64,000 nucleotides of DNA, from assembly GCA_964036665.1 (NCBI GenBank), contig OZ038528.1:1736001-1800000 (forward strand), in the 5' to 3' direction. Positions within the stretch are counted from its first letter, which is position 1. Each line of letters starts with the position of its first letter. The notes beneath the pieces are model-generated. The model did not search any database and was not told the DNA's origin. It saw only the letters and a program-made list of their open reading frames with translations. A program made the position numbers and the translations under genes. Source of the DNA: Gordius sp. MW1. Taxonomy: Eukaryota > Nematomorpha > Gordioida > Gordea > Gordiidae. Below are positions 1 to 64,000 of this stretch, piece after piece.

Positions 1-491
1 TTATCATAAATAAGGCCCTAAATTAAGTACCTTTTATGACAATTATCAATTTTATTATAAAAAATGCCTAAATTATAACTTTATTCCGAAAGTGAATGAT
101 TAATGTGCTTTTTTAATTAGGGGCATTTTTTAACATTGAAACATTCGATTCGGCAAAATGGTTTTCGGCAAGTTGACGGGCCACCAATAAGGAATTGAAT
201 CAACAAGGTAAGTCTAAGGTTCGATTATAGGTTGCCTGCACTTTAAGATCTGGCAAACATTTAAACTAATAAACTAGGGTAGTAACTTTTAAATTGATAT
301 ACATACTTTTTTTTAATTCCTAAATGCTTATAGGTGTTCATAGCCCAAACAGATAGACAGCTCATTTTAAATAATATATTGTCTACCATTAAAAACAATT
401 TGAAATCACCAACTCTTTTTATTTTGCAGCATGCCACGTGTCTACACAGTATTATCTTTACATAATTTTTTAGGTTTTTAACAAGCAGGCC
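1..491. other. AT-rich flank without a recognisable gene
   Basis: No coding signature was recognised on either strand. The stretch at about 40-125 (a conserved AT-rich block ending in a TTAGGGGCA-like motif) has a weak relative at 13770-13880, which suggests an old interspersed repeat. Confidence 0.5.
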
Positions 492-654
492 CATGGGCGT
501 AGCCAGGGGGGGCAGGGAAAGGTGGGTGGGCCCTCCTCTAAATACAAAAATTTGTTCAAATTATTAAATTATGGCAAAAATTTCAAAAATGAGCGTTTTG
601 CCCCTTCCTTAATCAGTATTGCCCCTTCTAATTCCAATGCTGGCTGCGCCCATG
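492..654 (+). mobile_element. hAT-type MITE, family A (forward)
   Basis: A non-autonomous element of about 160 bp with inverted ends: CATGGGCGTAGCCAGG on the left and GGCTGCGCCCATG on the right. The inside has a G-rich left part, an AT-rich middle and a C-rich right part (TTGCCCCTTC). Flanks AGCAGGCC and AACAGACC match at 6 of 8 positions and could be a decayed 8-bp target duplication. For family A, 'forward' here means the G-run follows the left end directly; 'reverse' copies begin with CCAGGATTGGAATTAG after the terminal motif. No coding capacity. Confidence 0.85.
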
Positions 655-729
655 AACAGACCTTTCCTTTATAAAAATCAGAGGGCGAAACTGTTGGTTG
701 TCCCAATGCCTTTAAGACATTTGGTTATC

Positions 730-880
730 TCGCGTCTTATTCAATAAAATCTAACTACTGCCATGAAATTTTTAATTAGAGACTATGTTAAATTTTAGAC
801 ACATTTTCGCGTCTTATTCAATAAACTCTAACTACTGCCATGAAATTTTTAATTAGAGACAATGTTGAATTTTAGACAAA
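730..880. repeat. 77-bp tandem duplication, two copies
   Basis: The block beginning CGCGTCTTATTCAATAAA at 731 recurs at 808, giving a period of 77 bp, with only a few substitutions between copies (for example ACTATGTTAAA versus ACAATGTTGAA). It lies in non-coding AT-rich DNA, and only two units are present. Confidence 0.85.
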
Positions 881-1794
881 TTAATACTGAGGAAGAAAAA
901 AATTTAATGGTTTGGGACCAACTCACCTTCATAAATCATCATAATGCTACATGTAATCATCGGGAAAGTTGTTTTATATAACATAGATAAACTGGCCGAA
1001 ATCAAATCTTAATTGTTTCAGATATATCCATACACTAATAAAACCATAGACTGACGAGCAGCTGGTTTTTGCAATGAAAATTATTTAGAAACTCAGACCA
1101 CAATTTATGTGAATTTTAGGGATATGCTCACTTGTACAGTGATAAATTGCAAAATTTATGAAAGAAAAAATAATGAGAGCATTAAAGGATTATCTTTGCA
1201 TACCTAAGTTTTCATTAAATTCTTCAATAAAGGGAAAACCGTTCGATTCTACAATATATGCCTTAAACCTGGCTACCTACATCCTTAATTAATAATTTAA
1301 GTTGTTTGTTAGTCTATGGTATTATTAGTCTACAGATATATCGATTTGTTCAACCTTTATAAATTTTATATTCAACCTTTGTATATTATAAATAAATTCT
1401 TTTTTAATGCGTTTTTAAGGAAATAAAGTCAGTTGAAAAATAATTGAATCGAATTGAATCATTTTAATTAGTGAAATCTACATCTATTTAAATCTACTTA
1501 GCAAAAACAACTCACTTCTGATCCTTCTCTATTTTATAAAATAAATCATAACTCCTCCACTAAATGTTTTTATTATTTTGCAAGAACACGTTATTGAGCC
1601 ACCAAAATTATATTTCATATGTAGGACAGTCAACAAAATCCTTTCTTTTTGACAACGTTTTCAGAACTTTTTCTTTGATTTGTTCTATTGAAGTGGTATC
1701 CTCCTTATTTTGGTATCCTAAACTTTAATCTTAAACACAAACAAATTCAATATAGTTAAGACCCAATATCTTTATTAAATCCATTACATTAATA
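881..1794. other. AT-rich sequence, no gene seen
   Basis: No gene, RNA or element was recognised between the tandem duplication and the LINE. Confidence 0.5.
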
Positions 1795-4700
1795 AGACAC
1801 TTTTAACACTACCTACGACGGTCCCAAGTCCGTGTGCAAAAAGTGGAGGGTTGGCGTCAGGTCGGAAACCGGCTATAAGAACCAACTCCCAAATTATGCA
1901 AGTTTCAAACAAGATTTTACAAGAAAAGGCTAGGCGTCCTCCACAAACGACGCGCACTGCATACCCTGCCCGTGCAATGTAAAAAATACACTAGGGTCAC
2001 TGCCCAACTCGCAACGAATGAAGTTAAGGAAATTTGTTGTTGAAAGAATGCGAATAACGTGCTGGAATGTGGGAACGTTGACGGGGAAGAGCATCGAGGT
2101 CGCACAAATGCTAAAAGAAGGTACACATCGCCTGCCTACAAGAGACAAGGTGGAAAGGAAAGAAAGCTAGGGAATTAGGAGAAGGATACCTACTTTTCTA
2201 AAGTTGGTCACCAAATCGTAGACGTTCAAAGCGAATCGTTAAAGGACAAGGTGGTGGAAGTCAAGCGTTGTTCCGACAGGCTCATGTGGGTGAAGATTGC
2301 AGATCAAGGGGGCTTCCTAACGGTCCAAATTGGGTGTTCGGAATCAGAGAAAGACATATTCTTCAATTCATTGGAAAAGGAAATACAAGGAATAGGACAG
2401 GAATAAAGGCTAATTATTGGGGCAGATTTAAACCACGTAGGGAAAGATCGCCTCGGGTATGAACGCAATCATGGAGGTTATGGGCATGGTCTGAAGGAAA
2501 AAGAAGGAGAAAAACTTTTCCAAATATCCCAAGCATATGACATAGCGATCGTTAACACCTATTTTAAAACGCGAAGATCATATTGTGACCTATAGAAGTG
2601 GGAAGCATTTCAGTCAAATTGACTATTTGACGGCAAAATGACTTATGGAGTATCAAGGATTGCAAAGTAATACCGGGAGAAGAAATCGCCAGACAACATC
2701 GTCCCCTTGTTATGGATCTTGATAGAAGAGTATTTCCCGAACGAAGAAAGGTCTATGAGCCTCGAATTCGATACCAAAGGCTAAAGGATATGTCGACAAA
2801 CGAAAAATACCATCCAAAACGTCCTCACTCTTGGGTGCAAGGAAGTTGCAAAGGGACGTAGACGACGATTAAGAGACGCTATCTAAGGACATAAAGGAAA
2901 CAGCGATTCGTGTTCTAGGACAGACCAAAGGAGGCAAAGCTATGAATAGGAAACTATGGTGGTGGGATCAATCGGTTAGGGATTTCATCGAAAGAAAGAA
3001 AAATCTATATAGACGGTTTCATAAATCAAAGAAGTCGGAGGATTATCAAGAGTATAAGGACGCAAAGAGGGCCGCAAAGAGGGCCGCGAAAAAGGCCGTT
3101 GCAATAGCGAAAAATGCCACCTACACCGAGATGGCAAACAAACTGGATCATAAAGGGGGCGATAGGCTTATGTACAAATTGGCCAAGATAAGGGAATAGA
3201 AAAGCCGCGATGTCGGAGTTCTTATAAGAGTCAAAGACGAGAAGGTTCAAATCTTATTCAAGCCGAAGGAAGTGATGGAAAGGTGGAAAGGATATTTTAA
3301 GAACCCTATGAATACTGCAAATGAGATTCCCTTCCCGAAATTGAGCCAAATATAAGTATGGTCGAACTCTTTCAGGAGGATGAAGTTAGGGCACAAATGA
3401 ACAAGATGCAAAAAGGAAAAGCTAATGGCCCAGATGGAATAACTATGGAAGCATTGCTCGGATGTCCTGAAGAAGGAGTCACCACCATGGAACCTTCTTA
3501 ACAAGATATTGGTAGAAGAGCGAATTCCTAATCAATGGAGAGCAACCACGATTATACCCTTATTTAAAGGCATAGGATACCCTCTAGACTGTGGCAATTA
3601 CAGAGGTATCAAGCTAACTTGCCACTCCTTAAAGCTTATGGAAAGGATCTTAGTAACAAGGCTGAAAAACGAGGTGGAACTGGAAATATCATCTAATCAA
3701 TTCGGATTTGTGGCCGGCTAATCCACAAACGACCCAATCTTCTCACTAAGACAAATGATGGATAAGTATGGTGAAAAGAGGAAAGACCTACTTATGGTCT
3801 TTATCGACTTGGAGAAAGCTTATGACACGGTCCGCCGCGATTTTATATGGTGCTGCCTGAGAAAAAAAATATCCCTCACGCATATATACGGCTTATGAAA
3901 AATATTTATGAAGCCTCAAACTCTTGCGTTAGGAAGACAGTTGGAGACTCTAAATCTTTCGGGTTAAAATTGGAATACATCAAGATTCTGCTTTAAGTCC
4001 CTTTTATTTAATATAATTATAGACGCGATAACGAGGGACATTCAAAAGCCATCGCCATGGTGTATGCTATACGTTGATGATATAATACTATGCGAGTAAA
4101 CAAGGGAGAATCAAAGAAGCCGAAAAGTGGTCAAAGTGCTTAGCTGGATATGGTTTAAAGGTCAACGATTTAAAAACGGTATACATGGAAATGAACGGTA
4201 CAAGCACCCCATCGCTGGATGACCAACTAAAGTACCCAAATGTCGACAGGTTTACATACCTCGGCTCAATGCTACATCAAGAGAGAGGTTGCGTGGCCGA
4301 AGTCAATGCTCGGATCCAAAAAGGATGGCTTAAATGGCGAAGTATATCAAGTGTAATGTGCAGAAAATGCCAATATGGTTGAAGAGCAAAGCTTACAAAT
4401 CCATCGTAAGACCGGTGTTACTCTATGGAAGTGAAACATGGGCATTAAACACCACGGAAAAAAAGCTATTACAAACCACAGAGATGAGAATGATACGGTG
4501 GAACTTGAGGTATACTAAGCTCGATCATATGACGCATGACTTTTTCATGACAAAAATGGGTATTCCAACCTATGGCGGACATGATTAAGGAAAATCGGCT
4601 AAGGTGGTATGGGCATATACAAAGAAGGGACACGGATGACGTAAATTGAAAAGTAATGGACATGGAGGTATCGGGGGAGAGAGGAAGAGGACGACCCCGT

Positions 4701-4856
4701 CTCACGTGGAAAGGGCAAGTCGATAAAGTTATTAAAACTAAAGAGATTACTCAAGACATGGCACTCACCCGGTCAAGATGGAAGAAACTTATCAAAACAA
4801 AGCCCACGAATGTGGGACCAAATTACTGATAAAGAAGAAGATGACATTAATTAGAC
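1795..4856 (+). mobile_element. Broken, nearly full-length RTE-like LINE (non-LTR retrotransposon)
   Basis: The element starts with a GC-richer 5' UTR-like part containing GGTCCCAAGTCCG and GGTTGGCGTCAGG. Such blocks are common ahead of RTE-type elements. An apurinic endonuclease domain follows: RITCWNVGTLTGKS near 2048-2090 and GADLNHVG near 2420. The reverse transcriptase follows: ATTIIPLFKG near 3547, FIDLEKAYDTV at 3800-3832, IHQDSALSP near 3975 in another frame, and the catalytic YVDD at 4070-4081. The tail has the usual RLRWYGHIQRR block near 4600-4635 and GRGRPRLTW near 4685. Stop codons (for example 3719-3721) and several frameshifts break it, so it cannot move by itself. The 3' end is only about 75 bp from the CPSF3 start codon. 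Clade assignment is from memory of the motifs. Confidence 0.88.
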
Positions 4857-4929
4857 ACTTTAAATGATGAAAAAAAATTGCGTGACATCATTGTTGTGTA
4901 ATAACTAGGCAGGTTTTCATGTAAAACAC
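4857..4929 (+). promoter_or_regulatory. Very short upstream region of CPSF3
   Basis: Only about 73 bp separate the LINE tail from the CPSF3 ATG at 4930. The interval holds GCGTGACATCATTG, which contains TGACATCA, one base from the CREB/ATF consensus TGACGTCA. I see no clear TATA box. The promoter must lie here or inside the LINE tail, unless the gene has an upstream non-coding exon. The regulatory reading is inference. Confidence 0.35.
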
Positions 4930-7900
4930 ATGTCTCTCAAAGTTGAGTTTCAAAATAATGTGACAGAAGAGGAAAAAGAGCAATTTATAATTAAACCTTT
5001 GTAAGGGTTATAATGAATACAGCTTTCACAATTTTTAGAGGTGCAGGCCAAGAAGTTGGGAGATCATGCATTATGATAGAGTTTAAAGGCAAGAAAATTA
5101 TGGTTTGTTAGTTCTTTAAAGTCATTTAATTAGTTTGAAGCTTGATTGTGGAATACATCCCGGACTTCAAGGAATGGATGCCTTGCCATATGTGGATTTT
5201 GTTGAAGCTGACGAAATTGATTTGTTATTAGTCAGCCAGTAATTTCTTTAAATTTTTATTGAATTTGTTAAACTGAATATTTTACATACATTTTTTAAAG
5301 CCAAATGCATGAAAATAGTTAAACTAATTTAAATATTTTCTAGTTTTCACTTGGATCATTGTGGGGCTCTACCCTGGTTCCTAGAAAAGACAACATTTAG
5401 AGGGAGATGCTTTATGACTCATGCCACTAAGGCTATTTATAGGTGGCTACTATCAGACTATGTAAAAGTCAGGTACTATTAATAAAGGATTCTAATAACA
5501 CAATTAAATTAGTAATTCTTCTCAGGATCAGATGCTTTTTACTGAAGAAGATTTGGAAAAGAGTACTCATAAAATTGAATCTATAAATTTTCACGAGGTT
5601 TATATGTTTTTATAAACATGTTTATAGATTAAGGAATATTATATTGTTGTTGTGGTCTTTGATATATGTTAGATTTTCTAAACTACAACTAATTGTTTAT
5701 ATTTTATAAATAATAGTTGCTTTTAAGTTATAATAAATTTACATCTAGGTTGAAATATGTTAATCATAAAATTATAGATTAATATAATATAAAACACAAA
5801 AGCCTATTGTAAAAATATATTATTTTTGTGTTGATATAGGAAAAAGAAGTAAATGGGATACGCTTTAAAGCCTATATGGCAGGCCACGTTTTAGGTGCAG
5901 CCATGTTTTTCATTGAAATAGCGGGTGTCAAGGTATTTATTTACACAAATATAAGTCAAACATTTACTAATATAAATTTAGGTGTTGTACACTGGAGATT
6001 TTTCCAGAATTGAAGATAGACATTTAATGGCTGCAGAAATTCCTACAGTCAAACCTGATATCCTCATTACAGTAAACTATATAAATTAAGATTTATATTT
6101 GAAAAAATTAAATTTTGTATCTATTTAAATGGTAATAATGAGGGATATTTGATAATTAGCCTATTTACTACAAGATTTAAACTACAAATCATCTGATTTT
6201 GCCCATAACACTGCCCAAATAAATTTTAAAATACAAATTTATAATAGGTTTATACAAGTAATAATAATTGTTTTGTATGACTTAAACGTATACAAACATA
6301 AACGTGAAATTTTGAGCTTTTTTAATTTTATTTAAACAGATCATTGGTTTATTTAACGCTCCAATGTACTTATGGGGTCTAAGAAACCCCACGAAAGTTA
6401 TAATTTAATACCTCTTAAAGAGTTTTAGGTTTAGGAATTTGGTTTTTTTAGAGCTTTTATAATTATGCAAAAGCTACATTTCCTAAAAATTTCATAGGAT
6501 TTGCCTCAATATTTTTGGATATATAAGCGTTTGGGGTCCTATAAACCCCATAAGGTCAATTAAGAAAGTTTTTTTTATTTTTTACTTAAAAATAGTAATT
6601 TAAGCATGTGTATAACATTTGGATCAATATCGCTAGTTATATTTGTTTATAGGAAACAAGATTTTCGTGCAATAGGCGTCAAAGCCCTGTCTGTGTTACT
6701 ATAATATTTTGCGAGAATTGCAGCGAAAAATGCGAAAAAAATGACCATCTTTTAGAGTCTTCTATTTTTTTACTGTATAATCATTTTATCAAGAATCCAT
6801 GATTTTATATTATTCAAACCTTCTTTTAATAAAAAAAACATTTGCTTTTAATATCTCTACTAACTGTTTGGTCTCCATTACAAAAATAAAACATGTCATT
6901 TTGACATTTTCTTTGTGTTTGGTAAATTGCATATAATTTTAGAATTACTATTTATAATTAAATTATTTTTTTTACAAACCTATAAGAGGCTTTAATAAAC
7001 TTATATTTAAAATTTGAGAAGTGTTACTCTATTGGTTTTAAAATTATGATCATTTTAAGAATGGGGTTTATAAACCCCATAAGTCACTTCAGGGTTCGGA
7101 TTTCTATAAGTACATTGGAGGATTAAATAAGACTCAGTTTTAAAATTTATTGTATAAAGGGTAAAATGGATGATTAGTCACATGAAAATTGCTAAAAGCT
7201 TTTTATAATATTTATTTTTTGTAAAACAACTTTTGTAGGAATCCACTTATGGCACACACATTCACGAAAACATCGAAGACCGCGAGCACAGATTTACAGC
7301 TCTAATTCACGAAATAGTTAATAGAGGCGGCAGGTGTCTTATACCAGTTTTTGCCCTGGGTCGAGCTCAGGAGCTCATGCTTATCATAGGTTAGGCCCAT
7401 TGTCCTATATCATTTTTCAAAAGGTTTCTGACAGAGGGAGTGTTAAAAATTACGTTATACTAAGACTTAAAATGGCAGTTATGCCCATAGCATTTGATAG
7501 CTGAATTGGCATATTGAGGTGTACTGACACCCATGGTGCACATCGGTCTAGGGTAGTTAATAATTAGGATTTGTTAGTGTGTGGGTTAGGATATAGGTTT
7601 CATAAGGTTCCTAGTAAACATAACATGGCATTCAAATAATTTAACTTTTTTGGGCAAAATTGTTAAAGACGGAATTTAATTTTTTAAATGGTGATGGGTG
7701 GAATTTAAAATCTCCACTTTGCAAGAATTGAGTCAATGGATTGTTTCTTTATTAGCCACAAAAAAATAATGTTTCTTTAGATTATTAGTTCTTCTATAAA
7801 GCCTAATTTTCTACCTTAACATTCGAACTTAGTAACATGGGCGTAGCCAGCATTGGAATTAAAGGGGGGTAATAATTTGAAATATTGGTCATAATATCAA

Positions 7901-10900
7901 TGAATTTCAGCAAATTTTTGGATTTAGAGGGGTCAGCCGCCCCTCCCCGCCCCCCTTCTTGGCTACGCCCTTGCTTAGTAATATTGATGCTTTTCAAAAT
8001 AGCCAGCTATAGTATAGCTATGGATGGCTACTTAAAACGAGTTACTGTATTTAGTTGTTCAATTATAAAAAAATCAAGTTTTAGCTATTTCCTTTATCAT
8101 ATCCCTCACTATTTTAGCCTGATCATCAAAGTGTAGGCAATTAATTACAAAATAGCGCTTTAGTAAAGTTGATTTATTCTTTATTTGTGTCACGCGAAAT
8201 TGCTTTAGACGAATATTGGGCCAAACATCCCGAACTTCACGACATCCCTGTGTATTACGCCTCTTCCCTTGCCAAAAAATGCATGAACGTGTTTCAAACT
8301 TACGTTAGCGCCATGAATGAACCCATACGAAAGCGCATTTCTTCGCACGATAACCCATTCGTTTTCAAGCACATAACTTACCTCAAAGTATACTTGACTC
8401 ATTAATTAACCTTAAACTATTACTTTGGATTTCCCTGGGCGTAGCCAGGTTTGGAGTTAGAGGGGTGGGGGCAAAAATGATTTAGAAAGGGGCAAATTGA
8501 TAATTTTTTGAAATTTTAGCCATAATTTTATGAATTTTAAAGGATTTCGAGGCTACGCCCATGTCACAGCCTCTTTCGATTGAGAATTATTACCAATTTC
8601 CTCAGAATCATCTTTAAGCAAAAATAGGGTTTTGCCGACTATATTACAAATACATTTTATTACATTCTTAGCTTCTCTATCTAACTTTTCGTAATTTCTA
8701 AACGTTTACTAAAGATATTTCTAACCTGCTTAGTTTGATCTGCTGGTTGAGGATAGTGTTTTGTCTACAGGGAGCAATAAAGCTATGCGGATGGGCAAGA
8801 TAATAATTTTTAAGGAATCCTGAATATAAAAGGGATCACCTGCCCCCCCCCCGGCTACCCTCATGAATTGCTACAACTTAAGTTTAAATTTTAACGAAAC
8901 TAGATTATTGTGTAATAACCATCAATTTTAATATAGATGAATTCTTATGTTTATATTTCTTTACTCTCATTATAAAATCGTTAGAATTTGGATCATTTCG
9001 AAGATGTGGGTCCTTCGGTAGTATTAGCCAGCCCGGGTATGTTGCAAAATGGCTTGAGTCGAGATCTGTTTGAAACCTGGTGCACTGACAGTAGAAACGG
9101 AACTATCATAGCTGGATACTGCGTCGAAGGCACCCTAGCTAAAGTTTTACATCTTTCCCCTTCTTTTTCTTATCAATAACTACACTACTATTTTCGTTTT
9201 TAAATCTTGTGAAATAGCATTGGGCTATATTTAGCAATTTTTTATTATTTTATGAGTTTTTCTACAAAATTTAGAGAAACTTTGCTTTTTGATTAAATTT
9301 TAAAATAGTAACACTCTTAATGATGGTATTTCGAGGCCTTAGTTTCGCGAATTTTACATGATAATTTTGTTATTCGAATACTGTTACATTGTATCTCGAA
9401 GTAATGGGTTAATCGAACTAATAGGTTACAACTATATTATATGTTTATTCAAATCAGAATATATAAAACATACGATAATGATAATTACACGTGCCTACAC
9501 TATGAACAACGGAAACGGATCTATAAATACAATACTTATTAATTATATTAATATTACATTCATCCCTTTTCTAAAAATCTAATTCATCATGGAACCGCAA
9601 AGGTTTATTTCTAAATTCTAGTTGACCGTTTCCCAATAGTTGGACTAGAGGCTATAACAACGTTTAATTGAAAACTCGCTTTCATATATGTCTCTACATT
9701 TGGCATAAATTCAGGAACTTAAAATCTTAACTGTTCTACATGTTTTCTTCCGATTCCCTCATCTGTGCGAACATTATACGAGCAATTCGACGATCACTCC
9801 TTTATACTATCTTGATTTTGTTTCATTTAAAATCCACACTGGACTTCGCCTTGCGATCGTGAAGCAATTTTTGTTTCCATACAATTTCCCTCGTTGCTCT
9901 TCTGGGGTCCAGCTTGATCAAATCAATCGCGGTTTGTAACCTCATTTCGATGAGAATTTCTGCAGGTGCTTTTCCTGTAGTCGCTTGAGGCGCTGTAACT
10001 CATTAGAATTGGCTGAAGGCATAATTCTTTTAATCTAGTGCTTTAAAAACGGCTGCGTTTTGTTTGGTCGACCGTGGTTTTTAGTGGACTAAACACAGAG
10101 TAACCAAACGTTTTTTGCTAGTTTTTTGATTAGTCGCCGTCGACTTCGAAAAATAGACCAAAAACCTTTCTTCTGTTAAGGTTTAGTCGACTAAAACCAA
10201 ATGTCGCCCAAACAAATTCCAGCCTTTTTTAGTCGTTCTTTGTTTTTAAGTTGCGTGATTTGAATAAAGTACCAAGAAAGAAATAGCATTGTACTACAAT
10301 AAAACAGTGTAATTATAGGAAAATTTTAAGTTTGTTATCGTTTAAAACACTGTTATTAGAAAGTAGTGGCGGGGTTTATGGTTTCGGGAAAAAATAACGT
10401 TCATTATAGAGTATCTAATTATATTGTTTTACTAATATTTTCTAAAAAATTTGTTTTAAATTTATAACATTTGTTTATGATATGCTTTATTCTTTTAGTC
10501 AATACTTTCGGAACCCGACGAAATAACGGCTCTGAACGGTCAAAAATTAGCTCTGAAATGTTCGGTCGATTATATCTCTTTTTCGGCCCACACAGATTAC
10601 AAGCAAACCAGCGAATTTATACGACTCATTAAACCGGCTTACGTTGTAAAAATGGCCAATTTCAATTTTATTAACTTTTATTTTTTTTGTAAATATTTGG
10701 TTAAATTTTTTTTGTACCATATTATTTCACATATATAAATATAAACAAAAATATGTATATGCGTGGGTCTAATATTGAATTTTAATAGAAAATTGGTAGT
10801 GAGTTTTGTGTATTTTAAAACATATTATTACCGTGAAGTCTTCATCATAATTAGATTGAAAGATAAGTGGGGTTTTGTAATCAATAGTGTCTGACTTTTA

Positions 10901-13900
10901 ACAATAAAATAAGAATAAATTTTAATTTAATCTTTTAAAGAAGCTTGCCGCTTTCTGAAACACCCAATTTATAACTAAAAGTTTATGTTGTTCATTAGAT
11001 CATTTCAGATTTGCCAAACTTGATTAGAATTATATAGCTTTTAAAATTTCCCATTCTTCGAAACAAATTTATGTGCCTAATTTAGCGTTTGCGCTCCACT
11101 GTGTTTTTTGAACCCGTTTTTGTGCGAAATAAAATGCAAGTTAGAAAATTTTATTTGAAAATGAGATATCAATTTTTGCAAGGTTTTGGTGCATGGAGAG
11201 CAGAATGAAATGTACCGTTTGAAAGCGGCCCTGATCCGAGAATATGAAGACGACCCCGTTAATACCATTGAAATATTTAACCCGCGTAATACGCAATGCG
11301 TCGAACTGTACTTCAGGGGCGAGAAACTAGCTAAAGTAAATGACATATACTACTTGTTATATGGTCTCCATTTTAATATTTCAAAATTTCTTAGAGTTTT
11401 TTGTCGTAAGGGTTATATTTCAAAGTTTTCATGCTTTATATTAGTGTTGTAAAAACGGTTGGGTTTTGTTTGGTCGACCTTTTGTTTTACTAGAGGAACG
11501 GTCGCTTCTGGTCTGTTTTTCAAATTTCGACTAAGCCTAGAAGTCGACTAAGAAAAACAGACCAAAAACCTCCTGTCTGTTTATGTTTAGTCGACCAAAC
11601 AAACCCCAGTCGTTTTTACAACATTACAATATATAGGTGAATTTTTGTAATTGTTAGCAGTAGCAAGTTAAAATGATTAAGATTATTTTGCATCAGCTTG
11701 TTTAGTTCACTTAAAATTTCTTCCTAAGGAAAATGCCTCGTCTCGGTATAAACTGTTTTAAAATCTAAGATTTCTCAAATATATTTATCATGTAAATTTG
11801 TAGCAGTGTGTTAGATTCAAACACTGCTCATGTCATATGCTTCATCACCATTTTGAATATACCCATTGTTAAAACGGAAAAAGTGAATTTACCTCCTCAT
11901 TAGTTAAGAAATGATTATTTTATAAATTGGGAAAATGGTAGAATTATTTAAAGGTGATGGACGGTCTATCTAGTCTATGGTTAGATTTAAAAGCAAGCTG
12001 CATTTTATATTGCATATGTATGTTTATTCATATAAATTTTTTGAAAGGTAATGGGATCTCTAGCCTCAACAAAACCAGTTGCATCTCAAAATATATCGGG
12101 TATTTTGGTTAAACGTAACTTCAACTATCATATCATGGACCCCAAAGATTTAACTAGTTAGTTTCCCGATCAATTATACCTTTTGGGTTATCACTTGATA
12201 CCCTATACTTATTTATCTTTTTTCCCAATATCATAATTAAAATTGCAAAAATGTAAAGATCTGACAGTCAAATTAACCATTTATATAGACTGACATTAAA
12301 TTTCTATGAAAAACATAGGATAATGTGTTATTTTTTCATTGTAAGGTTAGTCAAAAAACAAGCTTAATGCATATATAATAAATTTTGATTGCTCGAATAA
12401 TGCATTTGTTTAGATTTTTATTGTATAATTTGAGGATTGTTTAAAACCAAGGATGAGGCGTTCTTTTGGATTTTTTAGTTACTAGTTAAGCCTTACGTCT
12501 AAAATAAATTTACATTTAAAACTCTAATAAAGACTAAAAAAAATTTCGTAAATTTTTCTTGAAACTAAACAACAAAATAAAGATAGATTTTATAGCATTT
12601 AAAAAAATTTTAATTTTGAGGCAAGTCTTAAATTCAATATAGAATATAATTTAAATATCGATGATTTGAAATAAATGGGGAAATTTAAATAATAGGAATG
12701 AAATTTTGTATCTTCCAGTAGTGTTAATATATATTGAAATCATCATTTTAAATTTTAAAAAATTGCTCCATACCGAATTTAGACTACACCGGCTTAGTTT
12801 TGAATACCGTAACCCAGAGGATGACCATACCCTTCACAGGTTCGAGCGCCGACTTGAAGCGTTGCATTTGCGCTATGAGCGCTAAGCGTTATCAAACGCT
12901 CGAACCCCAAAAATCGGCTTCTAGCGGCAATGGGAAATGTCGCTTGCGCGTTTTTGATTGCATTTTTTTGACGCTTGAAAAGGAAGATGATTTAGTCGTT
13001 ATGGAGGTTTTTAAAGTTACCCATTCATTTTTCCCCTTTTTTATTTTTAATTTTTTTAATAGTTTTGAAAAAGTGGTGATATTGATATGTAGTTTTATTG
13101 ATTCCAATAATCATTTGTCAATAAGTTTAATATTTTTTAATAGAATTTTTTACAATTTTAAAATAATTAAATCAATAATATAAAAATGATATTTAAAAAT
13201 AGAATGAGTAAATGTTTATACTTATCCTTCATATATGTACATATACATATATGGCCATGGGCCTAGCCAGGATTGGATTTAGAAGGGGCAATATTGGTTT
13301 AAAGAGGGGCAAAATAATATATTTTTTGAAAGTTTAATCATAATTATATTAAATTGTTTTTAGAAAAGTTGGATTTAGAGGGTGGCAGTCGCCCTTCCCT
13401 GCCACCCCCTGGCTAGGTCAATGTATAAAAAAAGAATTTGATTTTATTTTAATTGTTATTTGATTGCAGTGGGAAGCTAGTCCTATCAGCGATATGTATG
13501 CCGATTCCGTGATAGCTGCATTGTTTAAATACGAATCCGAAGCATTGCCACCCCTTAAAAGTATTCAAGAAAGCTTACTTTTTTTTTAAAAATCGAAAAC
13601 ATATATTTGTACAGAATAAATATGTAAAATGCCATTTTTTAGTGTGATGCCGTGAAATAGTTGGTTTAAAAACTTATAATTCTTATGGACACATAATAAA
13701 TTTTATGTTTCTGTACCAATCTCAAAAGTATCATCCTTTTCTTTATGATTTTGCCAATTGGCTTGGCCCCTTAAGGCGGGACCATCGATTTTTATATAAA
13801 ATGCCTAAATATAACTATTGATAGAAGAATTTCTGTAGTTATGTGCATTCGATTTCCATTTAAAATTTAAATTAGGGGATCATATATGAGAATGAGAAGA

Positions 13901-15039
13901 AAAAACTATCACTCAAACTAGTGATAAAACGATCAGAGGCAGATTTGTGAAAACTTTTCTGCCCTAACCCGGCCCGTTCTGGTTTTATAATTATTGCCCG
14001 CCCGAACCCTTCTAAGTGTTCGTCGGTTATGCCCGAATTATTATGGCTGCCCGGCCCTAAATTATGTTTTTTTTTAATTTTTAGAACTATTAACATTTTG
14101 TGAAAGGATTTTTCGATTTTTGGGGGAATTAACACAAATTATTCATCAAATAACAAAGTGACTGGTTAATGCACAAAGACTTTGAAAAAATATCTTGAGC
14201 CCGAATTGCCCAAACCTTATTATGGTTGGGTTCGGGCAGCGGGCCGGGCCCATTTCTGGTCCCTGAAAAGAATTACGACCGTTACTTTATAAATAACACG
14301 TTTTTAGGCGAAAAATGGTTAATAGCTGACGTGAAGAAAGAAGAACCAGATGTTCAAATTAAGGAAGAGCGATTGCAAAATGTATTGGAAACGTTGTTGG
14401 CCGATAATTATGGGAAAACTAATATCAAGTATCCCCACCCAGACAACGAAGATCGGGCTAAAGAAGGCTTCATTCAACTCAAAGTTGATGAAGACATCGT
14501 CCTAATCGATATGGCCAACCTTAAAGTTAATTTTGATTTTACCTTTTATTATACACAAATTTGGTAGGTTGTGTTTGCAAGTTTTGGTAAAGCTAATTTT
14601 TTTACAGGACTGTAAACATTGGTTTTTTTAAGTGGTTTGTTAATGTTAATTAAACATCCTGAGCAATTTATACATATTTTTGATGTTTATTACTGATGAC
14701 ATACTTTAGAGGTTATATTATATGAAGGTTGTATAAATTTGCTGAACAATATTATTGAGATTAATAGCCATATGGCTTTTATACTTTCATTTCGCCGAAA
14801 TTGAGTTTATTTTTGACATTCTATTAGTTTATATCTTAATTGAGAATTTGGATTTGATTATATAATTGACATGATAGTCTATAATAGTTGTTATTTAATA
14901 TAAAATTTAAATTCCTAAACATATTTATCAATAAAAGAAAATGTATTTGTACTAGAATGTTAAATGCGAGAATGAAGATTTAAAGGCATCTGTGCTAACC
15001 ATGATGTCAAGATTGCTGGATCTAAAATCAACTTTGTAA
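4930..15039 (+). CDS. CPSF3: CPSF3 (CPSF73), pre-mRNA 3'-end endonuclease, 17 exons
   Basis: Zinc-dependent metallo-beta-lactamase/beta-CASP nuclease that cuts nuclear pre-mRNA 3' ends within CPSF. Exons read by splicing to the family: 4930-5000, 5039-5102, 5141-5238, 5344-5467, 5526-5597, 5840-5932, 5982-6071, 7239-7389, 8209-8387, 8985-9143, 10499-10645, 11183-11335, 12048-12156, 12783-13006, 13470-13560, 14308-14525, 14956-15039. They join in frame to about 708 residues (human is 684). The active-site motif HFHLDH is at residues 78-83, YTGDFSR around Asp180, SAHTDY with His398 and LVHGEQ with His420. All zinc ligands are present, so the enzyme should be active. All introns are GT-AG; the first two are 38 bp each. 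The only doubtful junction is exon 4/5 (5461-5526), where the protein is about 6 residues shorter than human. Start chosen because it gives the family N-terminus ([14 protein letters not shown]) across intron 1. Confidence 0.96.
6357..7122. mobile_element. Foldback MITE in CPSF3 intron 7, possibly piggyBac-like
   Basis: The left end reads CGCTCCAATGTACTTATGGGG; the right end, read in reverse complement, is TCCTCCAATGTACTTAT. Each end is preceded by TTAA (6353-6356 and 7123-7126), the piggyBac target. Inside are three small GGGGT-ACCCC palindromes, near 6376-6394, 6532-6552 and 7063-7080. No transposase frame is seen. Similarity continues a few bases past TTAA (TTATTTAA on both sides), so the exact ends and the superfamily are uncertain. 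Confidence 0.6.
7836..7973 (-). mobile_element. hAT-type MITE, family A, in CPSF3 intron 8
   Basis: Left end CATGGGCGTAGCCAGCATTGG, right end TTGGCTACGCCCTTG. It is flanked by a perfect 8-bp direct repeat CTTAGTAA at 7828-7835 and 7974-7981, the target-duplication length of hAT transposons. Reverse orientation. The apparent small ORFs here are not genes. Confidence 0.92.
8435..8563 (-). mobile_element. hAT-type MITE, family A, in CPSF3 intron 9
   Basis: Left end CTGGGCGTAGCCAGGTTTGG, right end GGCTACGCCCATG; the middle has lost part of the C-rich block. No target duplication can be read, so the copy is probably older or trimmed. Confidence 0.8.
8770..8864. mobile_element. Decayed family A MITE fragment
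   Basis: Only the right end is clear: a C-run, then CGGCTACCCTCATG, a decayed form of GGCTACGCCCATG. The left part is too degraded to place. It lies about 120 bp before CPSF3 exon 10. Confidence 0.45.
9722..10001 (-). pseudogene. Ty3/gypsy retrotransposon pol fragment (integrase C-terminal part)
   Basis: On the minus strand the sequence reads [18 protein letters not shown], then [21 protein letters not shown] and, after a frame change, [17 protein letters not shown]. These match the end of integrase in Ty3/gypsy Pol proteins (TGKAPAE, then a basic stretch, then YKVRTDEG...R.HVDQLR). It is cut at both ends, frameshifted and buried in CPSF3 intron 10, so it is a dead remnant. No LTR was found beside it. 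Confidence 0.8.
10036..10222. mobile_element. MITE family F (TAGTGTTGTAAAAACGG ends), decayed, CPSF3 intron 10
   Basis: Left end TAGTGCTTTAAAAACGGCTG, then TTTGGTCGACC; the right half has GTCGACTAAAACC and ends near CCTTTTTTAGTCG, a decayed copy of the inverted end. The same layout is seen at 11442-11626, 20565-20717 and 16905-18192. Confidence 0.65.
11442..11626. mobile_element. MITE family F in CPSF3 intron 12
   Basis: Inverted ends TAGTGTTGTAAAAACGG and CGTTTTTACAACATTA enclose a near-palindromic body with TTTGGTCGACC and GTCGACCAAAC. Flanks CTTTATAT (11434-11441) and CAATATAT (11627-11634) match at 6 of 8 positions. The TAGTG end and 8-bp spacing suggest a hAT-related element. No coding capacity. 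Confidence 0.82.
13255..13423 (-). mobile_element. hAT-type MITE, family A, in CPSF3 intron 14
   Basis: Left end CATGGGCCTAGCCAGGATTGG, right end CTGGCTAGGTCAATG, with the family body (GGGGCAATATTGG, TTGGATTTAGAGGG). No convincing target duplication. Confidence 0.82.
13934..14265. mobile_element. GC-rich hAT-type MITE, family D, in CPSF3 intron 15
   Basis: The left end CAGAGGCAGATTTG is followed by GCCCTAACCCGGCCCG; the right end is GGGCCGGGCCCATTTCTGG then TCCCTG. Flanks AAAACGAT and AAAAGAAT match at 6 of 8. The body repeats GCCCGAACCC-type blocks found also at 28170-28362 and 47181-47952. It ends only about 40 bp before CPSF3 exon 16, so it sits over that exon's branch-point region. Confidence 0.75.
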
Positions 15040-15124
15040 ACGACCTTTTGCATTTAATAATGTTACATACCACAATTTATTTTGTACATAATTTTTTACA
15101 TCTTGATTGTAATTTTTGTTTATG

Positions 15125-15130
15125 AATAAA
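15125..15130 (+). terminator. Poly(A) signal AATAAA of CPSF3
   Basis: AATAAA lies 86 bp after the CPSF3 stop codon (15037-15039), a normal 3' UTR distance. It is the first canonical hexamer after the stop. Confidence 0.7.
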
Positions 15131-15259
15131 ATTACCTTGTTAATAATAACAAATTTCACATCAGGATGTTCAGACAAAACACTTGATTTCTTTATTTTCT
15201 AGCTATCAGACGTCGTGGTTAATATGGGTTTTAATTAGTAATCAAGATTAAACCCAAAA

Positions 15260-15525
15260 TCTCTTCTTCTTTATCAAGTATTCGGTCCCACAATCGTGGG
15301 GTTTGTTTAGATTAATTTCTTCCATCTTGATCGGGTAAGTGCCATGTCTTGCTTGATTTTTTTCTTATATTTTATAATCATAACCTTTCGCCTTGCCCTT
15401 TCCACATGACACGAGGTCGTCCTCCTCCTCACTTCCCCTGTACCTTTATGTCCAGTACTTTTCGAGACTTACATCATTCGTCTTCTTTCTTATATGCCAC
15501 CTTAGCCGATCTTACTTAATCATTA
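15260..15525 (-). mobile_element. Antisense 3'-end fragment of the RTE-like LINE
   Basis: In reverse complement this matches the LINE tail at about 4590-4850: the RLRWYGHIQRR region, the GRGRPRLTW region (here AGGAGGAGGACGACCTCGTG) and the terminal block with TCAAGATGGAAGAAA and GTGGGACC. It is 5'-truncated, as is usual for LINE insertions. Confidence 0.85.
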
Positions 15526-16904
15526 AACGCTCAATATTTCATCTTAATTTTTTGGAAATCGAATGTTCTATGCTTATAAGAAATTTTCAAGAATATCATG
15601 TTTAAAGTTAAAAGGTGAAATCGTTATTAAATTAGCAAAACATTCATGTAACCTTAGATTACATAGACTACTCATGTCATATGTTTCATATGGTAATTTG
15701 TATACCATTAAATCCACCCTTTTGAATTTGACTATCTCCCATGTCTTTCTACGATGTACCTCATTGTTTACAGAAAAAGTGAATTTTTCTTTCTCATTAG
15801 TTAGTAAAGAAAAATGATTATTTAATAAAGCAGATATCATCACTAAATTGCTTTAACATCACATCGTCAGTAATTTTATTTTTACTAAATTTTTGTAAAT
15901 GATATATATTATCAAATGTTGTTTTTAGTGTTTAATTGTTTCAATATTTTTTATTAAGTTTTAAATCAACCAAACTTACATAATATATATGTCCTTTCCT
16001 TATTTGTGCACATTTTTTAATGGCGAAATAAGGTACACTTATTTAAAGTTCATAAGCAGCAGTATATCTAGTCTATGCCTGTAACCCAGCTTAGTCTTGT
16101 TAAAAAATCAGGGTAATTGGGTGTTGCGTAGAAATGTGTTGTTAGTTTTTTAATTTATTGTCAATTCAATTTGGACCAAATTTTCCTTGTAAAACTTTAC
16201 ACATATTTGTAAATCGGGAAATATTTAAATTAGTGCAATGGAGCGTTATTTGTTATGAGTAGTGGTAGCTAGATCTTTCTACATTTTCGGTTTTAATTCT
16301 TATGTTTCTTTAACGTTTTTGAGCTTATTGCACCACTCTGCAATTTCTAATATATTATGTTTTATTTTTCAAGTTTCTCAAGCTTTCTGTCTTACATGTT
16401 TAGCGTTAAGGAAGACAAAGACGAAATTTGTTTTTCCATTATAAATTCTTTAGGTTGTGCAAAAATTTCAATTTATACTAAAAATTTATTTAACCGTATT
16501 ATAAACTTGTTTCTTATTTTTCTAAGATTCTTTAACGTTTTTATAACTCCCATTTTGATTTGTTAAATAGAATATTACTTCATCTTTCATTTTAATATTT
16601 ATTTAAAATTTAATGTTATATTTTATCACTGATATTAAATTATAAATATTTTTAACAAATGATCCACATTTAGGTAATAAAGAAAACAAATAATGGTCGA
16701 CGCTTTTAAAATTTATTTCTTTTTAAAATTGTAAATCTGGCGCTACTAAATTTTGAGTCTCATTAGCAATAACGCGGTCCTTTTTAAAACTAATTTTAAA
16801 TACAATACACATAAAAATTAGTCGCTGTCGCATAACCCTTATACTTAATATATTTTTGCGATCGTAGACTTTCATATTTATACCTAAGATTATATCTCAA
16901 ACCT
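15526..16904. other. Non-coding, AT-rich; no gene seen
   Basis: Open frames here are short and AT-driven, with no family resemblance. No RNA gene was recognised. Confidence 0.5.
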
Positions 16905-17239
16905 ATTGTTGAATTGTAAAAACGGCAGGTTTGGTCGATCTTTGGTTTTAGTCGCTAGTGATGTTATGCGGCGCGCCATTTTACACCCACGCCTTAATAG
17001 AAAGAAAGAGACTAAGAAGCCACACCCTTATAAAGGTCCCTCGTAAGACGCGCTTGCCTAGTGTAAGGTCCCTTTTTTATTACTAATCCCCTCCCCCATG
17101 GTCCTAAATTGTAGAAAATAGAACCGCCACATGTGCCATTTCATTAGTCACATTAACCATCACATTGATGAAACAAATAAGGCATGAGGGTTGTACTATT
17201 TACTTTTTTTAACATAAAATAGCAACACTGTAAATAAAT

Positions 17240-17695
17240 CAGTGGCGTAAATGAGGGGGGGGGGGGGGGGGGGTAGGAATGAAAAGTTTTTGATTAATAA
17301 CTAAATTAAATGGGTTAAAATATTATAGTTTAGTTACATCAAATACTTTAAAAAACTTATAAAAACCTAGAAACAATAGAAGGATTTTTTGAAGGAGGGA
17401 GTTATAAAATTTTCATGGTTAAATTTTTTTGTAACTATTTTTTGGATAAAAATGATTTTTTTGAAATAAAATGTATGTTGTGCTTTTACTTGTTACAGAT
17501 AAAAATTAGTCGAAAGATAAAAATAATTTATAATTTGTGTAAAAATTACAAGGGCTTAAAAACATTATATTTTTGGAGGGGCATAACAAAAGCACCAAGT
17601 TTAGATACAATTTATTTGATATTTAAACCCTCCCTTCCGGTTACACCCCCCCCCCCAAAAAAAAAAAAAAATTAAACAATCCTGCGTACGCCCCT
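17240..17695 (+). mobile_element. hAT-type element, family C, nested
   Basis: The left end CAGTGGCGTAAATGAG is followed by a 19-base G-run; the right end has a C-run, an A-run and TGCGTACGCCCCTG. The body (GATTAATAACTAAATTAAA, TATTATAGTTTAGTTACATC) is shared with 48255-48402 in reverse complement and with 61859-62040. No clear target duplication was found for this copy. Confidence 0.75.
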
Positions 17696-18052
17696 GACTT
17701 ACTTTTTATAATAAAAGTAAAAGTTGAATGTCCTGTCCGGTACTTAGCAAAGTCTTTTATTTACTATTAGTTTACTTACACTTTATAGATAGGATAGCTT
17801 AGATTAACAAATTTGACCACACTGCACGCACAACAGCATACATCGTGTTGATGATGATGACAATAACAACTAGCTAATAACACCCCCTTAGCATATATCT
17901 AAAGGTCCATCGGGTCTCTATGAAAAAATAATAGACTAGCTAATGGTCGGTATTCAACACACCCACACTCAATGTCTTCACCAGAAAAGGAGACTAACAG
18001 TGTGGGTGTGGCTCTTTTCCTTGGGACTACAATACCCCCACAGCACACCCTA

Positions 18053-18074
18053 GGGCGCGCTATCTAGCGCGCCC
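18053..18074. repeat. Perfect GC-rich palindrome
   Basis: GGGCGCGCTA, two spacer bases, then TAGCGCGCCC: 10-bp arms with no mismatch. It lies at the inner end of the nested insertion and is probably part of that element's terminal structure. Confidence 0.85.
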
Positions 18075-18192
18075 GTCACAACACTATAGTCGACTAAACC
18101 TTAACAGACCAAACGTTTAACTCATGGTCTGTTTGTGTTTAGTCAACTAAAAACAAATGTCGACCAAAAAAAACTAGCCGTTTTTACAACAC

Positions 18193-20564
18193 TACTCAGA
18201 AAACTATAAAGATTTCGAACAACTATCATCTAAATTTTCGTCGCATAATTAAGAAAAGAAATGAATCTATGATGCAATTAAATAAAGAAAAAGTTGCAAT
18301 TAATTTAAAAGTGCAGAAAATGAAAAACTTATTACTATATATATGACAAGGTGGAGTTCTTAGAGAGGTATCAAATTTTTATAAGAAACTTATGAAGCCT
18401 TTTCCTTATTTTTTTAAAAATATTTAATGCCAAAAATTCCTCTAAGCCTCTGATTGTTTAGGAGATTGTTTAAATGACTAACATTAGAATTATTATATTT
18501 TTATTGAATCGTCATAAATAACATTACACATTGATAAAATGTAGGCTGCTTAATTTACCATGAGGAGCTAACTCTTTGATCAATTAATGTACCTGTATAT
18601 TAGGAAACAAATTAATTTATATTTCAACGGATCTCTTTAATATCCATTTGATCCAAATTTAATATTAAACTTTGAACTCGGAGCTAGAATAATTAGTAAA
18701 TGCAATATAGGAATCGATGTTACAAATTATACCTTTTTTAAATTCCTCTTTAAGCAACATTTAATCGGTGCTGCGGCTCTCTTTGTCTAACTTTCTTTTT
18801 TCAAATTTTAACAAAAATGTGACTTAAATGTTTTTGCCTTTTTTTTTAAACGAATAATTTTAAAATCAAAGCAAGTTGAATCATTTGTAACCAGCTATTG
18901 TTTCACGCATTATATTACTTTGCCAAATAAAATGCTGCTGTTTTCTCTAATTTGCTATCATGAATTCATAAGTAGTTTTAAAAATCAAACAGGCCAAAAT
19001 TTGATCAAGGCTAGTCAATACTTCGTTTTAACAATTATTAAGGGTAACATATTATTGTTTTAAAATACTACAAAGAAACTACGATTTTGCTTACTGTTGT
19101 ATATTAAAATGCGCTATTGGATATTATTTAGATTATATGTTATTAATATATAGTTGCGTTTGAGGCAGTTTATATAATTTAATCGGAGTGTATTACAAAT
19201 TAGGTTAAGTATTAACATGAACATAATATGAGGTTTTAAAATTTGCTCACATGCCGCTTAAGTATATATATTGAATAAGGACTTTGTTATGTGCAATCCT
19301 AGACCGATGGAGGTTGGTAAATTAAATTATCATATATGTATGTAAATTTATAAAATAAACAACTATGCCAAACATAAATTAATTTTGAAAGAAATAGTAA
19401 ACTATTTTCTTTGTAACTTGCTAACTTACGTGACTTAATTATTGCTTAATGTTGGTTGCAACGAAAAAATTTTCCTATTTTCTTTTCACTTAACGCAGTT
19501 CGTCGGTCGTTTTAAAATTAATAAACAACTGTTATTGTTTAAGTCATTAACCAAATTCAGCCATATATAATAAAATAGATTTAAAAGATAAAATTTAGCA
19601 TTATGTTTATTTTTAATTTATCTGTAGAAAAGTTAAAAATTCTTATTTGTCATATAGTTTATGCTGGAAGCTCATTCCAAAATTATTAAAATGACCAATA
19701 ATCCAGAATACGAAGCATTTTTTTAAATTAATGACCAAATAGTCAAAAATCCGCCCATAAAGAACTTGGCAATTTACATTAAAATACTAAGCATATGAAT
19801 CGTTCGTGTTTCATATACCAAATGGTAATTAACCAGTTAAAAAATTGAATGTGTTGAAAACAACTAATCAGCATACAAGCAGGACGCACATGCAAACCTG
19901 TGAGCGCTTGTGCGTATGTACAGAGCTTCATTAAATATTTATCCTTTACATGCGTTAGTATGTTAATGTTAACAGCGAATTTGAACATCGTCTTGCATAT
20001 GCCTAAGAAATCTAATGATCAGGGATTAGAATCGTAGTCACGCCATTTTGTACAATTAATGTTGTTTTCCTGCATAATCCTAATTGTTCGTTTAGCAAAA
20101 AATTCCAGCAAGTTCCTAGAAGAGGTCAGCTCTAATTTGATTGATTTGATTCTAAATTTAAAGCAAGATTAAAGGTGATGCAAGTCTCTTGTTCTTGTGG
20201 TAATTAATAATTAAACGCCTTTCATACAAGTCTATGCACCAAAACGGTACATGCAAACCTAGTTTTAAAGAATACCTCTTGACGTCTAAGAATTATTATC
20301 ATAGTGAAGTTATGCTAATTTAAGCAGCAACGACGACGACATTTTCACTTTAACTTACTCAATAATTTATAACCTCACACATGCATGACACATCCACACC
20401 TTTCTCAAAATGTGTGAAACGTTGATAGGCAATTTTGCAAAGATTATAGCATTAGATTTAAGTCATGGATTGATTTAAATCCCTAAACCTATTAGGTAAA
20501 AAAGACTTTAGGGAGATTTAACATGCCTACCTCAATGAAAGAAAAATATTTTAAATGCTTTAGT
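18193..20564. other. Gene-free AT-rich stretch
   Basis: No coding region, RNA gene or complete element was recognised in these 2.4 kb. Confidence 0.5.
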
Positions 20565-20717
20565 TAGTGCTGTAAAAACGGCTGGGTTTGTTCGGTCGAC
20601 CTATGGTTCAACTTTGACTCACGCTCGACTCGGGTTCGTTTTTCAAATTTTGACTAGGGTTAAAGGGCCATTAACGAAGGGTTGACCAAACAAAACCCAG
20701 CCGTTTTTACAACACTA
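20565..20717. mobile_element. MITE family F
   Basis: Inverted ends TAGTGCTGTAAAAACGGCTG and CCGTTTTTACAACACTA, with TCGGTCGACC and GTTGACCAAAC inside. Flanks GCTTTAGT (20557-20564) and GTTTTAGC (20718-20725) match at 6 of 8 positions. Confidence 0.82.
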
Positions 20718-20725
20718 GTTTTAGC

Positions 20726-22311
20726 GAACCACTCTGCGATTTAAACAAGTGGCTCTTGCTTAGGTTGTAATCGCTAGGAACATAGGTTGAGTACTATATG
20801 TCTATACTTATGATGAAAAGATTGGGTAGACATCTAGCCTGTGCCTACTGAGTTACAGTGATCATATTGTACATGGTTGTTAGGAATGGCATTGCATTGT
20901 TTTACGGTTTAATGCCATATTTTAAAAATTTTATATCAAATATTAGATAGTTCATTAATATGATTAACTATTGAGTGCAATTTAAATAATGTAAAAATGT
21001 AATTCCAAAATAAATAATCTATATTCTAAAATGTCGGGCTTCTGTAGGTTATTTCATTTAAAAACGTGAAAAGTAGGTTAAGTTGCATAAAGCAAAAAGG
21101 TTAAATGGTGAGGCCTTCGATAATGGCCAACAATAATGTTTAGTAACTATTTAAGAACCATTTTGAAAAATAATATTTGAGTTAGCTGTAAATTGTTGCC
21201 GCTATGAAAGACACCATTTTTATGTTTTTTCCAAAGAATATTTTTCTCATATACCATATGATAAGACATGCCTATAAATTCATTAAAAATTTTTGATTGT
21301 TTTTAGTATAAAAAATAGTTACAAATATATAAGTAACCAGGGCTTGTCACACATTTATAATTTAATCTGTTTTTTTCCCTTATATATCTTAGTAAGCTGC
21401 TAATAATAATTATGATTTATAAATATAGCTCTGGAATTATTAAAATTGTCCTAAAAAGATTATTGGCCTTGGATAAGTTAATTTTTTTTAATTATAATAA
21501 ATTTTTGATGCAACGTGTTAAAAACGTTAATAAGATTAATATTTTTAGAATCTGATTTGTCATAAAATTAATAATTAATTTGGATAAATTATAAAATAAA
21601 TTCATTCTAAGTATTAATTATCCATGAATTAGAGATTTCATCTAAAAATTTTAATACAAAATCTATGATTGTTTGCGTAAAAGAGAAATCTTTAATCTTT
21701 ATGACTGATATAATAACTAAAGATTAATGTGTCTTTTCTCTTAACAGGCATTTGATTGTCTCGGTTGTTACTTTTTTTTAAAGAGTACGTGAAAATTTTA
21801 CAATCTACCTTTCTACAAAATTTAATTTTTAAATAAAAGCGTGGCAGTCGCATAGTGACTTCTGTTGCGTTTTTTTTATCTTTTTTGGCCAAAGTTTTTT
21901 AGTTTTTTTTATAGAAAAAAACCTTTTTACTTAAAATAGCACTCGGGTGCGAGTTTAATAAGGACTCGAGCTAGCTATTTGGACTTTACACAAAATAAAA
22001 AGTTGCTAAAGTAGTAAAACTTTGTGGTATACTATACCACTTTCATGTTATTCCTTTTCTTTAAATTATAAAGTGCTCCTGCAAAATAGAAAAGTTTAAA
22101 TTATCCGTAAGCTTAAGCATTATAATGAATTTGAATAAAATATGAAATTTAATATTAATTTAAGTTTATATGAGTTGAAACAAAAAATATATTTTACTTT
22201 GTTGTAATCCCAATTTTCTCATATTTATCGATCCTCACTCAGCAAACAGATTTAATTAATTCAAACATATATTCTGACTTAAACTTCTTTGAAATTGATT
22301 GATAAACTAAT
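20726..22311. other. Gene-free AT-rich stretch
   Basis: No gene or element recognised. Short ORFs here lack any family signature. Confidence 0.5.
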
Positions 22312-22319
22312 CAAGACGG

Positions 22320-22482
22320 CGGGCATAGCCAGGATTGGTATTAGGGGCGGGGCGCAATGATGATTTAGGGAGGGGCAAAATAATTTGTTTTAATTTTAGC
22401 CATAATCTTATTCAGTTTTTAAGAATTTGCCAATTTAGAGGGGGGGGGCGCCCTTCCCTGTCGCCCTTTGGCTACTCCCATG
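22320..22482 (-). mobile_element. hAT-type MITE, family A
   Basis: Left end CGGGCATAGCCAGGATTGG, right end TTGGCTACTCCCATG. Perfect 8-bp target duplication CAAGACGG at 22312-22319 and 22483-22490. Reverse orientation, with a G-run before GCGCCC in the right half. Confidence 0.92.
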
Positions 22483-22664
22483 CAAGACGGCACGACCTAT
22501 AGTAACACCTATCTTTTAAAGTTAATAGAAAATTCATAAAAATAAGCTTTCGGACGAATCCATGCTATTTAATGAGATTTTTGGCAATTCAAAATCATTC
22601 TAATATAGCAATTTTTCTCATCATAACCATAACCCTAGACCAGTTAAAGCGGCATGTTTAAGCG

Positions 22665-22816
22665 TTTATATATATTAGAGGGGGCGATAATGATTTAGGG
22701 AAGGGAAATGAACATTTTTCGTTATTTTAGCCATAATTTTAATAAATTTTAATTTTGTAATAAGAGGGAGGCAGCCGACCCTCCCTGCCCCCCCCCCTCT
22801 TCCCCTTGGCTACATG
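22665..22816 (-). mobile_element. Family A MITE, damaged at both ends
   Basis: The body GAGGGGGCGATAATGATTTAGGG, GGCAGCCGACCCTCCC and TTGGCTACATG is typical, but the left terminal motif has been lost and the right is decayed. Confidence 0.7.
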
Positions 22817-23118
22817 TATATTTGTCATAGATGAGGCGTCCGGAAGGAGAAAGGGCTGACTTATATGCAAAACTTCCTAATCACATTTCTTCATCTTTTC
22901 TCGTTAAAAGGAGGTTAGTAAGCTGCTAAACAGCGATGCAATTTCCCTTTTTTGACACAAAGTATTTTAGTATGGCCAAAAAACCATATGGGATAAAGAG
23001 ATAAAGACAATACCCTTGGGCTTATCTTTTAGTCACAACTCGTTTAGTTTAAATATAGGGGAATTAGTGTCTTTTTAACACTAAATTTGTGGGCGGTAAA
23101 AATGAAAAAAGGTAGAAT

Positions 23119-23276
23119 CATGGGCGTAGCCAGAGGGGGGGGGGGGCAGGGACCCTCTAAATCCAAAAATTTGTTGAAATTCGTTAAAATTATGACTAAT
23201 TATTATAAAAAAATGATCATTTTGCCCCTCCCTAAATCATTATTGCCCCCCTCTATTCCACTGCTGGCTAGCAAGG
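23119..23276 (+). mobile_element. hAT-type MITE, family A
   Basis: The left end CATGGGCGTAGCCAGAG is followed by a G-run; the right end is decayed (CTGCTGGCTAGCAAGG). No convincing target duplication. Confidence 0.8.
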
Positions 23277-23792
23277 GTTAGTAAGTTAGTGTTCCGAATC
23301 CGAATTAACTTTTTGTATGTAAACATATATACGAAAATAACAAGGTGTTTGTTTCAAAGTTATGCGCCGCCGAAGCTTGTAATAGTAGTTTCCTTTAAAG
23401 AATTTGGGTTTGAGGAAAAATACACTTACATATTTAACACTTTTTTATAGTATTTCCTTCCTGTCTTCTCTAAAACCCCCCCCCCCCCCCCCCCCTAGTA
23501 ACCTTAAAGCCCGTTAGCAAATTGTATTTAGTGCCTACAAAAGACTTAAAGTAAGTATATATATAGTGTTTAGATGCTGTGTAATGTTCAAATAACTTTC
23601 CCATCCAAGTTGACTTTGTTTTGACGCTAAAACTTCGCTTAAACCTATCATTCCGTTGACATTTATCATTCCAAACACAATTATTCGGGTAAGTTTGATT
23701 CATCTTTGTCACTCCTAATATATGCTTTTTTCTTAAAATCATCTTTTTCAATATTAAATTATGGTTTTTATCAATTTTGTAAAAGCAGCTAA

Positions 23793-23960
23793 CATGACAG
23801 TAGCCAGGATTGGAATTAGAGGGGGGTGATAATGAACTAGGGAGGGGCAAAATGAACATTTTTTTAAATTTTAGCCATAATTTTGATAAATTTCAACATT
23901 TTTTGGAATTAAGAGGGGGGCAAGCCACCACTCCCTGCCCCCCCCCTTGGCTACGCTCAT
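23793..23960 (-). mobile_element. hAT-type MITE, family A
   Basis: Left end CATGACAGTAGCCAGGATTGG, right end TTGGCTACGCTCAT after a C-run. Flanks do not give a readable duplication. A separate C-run at 23477-23496 lies upstream. Confidence 0.8.
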
Positions 23961-24698
23961 AATGCTATCATAAGATGAGGAAGGGTGAGGGAAGGGATGG
24001 ACATCAAGTTTTAACCAAAAATTTCCATGTTTCAATGTTTCACTTTAAACTACTAGTGAGCCCCCCCCCCCTTTTAAGGAGCAATTAAAAAATGCATTTT
24101 AAAATATAATTTAAATTGGAAAATTTTGATGTTTTTATAGCTTAAATTAAAAAATAAATAACTATCGGAGATGTATGCACTCAAATAAAAGACGGTAAAT
24201 AAGGAGGAGAGGATGTGTTATAATTCGTGACAAGTTAATTACAATGCAGGCAAGTTTGGTAATTGAAATTTATGCAAAAAGTGAGATTTAAATATCCAAA
24301 TCTCGAGCTATTTGACATTTTTTTTAACGGCAAATTAATGCCTGCCATGTAATATAATGCATCTTTTTATATTTAAATTGTTTTGTTTGTTTTTAATTTG
24401 AATTATTAGTAACCGCGGTTTCTTAAATTTTTTTAATGAAAAAATTTCAAATGGATTTCCAATTTAATTGTATAGTTTTAGAATTTATCAAATATAATAT
24501 TAGAGTTTTTGGGATTGTATTATTTTAAAATAGATAATAAATTGCCATTTTTGGACGGTAATGTTAGTTTGGTTATGTGATGCAAATGTGCAATTTTCAA
24601 ATTTGGCGAAGGCATCTAAAGTTGATAATGAGTTTAAAGCCATAATGCAAAATTTTAGGCCTAGCCTTGCAAAATATAGTTGGATTATACATTGATAC

Positions 24699-24854
24699 CA
24701 TGGACGTAGCTAGGGGGTGGCGAGGGGGGTCGGCTGTCCCCTTCTAATTCCCAAAAATCTTAGAAACTTTATCCAATTATGGCTAAAATTGTTATTTTGG
24801 TCCTCCCTAAATCATTATTGTCCCCCTCTAATTCTAATCCTAGCTGCGCCCATG
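24699..24854 (+). mobile_element. hAT-type MITE, family A
   Basis: Left end CATGGACGTAGCTAGG, right end CTAGCTGCGCCCATG. Flanks ATTGATAC (24691-24698) and ATTGATAT (24855-24862) match at 7 of 8 positions. Confidence 0.9.
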
Positions 24855-25171
24855 ATTGATATAATATGATAATGATGCCCATTTCAAAGATTGGTTGAGT
24901 TTTTATTTAATGAATAATAAAAATAATTAGTAATTTGTAACCTTTATCAGTAATTTAAAAGAAATACGAATTTTGCATATAATAGCACTTGTCGAATCGA
25001 ACCCTACCTAGTCGTAGTCATACTTCTTTCTTTTAAAAAAGCTTAAGTTATGATATTCAGTTCACGATTAATTTGCAGAAACTATAATTGATCTTATATC
25101 ATCCAATTGTTGATTTTTAGAAAATCTTTAAAACTTTACTAAAATGTATGTTGGTTCATTCTCACATATTT

Positions 25172-26400
25172 ATTAATTGCTATGCAATTTATGGGCTCAC
25201 TTTTGGTTGTCTGTCCTAGAGATCTGCACGGGCAGCCCCGGCCCGCGGACGGGCCTAAAAGCCCGGCCCGCGGGCGGGTACGGACGGGCTTTTTATTATA
25301 CGGACCGGGCCCGGACGGGCTTAAAAATTAGTGGAACGGGCGCGGGCGGACCTGAGATTTTTTTAACGGGCTTGAACGGGCCTGACGATTTATAAACGGG
25401 CTTGAACGGGCCAGAGATTATATAAACGGTCATGGAATTACAAAGGTCTTTAAAAGTCAGACAATTCTATAAATATATTTTTTTATTGATAATTTAGATT
25501 TAGATTATTAATTGCTTAATTTTGAAACCCCTAATTTGTATATCCTGTAGCATTAATTCCTTTTTCAAGCCCTAAATTTGACTTTAAAACATTTTTATTC
25601 TATTTGTTAGTTATAGATTTATGTTTACATAATTTAAGATTATAGCTTCGTATATATTCTTTTATAAGTAAGTTCAATTGCTTATTTACAATGCACCAAA
25701 ATTTTTGTGTTTAATTTTATCACAAATTTTACTGGTATATTATTAAGGCCATATAATTTAATAAATATTTTTGTTCTAATCTAAAACTTAAGTGTATTAA
25801 CATATATAAATTAATCAAAACAATGTAAGCTACTTATTTAAAGTTGAATATTTTCATATAATTCTATTAAAGTATTTTTATTTAATGATAATAATGAAAA
25901 ATCTTAGGTGTATTAACTTAAATTAATCAAATAAAGGTAAAGTGTTGAAAGTGGAATATTCTCATGGAGTTTTTTATAGTAATTTAATAATAGTAGGTAC
26001 TATATTAAAATTTTTTGGTGTAATAACTGCGGAAATAATTGATGATTTATTTTTTTTACATGATGATTATTGATGTTTTTTTACAAATATGTCAAAAAAT
26101 AAAATAAAATTATGCAAAATTTTTGATGAATTGGGCCGGGAGCGGAGTTTTAAACAAATTTGAACGGGCTTGAGCGGGCCTGACGTTTTTCTAAACGGGT
26201 ACGAACGGGTTTGAAAAATTTACGGACGGGCTCGGACGGGCTTGGACTGGCCTGAAGTGTTGAAAAAAAATTACGGGCAGGCTCGGAGGCCGACCTTACG
26301 GCCCGTTGCCTCTCTCCGTCCTATCCTGTCCTGTGCTGCCCAATTTGTAATTTTTTAAATAATTGTTGCGAAAACATTAATTGCTGTGGATTACTGTAAA
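25172..26400. mobile_element. Family D-like element inserted into a family E repeat
   Basis: Family E left part (ATTGCTATGCAATTTATGGG, then GGTTGTCTGTCC) ends near 25218, and its right part (CCTGTCCTGTGCTGCCCAAT to GTAAAAGACTTTTATTTTG) resumes near 26324. The same sequence is uninterrupted at 32962-33095. Between them lie about 1.1 kb with GC-rich arms at each end (GCACGGGCAGCCCC on the left, GGCCCGTTGCCTCT on the right), rich in repeated ACGGGCTTGA and ACGGGCCTGA units, around an AT-rich core. The exact ends and target duplication are unclear. No coding frame of note. Confidence 0.65.
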
Positions 26401-28161
26401 AGACTTTTATTTTGCCATCGCATATAGACTAGCTAATGACCGGCTTATTATAAAATTTATGTAAACCCGCTTTCATATCTTTAAATTTCTAATATACATT
26501 CTAATGTTTTTACATAATCTTAGATTATAAAAAATTATATCTATTTTATTCTGAAGATTAAAACCCCTATAATTATTAAATATTAATGTAAAATGATAAT
26601 GGTCTGATTCAATAAGAATAGATCAAACTATATTAATTTAAATATGGGATTTAAACCGATTAGTTATTTAACCAATTACACCAATAATAATAAATAATAT
26701 AAGACCTAAAAATCATTTCGATTTAGTTTATGTTATGTAAACTTATATTGAAAAGAGAAAAGCACTTTGGATTTTATGTTTTATTTAACATTTTATTAAA
26801 GATTTTGGGGGGTTAAGGAGTGTGAGGAAAGTATGGTATATAATGTTTTGCGGATCCTGATAACTTAGAAAATTTGATTAAGGAATGTAGCTAAATTCAG
26901 TTAATATTTTTATAAAAAGCTAGTCTGTCTAAAGTTTTAGCTCTAAGAGCTTTGATTTTTCCGGATATTTTGTACTTTTGTAACATTGGTGAGGAGATTT
27001 TCTCATTGAACCAGACAACTTACTGTTGAGCAAGTTTGTTTGTGTGATAAATACCACATATAAATTTCCCACAAAATCTCTAGAAATATGCAAAAATCAT
27101 CCATATGAACTTTCTTTGGGCTTGTTTTGGCAGCTAAGTTCTGTAGAAGTTTGGTTTTACAAACTCTTATGTTGAACACTTTCGTGGTGTTGAAGAAAAT
27201 GACAGCTGATAAAGGAAAAAGATTTTTTATATAATCTCAAAAGTGTAATTTTACGCATTTCTAAATGATTAAAACCATTATAAATTAAAAAAAAGTTTCC
27301 GTTGTTAAAAATTTAATTTTATTATAAGTAATGGGTCGATTGAAAGAGCGTTTCAGCAAATTTTTATTAAAATTAGTTGTTTTTTGTATAGAAAATATAC
27401 CTTTTATCCTCTTTAAACATTTTGAAATTGCTAAGAAATATAAAATTACAAAAGCAATCTTTTATAATTAATCCTAAATTTTTATAGATATTGCTTATTA
27501 GAAATTTATAAATTGATAATTTATCAATTTAATATACTTACAAACCCGATAAGCTTGTTAGGACATCATAAGCTGTTATAATATAATAATAGTTCTATCA
27601 AGCAAACAATAAAATAAATATATACTCTGGGCATCAAGTAGTTTCTAAGCATATTTCGACAATAATAATTTTTTGAGGTTTTTGAATGATGGATACAAAT
27701 TGGCCCTACCAATACTTTCTTAACTTTAATTTTTATACTTAAAATACTTTTCCTCAAATCTAATATTTGGCTAATTATGTCGATATAATTACGCAATTAA
27801 AATTTGTTTATGAAATAATGATTATTTTACGTATTTAAAACTTTGCCAAATGTACCTGAAGATAAACTGACAAAAGGTACAAATTCTATTTTAAAATGTG
27901 ATTGGCTGAAAGATATAAATACATACGGAAATTAAAATGATTAAATATATACATAAATACTAGAATTTATTAATAGTAAAGGTGAGTCATACTCATCATA
28001 TATATATCTCTTCCGTGGAGTTGGCAAAGTTATATTGACAAATGTCAGAAGTTATGACTGACGCGCTAACACTCTCATACAAAAGTTTATTAAAATTTAT
28101 ATTAAATTTTATTAATTGATTAGAAATAACAAAGTATAACGCCAAATATTTTTAAAATGTT
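26401..28161. other. Gene-free AT-rich stretch
   Basis: No gene or element recognised. Confidence 0.5.
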
Positions 28162-28169
28162 ATCCTTAT

Positions 28170-28362
28170 CAGAGGTCAAATTTATTTAGAATTTTTGCCC
28201 GAACCCGACCCGTTGCGATTTTGTAACTAAATTGTCCGCCAGGGCCCGCTCGAACCCTTCTAGATATTATTAGTTTGTTGTAATAATAATGTAATGTATT
28301 CCAGCAAAATTTAACGCCGGACTGGCAATGTCGGGCAGCGGGCCGAGATTTTCTGATCTCTA
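28170..28362. mobile_element. GC-rich hAT-type MITE, family D
   Basis: The left end CAGAGGTCAAATTTATTTAG precedes GCCCGAACCCGACCC; the right end is CGGGCAGCGGGCCGAG, then TTCTGATCTCTA. Flanks ATCCTTAT (28162-28169) and ATCCATAT (28363-28370) match at 7 of 8. Confidence 0.87.
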
Positions 28363-28426
28363 ATCCATATATGTTAAAATTGTTGCTAACATTAGAAGTT
28401 CAATAATGATTTTGTTGTGATGGAAT

Positions 28427-28612
28427 TATGGGCGTAGCCAGAGGGGGGGGGGGCAGGGGGCGGGTGCTGCCCCCCCCCCCCTGATTTACGAAAAAAAATT
28501 TTGTTCAATGCAAAAACTTTAAAAAATTAAAAAAAATATGTTTTGCCCCCCTCTAATTGAAATTTTAAACGTTTTGCCCCCCCCCCTAATTCAAAACCTG
28601 GCTACGCCCATG
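28427..28612 (+). mobile_element. hAT-type MITE, family B
   Basis: It has the same terminal motif as family A (TATGGGCGTAGCCAG and CCTGGCTACGCCCATG) but a different body: long G-run and C-run, GATTTACGAAAAAAAA, CAATGCAAAAACTTT, ATGTTTTGCCCCCC and CTAATTCAAAACCTGG. Perfect 8-bp target duplication GATGGAAT at 28419-28426 and 28613-28620. Confidence 0.93.
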
Positions 28613-28620
28613 GATGGAAT

Positions 28621-30131
28621 TGAAACTAAATGGTACATTGGGACTGAAAAAATAATTTAGGGAAGGGCAGATGCTCCTAGCTAGATTCTAAAGTTCTTTT
28701 ATATTAAACTATGATTATTTTTATATAAGCGCCATTTTGTCCCTTTTTATTATCACATAAAATATTCTGAATACGGCCCATTACTTCAATGCATTTGTAA
28801 TTACTAATTAGTGATTAATTAATTCGGATCGCATCCCGTTCATTCAAAATCAGCTCTAAAAATGTTCAATAATTATATTGTTTTTTTAATAGTGTCAAAT
28901 ACAGATTCTTGCATATAAACTATGTTAAATGTCTTTAAGGCTTACCGCGAAATTAAATAAACTATGGTCAAAGTGTGCTTTGGTGTTAGAATAATCCTAA
29001 CTAAACAAAGGAGTCGAATGACCCTTTGAGTGTGTAATTAAGACTAAAGCGTTATTTAATTAAACCGTAGTATAGAAAGCATAATGTTAAACAAGGATCT
29101 GTCCATCTCTCTAAAACTCTGCCATGTGCCTTGTTCAACATTGTCATAACATGATGTACATTAGTTTTATCATTCAATAGGTCAATACCACCATCTATTT
29201 AGTTAATACTATTTAGCGAAACACTATACCTACACTAAAATACTTTCTTATCAATTTGATAAAGTCAAATTAAAATCATTTAGATTATGTCAGATGATAA
29301 TAAATATAATAATGTTTTTAATATGACGTCGTTTGTTCTACATAAATTACACTTTTATCGAACGCCCTACGAGCCTAACAGGTGTCCCATGTGCCGCATG
29401 ACCTTACTAAGGCAGGGTGAGGACCTCTTACTTTAAAGGACACATTACCCCCCCCCCCCCCATCCTAACCCAATCAGCAGTATATACTTTTAGGATAGGG
29501 TAAAATAAAGGGGTTCAAAAAACTTAGAAATCTAGTATATATATATATATATTGTATAATAATGTCGTAATGTACCACTGGCGCATTGGAGTTTGCCAGA
29601 GTAGAGTAGTAGCATAAAGCAAGTGTGCCACCACGCGCCAGATGTCCTTAAAGAGTGCTGGGTATTATATGCCTGCCTGCCTGGACGAAGAATACTAGAG
29701 AGCGCGTTGCTTTAGTTGTTGTAGTAAATTAAGTCTCATTTCAACTGTCCTCCTTTTTGGCGTTGAAAGAGTTTAATGAAACTAAAATAAGCGTAGTATA
29801 CGGCGAGCAAGCCCTTTGCTCGAAAATCATTTTAAAGCACAAAGAAAGTCGGCAAGCTCTATAAGTCTACAAAATCTTAACATATGTTAAAATTTAGTAA
29901 AAGAAAGATCTCCGTCAATAAAAATATGAAATGCTAATTCTATCAAGTTTTCATTAAGTTAATGCTGTTTACTAAACGTGAAATATAATAATTTACTTTG
30001 GAAATGAAATGATCATGTGTATACTTATAATTGATCTACCGATAAATAAGATTAGGTTAGTAGAATCCAATCCATAAAGGACTTTGGTTTAATAAAGTGC
30101 ACTACTTAACTTATATGTTTCAAATATAATA
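28621..30131. other. Gene-free stretch
   Basis: No gene recognised. It contains a C-run near 29448-29461 and an AT dinucleotide run near 29531-29552. Confidence 0.5.
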
Positions 30132-30139
30132 GTTGTGAC

Positions 30140-30312
30140 CATGGGCGTAGCCATCATTGGAATTAGAGGGGGGCAATAATGGTTTAGGGAGAGGCAAAAT
30201 GATCATATTTTGAAATTTCAGCCATAATTTTTATAAATTTCAACAAATTTTTAGATTTAAAGGTGGGCGGTTGCCCCTCCCTGCCCCCCCCCCCCCTTTG
30301 GCTACGCCCATG
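30140..30312 (-). mobile_element. hAT-type MITE, family A
   Basis: Left end CATGGGCGTAGCCATCATTGG, right end TTTGGCTACGCCCATG after a C-run. Flanks GTTGTGAC (30132-30139) and GTTGTGCC (30313-30320) match at 7 of 8. Confidence 0.91.
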
Positions 30313-30320
30313 GTTGTGCC

Positions 30321-31000
30321 TAATTCGTTCCTAAATCTTTTCATGAGCTAAACTCTGGTAATGGTTTAGTTTTAATAGATCTTCTTTAATAATAATAGGT
30401 AAAACAAGTAAAAAAAAGAGGGTGGGTGGGGGAAGAAGTGGACACCCGTCTCCAACCTGTCGCGTGCCATAAAACTTTTCCATGTAAGAATGATTAGAGG
30501 CGAAACACCTTTACTTTTGTCGTTATTTTGTGGGCTGTGACACGCGCGGTTGACTTTTTAACGCCACCTAGACCATTTATTAGGCAGGTGAAAAATGTTT
30601 TGAACTTCATAATAGAACTCTATTTCTTTAGAAATTAATATTATAGCCTGCCTCCCCACTTTATTCATTTCTATTTTTAGAAATTGCATTTTTGCAAATT
30701 TTAATATTAAATGAGATATATATATATATATAGTGTTTAAGTGTGTTTAAATTAAGTCCGTTATTGAAAATATAAAGTTTTTAAAGGTATACAAAGGTCA
30801 ATTAGGAAAAAGACCAAGATTCTAATGTTCATGATATATGAATTTTACCAAATTATTATTATTATAAAGACTAAGTACCCCTAACCATCCTATATTATAA
30901 AGTATCGAATTAAATTTTTCTATTTTCAATAACCTAAAACTCATAATTTTGAGGGGAGCAGAATCAAATTTATTCTGTTTGAAAGATCACGTATTCTCTA
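30321..31000. other. Gene-free stretch
   Basis: No gene seen. A TA dinucleotide run lies near 30716-30733. Confidence 0.5.
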
Positions 31001-31008
31001 TCGTTGGG

Positions 31009-31154
31009 CATGGGAGTAGCCAGGGGGTGGCAGAGAGGGACGGCTGCCCCCCCCCTCTAGATCCAAAAATTCTTCACAATGTAAAAAAATTCTGGCTGGA
31101 ACCCTCCTTATATCATTATTGACCCCCTCTAAATCCAATCCGGGCTACGGCCAG
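31009..31154 (+). mobile_element. hAT-type MITE, family A
   Basis: Left end CATGGGAGTAGCCAGG, right end CCGGGCTACGGCCAG. Flanks TCGTTGGG (31001-31008) and GCGTTGGG (31155-31162) match at 7 of 8. Confidence 0.9.
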
Positions 31155-31538
31155 GCGTTGGGCCACCCAACTCGTCCACAACCGTATAAATTAGTCTTCG
31201 CAAAATCGTGAACTCTTATCCATTTTCATTCCTACTTTTACATCTATTAATACGTATACGTACATGACTCCACCATCCACCATAGTAAATTTTATAGCAG
31301 GAGTAGTGTTTTACTGATAATGGGGACAGGTGTTAAAAGGCGTCACTTTAACAACTAACTCTTCTACGGTCCAAACAGACTCCTCTCCCCCCGCTCTGAC
31401 ACCTTTATTTTTTTTCATATACCTTATGCCCCTCTGTCCCCTCTGTTAATTTAATATGTACCACCAAAGTAAAGTAGAGTTGTTGAACAGTATACCGCTA
31501 CTTTTTTTTTGTCCGACCTTAACTATATAGGTCATAGG

Positions 31539-31679
31539 CATGGGCGTACCCAGGGGGGGGGGCAGCCCCTAATTTACGAGAAAAAAAATTTTTTAATGCA
31601 AAAACATTGAAAAATTAAAAAAAATTATGTTTTGCCCCCCCCCCCCCCCCCCCTAATTCAAAACCTGGGTACGCCCATG
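31539..31679 (+). mobile_element. hAT-type MITE, family B
   Basis: Left end CATGGGCGTACCCAGG, right end CCTGGGTACGCCCATG; body with AATTTACGAG, ATGCAAAAACATTG and a 19-base C-run. Flanks GTCATAGG (31531-31538) and GTCACAGG (31680-31687) match at 7 of 8. The matching change GTACCC/GGGTAC in both ends is notable. Confidence 0.91.
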
Positions 31680-31687
31680 GTCACAGG

Positions 31688-32961
31688 CCATAAAAAGTAT
31701 AACTGTGTACACGAAGTAGTAGTAGTGGAATAATAATAATAATGATAATCTGTTTTAATTTACCCTCCGAGAGACTCGCATTTGATTCTTCCACCTACTC
31801 TAGGCTGTGCAATGCTATGGTCCGTTTGGTGTAAATGTAATAGCTTTGAAGTTCAGGGGTATGAATATACTTTGACTGACTTATTGATTTTTAAAATGTC
31901 AAAAATAATGATGTTTTAAAATACACAACAACAGTAAAGGCCACCCCCCCTCCTGCCTACCCACCTTACCCCATTAAAATCCTAGTACTTTACTCACTTA
32001 ACTTGATTTTCATTATGCGAGTTTGCTATATATATATATATCTGGTCAAAGAATAAGTATTGTTCAGTAGTTGTCTAATCTTAATCACTTATTCCTTTTC
32101 TCCCCCCACTTTCTCGTATCGATAAAATAAATTTTTAAATTATTAACAACATTTCCCAAATTTTGCCTACCATAACATAGTTTAATTGCGCAAAGGTTTT
32201 AATTTAATAAAAAAATTAAGCTTTATCAAAAATCTTAAGAAGCACCCGGCTGTTATATATGGAGAAGATCTGAGGTTGCGTAACACGAGGTAAATCTTTT
32301 AATATCTCTAAATTTAAGACATTTTTCCCATATATATTTAATTATGACAGATTTTTATATTTACATATATATTAAAAAAATCAAAAATCAATTAAATAAT
32401 TTGTATACTATCATATTGACTAATTCATTTAAAAGAAAATATCAATCAAATCCAGATTTTTAATAGTTACCGATATGACTAAATTTCAAATTTGACCTAA
32501 CATTTTTCTAAAACATTTAGAGGGTATTATTTTTCCATGCTCTAAAAATTTTTGTTTAGTTTTTAATGAATTCAATAACATTTAAAATAAACTTTTATTT
32601 TATATATTAAGAAGTTCATTTTATTTTGCCAAACTTAAATTTTGCTCTAACTCTATTTTATCAATCGCTGCTCAAAATTTATCTTGTTATATTTAACAAT
32701 TTACCGTACAAGTTTTTTCCATAAACTAATTGCTTTTGATATTTTTTCGAAAAGAATTATTAATTTTGACCTACGTCATATAAGTTATATAATAAAGTAA
32801 CTCTTTTATTTTCTCGTCTTTCCAGAAATTAACCCTGAACGACTAGCACAATGTGAAGCCAAGACGCTAAGCTTATTTATACGGACATTTATTTGAGGTG
32901 TTAGTAATAGCAGATGGCCTTGCATTCTCAGTTTAAATAAAGTGTATTTTGACTTTTAAAT
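31688..32961. other. Gene-free AT-rich stretch
   Basis: No gene recognised; a TA run lies near 32026-32041. Confidence 0.5.
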
Positions 32962-33095
32962 ATGTAATTGCTATCCAATTTATGAGCTCGTTTTTAGTTG
33001 TCCGTCCGTCCTGTCCAACTTGGCTTTATAATCATCGTTATGGAAACTTTTACGGGTTTTAATGGTTTGTAAAAGACTTTTATACTTGTATAATT
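32962..33095 (+). repeat. Family E repeat, uninterrupted copy
   Basis: AATTGCTATCCAATTTATGA, GTTGTCCGTCCGTCC, TGTCCAACTTGG and TGTAAAAGACTTTTATA match the two halves split by the insertion at 25219-26323. The left part also occurs on the other strand at 42950-43030. The family is unnamed here; its ends are not defined. Confidence 0.65.
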
Positions 33096-33745
33096 TTATG
33101 TATTCAATGATAGCGTTTGTAAGCTTTAGTAAATCTCTCTGGATTCAACTGATACGAACGATTAGACTTCTAATGCAATATGTTTCGTTATTTTAAGCCG
33201 TAAATGCTAATTCCTATTGGCACTTAGAGCGATAATTATAAAATTTACGTCTTTGCCCAAGATAATTAAGTTGAAACCTAAAATCATTGTTACTTGCTCT
33301 ATTATATTTTTTGTAAGATCGTTTAAAAAAAGTCTATAATAATAATAAATTCGCCTTCAACAAATATATTTTATTAAATTTGAAAAAGGTTTAATCTCTA
33401 GCAGTGATTTGGCAATACTTTTTTTACCTTTAATTGGTAAACAACTTTGCACCTAAACCAGAGAGGAAAACAAATGAAAAAATATAACTTAAACGCAAGC
33501 ATTTTATTGATCCTATGCCTATCAACAAAATTATCTTCCATTTATTAATTAAACCCTTTGGGTTAGGGGGTTCTTTTTAAAGTTAGCTAGGACACGTATG
33601 ATGAATGATATGACCCATTTAAATTGTAAGCAATTGACAAATAAAAATTAATGAATTTTGGATTCACAAGTTAGGTTTAACGAGGTTACTGCTTATTGGT
33701 TTTGACCCTAAACTTTGTTTATGAAAGAAATGATATTTTATTTAC
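33096..33745. other. Gene-free AT-rich stretch
   Basis: No gene, RNA or repeat recognised. Confidence 0.5.
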
Positions 33746-33753
33746 TAGGAGCC

Positions 33754-33888
33754 CATGGGCGTAGCCAGGGGGTACGGAAAAAAAAATTTCAATGCAAAAA
33801 CTTATGTTTTGCCCTCCTCTAATTGAACTTTTAAACGTTTTGCCCCCCCCCCCCCCTTCCCCTAATTTAAAACCTGGCTACGCCCATA
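33754..33888 (+). mobile_element. hAT-type MITE, family B
   Basis: Left end CATGGGCGTAGCCAGG, right end CCTGGCTACGCCCATA. Flanks TAGGAGCC (33746-33753) and TACGAGCC (33889-33896) match at 7 of 8. The left G-rich part is shortened. Confidence 0.91.
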
Positions 33889-33896
33889 TACGAGCC

Positions 33897-35571
33897 TGCC
33901 CCTGTGATTTTAATATGTGCTAAAGGTAGGGGACATTTTTCTTTGTATAATTTAATGAGGAACTTAAAGTGGGACGAGATTTAGGTGCTGGATTGAGGAT
34001 AAAATTTAAAAATCAATAATTTTTATGGGCTTACAAGGGCGGGTCGGGTTTGAGGGGTATAAAATTAATAAGTTTATTATCGTGCTAGGGGGGGGGGGCG
34101 GTTTATAAAAAAAATAATTTTTTTAGAAACAAATTATACCCTCTTTAGTAGTATAGAACACAACACACATTGCCTGATCAATTGATACATTCAATAATGA
34201 ATTGGGTCAACCATGGGCCTGGTATGGATAAAATTAACTTACACTCAATTAAAGACTCGGGGGGGGGGAGGATAATTATTAAGTTTTACTAATTCACCTA
34301 TCGTGCCCAATTTTTTACCTTAATAAATTAGTTGGATAGATGTAAATTTTTGGGTCAGCTTTTAAATTAAAATTAAATCCCTCTACTTAATTTTTTTAAG
34401 GTTTCTCAATCTAACTAAAACCCCACGCCCAGAGCTTAACATAAGTGTAAAGGCGGGGAGTAGAAAAGGGGAGGTTAAGGAAGGTTTCTCAAATCGGATT
34501 GCCTAAAGTAGTGGAAAAATAGTATATAAGTTAAATTTTTAATTAACACTTGTCCCAGATCTAATTTATTGCGCTTTTCATCAAAACTCATCCTTGTTAT
34601 GATAACCAATTGCGCCGCCCTAAAAGTTTTTTCCCCTAAATTCCTTTAAAAATTCTATGTTTACCCTACACCCACCCCCCTCCTCAAAAAATAATTTAAA
34701 TTAACGGGAGCGGCATTAGTGAATTTTATGATTTTATTAGTTGAATGGTGAAAAAATTGGAGTTAACCCGACCCTTTGCTAATTCTCTTAAATCACCTGC
34801 CAATGTGTCGTTTCTGACCTAATTTCACCGTTCTATCTCCACGCGCTACGAGGCAGGCAATGGGCACAAAGTAAGATGGCTTTAATAATGCTAAGTGATT
34901 TTACATAGCAGCCGCAACGTATATATATAACTAAAAATATAATATAGATATTAGGGGTAAAGGTAAGGAAGGGGTACAAAGAAGACAGGGGCTAAGTTAT
35001 TAAAACGGGAAGGCGGAACGAGGTGGGGAGAGATAGGGACTTAAATTGGGGGGTAAAATGGACCCCAATCTTACTACCTAAAAGGATGCTCTCTCTCGCT
35101 CGTGTCACCTGAATAATTGATGAAAAATCAATAATTTTACATTTCAAAATCTCTTCTTTGCACAACGCCCACCCCACCCCTTCTTAGCTTATTCACTTCT
35201 TTCTTCCTTCCTCTACCCACAGGCTCTATTGTGGTCTACCGATGTTACCTTTTTAGAAAATAAAAAAGAGGATTTTTACACCTCATCTTGACAGCCCCCC
35301 CTTCACTATCACCTCTTTGACACACTCTGTATTGATTGGAAATTATTCACTTGGCTTCGTGGCCAAAAATGATGATTAATTTGAAGTCATATGGATTCGA
35401 TCGGAATGGGATGAGTGATGTTTTTAAGTTAAGTGAGAAAGAGAGCTAGAGAGATTTATTGAGACTTATAAATGGCAACCCGTGTGAGTTAAGATTCATA
35501 TGGCTAAGTTTTAAAAGCTATTTATATTTAAAACATTAATTATTTTGGGATTTTTTAGTGTTTTTTAATAT
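33897..35571. other. Gene-free stretch with scattered G and C runs
   Basis: No gene recognised. It contains several isolated G-runs (for example 34088-34099 and 34259-34268) not attached to recognisable MITE ends. Confidence 0.5.
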
Positions 35572-35579
35572 GCAATATG

Positions 35580-35713
35580 CATGGGCGTAGTCAGGGAGGG
35601 GCGGCTACCCCCTCTTATTCCTAAAATTCTTCAAAATTTGATAAAATTATGACTAAAATTTCAAAAAATTATCATTTTGCACCCCCCTTCTAGATCCAAC
35701 CCTTATGCCCATA
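35580..35713 (+). mobile_element. hAT-type MITE, family A
   Basis: Left end CATGGGCGTAGTCAGG; the right end is decayed (TTATGCCCATA). Flanks GCAATATG (35572-35579) and GCAATAAG (35714-35721) match at 7 of 8. Confidence 0.9.
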
Positions 35714-35721
35714 GCAATAAG

Positions 35722-37025
35722 AAAAATACATAAGTCTTAAAGAGATTTGGGTATGTATATATATAGAGAGTAATAAGAGCTTATAGTTTTTACAGGCATA
35801 TAAAGTAGTTTTTAAAAAATTCAAAAATCATCTGTAACCAAAATATTCTCTCAAATAATATTGCCATAATTGGGTTTATTAACAAATTTTATACTATTTG
35901 AATTGCCTGCCACAAGCTTAATTATATCCGTGAGCATATCGTGGCAAAGATTTTGTACAATTTCACTTGTTCAAACAAAACTTGTTTGAGGAACGTTGGG
36001 TTATTTGCATGGCAAGAATGTAATGCAGCTAAATTTAGTGATTTTTGGATTTTAACTTTTTAATCGGTTTTTCCATTCAATTCAAAGATGAAATTTCAAA
36101 GGAATTCATCAAATATTATGGGTAATTTTTTTTATATTTATTAAAAGAAAATTGATTATAAATACTAAATTTTCAATTAATTTACGGGGGTGGGAAAAAG
36201 TTGGAATTTATTTAGGTATATGGGCAAATATGGTATTAAATTTTTGTGATAATTTCATTAATTATATTAAATTAGGGAAATTTTTAAATTCAACGTGGGC
36301 TGCTGTCTTATCTTTAATGTATTAGGTTGTTAAAAATTAAATTATATTATTAAATATTCTAAGAATTTCGAACCTATTTGACAAATAAATTAAATTAATC
36401 AATTATTAATGATGTTTCTTTAGTTTATCAGAAAATTAGGGCAGCCAAACAAGTTGTAAATAATTAACGTGACACAATGTAACTTGAACTTAAATTAGTT
36501 AATTATCCGATAATTTATTCAATACTTTTATTACCTTACCAATTTTTTATATAGTTTTGGATTTTGTGTATAAAAGACAAAATTGTATTAATTTTGAATC
36601 CTGGTAGATTACTAAATGTCTTTCAACAATTTACTTCTAGTGTTCTTCATAGAAGACTAGCTTTTAGGATCGAACAACATTTTAGCTAAGGGTTTTAAAT
36701 TAATTTTTAAAAACCGGTATCTTATTTTTGACATCTTATATTAATATATACTAAAATTATTTTTACGAAAGCAATTCTAATTCATATAGACAGTATATCT
36801 TGAATTATTCAATGCTCATACAAATTTAATGCAATTAAAGTGTTTGCATGCAAAAATAATGCCTCTTCTTCGAAAAATCTAGGGACTGCATTTAACAACA
36901 GGATTTGTCATTTATAATGCAGGTATGACGTTATCTTTTAAAAACAATATAATGGGTAATTTTATAAGCAATTGCGTAGCCTATTGACGTATTTAGGGCT
37001 AAAATTCAAGTTTTAAATATTTATC
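35722..37025. other. Gene-free AT-rich stretch
   Basis: No gene or element recognised. Confidence 0.5.
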
Positions 37026-37140
37026 ATGGGCAGCCAGGATTAGAACTTGAGGGGACAAAAATGTATTTGGGCGGAGCAAACCAAAATTTGTTAATATTTA
37101 GCCCAATTTCGAATTTTAAAACTTTTGGTTTTATCGATTT
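37026..37140 (-). mobile_element. Decayed family A MITE
   Basis: CATGGGCAGCCAGGATTAG and GAGGGGACAAAAATG resemble the reverse-orientation family A left half. The right end is not recognisable. Confidence 0.5.
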
Positions 37141-37941
37141 CTTCCAAAATGTTATTCCGTTTTCGGAGGAATCTTAAATTTTATTTAATTAGTTATTAAT
37201 GCTTATACAAATCAAAATTTGAGTTTCACTCATCTTTGATAATTTCTTTAAGAGTTTTTATTTTTTATTTTAAATTTTTTATAGCTCACGCCCCTAATTT
37301 TAAATCTATAGGGAGGATACATTTGGGTATAAAATACCAAATTATAAATTTCATTAATTTTAATATTGTATAAATTTTCAAAAAATTTCTTATATTCCAA
37401 GCGCAAAATACAAAATATTTGGCTCACAAAAAATATGATAAAAACCAATATAACGATATTGTAAACAGTTTTTTTAACTTATTGGGGGCGGGGGGGGGGG
37501 ATTTGAATTCAAAGAACTGCCCCCCCCCCTCAACTAAGTAAAACACGATAATTTGAATATCCAAATTGCAAAGATTCCGAAAAACAATAATTTTTTAAAT
37601 CAATTATATCAATACATCGTGGCCCATTATCAACAATTGGTCATACATTAACGTTGAAGATATTGGTTCGTAGGTAACTCGATAAATAGGTATACGAAGT
37701 AAAACTAAAATATAGGAATTATTGATTTTAGAGCATAAATTAAACTTTATTGCCCCTCCCCCCATCGGTCTATAAATCAAAAGTGATTGGAATACGCCCT
37801 ATAACACTGCAGGGGGTGGAGGTAGCTAGACAACTTTTTGTTTTAACATAGATTGCGTGCAAAGCATACATATACAATATATTGGATCTGTTCTAAATTA
37901 TCTCCTAAAGGGCTCAAGTCCATTCATTTAAACCCCCCTTG

Positions 37942-38130
37942 CATGGGCGTAGGCAGAGGGGGGGGGGCAGGAGGGGGGGGCCGCCTCCCTTCCCTTAATG
38001 ACGATATTTTTTTTCAATGCAAAAACCCTTAAAAATTAAAAAATTTATGTTTTGCTCCCCCCCCCTAAATGAACTTTTAAACGTTTCGCCCCCCCCCCCC
38101 CCCCCAATCCAAAACCTGGCTACGCCCATG
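37942..38130 (+). mobile_element. hAT-type MITE, family B
   Basis: Left end CATGGGCGTAGGCAGAG, right end CCTGGCTACGCCCATG. Long G and C runs on both sides, with TTTTCAATGCAAAAACCC inside. Perfect 8-bp target duplication CCCCCTTG at 37934-37941 and 38131-38138. Confidence 0.93.
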
Positions 38131-38138
38131 CCCCCTTG

Positions 38139-41100
38139 CCTTTAGCTCTTGTTTTTGTCTTGTTTCGTGCTTATTTTCATTGTCACGATCAGCGACAGCA
38201 CTCATGCATATTTAAAGAGAAGGGACGAATTTGGGTATGATCAGGGGTGTAGAGTAGACATTAGCCGACTCCTAGAAACTGGAGGAAAAGGTGTAATAAT
38301 GAGTTCTTTGAAATGGATTTGAAGGGGGTAGGGGAAAAATTACCTCTCAGAGCCGAAATCTAGATTTACCTATGTGTTTTCAGAAGGGGGGGGGGGGGGT
38401 AAAATGCATTAGCAAGTTGGAAGAAGGCTATTGTAATTGATTATTTTATTTTGTATATACTTAAATTACCTCCATTTTGCCTTCCATTTTCTTGACGCTA
38501 TTACATACACCTTAGAATTAATTTTATTCCTCACTCGTCGTTCACACTAACATGCCTGTCTGTCGTAGTAATAGTCTAAAGGTGTTACAGGTAATATATT
38601 TGAAATCGCAGTATTTCAATCTATATTTTCCCTAAAAATTTTAAGAGATATTCGCAGTACAAAAAATTATTATTATTAAAATTAGCAAAAAGGGCTCATC
38701 CTTAAATTGGTTAATCAGAGGATAGGCAGGATTGCCCAAAGGTGGGGGAGGGAGGTTAATTTTGTGTTAAAATTTCTATAAAATCAAAATTAATTAAAAT
38801 AATTTACATTCAATATCTGCAATGGGTTTTTGATAAAAAGCAATAGTAGACTTTAAAAATCAGTTTAGTAAAGAGTAAGGATTATTAATTCTTAGTAAAA
38901 GTTGATCATCAATCTATTCTATAGAATTAGCACTAGTTTCTGAAGAAAAGAACTTTTAAAGTAAGTTTATAAAAGAAGTGTGCTTGATTGTAAATTGTTT
39001 TTTGGGTAATATCTTACTTGTTAAAAATCCGGAAATTGGTCAATAATATAAAAATTATTATTACATTATTATCCCCTTCTCTAGTTGTATTAACACCCGA
39101 AAAAAACTAAAGTTTGAATAAGCATGGTAAACGCTCACAAAAATTAAACTATTAATTACGTTTATTATAAAAATGTTTCATTTTAGAATACCCACAAGGG
39201 ACGGAAATTTTATGTATAGTCCTAGAATTAGTAGATTTTCACTCAAATTTAATCTTAAATCAATTTAGATAATTAAGTGTTTCTATCAGCGCAAAGCTAG
39301 CAATATCCCATTAATATTATTGAATTTCAATTCAGATATAATTTAAAAAAAATTGTAAATGGGGGGGGGGAGGTTCTAATCTGAAAACCCACTATGGCAA
39401 CCATTGCGGTTAATCTTATGATATCACTAATCAAGGGCCTGCTAGACAAAGGCTTGGGGTAGCTGCTGCCCTTTAATTCGAATTTCTTAAAAATAATGCC
39501 ATCAGGGATACTTTTATGTGAACTGTAAATTTAAAAATGGGGACATAGTATATTCTAAAATTATCATAGAATTTAGAGTAGTCAACCTTTAAAAAGCATT
39601 AAACTTAAATCATCCTCACAGCTGAGTTGATTTAAAATCATTCTTGCATCCAACCCATTATTCACAGTGATAACCTTGACCATGGGCTATGACAGATGAC
39701 ATAACTAAAAAAACTATCTCATGCTAGGCTGTGACCATTTTGAAGCCAACAATTGTCTATACAAAATTAAGGTTTATCAGTAATGACTTTCTGAGTAATT
39801 CAATGTTGCATGCATTCATTGCCTTGTGCTTGTCAAAAGGAAGCGTCGTCTAAGAGTGAACCAAATGAGGCTGTGGAATTGGGCTACCCAAAATTAAAAA
39901 ATCAATAATTTGGCCCCTATAAACATTATACACACATACGGACAATTATACTTTACTTTTCAGGGGTAGGAAGGACGCTTGCCCATTACGTTGAAAGTTG
40001 GATAAAATTATTTTATTAAGCGTCGCTTCTGTCATAACTCTCCTCATCCATCCCTCGCCCGAAACTCAGAAATTAATGCTTGTTTGGCTGATGGTATGAG
40101 TCAGAACAAAAAATGTAAGCGTGTGGACTGTCAATAATGCATTAGATTTATCCATAAATTTGACATAGTTTTGCACAATTCTTGGATATTTATTAAATAT
40201 TTCTATAATGCCAAAAATAGAAGTCACTTTATATTAAAGTCCAGAAAAGTCAGTTCTTTAGCCCATATTAACTTTATAAATTGCAACTTTAACGTTGAAC
40301 GACTTAATAAACTTAAACATTACATCAAATTAAAAGTGATATACAAGTATCTATTTGATTAATCGAGTCGAGTTAGATTTATTTTTGTTGCCAATGCTAT
40401 TAGAATCGGGACACAATGTTTTAAGTAAAATGGTAAAAAATTATAGTTGGAAAACATTGAGGAATACTTTTGTGATATTTAATCTAGCAAGCTTTAATTT
40501 CGTTGAAAGTCCCCGCCCGGTCCAAAGATGATAACTTTGTCACCCCCCCCCCCTATGTAAAATTGTTTCAAGTTCAAGCGCGTGCCTTCGCCTTCCCTCG
40601 TGGCACTTTATCGTGAGGGAAAAATGTCGATATATGGGGAAGGACACTTTTGGGAACGATCATACATGTTGAACTATTTATTGGATGCGCCGCCAAGTCA
40701 ATTTTATTTTTTTGCACAACTATGGCACAACACTTTTCACTAGGGCTGACAAGGGGGGGGGGGTTGGGAGGGTGAAAGGGGGCCCATGGAGGGAAGCAAG
40801 GGGACTTAGGATGGGGAGAGAGGAGTTAATCTTATTTGAAGGTCGAGAATAATGTTTGTGTCAGTTTTTTATGTTGCAAAATCTAAAAAGTGCTGTAGTA
40901 GTTGGATAAGTGCATGAACAACACACGGGACCGGAGGAAGGATTAAACCTATTATATGAGAAAAAGAAAGTAAGAACGAGTGGGTACTGAGGGGGGGGGG
41001 GTCGACTACTATTTGAAGAAGAAAAAAAATCGATTTTGGGCATATATTTTGTGCCCTTAAAAGTATTACTATTTTATACACTACTAGTACTAGTATAAAA

Positions 41101-41759
41101 TGGGAAGTCTCCATAATATACAAGCTCGACAGTGACCCTAAAAGCGCGACACTGACACTGTTAAATTTGAATCGACCCTCACTTTTTTCTTATCCTCTTC
41201 TATTCCACCATTGTAATCCCCCCGTCCCTTGTTTTAATCTTGAACTACATTTAACGCGTGGTCATACGATAAACTCCCTTGTTCCTTCGCATTAATCTAA
41301 ATCCAAATCCAGAACTTCTGACTATTAACCATCTAAATATGTTGGGTGTTTGCCTTAACTTAAGATAAAAGTGTTGCTTGTATGTAGTTATACAACCCAC
41401 ACCCCCATTCGTCCATAGGTAAGGTATAATACATACGATAAGAAGTTATTTGTTAATTAGTGAAATGGTAAAGTTATGCTTGTTTTGATTGATGCTTTTT
41501 TCTTTGAATTTTGAGTAGGCTTTATACACAACACAACACTACATTCTAAAAAATAAACGAAAGTAGCACCATTTTACTTTTAACTCAATTCACTATATCT
41601 ACCCTCTTTAAAATTAATTTTCTAAAATGTTAGTTAAAAAAATTTAATAATATCTATTATATCAGGTTAACTATGCAAAAACGTATTCGTGCCCAAGAAA
41701 TCATTTACTACTACTACTCCTACTAAAACTCAAACTACAGACTTTTCAACGATTTTCGC
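38139..41759. other. Gene-free region upstream of the MYT1-family gene
   Basis: No coding exon recognised. It probably holds the promoter and perhaps a non-coding 5' exon of the gene at 41760; ACTACAG at 41734-41740 could be a splice acceptor just ahead of its start codon. Several G and C runs (38386-38399, 39361-39370, 40542-40551, 40754-40764) occur without clear MITE ends. Confidence 0.45.
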
Positions 41760-44700
41760 ATGGCCGATACAGAGCCCATTATATCGCGATTCAAAAAGTT
41801 AAAATCGCCCTCACCGGAGCCTACCATTGATTTACTCACTAATTCTCCAAAACCCAAATCAATTATTAATAACGACATAAACGACATGTTTATAACGAAC
41901 GGACACGGTGTTGAAGCGATTGTCGATTCAAATATTTCAGAATCTTCACAAACTCCCACTTCAACAGTGCAAGAAAGCCAAAGGAGAAAACGTAAAGGCA
42001 CAAAACCCTCAAAATTACATGAAAAATTGACTCATCAAAACAAAATGCAGACAGGGAACGGAGATCAAATGAATTATAACAAGTCTTTAGCCGATCTCCT
42101 ATCCGATCATATAAGTGATAATAATGAAGCTCTGGATAAAACTAATTCAGTCAAAAATGACACAACGCACGCAAGGTAATACAAAAATAATCCGGTTTAA
42201 AATGCTTTATTTTTCCTTTTTAATTTTTTAGTATGTCACAAAATGTAATTTGTTATGGTTTTAAAGCATTTAAATTGCATAAAGTGCAAAATATTATCAT
42301 GTTTAGTTTAATATAGTACTTTGTTATTTTAAATTAAGCATTTAACACGTTAATAATAAGGAAACCAGCTTAATTTGGCACCTGCTTTTAAAAGTATTTT
42401 TTTTATTATCGTACAGCTAAGTAATTTAAAATTTGTATTTGGTACAAACACAAAGTTTTAAAGGAAAAATTGTTAGGAATTATGAATTTTATATCTGCAC
42501 CTTATTAAAAGTTCAATTCGATTAAACATAGTTGATACTTTAAAAGGTAAATAAGCTAAATTTTACATTTTCCTCATTACAGATAAGGTTAGGAAACTTT
42601 TAAGGCGTTGGTGAGAAAGATATTTTTAGGTTTTTGATGTCCTTAAATATATATAGGGGCATAGGGACCCATATTAGTAGAAGCCTAGGCCCTTGTAGGA
42701 AAGGGCATAGGGTATTTATCAATGTTAACCTAATATAACCAATTCAAAGACGAAAAAATAAAATTTCGATTTATTTGGCCGGTCATTTTTTTCATTGGTC
42801 AGTAGCCAGCGGACGGTAAAAATTCATATTATCAATCTTATTAACAAGAACAAAATATTAATTTAATTTAAAAAAAAATAAAAAAAAATTCGTCCTCTCC
42901 TTGGCTTGAACTCAAGACCTCCAGGTCATAAAGCTGGCGCCAATAACTTTTGAGGGTAACGGACGGACAACGGACGGACAACAAAAAACGAGCCCATAAA
43001 TTGCATAGCAATACCTTTAATAAACAGAATGTCTCAAATGGTATTGCTAATGCTATATAATCTGATACATTCATTGATTAAGTGAGGATGATAATGTTTT
43101 CATTTTAAGAAACTAATATTTAAAGTAAAAATAATAAATTGGCTTTACAAATAATTGCAATGACAATTTATATGCATTGTAAATATGAAATAATGTAAAC
43201 TCGGACGATCTAGAGAACGCCAAAAATTTGCTCATTATAAACTGTGTAGGAGTCAATATATTGGACTTAAGCAAACATTTTAACCTTATCAAATATATAA
43301 CCAAACATAAAATTGTATTTGATTTTATTGATATAATGCCAGATTTTATTTTTCTAAACATTTTAATTTTTATTTGTTAAACGCAAATAGACGGTTCAAA
43401 AAGAAAAATCAACCGCCAAACTATTTGCAGATTTTGGTAGAGTTTTCCCCGGTGAACACGAATATATTTTTTATTTTACGTCAAGATTTTGAAATATTTG
43501 CAGTTAGATTAGCTAAAAACAGCGATTTTGGCCTTTTAAAAAGATAATAACTTGTAGCAAATTTTTTAATTTAATAAATTTGATTTATAAGTAAAGGGGA
43601 GAGGAATCTATTAAATCCTTGCAAATTTAATAAACATTAAATAATTATAAATTGGAACATAGTAAAAACAAACCTTTGTTTATACTTTATAAAGTAGAAA
43701 TAAAAATCTAATTGATTTTGTAACGGGCTTTTAGCGGGCTTTACGTACATCTAAGCCCGGCCCGAGCCCGTTAGGTTATATTACGGCCCGTCCAGAACCG
43801 GCCCGTTATTTCATTTTAAGCAGCCCTTCCAAGCAGTAGATAAACAACAACACGCACTCCTAGCGTTAACGGAAAGGGAGGGCGACCTTAAGTCTGGGGC
43901 AAATTGTCAATGTATTTTGAATATATATCAAATATTAATACGGCTAGGGTAAAAATTTTTAATGAATTCCTCTCCTCTTTACTTACGAATAACATTTTTT
44001 AAACTAAAATTTTACCGATTAATTTGAATATTATTGACGTTTAAAAACGCCAAATTGCTGTTTTTAAAAACTTTGACAGCAAATATTTCAAAAACTTGAC
44101 GTATAGCGAAAAAAATAATTTATGTTCACCGTAAAAAACTGTACCAGAATCTGCACACAGTTTGCCAGTTGATTTTATAAGTCCATTCTTTGTTGACCAG
44201 TGAATTGAAATTAAGCGCTAAAAAACATACTACATTTATGTCATTTAACACTTTTTTGCATAAAATTAAATTTAAAGGATGCATATAAAAAAATAAACAT
44301 GGCTTGCAAGTATGCTAATTAAGCTTGACTCTTTTTTAAGGCCATAATAAAACTTGTTACCTGAGCTTTTATGATACCTCAAAATATTAGTCTTAGTTAA
44401 TTAATTCTATCATTTTCCCTGCATCATAAAATTATTGTAATCCCAAATAACTCTAAGTTTAAATTATGCCGGAGTCCAATTACAATGTAAAAAATAGCAA
44501 TTTTTGCGACATTTGTGGAAAAAATGGCTTCGAAGGTCCCAGCCTTAATGATGTATTGGTTACGACTTACGATTAAGGCGTCGTAATCAATTATAAAAAG
44601 AAGTTATATTAGTTTTTTTAGTACCAAAAATATAAAAATAGTTGTTGGGGAATTGCCTATAGTCTACAAAGTATATCATATACTATAAATATTTAATAAT

Positions 44701-47700
44701 AATCACACAAGCGCATCTATTTTATGATCTTTCAGAGAACACTAATCACCCCTAATCAATTATTTATAAGGCGTCCGGGCAAAATGGACTACGCTTAAAT
44801 TTTATTTTACAGCAAAGACAAAACTAAAACGTTCGACTTGTGGAGTATAAGCGAAGTTGAGTTATAGCCTTTCATACTTTTACGGTATATTTATAAGATT
44901 TTGGGACAGGATACCTAGTTAGTAAATAGCAACAATGTATACGACTATGATATCCTTCCAAAACAATATTTATTGTACCTAAATTACCCTCGATCCATCT
45001 TAATATATAACCTCAAGAGAGGTACTAAGTACAACTACAGGAAAACAAATCAGACTTAGTACAATTTATTTATCATAACATAATATTTGTAGTAGTTCAA
45101 TTATTTGATTAATCAATTATGATTTTTATCAACATTAGGAATGAGGCCTTGGGTCAGAAAAAGTCCTCATCGCTACCAAACTCAATTGACGATGGTGAAT
45201 GCCCTGAATCCGATTTAAAATGTCCTACCAAAAATGCGCACGGAAATATGGATTTTAACATAGCCGATCTCAATTCGCTCGAAAATATCATGAAAAATTT
45301 TAGTCCCGATAGCCTGACCGAAGCATCCCTTGACCAGATGGACATTTGGGAAAAAGTTGTAAAAATGATGTCTTCTCCCAGCAATCTGTTAAAAAAATTG
45401 AATCATCAGCCCGAAGCTGGAAAGAAAGTTAAGTCAAGTGTCGGGAAAAAATCCAAGAGAAATAATGGCGATACCGAGACTGGTAAATAAAGATTTTGCT
45501 TTCTATCCATTTCAACCTTTTTCCTCTTTTTAAATTTGATCTACATTGCTAAGTCTGATCCATAGAAATTCGCGAATTGCTAATGAATGCTATTTACTAT
45601 ATTTGTGAAATTTTATGATAGAAGTTTTATCTTTTGCAAAGTATAACCAACACCCTATACCTCAACATAACTTATTAATGACAGAACACCGCGCTTCGTA
45701 GGGTCCTTAAAAACTAAGCGGATTTTTGCATACGAAACTGGTTAAACAATATTAAAACATTCATTGATCTAAATGAAAACCAACGAATGCGAAAGTGATT
45801 TAGCTGCAATCATAGGCGTAGCCAGGGGGTGGCAAGGAGGAGCGGCCCCCCTCTAAATCTACAAAAAAAATTTAATTTTATGTAATTATGGGGCTAAAAT
45901 TTCAAAAAGTATCATTTTGCCCCTCCCTAAATCAATATTGCCTCGCTCTAAATTTGATCCTAGCTACGCCCATGGTCGCAATTAAAACTAAGCTCCCCCT
46001 CTTTTCGCACAACAAATATTGACTCATTCATGCGCGCTACACTTTATTTTGCACACCCCATCATCCATAGGGAACGTTCTTTACTCTTTTTGACTTATTG
46101 ACATATCAAAAGGTGATACTACTACGATACCGATCACGAGCATTACTGACACCCTACATCCGGTAGTTATTACAACAACAACAGGAACAACTATAATTAC
46201 ACAGCAACAACCGTCCGGAACCTTTTCCCCATCTCCTCTCTCATCCTCTTCATGTTCATCGCGTAATACCAATAAAACACCCCACACACCCTCGAAATGC
46301 CCTTGGCCTGGTTGCGAAGGAACTGGTCATGTTACAGGTCTTTATGATCATCATAGAAGTCTGTCGGGTTGCCCGTTAAAAGCTAAAGCCGGGAACGCCC
46401 AAAGTCCTACCCTAGCCTTAATATCGGCCATGTACGAATCTGCCTCTGTCCTTAAGTGTCCAACCTCGGGTTGTACAGGAAAAGGACACGTCAACGCTAA
46501 TCGTACTTCGCATCGCAGGTCAGTTGAGTCGTCCGGTCGATTGACTGAGACATTGTACGTTTATCTAAGACGTTTTAATAGGAATTGTCTATAAATCATG
46601 GTTAATTCTTTATAGTTTCTTCCATGAATTGTAGTATATTAGGTACTGGCATAAAAAAGACAAATTATTTATAATCAAACTTTGTTATGTGCGTAAAGAA
46701 CTAGCTAATAATTTTAGTAGAGTCGAACAACTGCAACGATATAGAATCTTAGCTTAGGTTAGAGCCGGGCTAGACTCCTGCAGTAAAAAAATTAGGTTAT
46801 GATCGGCATTCTACTGGTATTAAAAAACTTATATTAACTCAAATCAGGCGCGTAGCCAGGATTTTCTCGAGGGGGGGGGGGAGGGGGGAAAGCCGGCAAA
46901 TTTTTTTTTACATTTTATTTGTAATTAAAAATCAAATTTAAACAACCAAAAAGTCGGGCTCGCTGCTGGGCCCACTCGGCTAGGTCGTGCAGGCTACAGT
47001 TCTAAATTGAGATTTTTAAGTAGGCCTGGGCGGGCACCATAATCAAATTTTTTATATAGTTTACTATTTTATTGTCACCTTTCTATTTATAAAAAATTCT
47101 AGAATTCAAATTTTTTTGAAAATAAGACAAAATTAATTCTTGAAATTTAAAATTGTAATTTTGGGCCCGGCTGTTCGGACTAGAGGTCAGATTTGTTTGG
47201 AATTTTCTGCCCGAACCCGGTTCGGTTCAAATTTTTAACTAAATTGCCCGCCTGACCCCTTCTAAGTGTCCGCTCGGTGATGCCCGAACCATTAGACTGC
47301 CCGAACTGCCTCGATTAATAGGTCACAAAATTTTAATAGATTAATTGATAATGCATTTCGGTTAATAAAAAAAATTTCAATTAAAAAAAACTATATTTAA
47401 TCATTAAATCACCTTCTTGCTATAGAATAGAATGGGGAAATTTTATATTTGAAGCACAAAAATGGTATAGGAATTAATTCTATATTATAAAAAAAGTAAT
47501 AACGGAGATAAGAAAATAAAAAGGCGAATTGCGAAATGGGGAAGCTTTGTTAAATCAAATTTTATTTGTTAAAAGAATTAAATAAAGAATAATTAAATTT
47601 AGCACTTATTTGTTTTGTCTAGACGGCACAGGCGAACAATGAAAGGGCTACATAAATATTTCAATTCTTTCCAGAAGCGTAGATAGGGATCTGAAAGAAA

Positions 47701-50700
47701 TGGAGTCGGGCAAAGATTATAAAAATAACTTGGGAAGGGGTGGCAAAATTATGCTATTTTAGCATTTTAAGCATTCTCGATATATATTCTAATAAAAAAG
47801 TAACAAAATAATATACTATGTTTTTAATTTAATTAATGCCCGAATCTTATCAGCGTGCCCGCCAGGGCCCGCCCGAAATTTAAAATTTAAGACAGTTACC
47901 CGGCCCGGCCCACGGGCCGGGCAGCGGGCCGGGCCGGGCAATGTGGTCTCTGGTTCGGACAGCATTGGTGAATTGGGCAATTAAAGGGTTTTGGCTGGCC
48001 TTGGCAGGCAATTTAGTTATCAAACCGTGATGGGTTCTAGGAGAAAATTTTAGACAAATATGATAAATGATAAAAGTATTAATATTATATAGAATGAGGA
48101 ACATTATAATAATCGCTTAGTTATCTACTTCCTGGGGCTGTCTGGTGTTTTCACGGGAAATAAATGTTCAAACAAGTTTTTTTTCATAGCAATTTTCACA
48201 ATCATATTCGGAAATTTTACAATGCATTTTATCAAAATTTAAATCAAAAAAATTTAATATATATACTTTGTTTCTAGGTTTTTATAAGTGTCTTAAAGTC
48301 TATGATGTAACTAAACTATAATATTTTAACCTATTTAAATTAGTTATTAATCGAAAAACTTTTCAAATTTTTGCCCGGGGGGGCCCCTTATTTACGCCAC
48401 TGGATGGGAAAAAAATCGTATATGAGGTTACGTTTCATATCGCAAAAGGAAAACAACAATAATAGTTAATAGTCTTTTTGTCGAAATTTGATTCAAAAAT
48501 AAAAAAGGGATATATCGGTATATATTTAATAAATTGCATTGCATAGCAATTAATAAGTGTTTTACTTGGTCAGTTACGTTGCACAACTATGAAATATAAA
48601 CATTACATCTAAAATAATTTTTTTTATAAAGAATACCGGGGAGGGGAAATTTCCCGTTCCCCCCCCCCCCCCCCGTATTTAAGCCACTGACTCAAATATT
48701 TAACCTTACATAAATAGTAATCTATATAATACAGCACTGGATAGCAGCAGTTTGACTGATTTTAATAAGGGTCGAGTGGTTGTGCGCAGTTAAAGGGTTT
48801 AAGGTTTATTTATTAAAAGCATAAAAACGGTTAAAAATTTAGCTTGCAGGTAGCAAAATGCTCTTTAATATTATAAAATGAGTTTTAGTTCTTCAGACCT
48901 CACTCGTGTGTTAAACTTCAAACTCAATCTCTTCCACACTTCCTATAAAGGAATTAATTCAATTTGCTATGCAATTCTTAGGTTGGCTCAACGCGACAGT
49001 TTTTACTCTAGGAAGAGAAAGATGCGGATATTTGTTTTTTTTTGTAGGGAGTATATTGAATCTTTTAATTTTTTTTTGTTTTGAAGCTTCAAAACTAGTC
49101 TCCTTTCCTCGCAACAAATGACCTTATTAATATTCAGCAGTGTTATTTATCAGTATACTTATATGTAATGCGCTAAGAATTACATAGCAATATTTGTGAC
49201 ATAACACGGACAAAATAGGACACTTTTTCCAAGAGATGAGGGTGTCTTAATATTTGCAGAGCATTTTATAAAAACTACTTAACACTCTTATAAAATAATC
49301 TGTAAATTTCTTTGTTCGCCTCTCAAAAATCCACATTTAAATTAATATGACAATTTAATTTTACAATAGAAATCAAGTTTTGATAAAAAATAGTTTAAAA
49401 GATACTGTTTCAGTTAAAACATATTCTTTAAGAAGTGATTAACATCCCGTTGATTGGCAGAGTTTGTCTTCTATGCCCATACGTCACAGCCAAAGAACGT
49501 CAATCCAATCCATGAATTTGCAAATTTTAAGGTTGTTTGATCAAGTGCGTAAAAGTGTTGTAATATTGATTCACATGTTTAAGTGGTGGCGGTGGGCGGA
49601 ACTGGGGTTCGACTTTAAGAAACATCTAATTTTTATCATAAATAATTATTACTTGCATTAAAAGAGTTTTAAACCAAGTCTCCTCCTAAGCTATTCCATT
49701 CACAGACAGGTTAACATTGTTTTATCATAGATTGCGCACCAATTTATTCCCGATTGATTTAATACACTTTTACCAAATTTGAAAGCTGACATATTTTTTT
49801 AGCAGAATTTCGCGTTGTTAAAATATTTGCAAAATATAATTATCTATGGGCTTATATTAATAGTTTTCCATTGGTTTTGGCTTTCCAAATGAATAAAAAA
49901 CATTCTAAATTTTTGGGTGGTTCATAGCCTTAATGCCTGCTGATTAAATAAGGTTAATTCCGTTTTATTTAAAACAAACACAGAATTTAGTATTTGATTG
50001 CAAAAAATTTACGTAAGCAGGGCGGCTTGCTTGATATATATTTATTTTAACTAGGTGGTGAATTATTCTTTGGACCTGCATGATTATTTATACATATAAG
50101 TTTGTAAAGGATGGCCCATTGACCATTTTACCTGGATAATTCTATTATTGACATTTATTTCTTGCCCCTGTGAAAATTTTTATTTAGGATGTCAATAGAA
50201 TCGAAGGAAAAGTAGGGTTGGGGAAGTGCGACTATATTTTAAAGTCCATTTTCATATTTACTACCAATATAATTTTTGACCCAAATTAAGCGTTTCATCC
50301 ACTCCTTTTCCCTAATATAAACCTTTAAAAAGTGTAAAGAACATTTTAATTTATGTTCGCAATTATTTTTCACAAAAACTTAAAATTTTATTATGAATTT
50401 TTTCGATGGCGTTAACATTATAAACTTTGAAACCCCTTATTTACACTTACAGTTTAGCCGGGTGCCCAATGGCTGCAATCAATAAATTTCTAATCACTAG
50501 CCCTCCCAACTATAGCTCCAAAATTGAAATAAACCTGCACGAAAATGTGGCCGATTCAGAAAATCCCATGGAAAATAAAGTTTCAGACTCTAAGTTAGAG
50601 AAAGGTAAATTTTTTTTATCAATTTTTTATAAAAATTTATGCTTATAAATATATATATAATTTACACTCTATTTAAATCAAATTTTAAACAATTTAGATG

Positions 50701-53700
50701 ACCGAAATGGGCCCAAGACCGATATTCATGATAAAACTGAGGAAGAGAATAGGTTAGTTGATTTAATTATACAATTACTTTAATATATTTAGATAAATTC
50801 CTTGTATTTTTTAAAAAATCTAAACTATTACATTTCGATTTTAATTATATATTAGTCCCCGAATTTTATACCTTAATTAAGGAATTCAATTTTTTATATT
50901 ACTTTCATATAAAAATTATAGATTTAAAAGTTTTAATTATCGGCATTAAAAATCGACCTAGTTAAATTGTACATTATTATAAATGAATATTGATTAGCAA
51001 ATTATCGACAACCAAGCTTAATATTTATCACTTACTAATTCTTCGTCCATGAAATTTTTTACATAATAAAAATTGTTTGAGAAAAGCCTGATAATAAATT
51101 TTTACTAACTCAAATAAGTTAAAAACATTTAAAATTAAAATCCATTTTCAAAAGTGAATTTAAGGGTTTTTTAAAGAAAAAAGCATCAACTATAACTCGA
51201 CTTAAATATCCGGATGTCAAAAAATTGGTAGGTTTACTGTGGTAATTGACTACTTTTTGTGGATTTAATCTAAATTACCAAACTCCAAATTATTAATTAA
51301 TTAACAATCGCTCCCAAAATAGTCAATTTAGGGTCAAAAAATAGAGCATGTTTTCTTTCAAATTAGATCTCAAACAACTTTAACCTTGCCCTCTTTTTCA
51401 TGTTTTATCAAGTAAACTCTTATTAAGTCTATTTAATCGGGATTGACCTCGCGAGCCAACAATTTATAGGTGGACTAAAAGCTTGGGCATACCTAGAGTT
51501 TGAGTTAGAGTGGTGGATAGTTGGTTATAATAATAGGCCAGAGCAGAATAATAATTTTTGAAATTATGACCTTACTTTTTTTTAACTTTCTAAGAAAATT
51601 AACTTTTCTGGGAACCATTCCCTGTCTTACTTTAAAATTGGATAACAATTTCAATTTAATTATTTTGTTGAATAACTTGAGATCTGTGAAGGATACAAGC
51701 TACGTTAACAGTGGCGTAAATGCGGGGGGGGGGGGGGGGGGACAGGAATTTCCCCCCCCCCCCCCGATTTTTTATGAAAAAAATTATTTTAGATCTAAAG
51801 TTTATATAGTTGTGCAACGTTACTGACCAAGTAAGACACTCATTAATTGCTATGCAATTTATTGGAATTAGCTCCCACTCTAGATGACGTTCTTGAGATG
51901 TTATCGCTGCTGGGAAAAAGAAAATATAAAATTATTTTATAATGACTTTCTTTTTTGAACTTTAATGTTGAAATAAAAATGCTATAAAAAAGGGCCAATC
52001 CATTTAATATTTTTTGACATAGTATTTCTTATATAAAAGCTAATAGGTAAAGAAGAGTTGTGATGCTGGGCAAAGATTACAATATTTTAAAATCTGATAG
52101 GGCGTCCAAGAGATTCTTTGGACGAAATCCTTCTATAATTTATTTTTATTCGCGTTTCTGGCAAAACAATCAAAGAATTCGGAGGAAATATTATTTGGAA
52201 ATTTGCCAAAACTTGTTTCTTGTCCAAAAACATTTCATTTTCTTTGCATATCGAGGTTTCTTAAGTTCAAAATCATACAACTTAGCCTTAGGTTTGACTA
52301 CTATTACTCAATTTTCTGCTAACTGTCTGACTTGCTGAACATCTAGGTCCTTTTTTGCAATTGCTTGCATAATATATTCAGATTGTCGTAGAGAAGTGAG
52401 CAAAGTTGCAGCTTCTGTTGCAACATCGTGATCATACCAGCTTGCTTCAATTTCTCATTATTTGGTTTCTCTTCCATTTCTGACAACATTTCAATTAAAA
52501 CTGCATGACGTTTGAATAGATTAAATGGATTGACACATTTATTAGCGATTCATGGGGAATTAGCTACTACTCCAGATGACGCTGGGAGAAAGAATATATA
52601 AAATTATTTATAATGACATTCTTTATGTTTTATACCAGATTTTATAATTTTGATGTTAAAATAAAAAAGTTATAAAATTTTTTTTGAAATTTCCCCCTCC
52701 CCTCCCCTTGGAGAAAATCCTGGCTACGCGCCTGTACGTTATGATTGTACTCCTTTTTTATTGCTAGAATATACTCTATTAAATATCATAAATAATCATT
52801 ATTTATTATTGATTTATTTTAAAAAAATCATTAGTCAATAATCAGAGCAAATAAAAATTTACGATCTGATCGCTTCCAAAAACAACCTCTAGTTATTTTA
52901 CACTTTGTAAAATTTAAATATTTAAGCCAAAAAACTAAACACTATAACTTTTAAAATGAACAAAAAAAATTTTTGACTTAGCAAATCGGCATGAATTTTT
53001 AAACAGGAAATGTTTAATCAACACTATAAATGAGGTCCAAATTGAATAAGTGCCAATATGGTTTGTTTGAAGACAAATATTTGAATGGGTAGTGGTGATT
53101 AGAATTGTAAAATGGAAAAAATATTTTTTATGAATGATCAATTTTATAATTAATACATGAATAAATATTTAACACGGTTAAGGGCAAAACCGGTTAAAAG
53201 TTGAGTTAGTTTACAGGTTGTCGTCGTTGTTTAGTCATCATCACTAGTTGACTTTGGCAAAGGCTCCTTATTTATTCTAACGTCTTTAATTTTACTCATC
53301 TCTATAGGAGGGATGCTAATCATGCAAATAAATTAAATTGAGACTTACGTCGTACCTCTTCCTTATTTAACTAAGATTCCCCCCCCCCCCGATTTTCAAA
53401 TTGTATCGCTGTAGTAAGTAAATTTGCTAACAGCTATTTAAACAACTCCTACCCCTGGTCCTATCATTTTGAAATATCGCTTTTTTAAAGCTTTTTTTTA
53501 TAATACAAAAACTCACTATGAAATTCTAACTCATTTTTAAAGCCAACCTCACAACATACCGAAATCAACCATGTTAGTTTTACCAACCCTATATTCCACC
53601 AAGTATTACTTTTAAAATTCTCCTCACTAAGACAGGATTTATTCAAATTGTAATAAGTTTTTAAAGTTATGATAATGTGAGTTTGGTTACTATAAAAAAT

Positions 53701-56700
53701 TAGTGGAAAGGCGATAAGTATGTTTATTTTGTTTTACTATTAAGAAAACTGGTATTATAATCGCTGATTATTGTAAAATTTGTTCGGTCTAGACAAACTA
53801 ACGGTGCCATCGCGTCGCCATTGGACTTGGCAATATCAACCGCATCACCGCAACCAACTCTATCAACTATGTTGAACAATGGTTGCCGCTCGAAAAAAAT
53901 ATGGGAACACGGCTCGTGCGAAAACGTAAACAGAACGCACCCTACCGCTAAAAAATCGGCCAAAAACACGGCTACAAGCCAGGCCAAAACTGCCTATGCC
54001 AGTTTTTTGAATGGAATGGTGATTCCATCCATGTTAAGTCAATTTCCAAACGTCCCTACCATGCCATACGCACCCTACTTAATGCCTGGAAATAATCCAT
54101 GGGCCGCTCTGCCAGCTTCAAATCCCTTGATGCCACCACCCCCTTCCTCAGTTTCATTTCCATTTTCCATGCCTAATTACGGACAAAATCCTTATTTGTA
54201 TGCTTCTAACATGGCTCAGCCATATTTCCCATACCCCTACTACCCTCCGTTAGGTTTAATGATGCCACAGCCGATGGAAGCAGAGGGAAGAGCGGATATT
54301 GGAGAAGATGATAATGGAACTGGGATTGCTAGTCAAGATGAAGAAGATGAGGAAGATACAGAAATGGAGAGTAAACTTACGATTAGTGAAGTTGAAAGTA
54401 AAAAAGCATTGAGTGAGGATAATAATAAAACCAACGAAAATTATAATGAATGGATGAAGTCGCTTTACTACAACGCATGCATGTGGCCGAACTCATCAGC
54501 GTCGGGCAGGGATGAAGAAAGTCACTTGAAATCCGATGAAAGCGAAAAAATATTTAATAAGATGGCTAACAAGTCACACACGGCACCCAGTTCTCCCATA
54601 AAAGAGAACCCACTTTCAGCTAATACCCTCAGTGAAAGTTTGGAATATTACGATCCTTATCGCATATACCACCGCTATATGCAAAGTTTGAGTCTCGGAC
54701 ATTCGGAAAATGTCAATGAATCTTGTGACAAAATAAATCAAAAATCGGCAACTACAAAGAACAACGGCTCCTCTTGCAAGGCTGAACCCGATAATGATGA
54801 TTGGTTTCAAGATAATGACAATGTCCAAGAAAGACCATTAGACTTATCCAACTCTGGGGACTCTCCGTCTGATCGAAAGTTGAAGAGAGATCGTTGTATC
54901 CCCGATGCCAAAAGGTCTAAGCTCGATATGACAGAATATGCACAATTTCATATAAAGTAAGCTGCAACTACTTGCCTGATATTATGGCCTATAATATAAT
55001 TTATATAATATATTTCATACGTCAAATAATTTTATTATAGCTTTAATTTTTTTTAAAAATACAGCTTGGATAAATTTAACTCGTCATTGCCATTTCAACG
55101 CAAACTAACTTCCGACTCTGCATCCGATCTAAGTCGGAAACAAACAGACAATAGACTTAAACATCCGGACGAAGCTAACAATAGCCCAGATACTCCATTA
55201 AAGAATCTGTTGGGCAACTCAAGAAATAAACTTAACCCATTACATGATCTGCCTCAAATACCAGACTTGATGGGTGAGAGAGGTGTGCCCAGAACGGACA
55301 GTGCCTTTTTAGGCTTACCAGCTCTAAAAAAATATGGGCAATCTTTGCCTGGATCCCCTGCTAAATCTTCCTACCTTAAGTATCTACAAGCTGAACAAGG
55401 GTTGATTGCCTCCACCCCTGGTTCCTTAATAAACAAGTGAGTTAAGGGACTTTAATATACGACGTTCCCTAGTTTATCACACATTTATGAAAATTTTGAT
55501 TGATTAAGTTGTTCTTTCCATAAATTAAGGTGTCCGACTCCGGGGTGTAATGGATCAGGTCACGTGACAGGCAATTATTCATCACATCGTAGTGCCTCAG
55601 GTTGTCCACTACTGGCGGCTGCATCTGCCTTACGTCGTAAACAAATCTACATGATACCACCTAACGGTATATCATTCACTAAATCGCCCCCAATCAGTTA
55701 CCAAAACCACCAGAACGATAACAACTCGACAGCAGAATCCCTGATTGGAAATTTGTCTTTAAACGCAAACAATCCCGAAAAGAATAATTCAGTTTTGAAT
55801 CGGCACTTCGCCGCTCGATACGATTATTCTATATTGAAAAATTTGCCATACACCGGCTTCTCCACTTTGACCGCTTCATCTACTGACGCTTTAAAGTAAT
55901 GATAATTATTTTCGTAAAATTATCTAGAATTAGATTTAAATTTACTTACGTGACTCAATTATTGTGTGTTGCAGGTGTCCAACGGCTGGTTGCGATGGAT
56001 CAGGTCATGTCACGGGGAAATATTTGAGCCATCGCAGGTTAGACTTTCTGCAATATTTGTGTTTTTCTGCTATTGAGTTCCCGTTATAACATAAACATTT
56101 TATGATTATAGCATATCTGGGTGTCCTTTGGCTAATGGTGGAAGAGTTAGAGGAGGCGTTTTTAGCATATATGACTCATTACTAAAATCAACTCCATCTG
56201 CAGTTCACAATTCGACCTCGGGACCTGCTTTTAAAAGACCACTACCTGAGTTGAACACACGACTGGATTTTAGATCTAAGCCGACAACCCTTAATGGGTC
56301 AAGCGATGGATTTGCCTTATCCGTGCCAACGAAATTTAATGGGCATAATGCCGAAATTAAAAATTCAAACGAAAATTCTAGTTTTAACAGTCCTACAGTA
56401 TCTAAGTCATCGCCCAAAATAAAATGCGTTAATGTCTCAATTCCTGCCTCTTTTTCGCCACCAAACCAATCGGCAAAAGAAAATTGTGGAAGGTAAAATA
56501 ATCGGCCATTTTGAAAATTAAAAATATTAATTTTAAAAAACGTTTAAACCTTGATCTTTTTAGCTCTGCTCCTATGAATTTGGCTATACGCTCTCGTTCG
56601 GACAACTACGTGTCCACCTATCAAAGTGAGTTGATACTTGATGCCTTTTTTAGTACAATAAATTTTATAAACAAACGTTACCTTTTGACCATTATTAATA

Positions 56701-57314
56701 AATTTTTAAACGATTTTAAACACGTTTAGAAATATTTTTAAGATAAGATTCTAATAATAGATTTATTTATCAAAGATATTACTTCATATTCAATTGGTAT
56801 AGATAGAGAAGAAGCATCAACTAGGCTTAACGAATCAGCACTGTGCAAGGATGAACCTGAATTATCCGATGAGTTGATTGTTAAATCCAATAGGCCATAT
56901 CGGGAAAACGTGATTCATTACTTAAATTCCTCAAATGATATCGCCTCTTACACTAATTTTGATGCGCGGTCAATCCACAACCAAAATGGAACGAGGTCAA
57001 TTATGCAGAAATGGGATTTAGCGTCAGCCCTTGAAGCCACCACCAAATGTGGTAACGAAGACGATGGCTATGTGTCTAAAATAACGATATCGCCAACTAA
57101 TGGCCCTCATCCTTCCAGTGATAGCGACGTTTTTACTGGTAGCGATTTGTCCATACACGATATCGAAATTGCTAAGGGAAAAACCAAACAGTTTAGTGAT
57201 GTCAACAAATTGTCATCAGATTTAACTATGGCCAGCGATATTGATAAGACGAACATACCAACCACGTGCCACTCATCCATAAATTCTAAGAATGAGTATA
57301 TTTCTGTCAGTTGA
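41760..57314 (+). CDS. MYT1/ST18-family CCHHC zinc-finger transcription factor, 12 exons
   Basis: Nuclear DNA-binding regulator of the MYT1/MYT1L/ST18 family, which in animals represses non-neuronal genes. Exons: 41760-42175, 45139-45482, 46113-46518, 50453-50604, 50698-50752, 53793-54956, 55065-55436, 55530-55895, 55975-56037, 56112-56492, 56564-56625, 56803-57314; they join in frame to about 1,430 residues (vertebrate members are roughly 1,050-1,190). Four Cys-Cys-His-His-Cys fingers: 316-340, 369-393, 971-995 and 1093-1117. Fingers 1-2, with [17 protein letters not shown] then [11 protein letters not shown], match the vertebrate central pair closely. Basic RRKRKG at about 75-80 may be a nuclear signal. 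Exon 6 has a Pro/Tyr-rich region (about 545-620), an acidic run (about 626-650) and PLDLS at 806-810. Introns 1, 3 and 5 are about 3-4 kb; the last six are 71-177 bp. Start is the first in-frame ATG of exon 1; 5' UTR not resolved. Confidence 0.93.
42868..43075 (-). repeat. Family E repeat with a tRNA-like tail
   Basis: In reverse complement, ATTGCTATGCAATTTATGGG and a doubled GTTGTCCGTCC match family E. It continues into TGGCGCCAGC, TTTATGACCTGGAGGTC and TTGAGTTCAAGCC, which resemble the D-loop, anticodon arm and T-loop of a tRNA, then an A/T-rich end. The T-stem does not pair well, so a working tRNA is unlikely; a tRNA-derived SINE or chance resemblance are both possible. It lies in intron 1 of the MYT1-family gene. 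Confidence 0.4.
43405..44195. repeat. Long foldback element with about 250-bp inverted arms
   Basis: The left arm (about 43412-43620: CCGCCAAACTATTTGCAG, GGTGAACACGAATATA, ACGTCAAGATTTTGAAATAT, GTAAAGGGGAGAGGAAT) pairs with the right arm (about 43965-44180) read in reverse complement (GGCAAACTGTGTGCAG, GGTGAACATAAATTAT, ACGTCAAGTTTTTGAAATAT, GTAAAGAGGAGAGGAAT). The centre holds a GC-rich family D-like block at about 43725-43812 (AAGCCCGGCCCGAGCCCG). No transposase frame. Located in intron 1 of the MYT1-family gene. Confidence 0.82.
45811..45974 (+). mobile_element. hAT-type MITE, family A, in intron 2 of the MYT1-family gene
   Basis: Left end CATAGGCGTAGCCAGG, right end CCTAGCTACGCCCATG. Flanks GCTGCAAT (45803-45810) and GTCGCAAT (45975-45982) match at 6 of 8. 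Confidence 0.85.
46845..48689 (-). mobile_element. Large hAT-type element, family C, with nested insertions
   Basis: Left end CAGGCGCGTAGCCAGGATTTT followed by a G-run; right end C-run then CGTATTTAAGCCACTG. Perfect 8-bp target duplication ACTCAAAT at 46837-46844 and 48690-48697. The 1.85-kb body contains a second right-type end at about 48255-48402 (TTATTTACGCCACTG), a sequence shared in inverted orientation with 61859-62456, and the family D insertion at 47181-47952. Orientation is opposite to the relative at 51709-52734. No intact transposase frame. Located in intron 3 of the MYT1-family gene. Confidence 0.85.
47181..47952. mobile_element. GC-rich hAT-type element, family D, nested in family C
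   Basis: Left end TAGAGGTCAGATTTG then GCCCGAACCCGG; right end CGGGCCGGGCCGGGCAATG, then GGTCTCTG. Perfect 8-bp target duplication GTTCGGAC at 47173-47180 and 47953-47960. The related element at 61859-62456 carries the same site once (GTCCGAAC at 62182-62189, opposite strand) without the insertion, which proves the boundaries. The interior near 47690 has a decayed GCGTAGATAGGG end and AT-rich sequence. Confidence 0.9.
51709..52734 (-). mobile_element. Internally decayed hAT transposon, family C, in intron 5 of the MYT1-family gene
   Basis: Left end CAGTGGCGTAAATGCGG plus G-run and C-run; right end GAAAATCCTGGCTACGCGCCTG. Flanks TACGTTAA (51701-51708) and TACGTTAT (52735-52742) match at 7 of 8. 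On the minus strand the interior carries transposase-like pieces in different frames (see 52060-52560). This makes it the best candidate in the window for the parent type of the family C short elements. Confidence 0.85.
52060..52560 (-). pseudogene. Remnant of a hAT-type (ZMYM1-like) transposase
   Basis: Minus-strand pieces: [20 protein letters not shown], then [35 protein letters not shown] and, further on, [16 protein letters not shown]. The order (a block with TEA..LL..L...E.I, a K.LDV motif, then a basic P-R-Y linker) resembles the middle of animal hAT transposases of the zinc-finger MYM/HAT-dimer type. Stops and frame changes break it. The match is from memory of the family and is moderate. 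Confidence 0.55.
53158..53792. other. End of intron 5 of the MYT1-family gene
   Basis: No element or exon recognised apart from a C-run near 53381-53390. The acceptor used for exon 6 is GGTCTAG at 53786-53792. Confidence 0.5.
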
Positions 57315-57326
57315 ATCGTGATCGGC

Positions 57327-57332
57327 AATAAA
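57327..57332 (+). terminator. Poly(A) signal AATAAA of the MYT1-family gene
   Basis: AATAAA starts 13 bp after the TGA stop (57312-57314). If it is used, the 3' UTR is very short. Other AATAAA hexamers near 57963 and 58229 allow a longer form. Confidence 0.45.
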
Positions 57333-58730
57333 CACTGTGCTAATACAACCATGGGTATTTAACCTAAACCAAAGAATTTGTACATTAATAGCTCTCGAGA
57401 TGGAAGTAGTATCCCCTTGCCAAGTCTAAGATACTTTTTTGTTACATGTTTGTGTTTAAAGTGCAAATAATTTTTATAAACCAAAATTGATTCAATTTCA
57501 TGCAATCATCATAACATTCTAGACAATTTCTATACTCTTGCTATTATATACTCAATTCGTTCGCAGTCATTTATTTTCACAAGTATCCCCTCCCCCCCCC
57601 CCCCCCCCCCCCATTCATCAACGCATTTATAAATTATGTCACAGCACCAAATTTTTATATAATAATAACTTTTTTTTATATTGACACTTCATTCTATATT
57701 TGAACATTCCCACAAAACATCTACTCTACTATTTCGTGTTTCGCACTAATTCATATCACGCGCACTGGTTTAGTGTCTTTTACTTTTGTATCTGTCTTCG
57801 TCAATCTGTGCATGTAAAATTTAATTTGATTATAAATGTCAAATATGGGGCATCATATAAATTGAAACATACAATACTTAGACATAAATGTACAAAGTGT
57901 AATGGCAGTTTGGCTATGCAACACATTATATTTTCATACCTCTATGCATAATATGTTATTTTAATAAATTAAATATTACGAAACTATTTATTTTATTTAC
58001 CACTTACAACAAATTTCCAATAATGAATACACCATCTCTGTCCTCCGAACCATGATATGCATATATATACTTCTTGAGTATATTAATGTCTACTATATTG
58101 TTTTAGACATGCGAGCGTCTATTAACTTTCATTTATGCATATTTTATATGCAGACATATGTTTTTAACGTCGTGTATAGTGGTCATTCTTGTTGTTTATT
58201 TAATAATATTGATCCTTCCACTTAGAAAAAATAAAGTGTAAAATTCAATAATATGTGCTTAAATAGGGAATTATTAGGTGGTAATTTTGTAACTACTTTA
58301 TAGGGATTATGCAAAATCGTCAAATTGCAAACGCGATAACTACGACACGTTTAAAATGAAAAGAAACACTAAATTATTTTTAAAAATGGCCTTTTCATGT
58401 AAATTAATCCTTATATGCGAATCGTTAAATTAATAATAATCGCAATCAGAGAATGTTGTGAAACAATTTATATATGCTACCTAACATTAATCGCTAAAGA
58501 ATGAAATGACAATCTCAAATTTGATGATATAATGTACTGAATCTAACAGTTATAAGACAATTTATTAAAAATGATCAGACAAACTTTTAAAATAAAATAA
58601 CGAGTCTTGCAAAAAATAGGAACATACAAAGCCTTATTGGTTGAGCATAGAATATCCATCAAGTTAATTTAAGGAGTTAATTTTTTTTATATAATTTGTA
58701 TAACATTTTGGTTAATTTTGGGAAAATCTT
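57333..58730. other. Possible 3' UTR and intergenic DNA
   Basis: No coding region. A pure C-run of about 21 bases lies at 57592-57612. Otherwise AT-rich. Confidence 0.5.
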
Positions 58731-59910
58731 AGTGAAGGTTGAGGAAAAAGTTCCTAGAGTTTTTATCAAAGTCTTTTATTTAAAGATAATTTATTGTTAT
58801 AACAATAACTTATTCAATGATATATTCGCCGTTGCTGTTTACGACCTCCTGCCACCTTTTGACCAATTTTTCGATGCCATTACGCCAAAAATCGACCGGT
58901 CTGGTATCGAAGAAGTTGTTGAGTCAGTTTCCCTCATATGGTTCGAGAGAGAGCGGAAAAGATGGTGTGCAAGGTCCGGAGAATATGGCGGATGCTGAAG
59001 GACCTCCCATTCGAGCTCTTGGAGTGCGGCTTTAACGACTTGAGCAACATGGGGCCTTGCGTTGTCGTGAAGGAGTATGGTCTAGCCTTGTCGATGGGGT
59101 TTTTTGAGTCGAATAGCCTCATTCACGTGGTGTAGCTGGGATATATATAGCTCCTTGTTGACCGTGGCATTCCTTTCCAGTTCCAATGCAGAATGCCCTC
59201 CCAGTCCCATTAAACGCAGATCATGGTCTTTTTTGGGTGGAGGTCAGGCTTGACCCTCCGCTTTGGAGTCGCTCCATGAGCCACCCACTCCTTTCTTTGC
59301 TTCAAATTTACGTACAAACACCATTCTCATCACCCGTGACGATTCGGTACAAAAAGCGGTGTTTATGACCGTGGGTTGCTCGATGACAGGCGAGATGTTG
59401 AGAAGCAATTTGAAGGCGATTTTCTTTGTGGCTTTCGTTTAGCTCGTGAGGGATCCAAGCTCCCAATTTTTCGGCAAATCCCATAGAATGAAGATGATTT
59501 AGGTTGGTTTTCTGAACGAACTTTATTATTTCCGCCAATTCACGACTTGTTTGGCGACCGTCCTCTTTCAAAAGTGCTTTGAGACACTCATCGTCGAATT
59601 CCGAGGGTCTTCCGCTACGGGGATTGTCAGCGATGTCAAAATCGCCATTTTTGAACTTTTCGAACCATTTTTGTGCTGTAGACTCAACTATGACACCTTC
59701 TCCGTATATTTTACAAATGTCTCGGGCTGTTTCAGCAGCGTTTTGACCACCATGAAAAGCGAAGAATAGCAGGTGTCGAAAATGTTAATTTTTACCGTTT
59801 GGATACTCCATTTTGACGTCGCAAAAGTAATGAAAAACTTAATTTCTTAAAATCACGATTGGCACAGTTTTGTAGAGAGGAAAAGTTCTACTTAATGAAT
59901 ATTATATAAT
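58731..59910 (-). mobile_element. Dead mariner transposon
   Basis: The transposase frame at 58810-59811 (minus strand) is nearly full length. I could not define the terminal inverted repeats or the TA target duplication with confidence; GGTTGAGGAAAAAGTTCC near 58738 and GAGGAAAAGTTC near 59876 may belong to the ends. Confidence 0.8.
58810..59811 (-). pseudogene. Mariner transposase pseudogene, third catalytic Asp lost
   Basis: Cut-and-paste DDD transposase of about 334 codons (mariners are usually near 345). Minus-strand order: the start MEYPNGKN is followed at once by a stop. Then come RDICKIYGEGV and WFEKFKNGDFDIADNPRSGRP (helix-turn-helix region), TSRELAEI, WIPHELNESHKENRL and IVTGDEN with the first catalytic Asp near 59328. 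[20 protein letters not shown] with the second follows near 59065, then [13 protein letters not shown]. In intact mariners that last motif continues LAPSDYHLF; here the three codons carrying the third Asp are missing. There are also stops after GDENGVCT and frame shifts. It resembles irritans/mellifera-type mariners. Clearly inactive. Confidence 0.9.
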
Positions 59911-60542
59911 TCATCAGAAGCAAAAAATCGATAAAATAATGCAACATGTGTTGCACTCTACCGAACATTCTCCTCGGTTGCAAAATTTATGAAAAGATTA
60001 TTTAATGTGGGAGGGATTAGGTAGATATGCGCTTTAAAGCAAGTCAGGGCATTAACCATTGAAACATAGTCAATTTTATTACCGTCTAAGCTCGAGTTTA
60101 ATTAAAAATTTTAATATGATGAAATGCCCTTATAATTAAAACTTTGCTCCAGACTGATATTTAATTACTTGCACGGGCAGTGCATTTACCAACAGCAAAG
60201 TACAAAACAAAAATTCTGGTCGTTTGAGTCAAACATTAATGACTATTCAAATTTCCAAAGTTTTATTAATCCAGCCCGTTGAATTTTAAGATAGATATTT
60301 TAGGGGGGGATTTTTTTTTCCTTAGTAATTATAATTCACTTAACATTTTAATTAAACATTAAAGACTATTTATGATGCTTATTTTTACAATAAAAGATTG
60401 TTTGTATTTTTTATCCAATTCTCAAATAAAACTATGTGGGCAAGGCAGGGTCAAACATAATTGAGACTCTTTTGGGTCGGGTAGGGTTCGGGCCAACAAA
60501 TTTTGAATTCGCGGACCTCTGATATCAACCAAAAAGAAGCCA
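59911..60542. other. Non-coding; a family D-like end near 60475-60530
   Basis: GGGTCGGGTAGGGTTCGGGCC and GCGGACCTCTGATATC look like a family D right end (CAGAGGTC in reverse complement). The matching left end was not found, so this is a fragment. Confidence 0.45.
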
Positions 60543-60690
60543 TAATGTCACGGGGAAAGTGCAAGTAGACAAAGTTATGAAACTAATAAGACAAAGTAAG
60601 ACATGACGCTTACCCCCTCAAGATGGAAGAAACTTAAAAAAATAAGCCCCGCGACTGTGGGACTACATGATAAAGAAAAAGAAAATAGGA
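60543..60690 (+). mobile_element. 3'-end fragment of the RTE-like LINE
   Basis: TCACGGGGAAAGTGCAAGT, TCAAGATGGAAGAAACTT and GACTGTGGGACTACATGATA match the LINE tail at about 4702-4835. Strongly 5'-truncated. Confidence 0.85.
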
Positions 60691-61850
60691 AAGTTGATAA
60701 CTAGACAACCTCTTTTAGATTAAATATTACTTCTAATTATATATGCGTAGCACATGTTATACATTATTAAATCTAAAAACCTTTAAAAGCCAACAAATAA
60801 ATTTCCAAATTAAAATGCTAAAAAATCAATTTATGGGTAAAATTTGACTAAATCTAATTATTTGCATTTGGTATTACATCTATAAATTAAATGCGTTCTA
60901 CTACACATATTATGTGTCAATAATATTAATTGAAACTTTTGGTCAATTTATATATACATTGAGACATAATGTTTAAAAATCCTCTAAGCAAGTTGTTGCA
61001 AATAAAATGATAGGGGAAAATCGCGAAATTACAAAAATTTATGTGTTAGATTTTTTTCCATTTGTATTATCAATTCACTTTTGAAGTCATAATTTAATAT
61101 GGTCTGATAGTATTATCGAATATGCTCAAATATTTAATTTCTAAGCTTGAAGGTATCATATGTTTCGTATCTATTACCCTGCAGTGTAAATAATTAAATT
61201 TAAACTTTATTTTAAAAGGTCTGCGATTCATTTATTAAAAACTAAATCAACTTTAACAAGATTACTTGTTAATTTATACATGTATAAACCTAAAAAGCCA
61301 AAGGAAACAGAAGTAATCAAATGTCTAATTAAGGGTTATAGCTCTTTTATCTTTCTTACTATGGTATTCTGATAACTGATGGATTAAAGGCAAATTAATG
61401 GCCTTTAGGCAGTATTTCTAAAATAAAATTAATTTTTCATACTGCTCTTTAAATGTTTATCTAGAAACAATATATTACTTAAATATATATTTTAAATTAG
61501 GGCATATAGAAAGTCATGAGTAATAGAGAAAGCAAATACGGCCAAATTTGTAACGATAAAATATAATAAACCCTGTCAAGAGTGAATTATGAGAACAACT
61601 TTGATACATGCGTTTATCGTTGTGGGGGGAGGGACGAGGTAGGGGGGGGGGTAGGTCTTACTTTATTTTACCACGTTATAGTGGCACAACAAAAGCCCTT
61701 AAAATAGTTAAAACTTTTAGAAAATTTATTTAGATAAAGATATTATAAAAAGTTTCAAAAAAGCGGTTGGACATTTATAAAACTTATGGTATAAGGTCCG
61801 AATTATTTTGTTTTTGTTTAAGGTCTTAAAAATTGAGGTCGCGGGTGTCT
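60691..61850. other. Gene-free AT-rich stretch
   Basis: No gene or complete element recognised; G-runs near 61623-61653. Confidence 0.5.
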
Positions 61851-61858
61851 GCTAGCCA

Positions 61859-62456
61859 CAGGCGTACAGAAGGGGGAGGGGAAACGGGAAATTTCCTCCC
61901 CTTGGCAAGAATTTAAATTTTGTTTTTATTAATAACTAAATTAATTGGTAAAATATTATAGTTTAATTGCAAAAAATATTTTAAGACACATATAAATCTG
62001 TAAACACAATATAATATATATATTAATTTATTATAATGTTTTTTATTCTATACACTGAAATATTATCTTTATCAATTATAATATTTGTCTAAATTTTTCT
62101 GTTAAAATCAATCACGGTTTAGTAACTAAATTGCTCGCTAGGGCCAGCCCAAACCCTTTAATTGCCCAATTCACTAATTCTGTCCGAACTGGCGGGCTAA
62201 AAATGACGAATTTAAATGCAGGTTCGGATTTTATTCTAGAATTTTTATAAATAAAAAAGTGACAAAAAAATAGTAATCTATAGAAAAATATCATTGTTGT
62301 GGCAGCCCAAGCATACTTGAAAATTTACGACTGTTGCCTGCCCGGCCCTATGGCCGAGTGGACCCAGAAGCGGGCCTAACTTTATAGTTGTTTAATTTTT
62401 TTTTGATTACAAATTAAATAATTAAGAAAAATTTTTTTAGCGGCTTTCCCTCCCTG
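61859..62456. mobile_element. hAT-type element, family C
   Basis: Left end CAGGCGTACAGAAGGGGG, right end GGCTTTCCCTCCCTG. Flanked by a 9-bp direct repeat CTGCTAGCC (61849-61857 and 62457-62465), with one extra base at the left junction. The body is homologous, in inverted orientation, to parts of 46845-48402 and preserves the empty site of the family D insertion found there. Confidence 0.82.
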
Positions 62457-62465
62457 CTGCTAGCC

Positions 62466-62805
62466 TTGATATTATACTATAGGATTTAATTGACGAAATG
62501 CATACTATTACATATCTATTTTAAAACATAATTTTTTATAAACCTAACTGTCATTTTTAAAATAACTAAACAGTATTAGCAGTATAGATGAAAATCTTAA
62601 ATTTACCAGTCTGCCACATTCCTCTTAGTTAATAAGCGGTACTATTCGAAAAAAAGATTGAATAGTTAGTTTAAACTAAGATACACACTTTTAGTACATT
62701 ATATTAAAGCATATATTTTTGCAAGATATACAAGATTATTTTTATATTTATAAAAATATTCGAGAAATTTATAATACGTCCACGATTTTTAAATCATATG
62801 TTATT
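62466..62805 (+). promoter_or_regulatory. Presumed shared upstream region of MRPL53 exon 1 and DPAGT1
   Basis: 340 bp of AT-rich DNA between the hAT-type element and the MRPL53 ATG. No TATA box or initiator stands out. Since the DPAGT1 ATG is only 133 bp after the MRPL53 ATG, both probably use a promoter here. This is inference. Confidence 0.4.
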
Positions 62806-62921
62806 ATGGCAGCTACAACGTGGAAGCCTATAGGACGTGCTTTTTCAAAACTTGAATTAAGAAACACCAAACAAATTGAATTTATATTTGATCCTTTTTC
62901 CAAAAATCAAGAAACTATTAG
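62806..62921 (+). CDS. MRPL53: Likely MRPL53 (mitochondrial ribosomal protein L53), exon 1 only
   Basis: Thirty-eight complete codons starting at the ATG in ATTATGGCAGC. The segment RNTKQIEFIFDPFSKNQETIR resembles the start of animal MRPL53 ([21 protein letters not shown] in human), a protein of about 110 residues in the large mitochondrial ribosomal subunit. After ATTAG a GT donor follows at 62922-62923. Without splicing the frame stops at 62944-62946 after 46 codons, far too short for the family, so splicing to a later exon is expected. No second exon is visible before the window ends; the next 1 kb is DPAGT1. Either DPAGT1 is nested in an MRPL53 intron, or this is an orphan first exon. The assignment rests on about 20 residues. 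Confidence 0.65.
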
Positions 62922-62938
62922 GTTTGCTTACACAAGTT

Positions 62939-64000
62939 ATGGATGATATTGCGAGCTATATTATTTCCCTTTTATTGAATTTATTCATATCATACTCTAG
63001 TTATCATTTAGTATCACAATTGATTATATCACTTACTCCTTTGTTTTTAAAAGCTAATATTCTCGGCAAGGATGTGCATAAGAAAGATAGGCCTATATTA
63101 CCTGAGGCTTTGGGGATAGTCTCAGGTGCTGTCTTTATCATCACGATGTTTATATTTATCCCAATATTTTTTTACAAAATATTGCTATATGAGACAACCT
63201 TTCCATATGCTCCATTCCTTGAATTTTTAGCAGGGTTGTTGTCAATATGCTGTATGCTTCTATTAGGTTTTGCAGATGATGTTTTAAATCTTAAATGGAG
63301 ATATAAATTAGTTCTGCCAACAGTAGCATCTCTGCCTTTGTTGATGGTTTATATGATAAATATAAACTCTACAGTGATCATAATTCCTAAACCATTTAAT
63401 CAATTAATTGGCCATAATATTAATATAGGTGGTTTTTATTATCTTTACATGGGAATGTTGGCTGTATTTTGTACAAATTCTATCAACATTTATTCAGGGA
63501 TTAATGGCTTAGAAGTTGGACAGTCACTTGTAATAGCTATGTCAATTCTTATTTTCAATGTAATTGAGTTTTATGGGAAATATTGGAAGAATCATTTATT
63601 TGCTATAACATTTATAATACCTTATATTTTCTCATCTTCAGCCCTTTTTTCCTGTAATATATATCCTGCTAAAGTTTTTGTTGGTGATACATTTTGCTAT
63701 TATTCTGGTATGCTTTTTGCAGTTATTGGAATTTTAGGCCATTTCAGTAAAACTGTACTTTTATTTTTTATCCCACAAATCTTCAATTTTTTATATTCTT
63801 TGCCACAACTATTTCATCTAATCCCATGCCCTAGACATCGCATGCCCCACTATGATGATCAAGAAAATAAGTTGATGCAAAGTTACTCAGAATTTAAAGT
63901 TTCTGATCTTAAACGAATAGGAAAATACATATTAAACATTTTGGCATTCATGAAAATGATAGATCTTCAATATTATACCAAAGATGATGTGCATTATATT
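62939..64000 (+). CDS. DPAGT1: DPAGT1 (ALG7), UDP-GlcNAc:dolichyl-phosphate GlcNAc-1-P transferase, 3' end outside window
   Basis: Multi-pass ER enzyme that makes GlcNAc-PP-dolichol, the first lipid-linked step of N-glycosylation and the target of tunicamycin. The frame is open without introns for 354 codons to the window edge (human is 408 residues, so about 85-90% is present). Visible motifs: PEALGIVSGAVF (55-66), LLGFADDVLNLKWRYKL (109-125, with the Asp pair), GMLAVFCTNSINIYSGINGLE (172-192), PAKVFVGDTFCY (243-254) and IPCPRHRMP (295-303), with many hydrophobic segments between. Start: the first ATG in frame; the frame is open upstream only to 62861. The start overlaps by 8 nt the end of the unspliced MRPL53-like frame. 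Other genes here are intron-rich, so the unbroken frame is notable; it may be an ancestral state or a retrocopy. Confidence 0.95.
   Translation, partial: MDDIASYIISLLLNLFISYSSYHLVSQLIISLTPLFLKANILGKDVHKKDRPILPEALGIVSGAVFIITMFIFIPIFFYKILLYETTFPYAPFLEFLAGLLSICCMLLLGFADDVLNLKWRYKLVLPTVASLPLLMVYMININSTVIIIPKPFNQLIGHNINIGGFYYLYMGMLAVFCTNSINIYSGINGLEVGQSLVIAMSILIFNVIEFYGKYWKNHLFAITFIIPYIFSSSALFSCNIYPAKVFVGDTFCYYSGMLFAVIGILGHFSKTVLLFFIPQIFNFLYSLPQLFHLIPCPRHRMPHYDDQENKLMQSYSEFKVSDLKRIGKYILNILAFMKMIDLQYYTKDDVHYI

Follow-up and report, generated by a model that had tools for sequence, protein, structure and literature searches.

How are two unrelated housekeeping genes expressed when one of them lies whole inside the first intron of the other? 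The question is raised by a locus at the 3' end of a 64,000-nucleotide stretch of hairworm DNA (C2:1736001-1800000, hereafter the window), where a frame for DPAGT1 follows the first coding exon of what we identify as MRPL53. The locus runs past the end of the window, and coordinates above 64000 continue the window numbering into sequence read from C2:1798001-1818000 (Table 1). A first-pass annotation had placed here a 46-codon frame (62806-62946, from the ATG at 62806 to a TGA at 62944-62946), a GT donor at 62922 (62922-62923), a DPAGT1 start at 62939 and an overlap of the two frames in ATGGATGA; all of these hold on recomputation.

Table 1. Predicted features of the MRPL53/DPAGT1 locus, in window numbering
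Feature	Position	Strand	Remarks
11-codon upstream frame	62798..62833	+	weak-context ATG, 8 nt upstream of that of MRPL53; its use would bypass the MRPL53 start
MRPL53 (mL53) coding exon 1	62806..62921	+	38 codons + 2 nt; phase-2 end ...ACT ATT AG/GTTTGC
MRPL53 intron 1	62922-64219 (C2:1798922-1800219)	+	1298 nt, GT...AG; in-window part 62922..64000
ATGGATGA	62939..62946	+	contains the DPAGT1 ATG and the TGA that ends the unspliced MRPL53 frame; 8-nt overlap, different frames
DPAGT1, intronless	62939-64156 (C2:1798939-1800156)	+	405 codons, stop TGA 64154-64156; in-window part 62939..64000
MRPL53 exon 2	64220-64329 (C2:1800220-1800329)	+	beyond window end, 3' of DPAGT1
MRPL53 exon 3	64371-64546 (C2:1800371-1800546)	+	stop TGA 64544-64546; beyond window end

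Joined at their GT-AG borders, the three host exons read in frame into a protein of 133 amino acids, with a second intron of only 41 nt (also GT-AG). This protein matches the mL53 of PDB entry 3j7y, presumably the human one, over residues 11-104 (E = 2.6e-10), and the alignment crosses the exon 1-2 junction without a gap; a one-residue gap occurs later in exon 2. Seven of the eight PDB matches listed are mL53, the eighth being a dioxygenase (E = 1.1). The spliced product also passes the cut-off of the Pfam family PF10780 (MRP_L53; 31.9 bits against 25.3), the profile being matched from 1 to 53 of its 53 positions by residues 28-78, which span the exon 1-2 junction. These two matches bear out the first-pass reading of the first 38 codons as MRPL53 exon 1, and its prediction that the remainder of the gene would be found past DPAGT1 was right as well: exons 2 and 3, which were first spotted by eye in the downstream sequence, lie directly 3' of it. 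Exon 1 by itself matched no Pfam family; in a phmmer search of 177,635 PDB sequences its five distinct matches at E<=10 were all mL53, at weak E-values of 0.59-0.77. On this homology, the frame at 62806 and the exons at 64220 and 64371 are MRPL53.

The openness of the spliced frame is easily obtained by chance, since 26 of 359 AG sites over the following 7.8 kb would likewise extend exon 1 by 36 open codons or more. We therefore dropped it as evidence, and the case for MRPL53 rests on homology. Three of the GT/AG pairs that we tried give more than 100 amino acids (62922/64220, 62922/64226 and 62936/64252); the first is preferred because its alignment to solved mL53 is ungapped at the junction, and the other two were rejected for residues lost there, as judged by eye from unaligned sequences. 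Scanning the whole genome with the MRP_L53 profile gave no match, and 14 control genomes were silent as well. Probably the division of the 53-position profile between exons explains this, since the same profile matches the exons once joined. Nor did a Pfam scan of about 4.5 kb downstream in three frames (and 2.2 kb in one), with stops written as X, return MRPL53, its only hits being SWIM and AT_hook below their cut-offs.

For the guest gene, the 405 codons run uninterrupted, in agreement with the first-pass view of an intronless DPAGT1, and the product matches five solved DPAGT1 sequences, which we take to be human, with E-values from 8e-134 (entry 6fm9) to 2e-132. The best of these aligns over residues 9-405, with 202 identities in 397 aligned residues. 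Two Pfam families are found above their cut-offs: PF00953 (Glycos_transf_4; 91 bits against 27) and PF21383 (the DPAGT1 insertion domain; 37.6 bits against 27.1). The MraY models score far under their cut-offs (25.3 versus 192 and 23.4 versus 450). The segments GFADDVLNL, CTNSINIYSGINGLE, VFVGDTFCY and PCPRHR, presumably the active-site regions of DPAGT1, are conserved or almost so in the alignment to the solved sequences. By homology, then, 62939-64156 is intact DPAGT1 (ALG7, GlcNAc-1-phosphotransferase), which catalyzes the first step of protein N-glycosylation.

DPAGT1 is thus a complete gene nested on the same strand in MRPL53 intron 1, between host exons that are in frame and have canonical splice sites. 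Its coding sequence makes up 1218 of the 1298 nt of the intron (94%): it begins 17 nt inside the intron and ends 63 nt before exon 2, and this last gap closes with ...GTATTTAG. Given the homology scores of both genes, the pairing is far beyond chance.

Could either product come from another locus? A six-frame search of the 211.8-Mb genome (12 contigs) with the MRPL53 protein returned three matches at E<=10, all of them exons of this locus, and the same search with DPAGT1 returned one, this gene. The first-pass annotation had listed a complete MRPL53 elsewhere, along with an unused donor at the end of exon 1, as telling against a coupling of the two genes; no such second MRPL53 was found, 3 of 3 genome-wide matches being the exons described here. 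The search scores the best candidates only, and the single-copy result is accordingly strong, short of absolute. Since no second copy of either gene was found, each product appears to rely on this locus. This also bears on a further explanation, in which MRPL53 is dead or the arrangement an assembly error, DPAGT1 simply using the old MRPL53 promoter. The small size and divergence of mL53 would fit a dead gene, as would a lysine-rich tail that lies outside the part aligned to solved mL53. However, each of the three exons has an open frame and GT-AG borders, the family cut-off is passed and there is no second copy among the matches; as to the assembly, positions 62000-65000 contain no N and belong to a contig of 26.6 Mb. 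We regard this explanation as extremely improbable.

On the 3' side of MRPL53, a transposon-like insertion occupies positions 2917-8398 of C2:1798001-1818000; it has inverted ends (GAGGTGTGCAC/GTGCACACCTC), and the identical 10 bases GGCCACAGTA flank it on both sides. Inspection by eye shows, inside it, a fragment resembling the C-terminus of a hAT transposase and inverted arrays of repeats of about 120 nt. Within the window, a remnant of a Mos1-like mariner transposase is found at 59311-59784 on the minus strand (HTH_48, 70.9 bits). Of 14 long frames, 7 were scanned, and in these the nearest family match that is not a transposon is a C2HC zinc finger, presumably of the Myt1 type, about 7 kb upstream of MRPL53/DPAGT1 (55504-55896, plus strand; zf-C2HC, 56.8 bits). 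Further away, an open frame at 12752-13180 (plus strand) matches the C-terminal domain of CPSF73, the 3'-end-processing endonuclease, at 24.6 bits for a cut-off of 24.5.

Two other contigs of the assembly were sampled. Ten kilobases of the 1.37-Mb contig C9 (C9:600001-610000) consist mostly of a degenerate short tandem repeat, open on both strands in frames of up to 855 codons, which looks like a satellite rather than genes. The mitochondrial contig (C12, 14,798 bp) carries at least 42 pairs of inverted repeats (arms of at least 16 nt, within 200 nt of each other), some of them overlapping; 28 of the 38 pairs listed are 100% complementary, with arms of up to 108 nt. By position, many fall in frames read as nad1, atp6, nad5 and nad6. 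Such repeats, long, perfect and located within mitochondrial genes, have been described in Nematomorpha, with lesser cases elsewhere, for instance in a gastrotrich (PMC6649704). With names assigned by eye, the gene order is nad1 and nad2 on one strand, and cox1-cox2-atp6-cox3-nad3-nad4L-nad4-nad5 and nad6-cytb on the other. Compared over the protein genes, rRNA genes being left out, this order fits the hairworm mitochondrial order (PMC10380579). Cox1 was the one gene searched by sequence, and its best matches give no phylum. Repeats and gene order together point to a hairworm, which we take to be a gordioid. Before cox1 (L015:3690-4030) stands a tandem array that translates as repeated TITLLLPYYYL, with inverted repeats at both ends.

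Is the nesting an old arrangement? In Drosophila, mRpL53 (CG30481) maps to 2R 50C16 (PMC2246290), and CG5287 has been described as a putative GlcNAc-1 phosphotransferase (PMC2698153). In CG5287, the k10105 insertion is lethal with Df(2L)BSC245, in a study where deletions were picked to encompass the insertion sites (PMC4978919). From these papers, rather than from fly sequence, the two genes seem to be on separate chromosome arms (2R versus 2L). With the fly genes apparently apart, the nesting at least is not one that Drosophila has. When bacterial and archaeal contigs were scanned with DPAGT1, one archaeal relative was found, with 29% identity; viral contigs gave no match. As for how DPAGT1 came to be where it is, insertion as a retrocopy is a guess that would suit its lack of introns; no poly(A) remnant was seen in the 63-nt gap that follows it.

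What mode of expression does this anatomy allow? The layout of the locus strongly suggests a shared promoter for two products, the mRNA part of which we infer. DPAGT1 lies whole inside MRPL53 intron 1, so that both genes seem tied to one promoter and to one either-or RNA choice. Our favored reading, to which we give a probability of about 0.65, is a single transcription unit with two unrelated products, splicing leading to MRPL53, and retention of the intron, or polyadenylation within it, leading to DPAGT1. A single promoter upstream of 62806 would produce a common pre-mRNA. Where intron 1 is spliced out, DPAGT1 would be discarded and exons 1-2-3 would encode mL53, a protein of the mitochondrial ribosome. 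Where the intron is retained, or cleavage and polyadenylation take place within it at the AATAAA at 64158, the result would be a DPAGT1 mRNA with MRPL53 exon 1 as its leader. By sequence, this mRNA could not yield full MRPL53, since the unspliced MRPL53 frame is cut to 46 codons; conversely, full MRPL53 requires that the DPAGT1 cistron be spliced away, which makes the full-length products mutually exclusive on any one mRNA. Each mature mRNA could thus provide a single full-length protein, the DPAGT1 mRNA adding at most a truncated peptide of 46 residues.

Several elements bear on such a choice. The AATAAA at 64158-64163, within intron 1 and with a single base between it and the DPAGT1 stop, may signal polyadenylation of a DPAGT1-only mRNA, but its weight is reduced by the chance of meeting this hexamer here, about 5% per 30 nt and 12% per 63 nt. 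For MRPL53, the same hexamer occurs 60 nt past the stop, at 64606, and also at 64537. The donor at 62922 was considered as a specially weak site, and this idea found no support: its 6 of 11 matches to the U1 consensus equal those of the intron 2 donor and are attained by 21% of the GT dinucleotides in 82 kb, an ordinary level. A folded leader was also looked for, and nothing notable was found (z = 0.27; 118 of 200 shuffles fold as well).

How would ribosomes come to DPAGT1 on the unspliced RNA? They may reach its AUG by leaky scanning, or restart after the 46-codon frame, which ends there. No AUG occurs between the MRPL53 start at 62806 and the DPAGT1 start at 62939, and for a ribosome that skips the first AUG the next one is that of DPAGT1. 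The DPAGT1 start has a G at both -3 and +4. The MRPL53 AUG, however, has favorable surroundings, A at -3 and G at +4, which argues against leaky scanning. A special scarcity of AUG in exon 1 found no support: the lack of AUG is expected half the time from the protein sequence (P about 0.50 under synonymous redraws), and 13% of the 131-nt stretches of the window are equally free of AUG. Leaky scanning or reinitiation is possible for DPAGT1, and not statistically notable.

A further layer may be imagined in the 11-codon frame at 62798, which overlaps the MRPL53 start, so that ribosomes translating it would be carried past the MRPL53 ATG. DPAGT1 translation might then be gated by upstream frames, as in stress-response mRNAs, the frame at 62798 bypassing the MRPL53 start and the unspliced MRPL53 frame, which overlaps the DPAGT1 start, acting as an inhibitor. 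We think this very unlikely; if it were true, splicing and stress-sensitive scanning would together set the balance of mitochondrial translation and N-glycosylation from one promoter. That the mitoribosome and N-glycosylation pathways are metabolically coupled is likewise a guess.

The available promoter space matters for an alternative with two promoters, in which DPAGT1 transcripts start inside MRPL53 exon 1 (62807-62938); the genes would then share DNA, their mRNAs would have separate 5' ends and MRPL53 would be spliced independently. Such transcripts would avoid the MRPL53 AUG entirely and meet no further AUG before 62939, and there is a mammalian parallel, one paper reportedly describing, by its title, VAChT promoters within the first ChAT intron. 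On the other hand, the space open to a DPAGT1 promoter is limited to MRPL53 exon 1, what precedes it and the 17 nt up to the DPAGT1 start, and the promoter would here have to fit in or before a coding exon of 116 nt. The sole TATAAA/TATATA match in 62650-62810 is at 62749, upstream of both starts, a weak argument either way since such matches are common in AT-rich DNA. We consider two promoters unlikely.

Another alternative keeps a spliced DPAGT1 mRNA. At 62935-62936, 2 nt ahead of the DPAGT1 ATG, stands an acceptor-like AG that could be joined to a donor within exon 1 (62820 or 62837) or receive a spliced leader in trans, which would remove most of the MRPL53 frame from the leader. The joins 62820->62937 (from the ATG at 62798) and 62837->62937 (from the ATG at 62806) even leave DPAGT1 in frame, with an extension of 8 or 11 residues, but such joins easily arise by chance, and the stretch preceding the AG is short and, by eye, not strongly pyrimidine-rich. 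A genome search for SL1 (RF00198) gave no match with 50 of 63,028 first-look candidates scored, a result shared by 14 of 14 control genomes, and we know of no report of a hairworm spliced leader. Trans-splicing, as raised in the first-pass annotation, finds no support in these data. This route to DPAGT1 as a whole seems to us quite doubtful, and either-or processing of one pre-mRNA remains the reading we prefer.

Under that reading, two housekeeping genes, each found once, are locked in one locus where, by anatomy, each mature RNA would give one full-length product. Should RNA data confirm it, the locus would offer a natural experiment on the supply of two unrelated, probably essential proteins from one promoter by either-or processing. 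There is a consequence for annotation too, since gene prediction software might overlook MRPL53 or merge it with DPAGT1. Many genes widely conserved in animals are reportedly missing from hairworms, and some of those thought lost could be hidden by nesting of this kind. No report of a pairing of MRPL53 with DPAGT1 (mRpL53 with Alg7/CG5287 in flies) turned up among the open-licence papers searched.

Are there precedents for this anatomy? The closest in form is the cholinergic locus (ChAT/VAChT; unc-17/cha-1 in nematodes). The VAChT frame is a single exon within the first ChAT intron, an organization reportedly retained across nematode, Drosophila and mammals (PMC3053374), and in ticks an 82-bp exon 1 common to ChAT and VAChT was confirmed by RT-PCR (PMC7524744). 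The guest lies whole in the first host intron, as DPAGT1 does in MRPL53. The cholinergic partners belong to one pathway, the synthesis and loading of acetylcholine, whereas MRPL53 and DPAGT1 are unrelated. The exon shared in the cholinergic locus is non-coding; MRPL53 exon 1, in contrast, is coding sequence of the host, and 17 nt of intron precede a guest whose frame overlaps the host frame by 8 nt. The hairworm locus would add a case to the same-strand nested loci of this type.

Insect Su(var)3-9 and eIF2gamma offer a second comparison: unrelated genes with a common promoter and a common first coding part, one of which possibly moved into an intron of the other, and of which no transcript isoform carries the characteristic domains of both (PMC4528330). 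There, the 80 N-terminal residues are common to both proteins and read in the same frame. Unlike this, MRPL53 exon 1 is in a different frame from DPAGT1 and contributes no part of it. The same source gives for dicistronic loci a stop-to-start distance that ranges from overlapping to more than 1 kb, and from -34 to 319 nt where transcripts are only polycistronic (PMC4528330). Such loci have two cistrons in a row, as does unspliced MRPL53/DPAGT1 RNA, but in the latter the upstream cistron is a truncated MRPL53 only. By its anatomy, and as known here from DNA, the MRPL53/DPAGT1 locus resembles ChAT/VAChT and eIF2gamma/Su(var)3-9; what is new is the gene pair, the unusually tight fit, and a coding exon of the host that would serve as leader to a guest read in another frame.
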